From NCBI GenBank assembly GCA_031272945.1, contig JAISST010000111.1, forward strand, positions 1-43,969: a stretch of DNA of 43,969 nt. Reading direction: 5' to 3'. Positions 1-43,969 of this stretch are shown piece by piece. The first letter of the stretch is position 1; every line of letters starts with the position of its first letter. This stretch comes from Fusobacteriaceae bacterium (GTDB lineage Bacteria > Fusobacteriota > Fusobacteriia > Fusobacteriales > Fusobacteriaceae). The notes beneath the pieces were generated by a model. That model was not told where the DNA came from and made no database searches. It was given only the letters and a program-made list of their open reading frames with translations. The translations under genes were made by a program, and so were the position numbers.

Positions 1-229
1 CAAGTTTCGCGAATGTCCCCGCTTCCTTAGAAACATCGGAGCGGGTAATCTGTATATTGGTTACACCCCTTGGAATACGCATACAGAAGACGTATCCCGG
101 GATGAGCTGACAACTAAGCAGCTAAAGCGTAATTGTTTTCGTCATTTAAACGAGTTTTTGGTCTTTCGCGGCAACCACGCCGACCTGCTGTCTATAACCT
201 GCTAACCCCGTCGAAACCTTGACATCCCC
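1..229 (-). ncRNA. ssrA: tmRNA (transfer-messenger RNA), 5' portion; 3' end beyond the window start
   Basis: Minus strand begins GGGGATGTCAAGGTTTCGACGGGGTTAG, the conserved tmRNA 5' end. A tag reading frame ends AAT GAC GAA AAC AAT TAC GCT TTA GCT GCT TAG (NDENNYALAA*) at 146..114. It lies directly downstream of smpB. Confidence 0.93.
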
Positions 230-247
230 TTATTCAATTGTACAAAT

Positions 248-276
248 ATTATATCATGAATTTGGCAAAAAGTAAA
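248..276 (-). promoter_or_regulatory. Predicted sigma70-type promoter for ssrA
   Basis: Minus strand TTTACT (276-271) - 17 nt - TATAAT (253-248), immediately after the smpB stop codon and upstream of the tmRNA 5' end. Confidence 0.6.
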
Positions 277-717
277 CTAGCGGATTTTAATATTTCGCTC
301 CTCATCCCGGCGGGCGTCTTTTTTGGCGATGGCTTCCCGCTTGTCGTAGGTTTTCTTCCCCTTGGCGACGGCAATTTCCAACTTGACCCTGCCCTTGGAG
401 AGGTGGACGTCCAGAGGAACGATGGTAAATCCCTGCTGGCTCACTTTCTCATGGATTTTCCGGATCTCCTTCTTGTGCATGAGGAGTTTTCTCGGGCGTT
501 TTTCTTCCACATTGTATACGCTGCCGAATTTCCAGTGCACGATGGTCATGCCGAGAATGAAGAGCTCCCCCTGCGTAACCCGCAGGTAGGATTCCTTTAT
601 GCTCACGTGCCCCGCTTTGACCGATTTGACCTCGGAACCCACAAGGGCGATTCCCGCCTCAAATTTTTCCTCTATGAAATAATCGAAATAAGCCTTTTTA
701 TTCTTCGCTACGATCAT
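277..717 (-). CDS. smpB: SsrA-binding protein SmpB
   Basis: 146 aa; NKKAYFDYFIEEKFEAGIALVGSEVKSVKAGHVSIKESY...KKTYDKREAIAKKDARRD is characteristic of SmpB. SD GGGAGGAGG precedes the ATG. Confidence 0.97.
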   Translation of the reverse strand: MIVAKNKKAYFDYFIEEKFEAGIALVGSEVKSVKAGHVSIKESYLRVTQGELFILGMTIVHWKFGSVYNVEEKRPRKLLMHKKEIRKIHEKVSQQGFTIVPLDVHLSKGRVKLEIAVAKGKKTYDKREAIAKKDARRDEERNIKIR

Positions 718-806
718 TTTTTCCTCCTCCCTATATTATACAGCTTTTTCTCAAAAACGCAAACGAGAATCTGTTTTCCTCGAAAACAAATTTTTTTCAA
801 AATATG

Positions 807-836
807 TTGTATAAACGGGGGGAATTGTGATAGAAT
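807..836 (+). promoter_or_regulatory. Predicted promoter for the LysR-type regulator gene
   Basis: TTGTAT - 18 nt - TAGAAT. Confidence 0.45.
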
Positions 837-902
837 ATTATATATAAAATAAATGGTACCCATGACTATTTGTAATGATACCCCGAAAATGAAGGTGAAT
901 CC

Positions 903-1772
903 ATGGATCTGCATTATTTGAAGATTTTCTACGAGGTGGCGAAAGAAAAAAGCTTTACGAAAGCCGCCAACAAGCTTTTTATAAATCAATCGGCAGTTTC
1001 CATCCAGATCCGGAAATTTGAGGACCTTTTGAATACGAAACTCTTTGACCGGAGTTCCAAGAAAATAAAACTGACCTATATCGGCGAAATCCTGTTCAAG
1101 ATGGCCGAGGATATTTTTGAACGGGTCAACCGGGCGGAAAAGGAGATCACCCGGATCATCGGCCTGGACCGCGCCCGTCTTTCCATCGGAGCCACTTCTG
1201 TGATCGGCGAGCCTCTGTTGCCGAAACTCATGAAGGAATTCTCCAAAAAATACGAGGAAATTGAATACGACATCGTGATCGGCGAAAAGAAGTGGTTACT
1301 CAAATGTCTTTTAGAAGGGGATCTGGATATTCTGATCATCGACGAGGAACATATTACCGACAGCAATCTGGAGGTCATTACCATTGAAAAAATGCCCTAT
1401 GTCCTTGTCAGCAGCAAAGTCTACGACAGGATCGAGAACGCCGGGAAGGACCCGCTGATCACCCGGAAGAGCATCCCCAATAATAACGACGCCATTGCGG
1501 CCATTGAGGACAAGTATCACATGATTTTCGAGAACAAGATCCAGGTTTCGGGAAATCTGGAAGTGATCAAGGGTATGGTCCGCGAAGGGATCGGGAACGT
1601 CATTCTCCCCTATTATTCCGTCTACAAGGAAATCGAGAACAAAGAACTCAACATCGTTTACCGGATCAACGAAGTCAAAGACGCCTATCAGGTCGTCATC
1701 ACAAAAGACAAGAAACATTTGCTGCAAATCATCAAATTTATCGATTTTATAGAAGGCTACAAGATCAGCTGA
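903..1772 (+). CDS. LysR-family transcriptional regulator
   Basis: N-terminal LysR HTH: MDLHYLKIFYEVAKEKSFTKAANKLFINQSAVSIQIRKFEDLLNTKLFDR, followed by a substrate-binding domain. Confidence 0.92.
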   Translation: MDLHYLKIFYEVAKEKSFTKAANKLFINQSAVSIQIRKFEDLLNTKLFDRSSKKIKLTYIGEILFKMAEDIFERVNRAEKEITRIIGLDRARLSIGATSVIGEPLLPKLMKEFSKKYEEIEYDIVIGEKKWLLKCLLEGDLDILIIDEEHITDSNLEVITIEKMPYVLVSSKVYDRIENAGKDPLITRKSIPNNNDAIAAIEDKYHMIFENKIQVSGNLEVIKGMVREGIGNVILPYYSVYKEIENKELNIVYRINEVKDAYQVVITKDKKHLLQIIKFIDFIEGYKIS

Positions 1773-1782
1773 GGGAGACAAA

Positions 1783-2358
1783 ATGGCGTTAATTGATTCC
1801 TATAAAGAAGAACTGGCTCTGCTGACGGCGTTTATCGCCGAGGAAGAAAAAACGCAGCGTACGGAAAAAGCGGCTTCGGAAATGGCGGAGCTTTTCCGTC
1901 GGGGCAATAAGATCCTGATCTGCGGCAACGGCGGGAGCAACTGCGACGCGATTCATTTCGCCGAGGAATTTACGGGAAAATTCAGAAAAGAGCGCAGAGC
2001 TCTTCCGGTTCTGGCCATCTCCGATTCCTCTCACATCACTTGCGTGGGAAACGATTACGGGTTTGACGAAATCTTTTCCCGGGGCGTGGAGGCCTACGGC
2101 GCGCCGGGAGATATGCTGATCGGCATTTCCACCAGCGGGAATTCGCAAAATATACTCAATGCCGTGGCGGCGGCGCAAAAAATAGAAATGAGGACGCTGA
2201 CGCTTCTGGGAAAAGACGGCGGAAAGCTCAAAGGGCGCTGCGATTATGAGTGGATCATCCCCGGCGCCACTTCCGACCGCATACAGGAAATCCATATGAT
2301 GATCCTGCACATTCTGATAGAAGGGGTGGAACGCAGACTTTTTCCCGAAAACTACTGA
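1783..2358 (+). CDS. gmhA: Phosphoheptose isomerase (SIS domain)
   Basis: 191 aa; CGNGGSNCDAIHFAEEFTGKF, GISTSGNSQNILNAV, QEIHMMILHILIEGVE are typical of GmhA. Confidence 0.9.
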   Translation: MALIDSYKEELALLTAFIAEEEKTQRTEKAASEMAELFRRGNKILICGNGGSNCDAIHFAEEFTGKFRKERRALPVLAISDSSHITCVGNDYGFDEIFSRGVEAYGAPGDMLIGISTSGNSQNILNAVAAAQKIEMRTLTLLGKDGGKLKGRCDYEWIIPGATSDRIQEIHMMILHILIEGVERRLFPENY

Positions 2359-2407
2359 AAGGCTTATCCAACTGTACAGAAAATTCTTATAGATCAAGGT
2401 GGCAAGC

Positions 2408-3226
2408 ATGAAAAAGATATTATTGGCGGCGTCTTTGATTCTTTTGTTGGTCTCCTGCGGGGAGGGAAACGGCCCTCTTGTGGAAAAGATCGTGGGCGAC
2501 GAGCGGGTTGTTTATGATCTGAATACCGGAAAACTGTATACGGGAAAGGTCCGGCGGGTGGCGACGAACCGGGACGGGAATAAGTTTGTCCATATTGAAA
2601 GCAACTATAAGGCCGGAAAATTGCACGGGGATTATACGGAATATTACGGGAACGGAAAAATCAGGCGCAAAGGCAAGCTGCGCAACGGAAACGCCGACGG
2701 ATACTGGATGACTTACAATGAGCGGGGGGGCCTCAAGCACGTTGTGGAATACCAGGACGGGAAGAAAGTCAACTTGCAGAAAGAGTATTACGAAAATGAG
2801 AATTTGCGGCTCGAACAATATTACTACCGAGGTCTTCTGGACGGCAGGACAAAATATTATTATCCCAACGGAACATTGCAGGAGGAGGGAGACTACAAAG
2901 ACAATAAAAAAACGGGCGTTTGGCTGCAATATTACATGAACGGGGCCTTGAAAATCAAAGGGAACTTTCAGGACGGATTTCAGAACGGTCTGTGGGAGGA
3001 ATACTATCCCGATGGAAAGCCCAGGATTGTCCTTCATTTTAAAATGGACAAAATTGACGGGGAGATCAAAAAATATTTCTCCAATGGCGAATTGGCCGTT
3101 TCAGGGGAATTCCGGGACAGCTTCCCCCGGGGCTCCTGGAAAATTTTCAACGAGAAGGGCCAACTGATGAAAGAAGAGGACTGGGAGAAGACCCTCACGG
3201 CGGTCATGTCCGCAGAATCCGATTAG
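2408..3226 (+). CDS. Lipoprotein with MORN-type (YwqK-like) repeats
   Basis: Signal peptide and lipobox MKKILLAASLILLLVSCGEG; several ~23-aa repeats of the type YYxNGxxxxxGxxxxGxxxGxW. Confidence 0.8.
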   Translation: MKKILLAASLILLLVSCGEGNGPLVEKIVGDERVVYDLNTGKLYTGKVRRVATNRDGNKFVHIESNYKAGKLHGDYTEYYGNGKIRRKGKLRNGNADGYWMTYNERGGLKHVVEYQDGKKVNLQKEYYENENLRLEQYYYRGLLDGRTKYYYPNGTLQEEGDYKDNKKTGVWLQYYMNGALKIKGNFQDGFQNGLWEEYYPDGKPRIVLHFKMDKIDGEIKKYFSNGELAVSGEFRDSFPRGSWKIFNEKGQLMKEEDWEKTLTAVMSAESD

Positions 3227-3264
3227 GCCGCGGACCTGTTCGTCCGCATTGTCGGCTTTTTTTC
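3227..3264 (+). terminator. Intrinsic terminator of the lipoprotein gene
   Basis: gccGCGGACctgttcGTCCGCattgtcggc followed by TTTTTTT, between convergent genes. Confidence 0.7.
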
Positions 3265-4090
3265 AGCAGTTTCCCGTATATACATAGCGCAAATATTTCC
3301 TGGCGATCTCCGCCTGCCGGTAGACAGTTTGAACGGGAGTCGGCCGGGCGTCCGCCATCTTGTAGCAAGGGAAAAAACGGCTCACATGAAGGGGAATTTC
3401 CTCATGGACCGAGCGGATCCACCGAGCCATATTTTCCATATCCTCATCGGTATCGTTCATTCTCGGTACGACCAGTTTGGTCAGTTCGATGTGGGCGTGC
3501 GGTCGGGACAGCGTAATGGTATTTTTTACGGTTTCCAAGGTTCCGCCGACGCTTTTGTAAAATTCCTCCGTAAAGCCTTTGAGGTCAATATTCATGGCGT
3601 CCACAAAGGGCAGTAGCTCCCGCAGCGCCGGTTCATTGACGGAGCCGTTTGTCACAAGTACGGTTTTCAGATGGTAATTCTTGGCGAGGCGGGCGCAGTC
3701 CTTTATGTATTCCGGGCAGATCAGCGGTTCGTTATAAGTGAAGGCGATTCCTATATTTCCTGACGGGATGAGCCGCACCGCTTCCGCGGTCAACTCCTCC
3801 GGGCCGACATACCGCCAAGGCGCGTGATGGCCGTCCGCCTGGGCGATCGTATGGTTCTGGCAGAAGGGGCAGCGAAAGTTGCAGCCGTAACTTCCGACCG
3901 AAAGAATCCTGTTTCCGGGATAGAAATGGTACAGCGGTTTTTTTTCAACAGGATCAAGGGCAATGGAGGTCAGATGTCCGTAGTTTTCGGAGACGATCCG
4001 GCCTTTTTCATTTTTCCGGCCCCTGCAAAATCCCGTCTGCCCTTCTTCCAACCGACAGGACTTCGGACAGAGGGCGCATACGGCAGTCAT
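3263..4090 (-). CDS. amrS: AmmeMemoRadiSam system radical SAM enzyme
   Basis: MTAVCALCPKSCRLEEGQTGFC...DPVEKKPLYHFYPGNRILSVGSYGCNFRCPFCQNHTIAQ; CxxxCxxC motif CNFRCPFC. The chosen start gives an ATGA overlap with the upstream gene. The ORF track extends it to 4126. Confidence 0.9.
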   Translation of the reverse strand: MTAVCALCPKSCRLEEGQTGFCRGRKNEKGRIVSENYGHLTSIALDPVEKKPLYHFYPGNRILSVGSYGCNFRCPFCQNHTIAQADGHHAPWRYVGPEELTAEAVRLIPSGNIGIAFTYNEPLICPEYIKDCARLAKNYHLKTVLVTNGSVNEPALRELLPFVDAMNIDLKGFTEEFYKSVGGTLETVKNTITLSRPHAHIELTKLVVPRMNDTDEDMENMARWIRSVHEEIPLHVSRFFPCYKMADARPTPVQTVYRQAEIARKYLRYVYTGNC

Positions 4091-5472
4091 TTGTGACGGA
4101 CAACCTCGAAACGCTCGAGACTGCACGCTTCTTCCGGTTGTATTCCCGCTTTCTGTTTCGCGATGGCGATCTGGGTATCCACGTCGTCGACGCCTTCCAG
4201 ATTGGGAAGGAGCAGTCCCCTTCTGTCTCCTCTCGTGACAATAACGCCGTAGCGGCGGACATCCAGCTTCTCCTTTCCGGCGATGGGTTCCGTTTCACCC
4301 AATACGTCGACGCTATAGATCAGGCTGTCCAGTTCCTGCTCCCGGACGGGCTCAAAACGCGGGTCATTGGCTCCGGCAGAGACCGCGTTGCTCAAGATTT
4401 CCGAGGCAATGGAATCCCGGACGGGTCCGATGGTCCCGATGCAGCCTCTGAGTCTGCCGTTTTTCTTGATGGAAACAAAAGTTCCCGCTCTTTTTCCGGT
4501 CATTTCCGCAGGCAGATCTTCGGGCAGGGGCGCCATTTTCCCCGTTTTTACCCAGGTTTCGAGGCTGAGGCGCGCGAGGCTCACGTAGGGATCTTCGCTC
4601 TTTCTGGCGGTTTCCGCTTTTTTTCGTTCCAGTTCCTCCGCTTTATCGTCAAACCGCCGGGACGGGTCGGCGCCCGTCGGAATGAAGGACGCGACGCCAT
4701 ATCCCACGCCGAAAGGCCCTTCATAGGAAAGAAGTTCGGAGGTCACGGCCAGCTCATCCAGAAAGCCCGCCAAGATCTGGAACGCCCTCAATCCGCACTC
4801 GGCGGCTTTTTCACAGAACGCTTCGGGGAAGGTGAGGAATTTCAAAAAATCCCCGTCGGCCATGGTTTCTGTGACCCGGCGGTCAAATTCCGGCCCCTCG
4901 GCGGCAAAGCCATAGGGACCGTCCTCTTTGAGCTTGTGGGAAAGATCCCCGCTGGCGATCAGGACGGTCTTCCGGTTGATTAAAAGGGAAGTGGCTGCAA
5001 TGAGCTTTCCGAAACGGTAATGTTCAATGGGGGACAAACCGGACAACCCGACCCGGATCAACTGATAATCTTTGTACTGTTGATTGACAAAATCCAGAGG
5101 AACCATGGTCGCGTAATCGAGCCGGGGTTCTCTCTCTCCCAGAGAGCCTGCGCGGATGCCCCTGTTCTGCGCCAAAAGAGTCAGCGCGTCGATAAAGGCT
5201 TTATCGTAATATACGGTCATTTCATAGTCGTAAACGCCGAATTGACGCAAATCTCCGCTGGCCTTTCCGCCGGGGGAAATGTGGATGTAATCCGAATAGG
5301 CCGTGGCGTGCGGCGATATGAGAACGATGGTCTCCGGTTGCAACAGAGCGATCCGCTTTGCCACTTCATGAAAGCCGTCAATGGTCTTTTGTATTTTCTT
5401 TTCTTCGCCCTTTCCGATCCGGGGCAGGATCAAAGGGGGATGCGGTACGATAAACGCGCCCGAAACTGACAT
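4087..5472 (-). CDS. AmmeMemoRadiSam system protein: Memo-like (AmrB) and AMMECR1-like (AmrA) domains fused
   Basis: N-terminal Memo/LigB-like domain (MSVSGAFIVPHPPLILPRIGKG, VLISPHATAYSDYIHI, LIASGDLSHKL); C-terminal AMMECR1 domain with the LRGCIG motif (4452-4435) and DPRFEPV. SD GGGAGGTTTCC before the ATG at 5472. Confidence 0.9.
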   Translation of the reverse strand: MSVSGAFIVPHPPLILPRIGKGEEKKIQKTIDGFHEVAKRIALLQPETIVLISPHATAYSDYIHISPGGKASGDLRQFGVYDYEMTVYYDKAFIDALTLLAQNRGIRAGSLGEREPRLDYATMVPLDFVNQQYKDYQLIRVGLSGLSPIEHYRFGKLIAATSLLINRKTVLIASGDLSHKLKEDGPYGFAAEGPEFDRRVTETMADGDFLKFLTFPEAFCEKAAECGLRAFQILAGFLDELAVTSELLSYEGPFGVGYGVASFIPTGADPSRRFDDKAEELERKKAETARKSEDPYVSLARLSLETWVKTGKMAPLPEDLPAEMTGKRAGTFVSIKKNGRLRGCIGTIGPVRDSIASEILSNAVSAGANDPRFEPVREQELDSLIYSVDVLGETEPIAGKEKLDVRRYGVIVTRGDRRGLLLPNLEGVDDVDTQIAIAKQKAGIQPEEACSLERFEVVRHK

Positions 5473-5510
5473 GGAAACCTCCCGTTTTACTTTTGAAAGC
5501 TGAGGATATG

Positions 5511-6269
5511 TTATTTCTTTATGAAAATCGTGTGGATACAAGCCAAGAGTTCCCGCAAATAGGCGGGAGGATAGAGATACCATACGAGGGGCGCTCCGTA
5601 TCTCGCGGCCTTGAGTCCGGCTTTTTTTGCGAGAAAATCAGCCCGATACATATGGTAGTCCGAGGTGACATAGGCAACTGCGCAATCTTCCCCGAAAAAC
5701 TGATCGAGGATCTCTTTGGAATAAAGAAAATTCTCGGCGGTGCTGCGGGCGCGGTCTTCCACAAAAATCCTGCTTTCTCCGATCCCGCGTTCCACCAGAT
5801 ACAGCCGCATGGCTGTCGCTTCGGAAATCGTCTCATCTTCGCCCTTGCCGCCGGAGACGATCACGGAAGCCGTCGGATTTTTTTCGAGATAAATCACCGC
5901 CGTGTCGAGGCGGCTCTTGAGATTGCGGGACGGTTTCTCCCCCCGCAGGCCCGCCCCCAGCACAATGAGGGCGTCCTCCCGGAATGTGACCGTATCCCGT
6001 TTTCCGTAGACGAATAAAAACAGCATAGCGCAGAAGGCGAGAAAGCTGAGCGCCACGATGAAAAAACGAATCGGGACAGGGAGACGGACCTTGATTTTCC
6101 CGTAGACCACGAGCAACAGCCCCAATATGATCATCAGAACATAGCCTATATTGAAATTGGAATTGAGTTGAATGATCACCGCCCAGATAATGAGCAGGAT
6201 TCCGGAATAGAACGAAAACCGCCCCCCGGATTTGTTTCGATACCGATACATAATATCCTCGCCTTTCAT
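5511..6269 (-). CDS. YdcF/ElyC-like DUF218 family membrane protein
   Basis: N-terminal TM segments, then DALIVLGAGLRGEKPSRNLKSRLDTAVIYLEKNPTASVIVSGGKGEDETISEATAMRLYLVERGI...TSDYHMYRADFLAKKAG. The true start may be the internal MYRYRN. Confidence 0.87.
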   Translation of the reverse strand: MKGEDIMYRYRNKSGGRFSFYSGILLIIWAVIIQLNSNFNIGYVLMIILGLLLVVYGKIKVRLPVPIRFFIVALSFLAFCAMLFLFVYGKRDTVTFREDALIVLGAGLRGEKPSRNLKSRLDTAVIYLEKNPTASVIVSGGKGEDETISEATAMRLYLVERGIGESRIFVEDRARSTAENFLYSKEILDQFFGEDCAVAYVTSDYHMYRADFLAKKAGLKAARYGAPLVWYLYPPAYLRELLACIHTIFIKK

Positions 6270-6304
6270 TAGTTATATGAGTACAACCGCTTCGGTTATA
6301 TTCA

Positions 6305-6333
6305 ATTATATCGGATTTTTCTCTTTATGTAAA
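6305..6333 (-). promoter_or_regulatory. Strong predicted promoter for the DUF218/AmmeMemoRadiSam operon
   Basis: Minus strand TTTACA - 17 nt - TATAAT. Confidence 0.65.
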
Positions 6334-6426
6334 TATTTTTTAAATAATTAAGAAAAAAAATCCTGTTTTTTGGGTCAAAATATATTTAATATATAATAGT
6401 GCGTTTTATCATTTAAAAATTATATT

Positions 6427-6454
6427 TTGCTTTTTGTCTGAATCTTTATATAAT
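6427..6454 (+). promoter_or_regulatory. Predicted promoter for the lysine riboswitch/lysC transcript
   Basis: TTGCTT - 16 nt - TATAAT, about 17 nt before the riboswitch P1 stem. Confidence 0.5.
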
Positions 6455-6469
6455 AAGTTACAATAAGAT

Positions 6470-6645
6470 AACAGACTGAGGTGCGATTGTCAAGAGTAGC
6501 CATGGGAAGTCCGGACCGGATGAGGAAACTGGGGAAAGGGACAATTGCCGAAATTTCAGAACAGGTTCCGGTTTTGGGATTGGGGGTGCGGACAAGATCC
6601 GTATCACTGTCATTGAGATTACTCAATGTTGCGCTTTCTGTGGTG
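6470..6645 (+). ncRNA. Lysine riboswitch (L box)
   Basis: Conserved core GAGGTGCGATTGTCAAGAGTAGCC...CTGGGGAAAGGGACAATTGCCGAA...GGTTTTGGGATTGG...ATCACTGTCATTGAGATTACTCAATGTTGCGC; P1 ACAGA/TCTGT and P5 CATTGAG/CTCAATG pairings. It precedes an aspartokinase gene. Confidence 0.92.
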
Positions 6646-6687
6646 TGATTATTTTTCAAATATTTTTCTTTTGATCGATGATTAAGG

Positions 6688-6715
6688 ACCGGCAGAGACG
6701 TATGCTGGTTTTTTT
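6688..6715 (+). terminator. Riboswitch expression-platform intrinsic terminator
   Basis: ACCGGCA-gagacgta-TGCTGGT stem followed by a T7 run, between the L box and lysC. Confidence 0.8.
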
Positions 6716-6765
6716 ATAGTCAGCAGGCGAAAAGACCTTTCGTCTGACGAAAAGTGGAGGTAAAC

Positions 6766-7971
6766 ATGAGAGTTGTACTGAAGTACGGAGGAAGCAGCGT
6801 GGCCACTCCCGAAAAAATCAAGAACATCGCGGAGTACATCATTCGCCTGAAAAAAGAAAGATATGACGAAATTGTTGTCGTTGCGTCCGCCATGGGAAAA
6901 ACGACCGATGAGCTCATCGAAAAAGCATCCGTTTTTTCGGCGAACCCTGACCAGAGAGAACTGGATTCCCTGTTGTCCACAGGGGAGCAGCAAACGATAG
7001 CGTTTCTCGCCATCGCCTTGATCGGAATGGGGCAGGACGCCATCTCCCTGACAGGATATCAGGCGCGGGTGGAGACGACCGGCATCCATACGAAAAGTAA
7101 AATCAAAAATATCGGCGCCGAAAAAATCGAACGCTATCTGAGTGAAGGGAAGATTGTTCTTGTGGCAGGATTTCAGGGCATCAATGAAGAGGGCGACATT
7201 ACGACCCTGGGCAGAGGCGGTTCCGATACGAGCGCCGTTGCCCTTGCGGCCATATTGCGCTGTGAATGTCGGATTTACACCGACGTGGACGGCATCTACA
7301 GCGTGGACCCCCGGGTGTACAAAGACGCAAAACCCCTCAGTCACATTTCCTATGAAGAGATGATGGAGATGTCCCTTTTGGGCGCGGGCGTCATGGAAAC
7401 GCGGGCGGTGGAAATCGGGAAAAAATACGGCGTCATTATCTACGTGGGAAAAAGTCTTAGTGAAAGCGGAGGAACTTATATTATGGAAAAGGGATACGGA
7501 TTGGAAGAAAAACTGATCACGGGAATCAGCATTACCAAGGAAATACTTGTGGCCGGCATATCCAACATCAAATATTCGTCGGAAACGATCGCGAAGATAT
7601 TTCAAATCACGACGGATGCGGGAATCAATATCAATATGATCACCCAGAACATTTCCAAGGACAGCATTCTGGAACTGTCCTTCAGCGTCGCCGTCAATGA
7701 AAAATACCTGTTGGACCAGGCTGTGGCCAAACTCAAGCGGGATCTGCCGGAAGCGACGATCTCCTTTGCGGAAAACCTCGGCATGATCTCCGTCGTAGGC
7801 GTCGGAATGGCCAACAGTACGGGCGTGGCCAGCCGTTTTTTCTCGGCCCTCAGCAAAGCGGGCGTGAACTTTTACCAGGTCACGACTTCGGAAATAAGCA
7901 TTTCTTGCAGTATCGACAGAGAGAACATCAATAAGGCGGTGGAAGTGACAGCCAAGGCCTTTAATCTATAG
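6766..7971 (+). CDS. lysC: Aspartokinase
   Basis: MRVVLKYGGSSVATPEKIKNIAEYI...GRGGSDTSAVALAA...TDVDGIYSVDPR; C-terminal ACT domains. Confidence 0.96.
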   Translation: MRVVLKYGGSSVATPEKIKNIAEYIIRLKKERYDEIVVVASAMGKTTDELIEKASVFSANPDQRELDSLLSTGEQQTIAFLAIALIGMGQDAISLTGYQARVETTGIHTKSKIKNIGAEKIERYLSEGKIVLVAGFQGINEEGDITTLGRGGSDTSAVALAAILRCECRIYTDVDGIYSVDPRVYKDAKPLSHISYEEMMEMSLLGAGVMETRAVEIGKKYGVIIYVGKSLSESGGTYIMEKGYGLEEKLITGISITKEILVAGISNIKYSSETIAKIFQITTDAGININMITQNISKDSILELSFSVAVNEKYLLDQAVAKLKRDLPEATISFAENLGMISVVGVGMANSTGVASRFFSALSKAGVNFYQVTTSEISISCSIDRENINKAVEVTAKAFNL

Positions 7972-7997
7972 GACAAAAATGAAGGGAGGAAAGAATT

Positions 7998-8987
7998 ATG
8001 AAGGTAGCCATAGCAGGCGCGACCGGCCTCGTGGGGAGTACATTCCTCAAAGTACTGGCCGAGCGGAAATTTCCCTGCGACGAATTGTATCTTTTCGCGT
8101 CCAAGAAGAGCGCCGGAAAGAGGATATCCTTTCAGGACAGGCAATATACCGTGGAGGAATTGACGGAAACGAGTTTTGACAGAGGAATTGACATTGCCCT
8201 TTTTTCAGCGGGCGCCGACGTCAGCAAAAAATTTGCCCCCATCGCGGCGGCCCACGGCTGTCTTGTGGTGGACAATTCCTCGGCGTGGCGCATGGATGAG
8301 ACCGTTCCCCTTGTGGTACCCGAAGTGAACCCGCAAGCGGCGCTGAAAAACCACAATATTATCGCAAATCCCAACTGCTCCACGATACAGTGCGTGGAAG
8401 CGTTGCATATATTGGATAAAAGCTACGGATTGAAGCGTGTGATTTACAACACGTACCAGGCTGTATCAGGCGCCGGGATGAAAGGAATCGCGGATCTGGA
8501 AGGGGGGCTGAAAGGAGAGGCGCCCCGGAAATTCCCCCATCCCATTGTGAACAACTGTCTGCCGCACATTGACGTATTCCTGGAAAACGGCTATACGAAA
8601 GAAGAAATGAAGATGGTCAATGAGACAAGAAAAATCCTGGATCTGCCGGATCTGCCGGTTACCGCCACCTGTGTCCGGGTGCCCGTCGTGAATTCCCATT
8701 CCATTTCCATCACTGCGGAACTGGAAAAAGACTATGAACTGGAGGATATCCGGGAGGCGTTCAAAGAATCCGAGGGGCTGCTTGTCCTTGACGATCCGCA
8801 AAACAACCGCTATCCCCTGGCTACCATCGCTTCCGGGCAGGACCTTGTGCTCGTAGGGAGGATCCGGCGGGATTTCAGCGCTCCCCGCAGCGTGAGCTTC
8901 TGGACCGTCGCCGACAATATCCGGAAAGGAGCGGCCACCAACGCCGTGCAGATCGCGGAACTCTTCGTAGAAAACGAAACGCGCTAA
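7998..8987 (+). CDS. asd: Aspartate-semialdehyde dehydrogenase
   Basis: MKVAIAGATGLVGSTFLKVLAER, NPNCSTIQCVEALHIL, TYQAVSGAGMKG. Confidence 0.97.
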   Translation: MKVAIAGATGLVGSTFLKVLAERKFPCDELYLFASKKSAGKRISFQDRQYTVEELTETSFDRGIDIALFSAGADVSKKFAPIAAAHGCLVVDNSSAWRMDETVPLVVPEVNPQAALKNHNIIANPNCSTIQCVEALHILDKSYGLKRVIYNTYQAVSGAGMKGIADLEGGLKGEAPRKFPHPIVNNCLPHIDVFLENGYTKEEMKMVNETRKILDLPDLPVTATCVRVPVVNSHSISITAELEKDYELEDIREAFKESEGLLVLDDPQNNRYPLATIASGQDLVLVGRIRRDFSAPRSVSFWTVADNIRKGAATNAVQIAELFVENETR

Positions 8988-9076
8988 AGAATAAAAATTT
9001 TGATCGTATTCCCGTATGAAAGCAGGAAAGCGAATAACTGAAAACAGAAAAGACAGAGGAGGCAGGAGGGGGTAAA

Positions 9077-9958
9077 ATGGCAGTGTTTACAGGCTCCGGC
9101 GTAGCGCTCGCAACGCCTTTTGACGAAAAGAACAGGATCAACTATGATGTGTACGGGCAGCTCATTGATTTTCATCTGCGGAACAAAACCGACGCCTTTA
9201 TCATCAACGGCACTACGGGAGAGAGTCCGACGCTCTCTGATGAGGAAAAAACAGAGGCGCTTCGCTTCACCATGGAGCGCGTGGGTGGGAAAGTTCCTGT
9301 TATTGCCGGTTCCGGTACGAACGATACCGGACACGCCGTAAAAATCAGCAAAGAAGCGGAAAAATGCGGCGTAGACGCGCTTCTGGTGGTGACGCCTTAT
9401 TATAACAAAGGGAATGAAAGCGGGATTTACAATTATTACAAAACCATCGCGGAAGCGGTTTCCATTCCGATCATTATTTACACCGTGCCGGGCAGAACCG
9501 GGGTCAATTTGTCGGTTCCCCTGCTGAAAAAATTGTCCGGCGTCAAGAACATCATCGGCGTCAAGGACGCGACGGGGAATCTTTCCTATACGGCCCAGAT
9601 CGCGTCGGAAATTCCGGCATTTGACATTTACTCGGGAAATGACGATGTGGTCCTGCCGGTCATGTCTTTAGGCGGCAAAGGGGTTATTTCCGTATCGGCC
9701 AATATTATTCCACTGGAAACGCATGAAATGGCAGCGGCCGCCTACAACAACAACTTTGCCAAAGCGCGGGAGATCCAGCTCAAATACCTCCCGTTGATCA
9801 ACGCCCTTTTCTATGAAGTCAATCCTGTTCCGGTCAAAGAAGCGCTGAATCTCTTAGGCGTCAACGTGGGGCCGGGTAGATCGCCCTTGGGCCCCATTGA
9901 GGAAAAGAACCGGGTCATTCTCAAAGAGTTGATCGAAAAACTGGGCGTGCGGATATGA
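9077..9958 (+). CDS. dapA: 4-hydroxy-tetrahydrodipicolinate synthase
   Basis: GTTGESPTLSDEEK, VVTPYYNKGNESGIYNYYKTIAEAVSIPIIIYTVPGRTGVNL, GVKDATGNL. Confidence 0.97.
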   Translation: MAVFTGSGVALATPFDEKNRINYDVYGQLIDFHLRNKTDAFIINGTTGESPTLSDEEKTEALRFTMERVGGKVPVIAGSGTNDTGHAVKISKEAEKCGVDALLVVTPYYNKGNESGIYNYYKTIAEAVSIPIIIYTVPGRTGVNLSVPLLKKLSGVKNIIGVKDATGNLSYTAQIASEIPAFDIYSGNDDVVLPVMSLGGKGVISVSANIIPLETHEMAAAAYNNNFAKAREIQLKYLPLINALFYEVNPVPVKEALNLLGVNVGPGRSPLGPIEEKNRVILKELIEKLGVRI

Positions 9959-10653
9959 GGGTCATTATTCACGGCACGGGAACCATGTCCGGCTTACTGA
10001 AAAAAGCCGTTGAAAGTACCGAAGATTTCACGGTTACGGGATTCGCCGACGAACTGACGTCGGAAACCGGAGACGTCATTATCAGTTTTTCCCATTTTTC
10101 AAGAATTCCCGCGCTGCTGAGCTTTGCGAAGGAGAAGAAAATACCGCTTCTGGTCGCGACCACAGGCTACTCTCCGGACGACCTTGAACGAATGAAAAAA
10201 GCGGGGGAAGAGATCCCGCTTCTTTTGGCGTCCAACGTCTCTTTGGGGATCAATGTGCTCGTCAAGGTCATCAAGGCCATTACGCCCATTCTTTACGATA
10301 CCTTTGACATAGAGATCGTGGAAAAACACCACAACAAAAAGCTGGACGCGCCCAGCGGCACGGCCAAGACCCTGGCGGAAGCCGCGGCAAGCGTGATTCC
10401 CCACGGGGCGGCGCAAGTCTACGGCAGATCGGGCAATAAAAAAAGAGAAAAGTATGAAATCGGCGTCAGCGCCCTGCGCGGCGGGACCATAGCCGGAGAG
10501 CACGCGGTCTTTTATTGCGGCGACGATGAGATCATTGAGATCAAGCATACGGCCATGTCCAAAAATATTTTCGTCCGGGGGGCCCTGGCCGCCGCCCGGA
10601 TATTGGTTCAAAAAGAGCCCGGATTTTATACGATGGAAGAAATTCTGTCATGA
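9955..10653 (+). CDS. dapB: 4-hydroxy-tetrahydrodipicolinate reductase
   Basis: VEKHHNKKLDAPSGTAKTLAEA, GVSALRGGTIAGEHAVFYCGDDE. ATGA overlap with dapA. Confidence 0.95.
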   Translation: MRVIIHGTGTMSGLLKKAVESTEDFTVTGFADELTSETGDVIISFSHFSRIPALLSFAKEKKIPLLVATTGYSPDDLERMKKAGEEIPLLLASNVSLGINVLVKVIKAITPILYDTFDIEIVEKHHNKKLDAPSGTAKTLAEAAASVIPHGAAQVYGRSGNKKREKYEIGVSALRGGTIAGEHAVFYCGDDEIIEIKHTAMSKNIFVRGALAAARILVQKEPGFYTMEEILS

Positions 10654-10664
10654 TGATATTTCAT

Positions 10665-10693
10665 TTGCTTTATGCGCGATTTCGTTATACAAT
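10665..10693 (+). promoter_or_regulatory. Predicted internal promoter upstream of dapH
   Basis: TTGCTT - 17 nt - TACAAT in the dapB-dapH gap. Confidence 0.45.
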
Positions 10694-10730
10694 GGTAATA
10701 AGAACGCGCGGAGAATCATAAGGAGGAATT

Positions 10731-11438
10731 ATGGGAAATCTCAATACCGCCGAAGAAATCATCGCCTTTATCAAAAACGCCACGCGGAAGACGCCGGTCA
10801 AGGCCTGGATCGCCGGAGACCTCACGGGACTCCAGACGACGGCCAAAGTCTTCAAAGGAGACGGTTCCTGGCTCCTGGTCGGCGAAGCGGCGGAAATTGA
10901 CAGGGTTTTGGAGCAATTTAAAGACAAGATAACGGACAGTTACCTCGAAAACGACCGGCGGAATTCGGGAATACCGACATTAGATCTGCGCTATATCGAC
11001 GCGCGGATAGAACCGGGAGCGGTGATCCGCGATAAAGTTGCCATCGGCAAAAACGCCGTGATCATGATGGGCGCCGTCATCAATATCGGCGCGGAAATCG
11101 GCGAAGGGACCATGATTGATATGGGCGCCATCCTGGGCGGCCGGGCCATTGTCGGAAAACACTGCCATATAGGCGCCGGAGCAGTTCTCGCCGGCGTTGT
11201 GGAACCGCCTTCGGCAAAGCCTGTCACCGTGGGAGACAATGTGTTGATCGGCGCAAACGCCGTTGTGATCGAAGGGGTGTCGATCGGCGAAGGCGCGGTA
11301 GTCGGCGCGGGCGCCGTCGTACTGGAAGACGTGCCTGCGGGCGCGGTAGTCGGCGGCAATCCGGCAAAGATCCTCAAGAACGTCGACGAGAAGACGAAGG
11401 ACAAGACGGAATTGGTGGAGGACCTGCGCGGCAATTAG
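10731..11438 (+). CDS. dapH: 2,3,4,5-tetrahydropyridine-2,6-dicarboxylate N-acetyltransferase
   Basis: Left-handed beta-helix hexapeptide repeats: [74 protein letters not shown]. Confidence 0.93.
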
Positions 11439-11476
11439 GAAGCAACTACATTATACATAAAGGGGGAATGTAAAAA

Positions 11477-12604
11477 ATGAAAATCTCAAGCGCCATTCAA
11501 AACCTGCAACGATCATTGATCCGGAAGATCTTTGAGGAAAGCCTCAACTATCAGAACGTCATCAACCTCACGATCGGGGATCCGGACATCGCGACGCCCA
11601 AGGAACTGGTCCTGGAAGCCGTCAAGCGCGTCGAAAGGGGACATTTCGGTTATCCGCCCAGTGGGGGCGGACTCGAAATCCGAAAACTGGTCGCTGAAAA
11701 CTACAACAAGCATTTCGGAACAAGCTATGATGCGGAAAACGTCATCATGAACACGGGATCTTCGGAGGCCCTGGCCTGCGCCGTCAGGACGATTCTGGAT
11801 CCCGGCGACGAAGTCGTCATTTTCGCGCCCTATTATCCGGCTTATGTGCCTTTGGTGGAAATGTCCTTCGCGAAACCGGTCATAGTGGATATCTCCAAGA
11901 CAAACTTCAAGATCACGCCGGAGCTTTTAGCGACGGTGTTGACGGAAAAGACCAAGGCCGTCATCTTCTGCAATCCCTGCAATCCCACGGGAGTCGTGAT
12001 GTCAAAGGATGAAATCTCCGCAATCTGCGATTATCTCGCCGACAAAGAGGTCTTTATCCTGGCCGATGAGATCTACAACCGGATCGTCTTTACGGATTAT
12101 GTATCTTTCGGGTCGTTCCCGCAAATCCGGGACAAGCTCATTATCACCAACGGTTTTTCCAAATCCCACTCTATGACCGGTTGGCGGATGGGTTACACGA
12201 TCGGCCCCAAGGAACTCTATCCTTACTTTTTGAACAATTCCGGCTTTACGGTGGGAAGTCCCGCCGTGCTGTCCCTTGAAGCCGCAAAGATCGCCCTTAC
12301 AAAATTTGACGATCTCGCCTGGCTTGCGGCCGAGTACAAAAAGCGCGTGGATTTTATGACTCCGGCCCTAAAATCTCTGGGATACGGCGTTGTGCCCTGC
12401 GAAGGCGCTTTTTATCTCTTTGTGAATTACGAAAAGATATCCGGGAAAGATTCCTTGGATTTCGCGATCGATATGCTGAAACAAGTGCAAGTGGCGGTAG
12501 TGCCGGGGAAGGCCTTCGGAACGGAAGGCTATTTCCGCCTGTCGCTGACGGTAGGGGTCGAGAAACTGGCGGAAGCCGTGGAACGGCTCAAGAATTACAA
12601 GTAG
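11477..12604 (+). CDS. Class I/II PLP aminotransferase (probable N-acetyl-LL-diaminopimelate aminotransferase)
   Basis: NLTIGDPDIATPKELVLEAV, IFCNPCNPTGVVMSKDEI, DEIYNRIVF, NGFSKSHSMTGWRMGY. Position directly after dapH supports the role. Confidence 0.87.
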   Translation: MKISSAIQNLQRSLIRKIFEESLNYQNVINLTIGDPDIATPKELVLEAVKRVERGHFGYPPSGGGLEIRKLVAENYNKHFGTSYDAENVIMNTGSSEALACAVRTILDPGDEVVIFAPYYPAYVPLVEMSFAKPVIVDISKTNFKITPELLATVLTEKTKAVIFCNPCNPTGVVMSKDEISAICDYLADKEVFILADEIYNRIVFTDYVSFGSFPQIRDKLIITNGFSKSHSMTGWRMGYTIGPKELYPYFLNNSGFTVGSPAVLSLEAAKIALTKFDDLAWLAAEYKKRVDFMTPALKSLGYGVVPCEGAFYLFVNYEKISGKDSLDFAIDMLKQVQVAVVPGKAFGTEGYFRLSLTVGVEKLAEAVERLKNYK

Positions 12605-12640
12605 TCATTTTTCTCTTTGTATGGTCAGGAGGTGAGTATT

Positions 12641-12976
12641 ACGGCAAGAGTATTCCTGGAAGGAAAAGAGTTGGTCTGTGAGTCTTTTCTGCGCAAAAAA
12701 AGATACGCCATTGCGGACATCCATTGGGCCTACGCCCAGATGGAAGACGTAAACGTGACGCTTTGTTGCGGAAAAGGCCAGATGGAGATCTATCGTCTGA
12801 TTTTACGGATGTCCGGCGAAAAAGTCGCGCTGGAGTTCGAAAATAAAAAACAGGTGGATGAGATTCTGGAACAGCTGAAGGCGGTGAATCCCGAAATCGT
12901 GATCGGATACAACAAAAACCGGGAAGAAGCTTTCCGGCAGAATTCAGGGGAATTTGTCCGGCTCAGCAATTCCTGA
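12641..12976 (+). CDS. Hypothetical protein (~111 aa) with an apparent ACG start; ORF open from TTG 12617
   Basis: AGGAGGTGA (12627-12635) lies 5 nt before ACG GCA AGA GTA TTC; open in frame to 12976 (RVFLEGKELVCESFLRKKRYAIADIHWAYAQMEDVNVTLCC...). Confidence 0.65.
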   Translation, partial: TARVFLEGKELVCESFLRKKRYAIADIHWAYAQMEDVNVTLCCGKGQMEIYRLILRMSGEKVALEFENKKQVDEILEQLKAVNPEIVIGYNKNREEAFRQNSGEFVRLSNS

Positions 12977-12996
12977 TTCCATATTATGTCAAACAG

Positions 12997-13034
12997 AAAC
13001 CCGATTTTTGTCTCGTAAAAAATCGGGTTTTTTC
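12997..13034 (+). terminator. Intrinsic terminator
   Basis: AAACCCGATTTTT-gtctcgta-AAAAATCGGGTTT followed by TTTC. Confidence 0.8.
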
Positions 13035-13142
13035 TTTCCGGAAAAAAAATATTTTCCGGTATACAAAAGCGTTTGCCGTATGGTATAATGAAAGAAAAAA
13101 GGGGAAGACCATCACTATATTTTAAAACAGGAGAAAGATGCT

Positions 13143-14117
13143 ATGAGTGCTAATTTAGACGGAAATACTCTCTTGAAGGAGTATAAAATGACAAACACAT
13201 TAGCGGACAGGCTTGAATCTTTGTGTTATAAAATAGCGGAATATGAGATCGAAAGGGAAAAGACCATTGAAAGCAATGTCGAGAAAGTCAAACTGGAGCA
13301 CGAGAATGACCTGCGCCTGATCCGGAAAAATATCGAAGAGTTGCGGGGAAAAAATCTCTCCGATTACAAAAAAATGGAACAGATGCAGATCAAGCTTGAC
13401 GTCAACGATTTGCAAACGGAATTGCAGCTCAAGGAACTTGAACTGGAAGATATCCTCGAACGGGCGGAAGAAGAATACCTGAGGCAAATATCCACCCACA
13501 AGGAGGAATTGGAACTTTTCCAGAGAGACATCCTGGAGGAGGCGGGCCTTTGCGGACTGTACGCCGAAGGGGCCGTAAAAGGCAACCGGGAAGACATGGT
13601 AAACGGCGTGCCTCTGGAAACGGTGATCGACGCCCTTGATTCCGACTGGAAATCTCTGCGAGACCGCTACTGGGAAATTATCGGAACGCAAAGGAGCAAT
13701 ATCAAACGCTTTTCCCAGCGACTGGAAGAATTGAACATTCAGAAGGGAGAAGCCGTCGCCGAACTCGAAAAAAGCGAGAATGAGAAGAACTTCCTGCAAG
13801 GGAAGATCGGGCTGGACATCATCGACAACGAAAGCGTGTCCCTGGTGGACGGCGGGCTCAAGAGAATAGACGCCGCCAAGCGCAATATTTTGAGGATCGA
13901 ACGGGAGATCAAAAAGACGAATATCCAACGGGAATCCTGCAAGGAAAAAATCGACATCATCAAGACCATGATCGACGAAGTGATCGGAGAGATGGTGCTC
14001 GAATACTTTCAGCTGAACCGGCAGGAAATACCGGAATTCTTATCCAATACGAAATATTTCGGACAAGGGACAGGGAATGGCGCAATAAAAGCGGCGGCAA
14101 ATACGCCCGGAAAGTAA
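13143..14117 (+). CDS. Coiled-coil hypothetical protein (324 aa)
   Basis: Long heptad-rich charged segments (KIAEYEIEREKTIESNVEKVKLEHENDLRLIRKNIEEL...); SD AGGAGAAAG; upstream TATAAT at 13084. Confidence 0.8.
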   Translation: MSANLDGNTLLKEYKMTNTLADRLESLCYKIAEYEIEREKTIESNVEKVKLEHENDLRLIRKNIEELRGKNLSDYKKMEQMQIKLDVNDLQTELQLKELELEDILERAEEEYLRQISTHKEELELFQRDILEEAGLCGLYAEGAVKGNREDMVNGVPLETVIDALDSDWKSLRDRYWEIIGTQRSNIKRFSQRLEELNIQKGEAVAELEKSENEKNFLQGKIGLDIIDNESVSLVDGGLKRIDAAKRNILRIEREIKKTNIQRESCKEKIDIIKTMIDEVIGEMVLEYFQLNRQEIPEFLSNTKYFGQGTGNGAIKAAANTPGK

Positions 14118-14139
14118 AATTCCACATGGTTCACAGTCT

Positions 14140-14168
14140 CCTCCGGATCGCTCCGGAGGGGATTTTTG
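14140..14168 (+). terminator. Intrinsic terminator
   Basis: CCTCCGGA-tcgc-TCCGGAGG followed by GGATTTTTG. Confidence 0.75.
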
Positions 14169-14189
14169 TTCCGCCCTCTCACAATTCGC

Positions 14190-14219
14190 TTGATCTGCGG
14201 GGGCGTTATAGCGTATAAT
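14190..14219 (+). promoter_or_regulatory. Predicted promoter for the small membrane protein gene
   Basis: TTGATC - 18 nt - TATAAT immediately after the terminator. Confidence 0.5.
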
Positions 14220-14255
14220 ATGGTATCATGGTTTTTTAAGGAGGAAACAAGGAAA

Positions 14256-14537
14256 ATGAAGGAAGGCATCCATATTTTTGAAGTCATCATGTTGATCTGC
14301 TTTGGAGCGGCCTGGCCCCTTTCGATTTATCGTTCCTGGAAATCCAGGACGACAAAGGGAAAAAGCGTTTTTTTTCTGATTGTGATTGTGATCGGTTACG
14401 CTTCCGGCGTTTTGGACAAAATCATCAACAATAACGTCAACAAAACGGTATTTTTGTATCTGTTGAACGCCACGATGGTATCTGTGGATATTTTCCTGTG
14501 GTTCCGCAACCGGTCCATCGAAAAAAACGAGGGGTAA
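14256..14537 (+). CDS. Small 3-TM membrane protein, PQ-loop/SemiSWEET-like
   Basis: MKEGIHIFEVIMLICFGAAWPLSIYRSWKSRTTKGKSVFFLIVIVIGYASGVLDKIINNN...YLLNATMVSVDIFLWFRNR; SD AGGAGG. Confidence 0.65.
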   Translation: MKEGIHIFEVIMLICFGAAWPLSIYRSWKSRTTKGKSVFFLIVIVIGYASGVLDKIINNNVNKTVFLYLLNATMVSVDIFLWFRNRSIEKNEG

Positions 14538-14613
14538 TCCGGAAAAGTCATCGCGGAAAGCGGGATTGGCAAAGGCATAACATGTAGGATTGTAGTTTTG
14601 GAGGGGGATCGGG

Positions 14614-15042
14614 TTGAAGTACAAGAGCAAGGATGTAGCGAAAATTGCCATTGTCATGGCAACTTCCTCCCGGGAGGAAGAGATTGTACTCAAGGAAGAT
14701 TACAAAAAGCAGCGAATCAAAACAGCCGCTGTCGATATCGGAGGCTCCGTCATCGACTCGGTGGCGAAGATCATGGAGCGGTCGGTCATTACCGCCAAGA
14801 GGAACGGGATCATCGACGACCTCCATGTCAATGAAGGCGCGCTCATAGGCGCGACGCGGGAAGCGATCGAACAAATAAAAAATAAGGCGTTGGGGTTTAA
14901 CGTGGGGGGAAAAATAGGAATCGCTTGTGCGGAAGAGCATCTGTGCGTCTGTATTTTTCTGACAATAGGGATGTTCCGGCTCGATGAAGTGGTTATCGGT
15001 CTGGGGCATCGGGCGATCCCGGCGACAGAGGAGGAGAAATGA
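14614..15042 (+). CDS. HutP-family (RNA-binding antiterminator-like) protein
   Basis: IAIVMATSSREEEIVLKEDY...AAVDIGGSVIDSVAKIMERSVITAKRNGIIDDLHVNEGALIGATREAIEQIKNKALGFNVGGKIGIACAEEHLCVCIFLTIGMFRLDEVVIGLGHRAIP resembles the HutP family. TTG start after GGAGGGGG. Confidence 0.8.
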   Translation: MKYKSKDVAKIAIVMATSSREEEIVLKEDYKKQRIKTAAVDIGGSVIDSVAKIMERSVITAKRNGIIDDLHVNEGALIGATREAIEQIKNKALGFNVGGKIGIACAEEHLCVCIFLTIGMFRLDEVVIGLGHRAIPATEEEK

Positions 15043-16082
15043 TCAGTTTTGGCTGTGATTACAGCGAAGGCGCCATACCCGAAATCATGGAGTATCTGAA
15101 CAGCACAAACCTTGTGAGTACCGTAGGGTACGGGGAAGACGAATACTGCCGTCGAGCCCGGGAACTCATCAAAGAACGGATCCAGGCAAAAGACGCGGAT
15201 GTATATTTTATCGCGGGGGGAACACAGACAAATTTAATAACAATTACTCACGCGCTGCGACCCCATCAGGGCGTGATTGCACTGACAAGCGGTCACATCA
15301 GCATCCACGAGTCCGGCGCCATTGAGGCCCGGGGACACAAGATTCTCGATGTGGGCGCCGCCCCCGACGGCAAACTTACGGTCCCCCTGGCGGAAAAAGC
15401 CCTTGTGAACCTGCTGCCGCCCCATACGGTGCAGCCGAAAATGGTGTATATCTCCAATCCCACGGAAATGGGGACCTTATATACAAAGAAGGAATTGGCG
15501 GCGCTGTCGGAATTTTGCAAGCGGCACAAATTCTATTTGTACCTGGATGGCGCGAGAATGGCCATGGCTCTTACGGCGGAGAAAAACGATGTTCTCCTGT
15601 CCGATTACCCGCGCTATACGGACGCCTTTTATATCGGCGGCACAAAATGCGGCGCGCTTTTCGGCGAGGCTCTTGTGATTGTCAATCCGGCGTTGAAAGA
15701 AGATATCGGTCACATCATCAAGCAGACGGGAGCGCTATTTGCCAAAGGAAGACTGTTGGGCCTTCAGTTTGAAAAACTTTTTGAAGAAAATCTCTACGAA
15801 AAGTATGGGGCCCACGCCAATAAAATGGCGAAAAAGCTCAAGGAAGGCTTTCTCGGGAACGGCGTTCCGCTGGCCTATGATTCCGAAACGAATCAGCAGT
15901 TTCCCGTTTTTTCAGAGAAGCTCATGGAAAAGGCGCAAAAAAAATATGTGTTTGAATTCTGGGAAAAAGCGGACGAGGGGCGCGCTGTCGTCCGGTTTGT
16001 GACTTCCTGGGCCACGGAAGAGAAAAACGTCGACGCCCTTCTCGAAGATCTGAAAATCTGGCTGAAAGACGAAAGAAAATAA
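15039..16082 (+). CDS. Threonine aldolase / beta-eliminating lyase family PLP enzyme
   Basis: FIAGGTQTNLITITHALRPHQGVI, HISIHESGAIEARGHKI, YLYLDGARMAMAL, YIGGTKCGALFGEALVI. ATGA overlap with the HutP-family gene. Confidence 0.87.
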   Translation: MISFGCDYSEGAIPEIMEYLNSTNLVSTVGYGEDEYCRRARELIKERIQAKDADVYFIAGGTQTNLITITHALRPHQGVIALTSGHISIHESGAIEARGHKILDVGAAPDGKLTVPLAEKALVNLLPPHTVQPKMVYISNPTEMGTLYTKKELAALSEFCKRHKFYLYLDGARMAMALTAEKNDVLLSDYPRYTDAFYIGGTKCGALFGEALVIVNPALKEDIGHIIKQTGALFAKGRLLGLQFEKLFEENLYEKYGAHANKMAKKLKEGFLGNGVPLAYDSETNQQFPVFSEKLMEKAQKKYVFEFWEKADEGRAVVRFVTSWATEEKNVDALLEDLKIWLKDERK

Positions 16083-16204
16083 TCAGGCGAATTCCCGAGA
16101 CATTTTCATGGAATTTTTTCGGAAAAAATGGTATAATAGAGAGTACGGAAAAAGTTTTCAACCCATTACATCTTTGGATCAAATCTACAGAAAGCGAGAA
16201 AAAA

Positions 16205-17005
16205 GTGAAAAATATCAAAATTCTCCTCATCGGAGACATTGTCGGTCGGAACGGAAGAGAGACGCTGAAATTGTTTTTGGATAAAAACAGGGATCATTAT
16301 GATTTTATTGTAGCAAACGGAGAAAACGCCGCCAACGGCTTCGGTCTCACGGGAAAAGTGGCCGAGGAATTGCTGTCTTACGGTTGCGATGTGCTGACCA
16401 GCGGCAATCACATTTGGGACAAAAAGGAAATCTATGAATACCTGGATACGACGGCAAGGGTACTTCGGCCGCTCAATTATCCGGATACGGCGCCGGGCAA
16501 GGGGTATACGATTCTCGAAGACCGGAAAAAGCGCAAGATTGCGGTGATTTCTCTCCAGGGAAGAGTGTTTATGCCCCCCATCGACTGCCCTTTCCAGAAA
16601 GCCCGGGAGGCTTTGGACGAGATCCGGAAGATCACGAAATATATTCTCGTGGATTTTCACGGGGAGGCTACTTCGGAAAAGCTGGCCATGGGCTGGTATC
16701 TTGACGGATACGTGTCTCTCATCGGAGGGACCCACACCCATGTGCAGACCGCCGATCAGAAGATTTTGCCCGAGGGTACGGGCTATATTTCCGATGTGGG
16801 GATGACGGGATCGGACAACGGAATCATCGGCATGTCCACGGAAAGCGTGCTGCCGAAGTTTTTGACTGCCATGCCGCAGAAATTCCTCTTGGCGGAAGGC
16901 AATGAGCGGATCAACGCCGTTGCGGCGGAAATATCCGAAGAGACTGCGGAATGCATCGGAATCGAGAGAATTAACAAATCGCTGACGGAAATAGAATTGA
17001 CCTGA
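16205..17005 (+). CDS. ymdB: YmdB-type (TIGR00282) metallophosphoesterase
   Basis: IKILLIGDIVGRNGRETLKLFL, NGENAANGFGLT, SGNHIWDKKEIYEYL, GTHTHVQTAD; GTG start. Confidence 0.9.
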   Translation: MKNIKILLIGDIVGRNGRETLKLFLDKNRDHYDFIVANGENAANGFGLTGKVAEELLSYGCDVLTSGNHIWDKKEIYEYLDTTARVLRPLNYPDTAPGKGYTILEDRKKRKIAVISLQGRVFMPPIDCPFQKAREALDEIRKITKYILVDFHGEATSEKLAMGWYLDGYVSLIGGTHTHVQTADQKILPEGTGYISDVGMTGSDNGIIGMSTESVLPKFLTAMPQKFLLAEGNERINAVAAEISEETAECIGIERINKSLTEIELT

Positions 17006-17050
17006 CTTCGCCGAAATCAGGCGGGGGATGCCGGGAAAGGATATGCGAAC

Positions 17051-17755
17051 ATGAAAGGATTTACAGTGGCAATCGATGGTCCGGCCGGGAGCGGAAAAAG
17101 CACCATCGCCAAAGTTCTTGCCAAAAAATACGGATTCACTTATCTGGATACGGGAGCCATGTATCGTATGATGGCTCTTTATGCCATTGAAAAGCGTCTC
17201 GATTGGAATAAGCCCGGGGATCTCGCGAGATTGCTCGGAGAGACGACCCTGGATATCCGGAAGGAGAATTTTTTTCTGAACGGAGAAGACGTCACCCGAA
17301 GCATCCGAACGCCGGAGGTGACGGAAAAAAGCTCGCCCGTGTCGACCGTCCGGGAAGTCCGGGAAAAATTGGTGGAGCAGCAGCGCCGGATCGGCCGGGG
17401 CAAGGAGATCATCCTCGACGGGCGGGATATCGGGACCGTAGTTTTTCCCGAGGCGCAAGTGAAGATCTTTCTTGTGGCCTCTCCGGAAGAACGGGCGGCC
17501 CGCCGGTTTAAAGAATACAGGGAAAAGAACATTGCCTGTACGTATGAAGAAGTGCTCGAAGATATCCGGAACAGGGACAGAATCGATTCCACAAGGAAAG
17601 AAAGCCCCCTTCGGAAGGCGGTGGACGCCGTGGAAATTGATACGAGCCATATGACGATTGAAGAAGCGGCCGGAGCCATATCCGCCCTCATTGACAGCAG
17701 ACTGCGGGATTATACATCATCGGAAAACATCGGGGGAGGACATGAAATTTTATAA
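17051..17755 (+). CDS. cmk: Cytidylate kinase
   Basis: VAIDGPAGSGKSTIAKVLAKKYGFTYLDTGAMYRM, ILDGRDIGTVVFPEAQVKIFLVASPEERAARR. Confidence 0.96.
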   Translation: MKGFTVAIDGPAGSGKSTIAKVLAKKYGFTYLDTGAMYRMMALYAIEKRLDWNKPGDLARLLGETTLDIRKENFFLNGEDVTRSIRTPEVTEKSSPVSTVREVREKLVEQQRRIGRGKEIILDGRDIGTVVFPEAQVKIFLVASPEERAARRFKEYREKNIACTYEEVLEDIRNRDRIDSTRKESPLRKAVDAVEIDTSHMTIEEAAGAISALIDSRLRDYTSSENIGGGHEIL

Positions 17756-19002
17756 TTTATTCAGGTTCGGGATCATTTCCCTTTTGAAAGCTTTATTCTT
17801 CGGAAAAAAAGAAAAAAGGGAATTTTTGAAAAACCGTTTGGCGCAGCGTTTTGATGAACTGCCGGAAGGAGACTATATTTGGCTCCATTGCGCGTCCGTC
17901 GGAGAAATCAATCTTTCGGAGACGCTGGTCCGCCTGCTTTTGGAAGACCGGAATAAAAAATTCCTGTTTACCTGCGTCACCGATACGGGGATGCAATTGG
18001 CCCGGGAAAAATACAGAGATTGCGACAGGGTCGCGATCCGATATTTTCCTCTGGACGATGAGGAACTCATTGAAAACGCCCTCTCAAAGATGGACAGCTG
18101 TCTCTTGCTGCTGATCGAAACGGAACTCTGGCCGAACTTGATCACCTGTGTCCACCGGCGGGCGAATACCGCCGTTGCGCTCATCAACGGAAGGATTTCC
18201 GACAGGAGCTTCGGCAGATACCGGATCATAAAGTTCTTCCTGAGAAAGATTCTTGATAAAATTGATTGTTATTATATGCAGTCCCTGCAGGACGCCGAGC
18301 GGATCATCCGATTGGGCGCAAAGCCGGACAGAGTTTTTCCCCTCGGGAATATCAAGTTTGACGTGCGGAGGGACCCCGTCCCGGAAGAGATCCTTGAAAA
18401 ATACCGTGAAATTCTGGCGCCTGAAGGAAGGAAAATTCTCGTGGCCGGAAGCACCCGCCGGGGGGAGAATGAGGTTGTCCTCGACGCCTTCGGAATGCTT
18501 TCCGATACGCTTCTTGTGATCGCGCCCCGTCATCCGGAAAACACGGGAAAAATAGAAGGAATCATCGGAAAGAAAGGGTATTCCTGCGAAAGGTTCTCCG
18601 TTCTGGAGAAAGAACCCGAGACCGGGAAATCCTGCGATGTGGTCTTGATTGATTCCATCGGGAAATTGAGGATCTTATACGCGCTCTGCGATCTGGCTTT
18701 TGTCGGAGGCACGCTGGTCAATATCGGCGGGCACAGTTTGCTGGAGCCTCTGTGTTACGGGAAAAAACCTCTGTTCGGCCCCTATTTGCAGAATGTGCGG
18801 GATATTTCCAGGGAAATCCTGTCGCGTCATATCGGCTGTCTCGTGCGAAACGCCGCGGAATTCGCGGAAGCCGCCGGGAAAATTCTCGCGGCTGACGCCG
18901 CGGAAACAGAAAAAGCCATTGACGCCTTCTTTGAAGCGCATAAAGACATCACCCGCAAAATTGTCGACGGGCTTCGGACAATCCCCCTTGGAGGAGATCA
19001 AC

Positions 19003-19022
<20 letters not shown>
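17742..19022 (+). CDS. waaA: 3-deoxy-D-manno-octulosonic acid (Kdo) transferase
   Basis: YIWLHCASVGEINLSETLVRLLL, IETELWPNLITCVHRR, FVGGTLVNIGGHSLLEPL. Start at SD GGGGGAGGAC-ATG; the ORF track extension to 17658 overlaps cmk. Confidence 0.93.
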
Positions 19023-20998
<1,976 letters not shown>

Positions 20999-21052
20999 AG
21001 GTTCCGGGTTTTATGACCCGAATAAAACGGAAACATAAAAGGAGTGTGCGGT

Positions 21053-22468
21053 ATGAAAGAATTTTTGGGAAAGGATTTTTTACTCAACACGGAAACCGCG
21101 AAAAAGCTGTATCACAATTACGCGGTCAAAATGCCCATCATCGATTATCATTGCCATTTGCAACCCCGGGAAATCTATGAAAACAAAAAATTCCGGAACC
21201 TGACGGAAGTCTGGCTCGGCGCGGGAGACCGGTATGGCGATCATTACAAATGGAGGATATTGCGGGCCCGGGGTTATGGAGAGGACTATATCAGCGGCGC
21301 GGCCGACGACAGGGAACGCTTTGACAAGTTTGTGGAAACCCTGCCGTGGACGGCGGGAAATCCCCTGTATCACTGGAGCCATCTGGAATTGCGCCGCTAT
21401 TTCGGAATAGAGGAAATCATCTGTCCCGCCAACGCCGACGTGATCTGGGAAAAAGCCAATGAGAAACTGAAGACGCTGACGGCCCGGGAAATGATGACGA
21501 TGTTTGACGTAAAGACCGTCTGCACGACGGACGACCCCACGGACAGCCTTGAGTGGCACTTGAAGATGAAAGAGGATTCGACGCTGAAAGTGGTTGTCCG
21601 CCCCGCCTTTCGTCCCGACAAGGCGATCAACGCGGAACTGGGGTGGTTTACGGACTGGATCGGCAAGCTTTCCGCCGTAGTCGGGTATGAGATCAAGACA
21701 TTGGACAGTCTTTTGAAGGCTTTGGAGGAGCGGATCCGCTTTTTCGATTCCGTGGGCTGCAAGCTTTCGGACCACGCCCTGGATACGGTCTGTTACGCGG
21801 AGGCGACAGAGGACGAAGTTGCGGCGATTTTCGCGAAGGCTTTGGAAAAGAAGCCGCTGACTCCGGAGGAACTCGACAAATACAAAGGCTGGATCCTCGT
21901 GTTTCTGGGCAAGCAGTACGCCAAGTACGACTGGGTGCAGCAATATCATATCGGTGCGCTCCGGAACAACTCGGGGCGGATGTTGAAAGAAATCGGCGCT
22001 GATACCGGATTTGACGGGATCGGAGACGCCTGCGTCGCGCAAAAGCTTTCGGCGTTGCTGGATAAACTGGATTCTACGGACGAACTCCCGAAAACGGTGC
22101 TCTATAATCTCAATCCCGGCGACAATATGACCCTCGCGGTGTTGGCCGGCTGTTTTCAGGGGAATTCCAAAGGAATCAAAGGAAAAATTCAATTCGGCGC
22201 CGCTTGGTGGTTCCTGGATCAGAAGGACGGCATGGAAAAGCAGTTGGAAGCCTTGAGCCAGGTAGGGCTGTTGAGCCAGTTCATCGGGATGCTCACGGAT
22301 TCTCGCAGTTTCTTGTCCTACCCGCGGCATGAGTATTTCCGCAGAATTCTCTGTAACAAATTGGGAGACCTTGTGGAAAACGGAGAATACCCGGACGATG
22401 TGGAATTTCTCGGAAAAATCGTGGAGAATATCTGTTACGGGAACGCGAAAGCGTATTTCGGGTTCTGA
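21053..22468 (+). CDS. uxaC: Glucuronate (uronate) isomerase
   Basis: FLGKDFLLNTETAKKLYHNYAVKMPIIDYHCHLQPREI, YGDHYKWRILRARG, GDARCVAQ-type C-terminal region and AAWWFLDQKDGMEKQL. Confidence 0.95.
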   Translation: MKEFLGKDFLLNTETAKKLYHNYAVKMPIIDYHCHLQPREIYENKKFRNLTEVWLGAGDRYGDHYKWRILRARGYGEDYISGAADDRERFDKFVETLPWTAGNPLYHWSHLELRRYFGIEEIICPANADVIWEKANEKLKTLTAREMMTMFDVKTVCTTDDPTDSLEWHLKMKEDSTLKVVVRPAFRPDKAINAELGWFTDWIGKLSAVVGYEIKTLDSLLKALEERIRFFDSVGCKLSDHALDTVCYAEATEDEVAAIFAKALEKKPLTPEELDKYKGWILVFLGKQYAKYDWVQQYHIGALRNNSGRMLKEIGADTGFDGIGDACVAQKLSALLDKLDSTDELPKTVLYNLNPGDNMTLAVLAGCFQGNSKGIKGKIQFGAAWWFLDQKDGMEKQLEALSQVGLLSQFIGMLTDSRSFLSYPRHEYFRRILCNKLGDLVENGEYPDDVEFLGKIVENICYGNAKAYFGF

Positions 22469-22490
22469 CCGGGAAGGAAACGGAGCGGAC

Positions 22491-22913
22491 ATGGTCGCGG
22501 CAAGGTTGAAACAGATGTTCCGGTATTTTTTCCGGCGCTATGATTCCCGAAACGATCCGGAAGTGCGAAGAGTCCTTTCGGAGGAAGAATTCTGCGTTTT
22601 CGAGAATATGGACGATTACGACAAACTGCATTCTTTTTCCCTGTATCGGCGGATCAAAAGCCATCCTCTTTTCGAGGGGGATCTTGTGTATCATAAACTG
22701 GCTCTGTTGCATGATTGCGCGAAAGCGCACAGCGGGTTTGCCGTCCGCCTGCGGGAAGTGGCGCTGGAGAGGAGCGGGATATCCGACCACGCCCGAAAAG
22801 GCGCCGTCCTATTGCGCGGGATCAATCCGGCCTTGGCCGGACTGTGCGGGCGGCACCACGACAGGACCGATGATCCGAAAATGAAAGAATTTCAGCGACT
22901 GGACGATGGATAG
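22491..22913 (+). CDS. Small HD-domain protein
   Basis: DKLHSFSLYRRIKSHPLFEGDLVYHKLALLHDCAKAHSGF...GRHHDRTDD; HD motif in LLHDCAK. Confidence 0.75.
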   Translation: MVAARLKQMFRYFFRRYDSRNDPEVRRVLSEEEFCVFENMDDYDKLHSFSLYRRIKSHPLFEGDLVYHKLALLHDCAKAHSGFAVRLREVALERSGISDHARKGAVLLRGINPALAGLCGRHHDRTDDPKMKEFQRLDDG

Positions 22914-22923
22914 GAGTGAGGGC

Positions 22924-23598
22924 ATGGTACAATTCGGCAATGATTGGGACGAGATTTTGCGGGAGGAGTTTGACAAGGAGTATTACAAGAAATTGCGGGA
23001 GTTTTTGATTTCCGAATACAAGACGTATACGATTTATCCCGGAATGAACAATATTTTCGCGGCCTTGAAATATACGAGCCGCAGGGATTGCAAAGTCCTG
23101 CTGCTGGGGCAGGACCCCTACCACGGTCCCAACCAGGCTCACGGGCTTGCTTTTTCCGTCAACGCCGGCGTACGGATCCCGCCTTCCCTTCTCAATATGT
23201 ATAAGGAACTCCAGACCGAATATGGCTATAAAATCCCCAACAATGGCTGTCTGATTCCCTGGAGCAGGCAGGGGGTTCTACTTTTGAATACTTCCCTGAC
23301 CGTACGGCAGGGACAGCCCAACTCCCACGCCAACGCGGGCTGGGAAATCTTTACGGATCAGATCATCCGCCTGCTCAACGAAAAAGATGAGCCGGTCGTT
23401 TTCCTCCTTTGGGGAGCCAACGCCAGAAAGAAAAGAGATTTTATTGATCAGAGCCGGCATTTTATTCTGGAAGCGCCCCATCCGAGCCCCATGTCAGCCC
23501 ATTACGGATTCTTCGGTTGCGGGCATTTCCGAAAGACCAATGAGATTCTGAGGCGCCTGGGGAAAGAGGAAATCCATTGGGAAATAAAAGATCTATAA
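22924..23598 (+). CDS. ung: Uracil-DNA glycosylase
   Basis: LLLGQDPYHGPNQAHGLAFSV, FLLWGANARKK, HPSPMSAHYGFFGCGHFRKTNEIL. Confidence 0.97.
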   Translation: MVQFGNDWDEILREEFDKEYYKKLREFLISEYKTYTIYPGMNNIFAALKYTSRRDCKVLLLGQDPYHGPNQAHGLAFSVNAGVRIPPSLLNMYKELQTEYGYKIPNNGCLIPWSRQGVLLLNTSLTVRQGQPNSHANAGWEIFTDQIIRLLNEKDEPVVFLLWGANARKKRDFIDQSRHFILEAPHPSPMSAHYGFFGCGHFRKTNEILRRLGKEEIHWEIKDL

Positions 23599-23601
23599 AA
23601 A

Positions 23602-23644
23602 AATGCGCCTTTCCCTGTACGGGAGGGCGCATTCCGTTTTTTCA
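23602..23644 (+). terminator. Intrinsic terminator between convergent genes, possibly bidirectional
   Basis: AATGCGCC...GGCGCATT stem followed by CCGTTTTTT; an A-run lies on the left flank. Confidence 0.75.
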
Positions 23645-24271
23645 GCAACAACTGCCGCCATTTTCCGCTTCTTCCGATTTCTCTTCGGTTTTCTCGCCGC
23701 AGCAGCAACATTCTTCGCTTTTGACTTCTTCTTTGACTTCCCCGGAAGGAGCTTCCTGCGCCACAGGTTCCACAGGAGCGGGTTCCGCCGCGGGCGCTTT
23801 CAAATTATATCCGCATTGTACGCAGAACTTTGCGTCCGGTTCATTTTCCACGCCGCATTCGGGGCAGCTGACTTTTGCCGGAGGCGTCGGTTCTTCCGGT
23901 TCTTTCTCGGGTTCTTTTTCAAGTTTTACGCCGCACTCTTTGCAAAATTTGGCGTCGACGGAATTCTCAGCTCCGCAAGACGGACATTTCTGACTCTCCG
24001 GCGTTTTGACACTGGTTTTCAGACTGGCGATTTGTTCTTCCAGTTCCGCGATTTCCTCTTCGGCAACTTTGATTGTGTTCAGGATTTCGTTGACTTCTTC
24101 GGGGAGCGCGCCCCCTTCTTTGAAGTTATCATAGACGACTTCTCCCAATTTCACTTTCAGCTTTCCGATTTCCGCTTTTTTCCCGCTGATTTTAAGCGTA
24201 AGCTTGTTGATGTCCACTACATCCTTGAGTTTGTCTACGATGTTCCTGCTGAATATATCTTTGATCGACAT
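23642..24271 (-). CDS. Double zinc-ribbon protein with coiled-coil N-terminus and Cys-rich tail
   Basis: CPSCGAENSVDAKFCKECG and CPECGVENEPDAKFCVQCG zinc ribbons; tail EECCCCGEKTEEKSEEAENGGSCC*. Confidence 0.85.
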   Translation of the reverse strand: MSIKDIFSRNIVDKLKDVVDINKLTLKISGKKAEIGKLKVKLGEVVYDNFKEGGALPEEVNEILNTIKVAEEEIAELEEQIASLKTSVKTPESQKCPSCGAENSVDAKFCKECGVKLEKEPEKEPEEPTPPAKVSCPECGVENEPDAKFCVQCGYNLKAPAAEPAPVEPVAQEAPSGEVKEEVKSEECCCCGEKTEEKSEEAENGGSCC

Positions 24272-24315
24272 AAACTAATCCTCCTCGTTTACCAGTATGA
24301 AAATCTATATCTCTT

Positions 24316-24363
24316 ATTGTATCATATAAACCGGAAATATGACAATTTTTTTTTTGTTTTTTT
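24316..24363 (-). promoter_or_regulatory. Predicted promoter with UP-element-like A-tract for the zinc-ribbon gene
   Basis: Minus strand AAAAAAACAAAAAAAAAAT-TTGTCA - 18 nt with an extended TG - TACAAT. Confidence 0.6.
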
Positions 24364-24385
24364 GCGGAAATTTCGCAAAAGATTT

Positions 24386-25348
24386 TCAAACCGAAAGATC
24401 CCAGGAGGAAATCCTTTCCGAAAGGGCCGTTTTTTCTTCTTTCAATTCCAGGATGAGACCTTGGAGGATTTCTTTCACAGTGCGCCGCGCGTGAATCATG
24501 GCCGCCACCTGACCGGACATAACGCTGCCGTTTACGACGTCTCCCTCCACGGCGGCCAGACGCAACCTGCCCGTTCCCAGCGCTTCAAGCTCTTCCTTGG
24601 GCGCGCCTTTCCGTTCGAGGGCCAACAGTTGTCTCGCGAATTTATTTTCGATCACGCGGACCGGATGCCCCGTGGGCGCGCCTGTAGGGACCGTTGAACG
24701 GTCTCTTGCCTTCAGGATCAGTTCTTTGTAATTGTCATGGACATGGCATTCCTCCGCTGTAAGGAATATGGTTCCGGCCTGAATTCCGCAAGCGCCCAGA
24801 GCAAGCGCCGCAAGGAACTGTTTGCCCGTGGCGATGCCGCCTGCGGCGATGACGGGGATGCGGACGGCTTCCACCACTTGCGGTACGAGAACCATGGTTG
24901 TCAGACTGCCGATGTGGCCGCCGCTTTCCATTCCTTCGGCGATAACAGCGTCGACTCCCGCCCGCTCCATTCTTTTGGCCAGGGCGACGGTCGGTACTAC
25001 CGGAATGACTTTGATGCCCGCCGCTTTGAGTTTCGGCATGAAAGGCCCCGGATTTCCAGCGCCCGTGGTCACTACCCGGACGCCTTCCCGGATGCAGACT
25101 TCGATCTGGGCTTCCACCTGGCCCATCAGAAGCATGAGATTGACGCCGAAGGGTTTATCCGTAATGTTTTTGGCGATCCGGATCTGCTTTTCCAGAATGT
25201 CCGGCGGCATGCCGCCGCCGGCTATGATGCCCAGGCCGCCGTCCCTGGATACGGAACCCGCCAGGAATCCGTCGGCGATCCAGGCCATGGCCCCTTGTAT
25301 GATGGGATATTGTATTCCCAATAGTTGACAAAGTTGATTGTTACGCAT
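24386..25348 (-). CDS. fabK: Enoyl-ACP reductase FabK / nitronate monooxygenase family
   Basis: [88 protein letters not shown]. Confidence 0.9.
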
Positions 25349-25395
25349 TTTTCCTCCTTACATTGATTGCGCCGCAAAAGACGACGTCATTTTGC

Positions 25396-25424
25396 ATTCT
25401 ATCATTTTTCGGATCAATAGTAAA
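25396..25424 (-). promoter_or_regulatory. Predicted promoter for fabK
   Basis: Minus strand TTTACT - 17 nt - TAGAAT. Confidence 0.45.
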
Positions 25425-25440
25425 GAGAAATTTTGAGGGA

Positions 25441-26199
25441 TTACTCCCAGAAATAATGACGATTTTCGAAGACAGCCGGTTTTCGCTTCTTTCGATCTGC
25501 CAGAAAGCCGTACAAGAGCTCCTTACTGGTATTGAGGATTCTTTCTTCCGGAAAACCCGCTTCCCTCAAGAGTTCTTCGGCGTGGGTAAAATTGCCGATA
25601 TCCCAGGAAATATGGGCGTCGCTTCCCAAAGAAATCATATTTCCGTTTTCCTTACACAGACGGAGAATTTCCGCGCAATTTTTTTCCGAACCTTTTCGCA
25701 CGCCGACGAGAGAGGCGTTGTTGATCTCAAGGGCCACGCCGGTTTCTTTGGCGCAGGCGACCACCCGCTCCGGATCAATGGGGAACTGGGGATTTCCCGG
25801 ATGTACGATGATATCCACGTATTGTCTTTCCATCAGGCGGATCAACGCCAGGGTATTTTTTTCCCTGTCCGGTTCCACGGGATAGCCCGGTACGGGATGA
25901 AAGCCCGCGAGGACGATATCTAATCCCCTGTAAATGGATTGGTTCAGGTCGATATTTCCGTCCCCGTCCACCACATTGGCCTCGACGCCGCGCAAGATCC
26001 GCAAGTTCTCCACTTCCGCCGGAATGACCCGGAGGTTTTTCAGAGACCACCAGTGGGGGGAATCGGGAAGAGCGGGGCCGTGGTTTGTGAGTGCCAGGAC
26101 TTCCATCCCCTTTTTGAGCGCCCGGGCGACATTTTCCTCCACGGTGCTGTAGGCGTGCGGCGTTACGCTGGTATGTACGTGCAAATCAATTTTAAACAT
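25441..26199 (-). CDS. PHP-domain phosphoesterase (YcdX-like)
   Basis: FKIDLHVHTSVTPHAYSTVEENVARALKKGMEVLALTNHGPALPDSPHWWSLKNLRVIP; GSDAHISWDIG. Confidence 0.9.
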   Translation of the reverse strand: MFKIDLHVHTSVTPHAYSTVEENVARALKKGMEVLALTNHGPALPDSPHWWSLKNLRVIPAEVENLRILRGVEANVVDGDGNIDLNQSIYRGLDIVLAGFHPVPGYPVEPDREKNTLALIRLMERQYVDIIVHPGNPQFPIDPERVVACAKETGVALEINNASLVGVRKGSEKNCAEILRLCKENGNMISLGSDAHISWDIGNFTHAEELLREAGFPEERILNTSKELLYGFLADRKKRKPAVFENRHYFWE

Positions 26200-26203
26200 T
26201 CCG

Positions 26204-27991
26204 CTAAACCTCCTTCGTATATTCCCGGAGCCATTTCCGTTCTTCCTCCGTCATATGGGGAGACAGCTTTTCAAATACAGTTTTGTGATAGTCGTTGAGG
26301 CGCCGCTTTTCTTCCGCGGTCAGAAGTTCCGGCAGGACGGCGTCGAGATCGATGGGAACGAACGTCAGGATTTCAAAACGCATGAATTGCCCGAAAACGT
26401 TCTTTTCTGCTTTTCTTACGACAAGCTCATTCTCGATCCGGATTCCGTGGGAATTTTCCACATAGACGCCGGGTTCGTCGGACACGACCATCCCTTCCTC
26501 AAGAACCTGCGGATTCCAAGTCGTGGCGATCCGGTGGGGCCCTTCGTGGACATTGAGCAAAAACCCGATTCCGTGTCCCGTACCGCTTTTGTAATCAATT
26601 CCCCGCCGCCAGAGCGGCGCTCTTGCCAGAACATCCAGGTTTGTGCCTGTGACGCCGTGTAGAAATACGGCGTCCGCCAGCGCCAGCATGCCCTTCAGAA
26701 CGAGCGTCGCGTGCTCCCGCAGAGGGACGGGGACTTCCCCTATGGCAAAGGTACGGGTGATGTCCGTTGTTCCGTAGCGGTACTGTCCGCCGGAATCGAC
26801 TAAAAGGAGGGCGCCGGGTTCGAGGTAGACGGGATGTTCAGGGTCGGGTCTGTAATGCATCATGGCGGCGTTGGCCCCCGCGGCCGCGATCGTATTGAAG
26901 CTCGGCTCAAGATAGCCTTCCTGCTCTTTCCGGAACGATTCAAGCTTTCGGACGACGTCTGTTTCGCTCAGGCGCGGGCCGGATCCGGGATGCCGGGTCG
27001 TTTCCTTGAGCCAATGATGAAATCTTGCGCAAGCGACGCCGTCCCGAATGTGAGCTTCCCGTATATTGGCAAGTTCCACCGGGTTTTTTTGGGCTTTCAT
27101 GAGCAGAGAGGGATTTTCCGAGAATACGATCCGGTTGTTTTCTTTTACGGCCGTGTAGACGGCGTAATTTATTCTCTGCTTATCCAGGAGAACGGACTTT
27201 CCCGCGATGTCCGCCAAATCCCGGTAAAATTCCCCGTAATCCCGGTGGGCGACGTGATTTTTTCGCAGGAATTCCGCCACATCCGGCGTCAGTTTTTCTT
27301 CCGCCATGTAAAGCGTCGCGCGGTTTGCCGCAATGACGGCGTATGCCAGGTTGACGGGGTTATTCTTGACGTCGTTTCCCCGCAGATTGAAGATCCAGGC
27401 GATGTCGTCGAGGGCGCCTGCGATATGGAGGTCGGTTTTCGTTTCGGTCATGCGTTTTCGAATGCGGGTCAGTTTTTGCAAAACGCTCTCGCCGGTCTCC
27501 TTTTCGTCCAGAACCCAGGCTTTTGTCAAACGCAACGGCGGCCTCGCATCCCAGAGTTCTCCCGCCAGATCCCGTCCGTGCGCCGCCCGGACGTCTTTTC
27601 CCCCGGCTTTGGCCAGAATTTCCACGATCACTTCCGTAGCGGCGGTCTTCCCGTCGCAGCCCAACACGCCGCCTTCCGGGATTAGATCCGCGACATAATC
27701 CGGGAGGGCGGGCGTTTCCGGTTCTCCCATTTTCATCAGTTCGATGCCGGAACCTTCCAGTTCCCGCTCCGCCTGGATGAAATAGCGCCCGTCCGTAAAA
27801 AGGGCGGCGTCCTTCCGCGAGACCACAAGGGTTCCGGCGGAGCCTGAAAATCCGCTCATAAATTCCCGGACTTTGAAATGCTCATCCACGTATTCGCTCA
27901 AATGCCGGTCCGATGAAGGGATATAATAGACGTCCACGCCGTGTTCTTTCATTTTTTGCCGCAATTGTTCCAGTCTTTCTTTGATTTTCGT
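26204..27991 (-). CDS. Xaa-Pro aminopeptidase (aminopeptidase P family, M24B)
   Basis: YYIPSSDRHLSEYVDEHFKVREFMSGFSGSAGTLVVS, LLVDSGGQYRYGTTDITRTFAIG, GTGHGIGFLLNVHEGPHRI, ISDEPGVY-type motif. The best SD-positioned start is ACG at 27991; the ORF track uses TTG 27964. Confidence 0.92.
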   Translation of the reverse strand, partial: TKIKERLEQLRQKMKEHGVDVYYIPSSDRHLSEYVDEHFKVREFMSGFSGSAGTLVVSRKDAALFTDGRYFIQAERELEGSGIELMKMGEPETPALPDYVADLIPEGGVLGCDGKTAATEVIVEILAKAGGKDVRAAHGRDLAGELWDARPPLRLTKAWVLDEKETGESVLQKLTRIRKRMTETKTDLHIAGALDDIAWIFNLRGNDVKNNPVNLAYAVIAANRATLYMAEEKLTPDVAEFLRKNHVAHRDYGEFYRDLADIAGKSVLLDKQRINYAVYTAVKENNRIVFSENPSLLMKAQKNPVELANIREAHIRDGVACARFHHWLKETTRHPGSGPRLSETDVVRKLESFRKEQEGYLEPSFNTIAAAGANAAMMHYRPDPEHPVYLEPGALLLVDSGGQYRYGTTDITRTFAIGEVPVPLREHATLVLKGMLALADAVFLHGVTGTNLDVLARAPLWRRGIDYKSGTGHGIGFLLNVHEGPHRIATTWNPQVLEEGMVVSDEPGVYVENSHGIRIENELVVRKAEKNVFGQFMRFEILTFVPIDLDAVLPELLTAEEKRRLNDYHKTVFEKLSPHMTEEERKWLREYTKEV

Positions 27992-28090
27992 TTTTCATCA
28001 CCTCGGAATTCCCGTATTTTTTCTCCCCACATTATACACGCTTTCCGAAAATATTTCCATAGAAAATTCGTAGCATATTGATTCTTTTTT

Positions 28091-28119
28091 TTGCAAAATA
28101 TGAACAAATGTGTTATGAT
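28091..28119 (+). promoter_or_regulatory. Predicted promoter for the nuclease lipoprotein
   Basis: TTGCAA - 17 nt - TATGAT. Confidence 0.6.
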
Positions 28120-28161
28120 TGTGGAGGAATAAGAATATTTCAGCGCATTTCGGGAGGAAAT

Positions 28162-28689
28162 ATGAAAAAAATAGCAGGATTCGTTCTCGCGCTTGTCTTG
28201 ATGTGGTTGACGGGCTGCGGAGATTCCGGTCAGACGCCCCAGGCTACCGCTCCCAAAACTTCTTCCGATCTCACAGGCAGGGTCGTCAATGTCCATGACG
28301 GCGATACGATCACGCTGGAGACGGGGGGAAAACGCTACCGGATCAGATTGTACGCCATTGAGGCGCCGGAATTGGACCAGGCCTACGGAAAGCAATCCCA
28401 GCGCTATCTGGAAAAAATCATTCTCCGGGAAACGGTGAACGTGGAGAAGATCGATATCGACCAATACGACCGGATCCTGGGGCGGGTATTTTACAAAGGC
28501 CGTGATTTGAACCTCGAGATGGTCCGGGAAGGAAACGCCTGGTTCTATAGAGGTTACAAACCCACGAAAGAAGACGGTTACCGGGAGGCCGAACGGAAGG
28601 CCAAAAGCGCCCGGAAAGGATTCTGGCAGGCCGCCGATCCCCAATATCCTCTGGACTGGAAAAAAGCGCACAACAAAAATGAGCAATAG
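28162..28689 (+). CDS. Thermonuclease-family (SNase-like) lipoprotein
   Basis: Lipobox WLTGCGD; VVNVHDGDTITLETGGKRYRIRLYAIEAPELDQAYG...DRILGRVFYKGRDLNLEMVREGNAW. Confidence 0.92.
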   Translation: MKKIAGFVLALVLMWLTGCGDSGQTPQATAPKTSSDLTGRVVNVHDGDTITLETGGKRYRIRLYAIEAPELDQAYGKQSQRYLEKIILRETVNVEKIDIDQYDRILGRVFYKGRDLNLEMVREGNAWFYRGYKPTKEDGYREAERKAKSARKGFWQAADPQYPLDWKKAHNKNEQ

Positions 28690-28701
28690 AAGGTGAAAAA
28701 A

Positions 28702-30276
28702 ATGATGAAGAAAAAGAACAATGAAAACGAAAACGCAATAGCAAGGGAAAAAGAGATGGAAGCTGCGGATGACAGCCTTTTAAAGGAATACGGAAAAGCG
28801 TTTCATGAAATCCTGGCGGAAAAGCACATCATTGATTCGACGATTACGATGTTGCAATGGGAATTGGAAACGATCACGCCGCCGGGGGGACAAGCGCTGC
28901 TCTCAAAACAGATGGGCTATTATTCCATGAAAAGCTACGATCTTCTGACATCGGAGAAAATGCAAAAAATACTGGCTTGTTTCAAGAAGAACCGGGATGT
29001 TTTATCCCCTGTCCTCAAGAGAGAGGCGGAACTTCTGACGGAGGATATGGAACGCCTGCGGCTCATTCCGCCCGGGGAATACAAGGCCTACAAGGAATTT
29101 CTGACGGAATCCCAGCCCCTGTGGCAAAAGGCCAAGGCGGCGGGAGATTTTTCCATGTTCCGGGACGCCTTGAAAAAGATATTTGATACGTCCAAAAGAT
29201 TCGCCCGCTATGAATACGAAGCGAAGGATGAGGCATATCGCAAGGAAAAGACACTCTACGACGTCAATCTCGAGCAATATGAGAAAGGGATGGACGTCGC
29301 CCGTCTGGACGAGTTTTTCGGCGCGCTGAAAGAAGAGGTCGTTCCCCTTCTCCGCCAGGTATTGAAACGGCAGGGCGGGAAAAAAGCAAAAAATCCCAAC
29401 TTGACCGTAGACGCGCAAAAAAAATTGTGCCGGTACTTAAGCGCCTACCTCGGATTCGATTTCGAGAGAGGAACCATGGCCGAGAGCGAGCATCCCTTCA
29501 CGACACACTTTGATAAGAACGACGTCCGCTTTACGACCCGCTACATGAAAAACCCTTCGACATTTTCCCTGCTGAGTACGCTCCATGAGACGGGACACGC
29601 GATCTACGAACAGCAGATTGACGACAAATATACGGGAACCATCCTCGGGAACGGGAGCAGCAACGGACTTCATGAAGCCCAGTCCCGCTTTTATGAAAAT
29701 GTGGTCGGCAGAAGCGAAGCCTTTTGGAAAGGATTGCAGGGCAGAGAAGAACTGGAGCCTTTGTTTTCCAAGACAAGTCTCGGGAGTTTTTGCTTTGCGA
29801 TCAACAAAGTGGAACCGTCCCTGATCAGGATCGAAGCCGATGAACTTACTTACCCGCTGCACATCATGATCCGCTATGAGATCGAAAAAGGAATCTTTAA
29901 CGATACGATCAAAGTAAAGGACCTGCCGGAAGTCTGGAACGAAAAAATGCGCGAATACCTGGGAATTACGCCGCCCAACGACGGCGCGGGCGTCTTGCAG
30001 GACGTCCACTGGGCCGACGGACTTATCGGGTATTTCCCCTCTTACGCCATCGGTTCCGCTTATGCGGCGCAGATTTACGCGAGTCTCCGCAAGGACCTGC
30101 CTTTTGAGAAAATTCTGGAGCAGGGAGACCTTGCGCCGATCCGGGAATGGCTGAGTGCAAAGATTCATCGTTACGGTTCTTTCAAGGATTCCCGCGACAT
30201 CATGAAAAAAGCCACGGGAGAGGAACTGAATCCAAAATACTATATAGAGTATCTGAAGGAAAGATTCTTGAAATAA
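28702..30276 (+). CDS. M32-family carboxypeptidase (Taq-type)
   Basis: LSTLHETGHAIYEQ (HExxH variant HETGH), GLHEAQSRFYENVVGRSEAFW, EADELTYPLHIMIRYEIE, VHWADGLIGYFPSYAIGSAYAAQ. Confidence 0.94.
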   Translation: MMKKKNNENENAIAREKEMEAADDSLLKEYGKAFHEILAEKHIIDSTITMLQWELETITPPGGQALLSKQMGYYSMKSYDLLTSEKMQKILACFKKNRDVLSPVLKREAELLTEDMERLRLIPPGEYKAYKEFLTESQPLWQKAKAAGDFSMFRDALKKIFDTSKRFARYEYEAKDEAYRKEKTLYDVNLEQYEKGMDVARLDEFFGALKEEVVPLLRQVLKRQGGKKAKNPNLTVDAQKKLCRYLSAYLGFDFERGTMAESEHPFTTHFDKNDVRFTTRYMKNPSTFSLLSTLHETGHAIYEQQIDDKYTGTILGNGSSNGLHEAQSRFYENVVGRSEAFWKGLQGREELEPLFSKTSLGSFCFAINKVEPSLIRIEADELTYPLHIMIRYEIEKGIFNDTIKVKDLPEVWNEKMREYLGITPPNDGAGVLQDVHWADGLIGYFPSYAIGSAYAAQIYASLRKDLPFEKILEQGDLAPIREWLSAKIHRYGSFKDSRDIMKKATGEELNPKYYIEYLKERFLK

Positions 30277-30363
30277 AAATGATCCGAACACGATAAAGCG
30301 GACAAAGACGTATGGCGTAATCGCTGAAAAAACAGCTGAAAAAAACCGGCGGAAAAAATACTG

Positions 30364-30392
30364 TTGATTTTTCGGGAAAAATATGGTAAAAT
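30364..30392 (+). promoter_or_regulatory. Predicted promoter of the rimP-nusA-infB operon
   Basis: TTGATT - 17 nt - TAAAAT with an upstream TGG. Confidence 0.6.
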
Positions 30393-30417
30393 AAATGAGA
30401 ACTTAGATTTTAACTTC

Positions 30418-30441
30418 TAGGGAGCGAGCAGTCGCTCCCTA
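30418..30441 (+). promoter_or_regulatory. Leader-RNA hairpin upstream of rimP
   Basis: Perfect 10-bp stem TAGGGAGCGA-gcag-TCGCTCCCTA about 20 nt after the predicted transcription start. Confidence 0.55.
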
Positions 30442-30519
30442 TTTAATAGTATGAATAGGTATGAAACGTATGACTGGTATTGGAATGAGACAGGGGAAAG
30501 AGAGAGGTGAAGGGAACAA

Positions 30520-31023
30520 ATGAGAAAATTTGAGCGGAGCGATCGGGAAAAAGAAAAGGAAGAGATCTTGAAAAGCATCGCCTACATTGTGACAGCGGCC
30601 GCGGAACCACTGGGTTTGCAATTGGTGGATGTCGAATATTTACAGGACGGCGGTTACTGGTATGTGCGTATATACGTAGAATACCCCGACCGGGATATTT
30701 CTCTGGAAGACTGCGCGCTCTTGAGCGGAAAAGTCGAGGAGGACATCGACAGGATCGTAGACCGGAAGTTTTTTCTGGAAGTTTCCTCGCCGGGGCTGGA
30801 GCGTCCCTTGAAAAAAACGGAAGATTTTCTCCGTTTTCAAGGTGAAAAAGCCAAGGTATCGCTGAAACACAAATCCGGGGAGACAAAATCCCTCGAAGGA
30901 AAAATCGTGAGTTGCGACGCGGACTGCCTTATATTGGATATGGGAAAAGAGACGCTGACAATCCCGCGCAATGAAATTCGCAAAGCGAATCTCGTCTTCG
31001 ACTTCGGCGCCCTTGATCAATGA
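30520..31023 (+). CDS. rimP: Ribosome maturation factor RimP
   Basis: LGLQLVDVEYLQDGGYWYVRIYVEYPDRDISLEDCALLSGKVEEDIDR...FLEVSSPGLERPLKK. Confidence 0.95.
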   Translation: MRKFERSDREKEKEEILKSIAYIVTAAAEPLGLQLVDVEYLQDGGYWYVRIYVEYPDRDISLEDCALLSGKVEEDIDRIVDRKFFLEVSSPGLERPLKKTEDFLRFQGEKAKVSLKHKSGETKSLEGKIVSCDADCLILDMGKETLTIPRNEIRKANLVFDFGALDQ

Positions 31024-31067
31024 AATTTGATCAATGAAAACAGAATTCTTTAGGAGGATTGAAATAA

Positions 31068-32258
31068 ATGAAAAGTAAAGATGGTAAAGTATTTTTGGAA
31101 GCCCTGGAAGAACTCGAACGGGAAAAGGGAATAACCAAGGAAGTGCTCTTGCAGACGGTAGAGCAGGCTTTGCTTGTGGCATACAAAAAGAACTACGGGG
31201 AAGAGGAAAACGTAGAGGTGGAAATCAACCGGGAAACCGGCGAAGTCAAGCTTTTTGAAGTGAAGACCGTCGTCAGCGAAGAGGACCTCTACGACGCCGC
31301 GCTGGAAATTTCGGTGGAAGACGCCCAGGAACACAAAAAGAAAGCCAAAGTAGGCGATATCGTCAAGATTGAGATCAACTGCGAGGACTTCCGGAGAAAC
31401 GCCATTCAGAACGGAAAACAAATTGTCATCCAAAAAGTACGGGAATCGGAAAAGCAGTTTATCTACGACAAATTCAAAGATAAAGAGCACGATATCATCA
31501 CGGGCATCATCCGGCGGATCGACGACAAGCACAATATTTTCATAGAGTTTTACGGAGCGGAGGCCATCCTGACGCCCGGAGAGCAGTCGCCGGCGGATAC
31601 GTACCGGGTCGGGGACCGGGTCAAGGTCTATCTTGCGGAAGTGGAGAAAACCAGTAAATTTCCGCGGGTTGTCATTTCCAGAAAGAACGACGGACTCCTC
31701 CGGAAGCTTTTTGAGCTGGAAGTTCCCGAGATTTCCAACGGAATCATCGAAATCAAAGCCGTAGCGCGGGAGGCGGGCTCCCGGGCAAAGGTGGCCGTCT
31801 ATTCCGAAGACCGGAATATTGATACGGTCGGCGCCTGTATCGGTCAGCGGGGCGTCCGGATCAAAAATATTGTGGATGAATTGAACGGTGAGAAAATAGA
31901 TATTGTCAACTGGAAAGAATCTGTCAGCGACTTTGTATCGGCCGTCTTGAGTCCGGCCAAAGTGAAGAGCGTGGAAGTCCTGGAGGACCAGAGCACGGCC
32001 CGGGTCATTGTGGATGAATCGCAGTTGTCCCTGGCTATAGGGAAAAACGGGCAGAATGCCCGCCTGGCAGCCAAGTTGACCGGGATGCGCATTGACATCA
32101 AGACTCCCGGCGAAGTGGAATATCTCGAAAGAGAACGGGGGCCGGTCGTGAAGAGCGGCGCGCTTCCGGAAAAACCCCAAGAGGAGACGCCTGATGAGAT
32201 CGCCGGCGAAAGCCCCGCTCCCGCCGAGCCTGTAGAAGAGATTATAGAAGAAAATTAA
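31068..32258 (+). CDS. nusA: Transcription termination/antitermination factor NusA
   Basis: FLEALEELEREKGITKEVLLQTVEQALLVAYKKNY; S1 and KH domains (GACIGQRGVRIKNIVDELNGEKIDIVNW, LAIGKNGQNARLAAKLTG). Confidence 0.97.
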   Translation: MKSKDGKVFLEALEELEREKGITKEVLLQTVEQALLVAYKKNYGEEENVEVEINRETGEVKLFEVKTVVSEEDLYDAALEISVEDAQEHKKKAKVGDIVKIEINCEDFRRNAIQNGKQIVIQKVRESEKQFIYDKFKDKEHDIITGIIRRIDDKHNIFIEFYGAEAILTPGEQSPADTYRVGDRVKVYLAEVEKTSKFPRVVISRKNDGLLRKLFELEVPEISNGIIEIKAVAREAGSRAKVAVYSEDRNIDTVGACIGQRGVRIKNIVDELNGEKIDIVNWKESVSDFVSAVLSPAKVKSVEVLEDQSTARVIVDESQLSLAIGKNGQNARLAAKLTGMRIDIKTPGEVEYLERERGPVVKSGALPEKPQEETPDEIAGESPAPAEPVEEIIEEN

Positions 32259-32268
32259 GGTGAGATAA

Positions 32269-32811
32269 ATGACGGGACACATTCCCGAGAGAACATGTTT
32301 GGTCTGCAGGAAAAAATCCGGTAAAGACAATCTTTTCAGAATCTGCCAGCGAGACCCGAAAACTTATTTTTTCGACGAAACTCAAAAATGGCAGTCCCGA
32401 GGCTGGTATATCTGCAAAGATCACGAATGCTTGAAAAAGTTGTCCCGGCACAAGAAATTTCCGCTTCCTCCCGATGATTTGCTCGCCATGCTGAAGAAGC
32501 TGGAACAGCGGAAAAAGGAAGAGCGAAACTACCTGAATCTGCTAAAACCGATGAAAAATTCAGGCTATCTGACATTCGGCGTCCATATGATCCTTGAAGA
32601 GATAGAACATGTGCATTTTATCATCCTTGCAACGGATATATCGGAAAACCCCAGGGATAAAATTCTGGAAAAGGCGCGACGCCATCAAGTGAAATATATT
32701 TATTACGGGACAAAAGCGGAATTGGGAGACATTTTCGGGAAGGATGAAGTGAATGCGGTCGGCGTAAAGAATAAAAAAATAGCGGGAGGGCTTATTGACG
32801 AAAACAGGTGA
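32269..32811 (+). CDS. YlxR (DUF448/RnpM-like) - L7Ae/YlxQ-like fusion protein
   Basis: N-term RTCLVCRKKSGKDNLFRICQ...SRGWYICKDHECLKK (YlxR); C-term KNSGYLTFGVHMILEEIEHVHFIILATDISENPRDKILEKARRHQVKYIYYGTKAELGDIFGKDEVNAVGVKN (L7Ae-like). Confidence 0.85.
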   Translation: MTGHIPERTCLVCRKKSGKDNLFRICQRDPKTYFFDETQKWQSRGWYICKDHECLKKLSRHKKFPLPPDDLLAMLKKLEQRKKEERNYLNLLKPMKNSGYLTFGVHMILEEIEHVHFIILATDISENPRDKILEKARRHQVKYIYYGTKAELGDIFGKDEVNAVGVKNKKIAGGLIDENR

Positions 32812-32818
32812 GGTGTTT

Positions 32819-35263
32819 ATGAAAAAAATAAAAGTATACGAATTGGCAAAAGAATATGAGCGGTATCAAAGACCCGGCGGCAGCGCCAAATTGCGCGATA
32901 TCATAAACGAAGAATTCAATCTCGGATTGAAATCACATACTTCGGTCATCGAGGATGAACACATCCTGGAGAGAATCAGAACTTTTCTGGACAGCGAAGG
33001 CGATATCAGGCAGCCGGACAAGAGAGAACAGCAACGGCCTGAAAAGTCGAAGTCCGACGCCAAGGACGGCCAGGAAAAGGTCCAGCCTTCACAGGGCCGG
33101 GACAGACGACCGGGGGAAGCGATAAAAGAACCGGCCCCCACAGGTAGGGAAAAAGAGACGACAAAAGAAAAACCCGGGACCGGGGAAAGAAAACCGGAGA
33201 AAAGAACCGGCCCGGAACAAGGGAGGACGCAAGAAAGGAAAGAATCAGCCGGAGCGCCGCCCAAACCCGCAGGACCGCAAGAAAAAGGCGGAGAAAGCCA
33301 AGAGGAATACATTGAGAAAGAATCGGATTATCAGGATATAGAGGAAAAGGACGAAGAACCCGAAGATTTCGGAAGCCGCGGTCAGAAAGGCCAGTTCATT
33401 CCGATCAAGAAAGAAAAAAACAGAAAGAAAAGAGGGAAAAGAAGCGATTTTACGATGAAAACGGCCAATGCCAGCACTACGGAAGTAATAGAAGAAGATG
33501 GAATCAAACTTATCAAAATTGTTGGCGACATTACGCTGGGAGAGTTTGCGGAAAAAATAGGGGTCGGATCCGGAGATCTGATCAAAAAACTCTTCCTGAA
33601 GGGACAGATGCTCACGATCAACAGCCCGATTTCCCTGGAATTGGCGGAAGAACTGGGCGAATACTACAATGTGCTCGTTGAGAAGGAAGAAGTCCAGGAC
33701 TTGGAGTTCGGGGAAAAATTTGATCTGGAAATTCGGGACAAACCGGAGGATCTGACGCCGAGACCGCCGATTATTACCATCATGGGGCATGTGGATCATG
33801 GAAAGACTTCGCTTCTTGACGCCATCCGCTCGACCAATGTCGTCGAGGGGGAGGCCGGAGGCATTACCCAAAAAATAGGCGCTTATCAGGTTATCAAAGA
33901 CGGAAAACAGATCACTTTCGTCGATACCCCCGGTCATGAGGCCTTTACGGATATGCGGGCCCGCGGAGCGCAGGTGACGGATATCGCCATCCTCGTCGTA
34001 GCGGCCGATGACGGCGTGATGCCCCAGACCATAGAAGCCATTTCTCACGCGCGGGCGGCCAATGTTCCCATTATCGTCGCCATCAACAAGATCGACAAGC
34101 CCGAGGCCAATCCCCTCAAAGTAAAACAGGAACTCATGGAGCAGGGACTTGTATCCGTGGAATGGGGCGGAGACACGGAATTTGTAGAAATTTCCGCGAA
34201 AAAGAAGACCAATCTGGACAGCCTTCTGGATACAATCCTCATCACGGCGGAAATCCGGGAACTCAAGGCCAATCATAAGAAAAGGGCGAAAGGAGTCGTG
34301 CTGGAATCCCGGCTGGATCCCCGGGTGGGACCCATCGTGGATTTGATCGTACAGGAGGGCAATCTCAAAATCGGCGACGTCATTGTAGCCGGAGAGGTAT
34401 ACGGTAAAGTCCGGGCTCTTGTCAATGACAAAGGGGACCGGATCGATTCGGTAGGCGTTTCCCAACCGGTGGAAATCATCGGATTCAATCAGGTTCCGGA
34501 AGCGGGAGAAGTGCTCTATGTCATCAAAAACGAGCAGCACGCCAAGCGGATCGTCGAAGAAATGACCAAAGAGAGAAGGATCAAGGAGACGAAGCGGAAG
34601 AATGTATCGCTGGAATCCCTTTCCGATCAATTTGAGCATGAAAACGTCAAGGAATTGAATCTCGTACTGCGGGCCGATTCCAAGGGTTCCGTGGATGCTT
34701 TGCGGGAATCCCTCGAAAAACTTTCAAATGAGGAAGTGGCGGTCAATATTATCCAGGCGGCTTCAGGCGCCATCACCGAAAGCGACATCAAGTTGGCGAG
34801 CGCCTCCAACGCCATCATCATCGGATTTCACGTGCGACCGACGACAAAGGCCATCAAGGAAGCGGAATTGACCGGGGTGGAAATCCGGACGTCCAATATT
34901 ATCTACCACATCACGGAAGATATTGAAAAAGCCCTGTCAGGAATGCTGGAGCCGGAGTTTCGAGAAGTTTATCTCGGGAGAATCGAGATCAAGAAAATCT
35001 TCCGGGTATCGAAGGTCGGCAATATTGCCGGTTGTATCGTGGTGGACGGCAAGATCAAAAACGATTCCAGCATCAGGATCCTGCGGAACGGAATCATTAT
35101 TTACGAAGGAAAATTATCTTCTTTAAAACGCTACAAAGACGACGTCAAAGAAGTGAGCGCAGGGCAGGAATGCGGCCTTGGCATTGAGAATTTCAATGAC
35201 ATCAAAGAAGGAGATATTGTGGAAAGTTTTGAAATCGAAGAAATCCAACGCGCGTTGAGATAA
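32819..35263 (+). CDS. infB: Translation initiation factor IF-2
   Basis: N-terminal [14 protein letters not shown], charged low-complexity linker, G domain [44 protein letters not shown]. Confidence 0.98.
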
Positions 35264-35292
35264 TCGAGCGCAACATTGGGAGGGAGGAATCC

Positions 35293-35667
35293 ATGAAGAA
35301 AGAAAGACTTGCCAGTATCGAAAAAGAAGTGATTCGGGTCGTGAGCGCCGCGCTCCTCACGGAAATCAAAAATCCGAAAATCCGGGGAATCATATCGGTA
35401 ACAAGAGCGAAAGTGACCGATGATCTGAAATTTGCCGATATTTATTTCAGCATTTTGGCGCCCGCGGAAGGAGACGCCCCCGGCGAGGCGGAAAACCGCA
35501 AAAAGGAAGTGGAAGCGGGACTGGAGGAAATCCGGGGATATTTGCGGAAAAAGATCGCGGAGGAAATTGATCTGCGTCTCGTGCCGGATATCCGGATCAA
35601 GATAGACGATTCCATGGAATACGCAGCAAAAATCAACAAAATTCTGGATGGTTTGAAAGGAAAGTGA
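35293..35667 (+). CDS. rbfA: Ribosome-binding factor A
   Basis: RLASIEKEVIRVVSAALLTEIKNPKIRGIISVTRAKVTDDLKFADIYFSI; located after infB. Confidence 0.92.
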   Translation: MKKERLASIEKEVIRVVSAALLTEIKNPKIRGIISVTRAKVTDDLKFADIYFSILAPAEGDAPGEAENRKKEVEAGLEEIRGYLRKKIAEEIDLRLVPDIRIKIDDSMEYAAKINKILDGLKGK

Positions 35668-35676
35668 TCGGAGCAG

Positions 35677-37371
35677 ATGAAATGGGAATACAATTCTTTG
35701 AGCCCTGTGGAGATATCTACAAATGCCGGTAAATGGCAAAAAAGCGCGTTGATTACCACTCTTTTACTCAACAGGGGTTTTCAAAACGAGGAAAGCGTCA
35801 AAGAATTTATCAACCCCACGGCGGATGATTTCGAGGATCCTTTCGCCTTTGAAATGATGGATCTTGTGATCGAAGCGATTTTCAAGAGGATAGAACGGAA
35901 AGAAAAGATCTTTGTCTACGGAGATTATGACGTGGACGGGATCACTTCGACAGCCTTCCTGGTCCTGGTCCTCCGGGACCTGGGGGGAATCGTGGATTAT
36001 TATATTCCGAAACGGACGGAAGAGAGCTACGGTCTGGATAAAAAAACGATTGATTTTATTAAAGATCAGGGTGGAAAACTCATAGTGACCGTGGATACAG
36101 GCTACAACAAGATTGAGGATGTGGCCTATGCCCGTTCCCGCGGCGTGGATATCATCGTGACAGACCACCATATGGCCATCAAAGACCAGGAAGAAGACCG
36201 CGTTCCGGTGATCAATCCCAAAATGAGCGAATCCTATCCCTTCAAGTATCTTTCCGGGGCGGGCGTCGTTTTGAAGCTGGCCCAGGGAATCTGCAAAAAG
36301 TACAATTTGCCCCTCGAAAACATTTACCAGTATATGGATATCGTCATGATCGGGACCGTGGCGGATGTTGTCCCCATGGTATCGGAGAACAGGGTCATCA
36401 TCAAAGAGGGCTTGCGGAGACTCAAGCAGACAAAAGTAAAAGGACTCACGTATCTGCTTCGTTATTTGCGTCTCAACGACAAAGACGTCACGACCACCGA
36501 CGTCAGCTATTTTATATCTCCGCTGATCAATTCTCTCGGAAGGATCGGAGACTCCAAGATGGGAGCGGATTTTTTCACGGAGGAAGACGATTTCACGATT
36601 TACAACATCATTGAAGAAATGAAAAAAAACAACAAAATCAGACGGGAACTGGAAAAAAGAATCTATGAGGACGCCATCCGGGAAGTGACGAAACAGAATA
36701 CGGAAAAAATCAAGAGTCTGTTTCTTTACTCGGAAAAATGGCATCCCGGGGTCATAGGAGTCGTTTCTTCGAGACTCAGTATCAAATACAACGTGCCGGT
36801 GACGCTGATCGCGCTCAAAAACGGCTATGGAAAAGCGTCCTGCCGGAGTATCAACGGCATTTCCATCTTCAATATCTTTGAAAACATGAAAAACAATCTG
36901 ATCCGTTTCGGCGGACATGATCTGGCGTCGGGATTTGTGGTCGAACAGAAAAAAATTCCCGATATCGCCGATGAATATAGAAAAGTAATCGAAAATCTCC
37001 AAGTGGAGGAAGCGGATACCATTTTGCGGATCGACGCGGAATTTCCGGTGGAAAACGTCAATGAGGAACTGTTCTGCGATCTGGAGTGCATTTCGCCTTT
37101 CGGACTGGGAAATCCCAATCCCCTTTTCCTCGACAGAAAAGTTACGATCATCAACGTCAAAAAATTTGGCGTCGGGGACCGACATTTCAACGGACTGATC
37201 CTGAAAAACCAGAAAACTTACCCCATGGTGGCCTTTGAACTCGGACACAAAATTGATGAACACACCATAGAGAGCCGGAAGGTGGATATCGTGTATTATC
37301 CGGAAAAAACCACATTCAAAGGCGTCAATATCATTCAGATCCGGGTCCGGGATCTGCGGATCGTAGAATAA
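35677..37371 (+). CDS. recJ: Single-stranded-DNA-specific exonuclease RecJ
   Basis: FVYGDYDVDGITSTAFLVLVL, DIIVTDHHM (DHH motif), LSGAGVVLKLAQ, FGGHDLASGF. Confidence 0.95.
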   Translation: MKWEYNSLSPVEISTNAGKWQKSALITTLLLNRGFQNEESVKEFINPTADDFEDPFAFEMMDLVIEAIFKRIERKEKIFVYGDYDVDGITSTAFLVLVLRDLGGIVDYYIPKRTEESYGLDKKTIDFIKDQGGKLIVTVDTGYNKIEDVAYARSRGVDIIVTDHHMAIKDQEEDRVPVINPKMSESYPFKYLSGAGVVLKLAQGICKKYNLPLENIYQYMDIVMIGTVADVVPMVSENRVIIKEGLRRLKQTKVKGLTYLLRYLRLNDKDVTTTDVSYFISPLINSLGRIGDSKMGADFFTEEDDFTIYNIIEEMKKNNKIRRELEKRIYEDAIREVTKQNTEKIKSLFLYSEKWHPGVIGVVSSRLSIKYNVPVTLIALKNGYGKASCRSINGISIFNIFENMKNNLIRFGGHDLASGFVVEQKKIPDIADEYRKVIENLQVEEADTILRIDAEFPVENVNEELFCDLECISPFGLGNPNPLFLDRKVTIINVKKFGVGDRHFNGLILKNQKTYPMVAFELGHKIDEHTIESRKVDIVYYPEKTTFKGVNIIQIRVRDLRIVE

Positions 37372-37408
37372 TACAGAATAAAAAATAACTTTAAGGAGGC
37401 AACGCGTA

Positions 37409-38707
37409 ATGAATCACCAAGTGAAGAAGCTGCCGAATTCGGCGGTAGAAATGACCATCTCTTTGTCGGCGGAGGAAATCACGCCGGTAAAAACCAAAAT
37501 ATTGGATGAGATGAAGGACAAAGTGGAAATCAAGGGATTCCGGAAGGGAAAAGCGCCGCTGGAAAGGATAGAACAGGAACACAGGGAAAACGTCGTCGGC
37601 CAGGTTGTGGAAAAAATGCTTGACCAGCATTTCAATCAGGCGGTTCAGGAAGAAAATATCATTCCCGTCAGCTATATTCAGGAACTTCGTACGGATCTGA
37701 AGGACGGCGGCATGGACATCGTATTCAATATTGACGTCTATCCGGAAATTACGCTGGGAGAATACAAAGGACTTTCGGCGGAAAAAGAAAATTTTGTCAT
37801 GAGCGACGAACTGCTGGATCAGGAAATGAAATTGATGCAAAACAGTAAATCGCAGCAGAAAGCGGCGGAAAAAGATTATCAGGCCCAAACCGGAGATATC
37901 GTCGACGTGGCCTATGAAGGTTTTATCGATGGAACGCCCTTCGAGGGCGGCAAGAGCGATTCCCAAATGCTGAGGCTCGGCTCGAAGACTTTTATTGATA
38001 CGTTCGAGGACCAGCTCACAGGTTATACGGCCGGTCAGGAAGGGGAAGTCCATGTGACGTTCCCGGAAAAATATCACAGTCAGGACCTGGCAGGAAAGCC
38101 CGCCATGTTCAAAGTCAAAGTCAACGCCATCAAGCAGGTGATCCTTCCCGAATGGAGCGACGAACTGGCAAAGGAATTCGGCTATGAAAGCCTTGCGGAT
38201 CTGAAAGAAAAGAAACGGGAAGAAATCAAGGCCCGGGAAGAACGGCGCGCGGAAAACGCCTACAGAGGAAAGCTGCTGGAAAAAATTTCCGCGGAGACGA
38301 AGGTGGAACTGCCTTTCACGATGATCGCCAATGAGATCGGGAACCGGATCCGGGAGCTGGAACAGCAACTGGGCGGACAGGGCATTAAGCTGGATACGTA
38401 TCTCAAAATGACCGGAACCGATATGCAAACGTTGGAAAAGCAGATGGCGCCGGGGGCGGCCGTCAAAGTACGCAGCGATCTGATTCTTTCGGAAATCGCC
38501 AAAAAAGAGGGCATTTCCGTTTCGGAAGAGGAAGTCGCGGAGCGCTTGAAAGAGATTGCCGAATACTACGGAACGGAACCGGAGAAATTAAAAGAGGATA
38601 TCGACAGGAAAGGAAACCTCGAAGCGTTGTTAAATACGATCCGCGCCGAACGCACGATGGAAAAAGCGCTGGATTTCGTCCAGGAATCCGCCGTACAGCC
38701 CGCCTGA
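37409..38707 (+). CDS. tig: Trigger factor
   Basis: EIKGFRKGKAPLERIEQEHRENV, PPIase domain GDIVDVAYEGFIDGTPFEGGKSDSQMLRLGSKTFIDTFEDQLTG. Confidence 0.96.
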   Translation: MNHQVKKLPNSAVEMTISLSAEEITPVKTKILDEMKDKVEIKGFRKGKAPLERIEQEHRENVVGQVVEKMLDQHFNQAVQEENIIPVSYIQELRTDLKDGGMDIVFNIDVYPEITLGEYKGLSAEKENFVMSDELLDQEMKLMQNSKSQQKAAEKDYQAQTGDIVDVAYEGFIDGTPFEGGKSDSQMLRLGSKTFIDTFEDQLTGYTAGQEGEVHVTFPEKYHSQDLAGKPAMFKVKVNAIKQVILPEWSDELAKEFGYESLADLKEKKREEIKAREERRAENAYRGKLLEKISAETKVELPFTMIANEIGNRIRELEQQLGGQGIKLDTYLKMTGTDMQTLEKQMAPGAAVKVRSDLILSEIAKKEGISVSEEEVAERLKEIAEYYGTEPEKLKEDIDRKGNLEALLNTIRAERTMEKALDFVQESAVQPA

Positions 38708-38728
38708 TCAGAACAATAAAAAATGGAA

Positions 38729-38761
38729 GGTATAACAAGGGATACGCTCCCTTGTTATACC
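38729..38761. repeat. 14-bp perfect inverted repeat (strong hairpin) between tig and clpP
   Basis: GGTATAACAAGGGA-tacgc-TCCCTTGTTATACC; no U-tract on the + side. Confidence 0.8.
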
Positions 38762-38841
38762 GGAAAATTTCATTCAAAAAACGAACGGACCTCTTTCCGC
38801 CGTTGGTTTGTTGAATTAAATTTTCAAAAGGGGGAAACCTT

Positions 38842-39417
38842 ATGTATAATCCTACGGTAATAGAAAATGACGGACGTTCCGAAAGAGCTTACGATATATA
38901 TTCCAGATTATTAAAAGACAGGATCGTGTTTTTGGGTACGGAGATTGACGACGCGGTCGCCAACGCCATCGTGGCGCAACTGCTGTTTCTGGAAGCCGAA
39001 GATCCGGCAAAGGATATCATCATGTACGTGAACAGTCCCGGAGGCGTGATCACCGCCGGCATGGCCATTTTCGACACGATGAACTATATCAAGCCCGATG
39101 TGCAGACAGTCTGCGTCGGACAGGCCGCGAGCATGGGAGCGCTTCTGCTTGCCGCCGGCGCCAAGGGAAAGCGCTATGCGCTGGAGCACGCCCGGGTGAT
39201 GATCCATCAGCCCCTCGGCGGCGCCCGGGGTCAGGCTACGGATATTGAGATCCAGGCCAAAGAAATCATGCGCATTAAAAGGGAGCTTTCGGAGATTCTG
39301 GCGAATATTACGGGCAAACCCGTTGAACAGATCCTGGAGGATACGGACAGGGATAATTTCATGTCTCCCAGGGAAGCAATGGACTACGGACTAATTGACC
39401 AGATCTTTAAAAAATAA
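38842..39417 (+). CDS. clpP: ATP-dependent Clp protease proteolytic subunit
   Basis: [79 protein letters not shown]. Confidence 0.98.
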
Positions 39418-39434
39418 AGGAGAAAAACCGGATT

Positions 39435-40673
39435 ATGGTAAAAAGAGAGAACTGTTCCTTTTGCGGGAAGAGCGTAAATGAAGTGTCCAAACTGTTCAAG
39501 GGTATAGACGGGGCGTTTATTTGCGACAAATGTATCGAAAGCTGTTTCGATATACTCGAAATGGCGCGGGAGACGGAACCGAGGACGAGATACGGCGCAA
39601 GGCTCAAAACCAAGCTCTTGACGCCGAAAGAAATCAAAGAAAAACTGGACGACTATGTGATCGGTCAGGAAGAGACAAAAAAAGTGCTTTCCGTGGCTGT
39701 TTACAATCATTATAAAAGAATCTCGGATTATTCGCCGACGAAGAACAACGACAACGTCGAGCTGCAAAAATCAAACGTCTTGCTGATCGGACCCACGGGG
39801 TCCGGGAAAACGCTGCTTGCTCAGACTCTGGCGAGAATTCTGAGCGTTCCCTTTGCCATCGCCGACGCGACAACGTTGACGGAAGCGGGCTATGTGGGCG
39901 ATGACGTTGAAAACGTACTTGTAAGGCTTTTGCAGGCCTCCGATTATGACGTATCCGCCTCCGAAAGGGGGATCGTCTACATTGACGAAATCGATAAAAT
40001 CGCCCGGAAATCCGAAAATCTATCGATTACCCGGGATGTGTCGGGCGAAGGGGTCCAACAGGCCCTTTTGAAAATCATCGAGGGCACAAAGTCCCAGGTG
40101 CCTCCGAAAGGCGGCAGAAAGCACCCCAATCAGGATCTGATCGAAATAGACACATCGAACATCCTCTTTATTGTGGGCGGCGCCTTTGAAGGTCTCGAAA
40201 AGATCATCAAATCAAGGACAAACAAAAAAGTCATCGGTTTCGGATCCGACTTTGTGGCCGCGGCCGAGGATTCCATCGGCATGACATTTTTGAAAGTTCT
40301 GCCCGAAGATCTGATCAAACAGGGCATCATCCCCGAACTCGTGGGAAGACTGCCTGTCATCTCCACGCTCAGCGATCTCGACGAAAGCGCGTTGATTCGT
40401 ATTTTGACTGAACCCAAAAACGCCATCGTTAAGCAGTATAAAAAGTTGTTTGAACTGGAAGGCGTTTCCCTTGAATTTACGGGCGAAGCCCTGACCAGGG
40501 TAGCCAAGCTTGCTTTGGAAAGAAAAATCGGCGCCAGAGGACTGCGGTCCATTCTGGAACAGACAATGAATGAAATCATGTATCAGGTGCCTTCCGACAA
40601 GTCCATCCGGAAAATCATCGTGGGAGAAGATGCGGTACTTGAGCCCGGACACGTCATCATAGAAAGAGAATAA
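39435..40673 (+). CDS. clpX: ATP-dependent Clp protease ATP-binding subunit ClpX
   Basis: Zinc finger CSFCGKS...[51 protein letters not shown]. Confidence 0.98.
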
Positions 40674-40684
40674 GGAGGTCTGTT

Positions 40685-42991
40685 ATGGAAAAAGCATTCT
40701 TTTTACCTACAAGGGATGTCGTCATTTTCCCGGGAATCGTGACGCCCATTTATGTAGGCCGAGTAAAAAGTAAAGATACATTGGACGAAGCGGTTACCAG
40801 CAAAAGCAAACTCGTGCTGGGGATGCAGATCGATCCTTTGAAAGAGGGCATCAGCGGGAAAAATGACATCTACCCCATCGGCGTGGTGGTGAATGTGCTG
40901 CAGATCGTAAAAATGCCCAACAATACCGTCAAAGTTCTCGTGGAGGCCGAAGACCGGATTTATTTTGAAAAAATTGATCTGGAAGATACTTTTTACAAGG
41001 CGGATTACAGGATCATCAAGTGCACCAATTCCGATTCGAAAGAAACGGAGGCCATCTATCGGAAAGTGATCAGTTATTTCGAAAAGTATGTCGCTCTTAC
41101 CGGCCGGATCAACGCGGATTTGCTTGTGAATCTAAAAGGTATAAAAGATATCAATAACGTATTTGATCTTATTTCTTCAAATCTGCCCATCAATTCCACG
41201 GCGAAACAAAAACTTCTGGAGATGTTTGATATACGGGCCCGGGGGGAAGAGCTCATCAATCTTTTGACAAACGAGATGGAAATTGCCTCCCTCGAAAAGA
41301 AGATTGACGACAAAGTCAAAACGAAAATGAACGAATCTCAGAAAGCCTATTACATCAAAGAAAAAATCGCGGCCATGAAGGAAGAATTGGGCGATTACTC
41401 CCAGGATGAGGACATGCTGGACCTTTTGGAAAAATTGCAAAAGGCCAAGATTCCCAAAGACGTCAAAGGAAAAATCGACGCGGAAATGAAGAAACTCGCG
41501 AAGATGCCGCCGTTTTCAGCGGAATCCACCGTGTCCCGCAATTATATCGAGACGCTGCTGGAACTTCCCTGGGAAAAAATGACCAAGGATATCGTAGATC
41601 TTGAAAAAGCCGACGCCATTCTCGAACGGGACCATTACGGGCTGAAAGAAGCGAAAGAAAGAGTGCTGGATTACCTTGCGGTAAAAAAGCTGAATCCCTC
41701 CATGAAAGGAAGCATTCTCTGCTTCGCGGGACCGCCGGGCGTCGGGAAGACATCTCTCGTCAAATCCATCGCCGAGGCAATGGGCCGGAAATTTGTCCGC
41801 GTTTCTCTCGGCGGCGTACGGGATGAGGCGGAGATCCGGGGACACCGCCGGACCTATATCGGATCCATGCCCGGAAAGATCATCAAGGCCATGAAAGACG
41901 CCGGGACAAAAAATCCGGTTATGCTTTTGGACGAAATCGACAAAATGTCCAATGATTACAAAGGAGATCCCGCCTCCGCCATGCTGGAAGTACTGGATCC
42001 CGAGCAAAACAAGGCTTTTGACGATCACTACATCGACATTCCCTACGATCTGTCCAAGGTGTTCTTTGTGGCCACGGCCAATGATCTGCGCAATGTGAGC
42101 CAGCCCCTTTTGGACAGGATGGAGATCATCGAGCTTTCATCCTATACGGAATATGAAAAGTTGCATATCGCCAAGAAGTTCCTGATCAACCAGGCTAAGG
42201 AGGAAAACGGCCTGACCGGTTTGGATCTCGACATATCCGAGGCGATTATTCTGCGGATTATCAACGAATATACAAGAGAGGCGGGCGTCCGGAACCTCAA
42301 GCGGGAAATCGTGTCTCTGTGCCGAAAACTGGCCCGGGACGTCGTCGAAAAGAAATGGGAGAGCATCGTCATCACGAACGAACTGCTGGCGAAATATTTG
42401 GGGAAGCCCAAATTCCGTCCGGATAAAATGTCCGAACGGGAACCGAAAATCGGAAATGTCAACGGACTGGCCTGGACGGCAGTCGGCGGCGTAACACTGG
42501 AAGTACAGGGCGTAGCGATCCCCGGCAAGGGAGATCTGTCCTTGACCGGAACGCTGGGCAACGTCATGAAGGAATCGGCCCAGGTGGCCTATACCTTTGT
42601 GAAGGCAAATCCCCAGAAATACAAGGCGACCGCCGACGATTTCTTTGAGAAAAACAATATCCACCTGCATTTTCCCGAGGGCGCGACGCCCAAGGACGGA
42701 CCGTCGGCCGGCATTACCATCGCAACTACGATTATTTCCGTCGTCACCGGAAAGAAAGTAAAGCAGGATATCGCCATGACCGGGGAAATTACCATTCGCG
42801 GAGAGGTTCTCGCCATCGGCGGCGTCAAGGAAAAAGTGATCGGCGCCCATCGCGCGGGGATTTACGAAGTGATCCTGCCCGATGACAACCGGGTGGATGA
42901 GAGCGATATTCCCGAAGAAGTCTCAAAAAACATGAAGATCCATTTTGTCAAAACCTACGACGACGTAGAGAAATTGGTATTTTCAAATTAG
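40685..42991 (+). CDS. lon: ATP-dependent protease La
   Basis: CFAGPPGVGKTSLVKSIAEAMGRKFVRVSLGGVRDEAEIRGHRRTYIGSMPGKI; proteolytic site PKDGPSAGIT. Confidence 0.98.
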   Translation: MEKAFFLPTRDVVIFPGIVTPIYVGRVKSKDTLDEAVTSKSKLVLGMQIDPLKEGISGKNDIYPIGVVVNVLQIVKMPNNTVKVLVEAEDRIYFEKIDLEDTFYKADYRIIKCTNSDSKETEAIYRKVISYFEKYVALTGRINADLLVNLKGIKDINNVFDLISSNLPINSTAKQKLLEMFDIRARGEELINLLTNEMEIASLEKKIDDKVKTKMNESQKAYYIKEKIAAMKEELGDYSQDEDMLDLLEKLQKAKIPKDVKGKIDAEMKKLAKMPPFSAESTVSRNYIETLLELPWEKMTKDIVDLEKADAILERDHYGLKEAKERVLDYLAVKKLNPSMKGSILCFAGPPGVGKTSLVKSIAEAMGRKFVRVSLGGVRDEAEIRGHRRTYIGSMPGKIIKAMKDAGTKNPVMLLDEIDKMSNDYKGDPASAMLEVLDPEQNKAFDDHYIDIPYDLSKVFFVATANDLRNVSQPLLDRMEIIELSSYTEYEKLHIAKKFLINQAKEENGLTGLDLDISEAIILRIINEYTREAGVRNLKREIVSLCRKLARDVVEKKWESIVITNELLAKYLGKPKFRPDKMSEREPKIGNVNGLAWTAVGGVTLEVQGVAIPGKGDLSLTGTLGNVMKESAQVAYTFVKANPQKYKATADDFFEKNNIHLHFPEGATPKDGPSAGITIATTIISVVTGKKVKQDIAMTGEITIRGEVLAIGGVKEKVIGAHRAGIYEVILPDDNRVDESDIPEEVSKNMKIHFVKTYDDVEKLVFSN

Positions 42992-43002
42992 AAAGGAACC
43001 CG

Positions 43003-43602
43003 ATGACCATTAAACAGGCGGATTTTGTAAAATCGGCGGTATATCCACGGGACTATCCGCCCGGCATGCCCTTTCCGGAATTTGCCTTTATAGGGCGGTC
43101 CAACGTGGGAAAATCATCGCTCATAAACAGTCTTACCGGACGGAAAAAGCTGGCAAAAACCAGCAAGACCCCCGGAAGGACCCAACTCATCAATTATTTT
43201 TTGATCAACCGGACATTTTATGTAGTGGATCTTCCCGGCTACGGGTTTGCCAAAGTATCCAAGGCCATGCGACAGGAATGGAATCAGACCATTTCCTCCT
43301 ATCTCGCCAGCCCCCGGAATAAACTGGTCTTTGTATTGCTGGATATCCGGCGCGTTCCCGGCGAGGAAGACCTCGAGACGCTGCGCTGGCTTGCGGAAAA
43401 TGAGATTCCTTACCGGGTCATATTCACCAAGATGGATAAAGTCTCGGGCAACGAACGCACGAAATGTCTGCGGGAAATCGGGAAAAAAATCCAGTTTGAG
43501 CGGGAAGACGTGTTCTTTCACTCGTCTCTGACCAACGCCGGAAGGGATAAAATACTGGAGGAAATGGAAAGAATATTGAATAACACACAGGAGATGCAAT
43601 AA
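43003..43602 (+). CDS. engB: Ribosome biogenesis GTPase EngB/YsxC
   Basis: EFAFIGRSNVGKSSLINSLTGRKKLAKTSKTPGRTQLINYF, VDLPGYGFAKV. Confidence 0.97.
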   Translation: MTIKQADFVKSAVYPRDYPPGMPFPEFAFIGRSNVGKSSLINSLTGRKKLAKTSKTPGRTQLINYFLINRTFYVVDLPGYGFAKVSKAMRQEWNQTISSYLASPRNKLVFVLLDIRRVPGEEDLETLRWLAENEIPYRVIFTKMDKVSGNERTKCLREIGKKIQFEREDVFFHSSLTNAGRDKILEEMERILNNTQEMQ

Positions 43603-43603
43603 C

Positions 43604-43969
43604 ATGGAGATGGAAAAACAGTATTCACCGAGAGATATTGAGGAAAAATGGTATAAAATCTGGGAGAAGAATAAATATTTTGCGGGGCAAATGATTCCCG
43701 GCAAAGAACATTATTCCATTGTGATCCCCCCGCCCAACGTGACCGGTATTCTGCATATGGGGCACGTGCTGAACAACTGTATCCAGGATACCTTGATCCG
43801 CTACAAGCGCATGTGCGGCTACAATACGCTTTGGGTGCCCGGCTGCGACCACGCGGGCATCGCGACCCAAAACAAAGTCGAACGGAAACTGGCCGACGAG
43901 GGAAAGACAAAAGAGGAAGTGGGCCGGGATAAATTTATCGAAATGACCTGGGAATGGAAGGAAAAGCAC
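43604..43969 (+). CDS. valS: Valyl-tRNA synthetase, N-terminal part (truncated by window end)
   Basis: MEMEKQYSPRDIEEKWYKIWEKNKYFAG...YSIVIPPPNVTGILHMGHVLNNCIQDTLIRYKRMCGYNTLWVPGCDHAGIATQNKVERKL; HIGH-type motif HMGH. Confidence 0.95.
   Translation, partial: MEMEKQYSPRDIEEKWYKIWEKNKYFAGQMIPGKEHYSIVIPPPNVTGILHMGHVLNNCIQDTLIRYKRMCGYNTLWVPGCDHAGIATQNKVERKLADEGKTKEEVGRDKFIEMTWEWKEKH

Follow-up and report, generated by a model that had tools for sequence, protein, structure and literature searches.

A LigB-type domain fused to AMMECR1 takes the place of Memo in an AmmeMemoRadiSam-type locus of a Fusobacteriaceae bacterium

Results

Gene organization and promoter of the locus

The window, meaning the whole stretch of 43,969 nucleotides that was analysed (Fusobacteriaceae bacterium, assembly GCA_031272945.1, contig JAISST010000111.1), carries on its minus strand three open reading frames that encode a DUF218 protein, a single-chain protein with a LigB-type and an AMMECR1 domain, and a radical SAM enzyme (Table 1). 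The ATG of the radical SAM gene and the TGA of the fusion gene overlap by 4 nt as ATGA (4090..4087). These three genes, the promoter TTTACA-17-TATAAT, the ATGA overlap and the motifs quoted in the initial annotation are all present in the sequence. Seven promoter-like sites were counted in the region, compared to 3.1 +/- 1.5 in shuffled sequences. TTTACA-17-TATAAT is more than a chance match, because a sister species of the same genus (G001) has retained both hexamers with the 17-nt spacing between them.

Several further features lie near these genes or at the edge of the window. A lysine riboswitch (RF00168, 88.4 bits, 6468-6644 (+)) precedes aspartokinase and lysine-pathway genes, and it shares one intergenic region with the divergent promoter of the DUF218-fusion-radical SAM operon. 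A gene for a MORN_2-repeat protein (2399-3226 (+)) is convergent with the radical SAM gene, and a tmRNA truncated at the window edge (1-229 (-)) adjoins an SmpB-like gene (277-717 (-)).

Table 1. Features of the locus, with positions in the window
Feature	Position	Strand	Evidence or remarks
DUF218 protein, 246 aa	5511..6251	(-)	PF02698 102.5 bits; 38 nt upstream of the fusion gene, co-oriented
LigB-type + AMMECR1 single-chain protein, 461 aa	4087..5472	(-)	Pfam and NCBIfam matches, AlphaFold2 model
LigB-type domain, residues 6-260	4693..5457	(-)	PF02900 129.6 bits; H11, H55, D176, H179, E225-C226-G227
AMMECR1 domain with LRGCIG loop, residues 297-458	4099..4584	(-)	PF01871 142.1 bits, TIGR04335 123.4 bits
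Radical SAM enzyme AmmeMemoSam_rS, 275 aa	3263..4090	(-)	TIGR04337 263.4 bits, cut-off 220
Extra N-terminal Cys4 motif (C5, C8, C12, C22)	4025..4078	(-)	Invariant in 22/22 aligned relatives, both system types
CNFRCPFC, CX3CX2C radical SAM cluster motif (C70, C74, C77)	3860..3883	(-)	Invariant in 22/22 aligned relatives
Sigma-70-type promoter TTTACA-17-TATAAT, upstream of the DUF218 gene	6305..6333	(-)	11/12 consensus positions
GGGAGG, probable ribosome-binding site of the fusion gene	5478..5483	(-)	Seen in sequence

The N-terminal domain of the fusion is LigB-type, not Pfam Memo

The initial annotation described a single-chain fusion of a Memo-like and an AMMECR1-like part. The fusion itself is real, with one domain matched by PF02900 and the other by PF01871. 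"Memo-like" held at the level of the LigB-Memo superfamily, but not as a family name: PF01875 (Memo) gave no match in the window protein at E 0.001, and Pfam Memo was thus ruled out for the N-terminal domain in favor of PF02900 (LigB). Nor was PF01875 found anywhere in the source genome, a draft assembly of 92.6% completeness. Of the three TIGRFAM families that the annotation had named for searching, TIGR04335 (AMMECR1-family protein A) was matched above its curated cut-off of 99 and TIGR04337 also exceeded its own, but TIGR04336 (AmmeMemoSam_B) reached 21.4 bits and stayed below its cut-off of 26. Because relatives of the same architecture pass either TIGR04336 (the close relatives L016 and L057, at 32.1 and 30.6 bits) or PF01875 (L129 and L136), the N-terminal domain is, as judged by profile scores, intermediate between LigB and Memo. 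The HpaD equivalog scored 45.7 on the fusion, versus a cut-off of 315.95.

The AlphaFold2 model of the fusion (mean pLDDT 91.7, pTM 0.84) was matched by Foldseek to TK2203, 3,4-dihydroxyphenylacetate (DHPA) dioxygenase, aminophenol dioxygenase and Memo, with a probability of 1.00 against the dioxygenases; the AMMECR1 structures 1zq7 and 1vaj were matched as well. The conserved motifs start at residues 9 (VPHPP), 53 (SPH), 174 (SGDLSH) and 341 (LRGCIG). H11, H55 and E225 align with H13, H62 and E251 of aminophenol dioxygenase (3vsg/3vsh chain B), which are the iron ligands of that enzyme (PMC11081632). Across 110 long-form sequences, H55, D176, H179, C226 and RGCIG are invariant (110/110), and the position of E225 is occupied by Glu in 103. 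In three of the 110, the Memo-type fusions of Chloroflexota, this position is Met and a Cys is aligned in the C226 column; among the 107 LigB-type members, E225 is replaced by Gln or Val in four, while C226 shows no variation. The iron ligands of Memo are H49, H81 and C244 (PMC11081632), and the LigB-type fusions therefore hold two candidate third ligands side by side. A profile-profile alignment of the fusion with Memo covered residues 43-206 only and ended short of E225/C226.

The radical SAM partner resembles PFL-activating enzyme in fold

In addition to TIGR04337, the radical SAM protein was matched by PF04055. Its model (pLDDT 93.1) is closest in fold to PFL-activating enzyme (3cb8; E 4.1e-14, TM 0.78 normalised to the target), and a D-x-K motif common to that enzyme is invariant in the radical SAM relatives. 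Activase equivalogs were not reached by the protein: PFLA scored 60 versus 231.75 bits, and the others were far below their cut-offs.

The fusion and its partner are common among anaerobes

One scan recovered full-length relatives of the fusion, at 53-62% identity, from 80 other loci, mostly in Lachnospiraceae but also in Flexilinea, Eubacterium, Selenomonadaceae and others. Among 196 sampled Clostridia genomes, AMMECR1 was present in 80, and 75 of the 82 matches lay in open frames of at least 434 aa; the fusion was present by HMM in 29 of 30 loci fetched from this sample. AMMECR1 was found in 49 of 151 Chloroflexota genomes, with 17 in long frames, and in 14 of 98 Fusobacteriota genomes, where the long form occurred only in the three genomes of the window's genus. 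AMMECR1 has been described as a leading marker of anaerobes, being present in 50.66% of anaerobes versus 3.38% of aerobes (PMC13386939). The pairing of the fusion with the radical SAM gene is common among anaerobes, and the layout is not a rare one.

In an AMMECR1 tree, the window's genus was placed among the fusions of Clostridia and Flexilinea, outside the Memo-type clade of Fusobacteriota (support 97), with moderate support of 80-93 at the inner forks. Given this placement, horizontal acquisition of the LigB-AMMECR1 fusion by the genus is likely. The AMMECR1 proteins of four Chloroflexota loci (L150, L151, L152 and L155) are very divergent and sit on a long branch, and neither a Memo nor a LigB domain was seen there.

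Memo and LigB-type domains interchange beside AMMECR1 and the radical SAM enzyme

Comparison of related loci showed that the LigB-type and Memo domains occupy one slot beside AMMECR1 and the radical SAM enzyme, and do so interchangeably. Sister Fusobacteriota genera encode AMMECR1, the radical SAM enzyme and a true Memo as separate genes, and G011, from another genus of the same Fusobacteriota family, encodes a radical SAM-Memo fusion of 618 aa (L012:4335-6191 (-)). Two Chloroflexota loci (L153:435-1739 (-) and L154:649-1989 (+)) encode true Memo-AMMECR1 fusions in the same domain order as LigB-AMMECR1, and in a few Clostridia loci the LigB and AMMECR1 parts are split into neighbouring frames. 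Because different lineages join different pairs of the three families, these gene fusions would favor a single physical complex.

The DUF218 gene is a genus-local neighbour

The radical SAM gene lies within 400 nt of the fusion gene in 61 of the 80 loci, several of which are cut by contig ends. When the neighbours of the fusion loci were clustered (all but 8 of the 80 loci were indexed), radical SAM was the sole recurrent family, at 57 loci; no other family reached more than 8. The same clustering, over the same indexed loci, revealed no conserved fourth gene of any kind.

The initial annotation had also proposed the DUF218 protein as a membrane partner of the system, and the cross-genome tabulation that it called for revealed no enrichment. 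In the window and in G001, the DUF218 gene is directly upstream of the fusion gene and co-oriented, with 36-38 nt between them, and in this genus the two are probably co-transcribed. In G002, of the same genus, DUF218 is absent from the locus and a divergent DUF374 gene lies upstream instead; the only DUF218 match of that genome is on another contig. A DUF218 HMM found the family within +/-8 kb at one of the 80 other fusion loci (L092), compared to a chance expectation of about 0.6 loci, calculated from about 1.5 DUF218 genes per 3.4 Mb. On these neighbourhood counts (two of three genomes in the genus, one of 80 loci elsewhere), DUF218 was rejected as a component of the system; it is a genus-local neighbour and not a working part.

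By hydropathy, the DUF218 protein has three predicted N-terminal membrane segments ahead of its domain, and no such segments were detected by the same measure in the fusion and radical SAM proteins. Positive charges precede the first and follow the second segment, and the DUF218 domain should therefore face outward, away from the radical SAM enzyme. SanA and ElyC, in which the domain is likewise described as facing outward, act in envelope synthesis (PMC12176290); the ElyC equivalog (PRK10494) scored 29.1 versus 205 bits on the window protein.

Discussion

Proposed function and alternatives

The best explanation of the locus, to which we assign a probability of roughly 0.85, is a two-gene, three-domain core of the AmmeMemoRadiSam type, with a LigB-type domain in Memo's place and DUF218 outside the system. 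There is about an even chance that the LigB-type, AMMECR1 and radical SAM domains form one cytosolic complex. We favor a cytosolic radical SAM pathway in which the metal domain and AMMECR1 would act on one substrate, with an order of steps that we infer. The radical SAM enzyme would generate a 5'-deoxyadenosyl radical and activate a substrate held by the RGCIG face of AMMECR1, and the H/H/E(-C) metal site of the LigB-type domain would carry out the following or the preceding step, probably without O2 as a routine co-substrate. This combination of radical activation at the RGCIG face with a metal-site step is put forward tentatively, as a possible course of the reaction. O2 is improbable as a routine co-substrate because the carriers of AMMECR1 are mostly anaerobes, although a site with all the dioxygenase-type ligands would also allow O2 chemistry where oxygen is present in traces. 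None of the substrates so far tried with MEMO1 has revealed dioxygenase activity (PMC11081632), and so the superfamily offers no activity from which to extrapolate.

If the LigB-type domain were instead an ordinary O2-dependent extradiol dioxygenase, the unit would degrade or sense aromatics or oxygen. The similarity of its fold to those of 3,4-dihydroxyphenylacetate and aminophenol dioxygenases and the conservation of the H/H/E ligand residues and of the SGDLSH histidine speak for such an enzyme; however, AMMECR1 is concentrated in anaerobes, the HpaD score is far below its equivalog cut-off, E225 is replaced in some LigB-type members while C226 never varies, and related systems have Memo where this one has the LigB-type domain. 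Altogether, an ordinary dioxygenase is improbable. Somewhat less improbable, but still unlikely, is a system that modifies nucleotide bases or isoprenoid lipids. Modifications of this kind were reportedly suggested for Memo contexts by Burroughs, Aravind and colleagues in J Biol Chem in 2019. The 2019 work is the reference that a later paper of the Burroughs-Aravind group gives for "Memo-Ammecr1 systems" (PMC7159879), but no recurrent nucleotide or isoprenoid gene was seen beside the fusion loci examined.

A true fourth component that ties the chemistry to the cell envelope is a very improbable role for the DUF218 membrane protein. Its co-orientation with the fusion gene across a short gap, the one conserved promoter before both, and the properties of its relatives (the envelope functions of SanA and ElyC, and S-adenosylmethionine binding by the E. 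coli DUF218 protein YdcF; PMC12176290) would fit that role, but the gene is not at the G002 locus, its frequency elsewhere is close to that expected by chance, and charge and hydropathy would place its domain outside the cytoplasm, apart from the radical SAM enzyme. Equally speculative, and a long shot among the mechanisms considered, is a PFL-activase-like radical SAM enzyme that installs a radical on AMMECR1's own invariant RGCIG loop, with the Glu/Cys metal site completing a non-oxidative reaction; if true, such a loop radical would make LigB-AMMECR1 a new radical enzyme of anaerobes.

The three-domain core merits attention since the AMMECR1/Memo/radical SAM set occurs widely in anaerobes and includes two families with human homologues. 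The interchange of Memo and LigB-type domains and the varied fusion orders make it possible to test directly whether a complex forms, which metal is bound and whether the domains can replace one another, and a single-chain LigB-AMMECR1 protein with a short radical SAM partner is a handy construct for such tests.

Comparison with known systems

In the literature searched, AmmeMemoRadiSam received passing mentions only. Several known protein families share parts of the locus. With the glycyl-radical activases, including PFL-activating enzyme, the radical SAM protein shares its closest solved fold, CX3CX2C and D-x-K; it differs in falling below all of their cut-offs, in its extra N-terminal Cys4 motif and in having no adjoining glycyl-radical enzyme gene. 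The class III extradiol dioxygenases (LigB, DesB, aminophenol 1,6-dioxygenase and HpaD) have the same fold, H/H/E ligand positions and active-site His as the fusion; however, the fusion adds AMMECR1 and an invariant Cys directly after the Glu, and it scores far below the equivalog cut-offs. MEMO1 and the PF01875 family are alike in superfamily fold, in the slot beside AMMECR1 and the radical SAM enzyme and in the Cys-Gly motif, but PF01875 has no match in the window's genome and the ligand Glu is present in the window protein.

The locus is also like AmmeMemoRadiSam itself, in that proteins A and rS exceed their curated cut-offs, their genes are adjacent and overlapping, and the three domain families occur as a unit. 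In the window, A and B share one chain, the B part being a LigB-type domain with a TIGR04336 score short of the cut-off, and the radical SAM enzyme lacks the C-terminal Cys-rich (CxxC...CxxC) tail of most aligned three-gene forms from Fusobacteriota. The locus is a real and ordinary member of the AmmeMemoRadiSam-type system, with a LigB-type domain in Memo's place.
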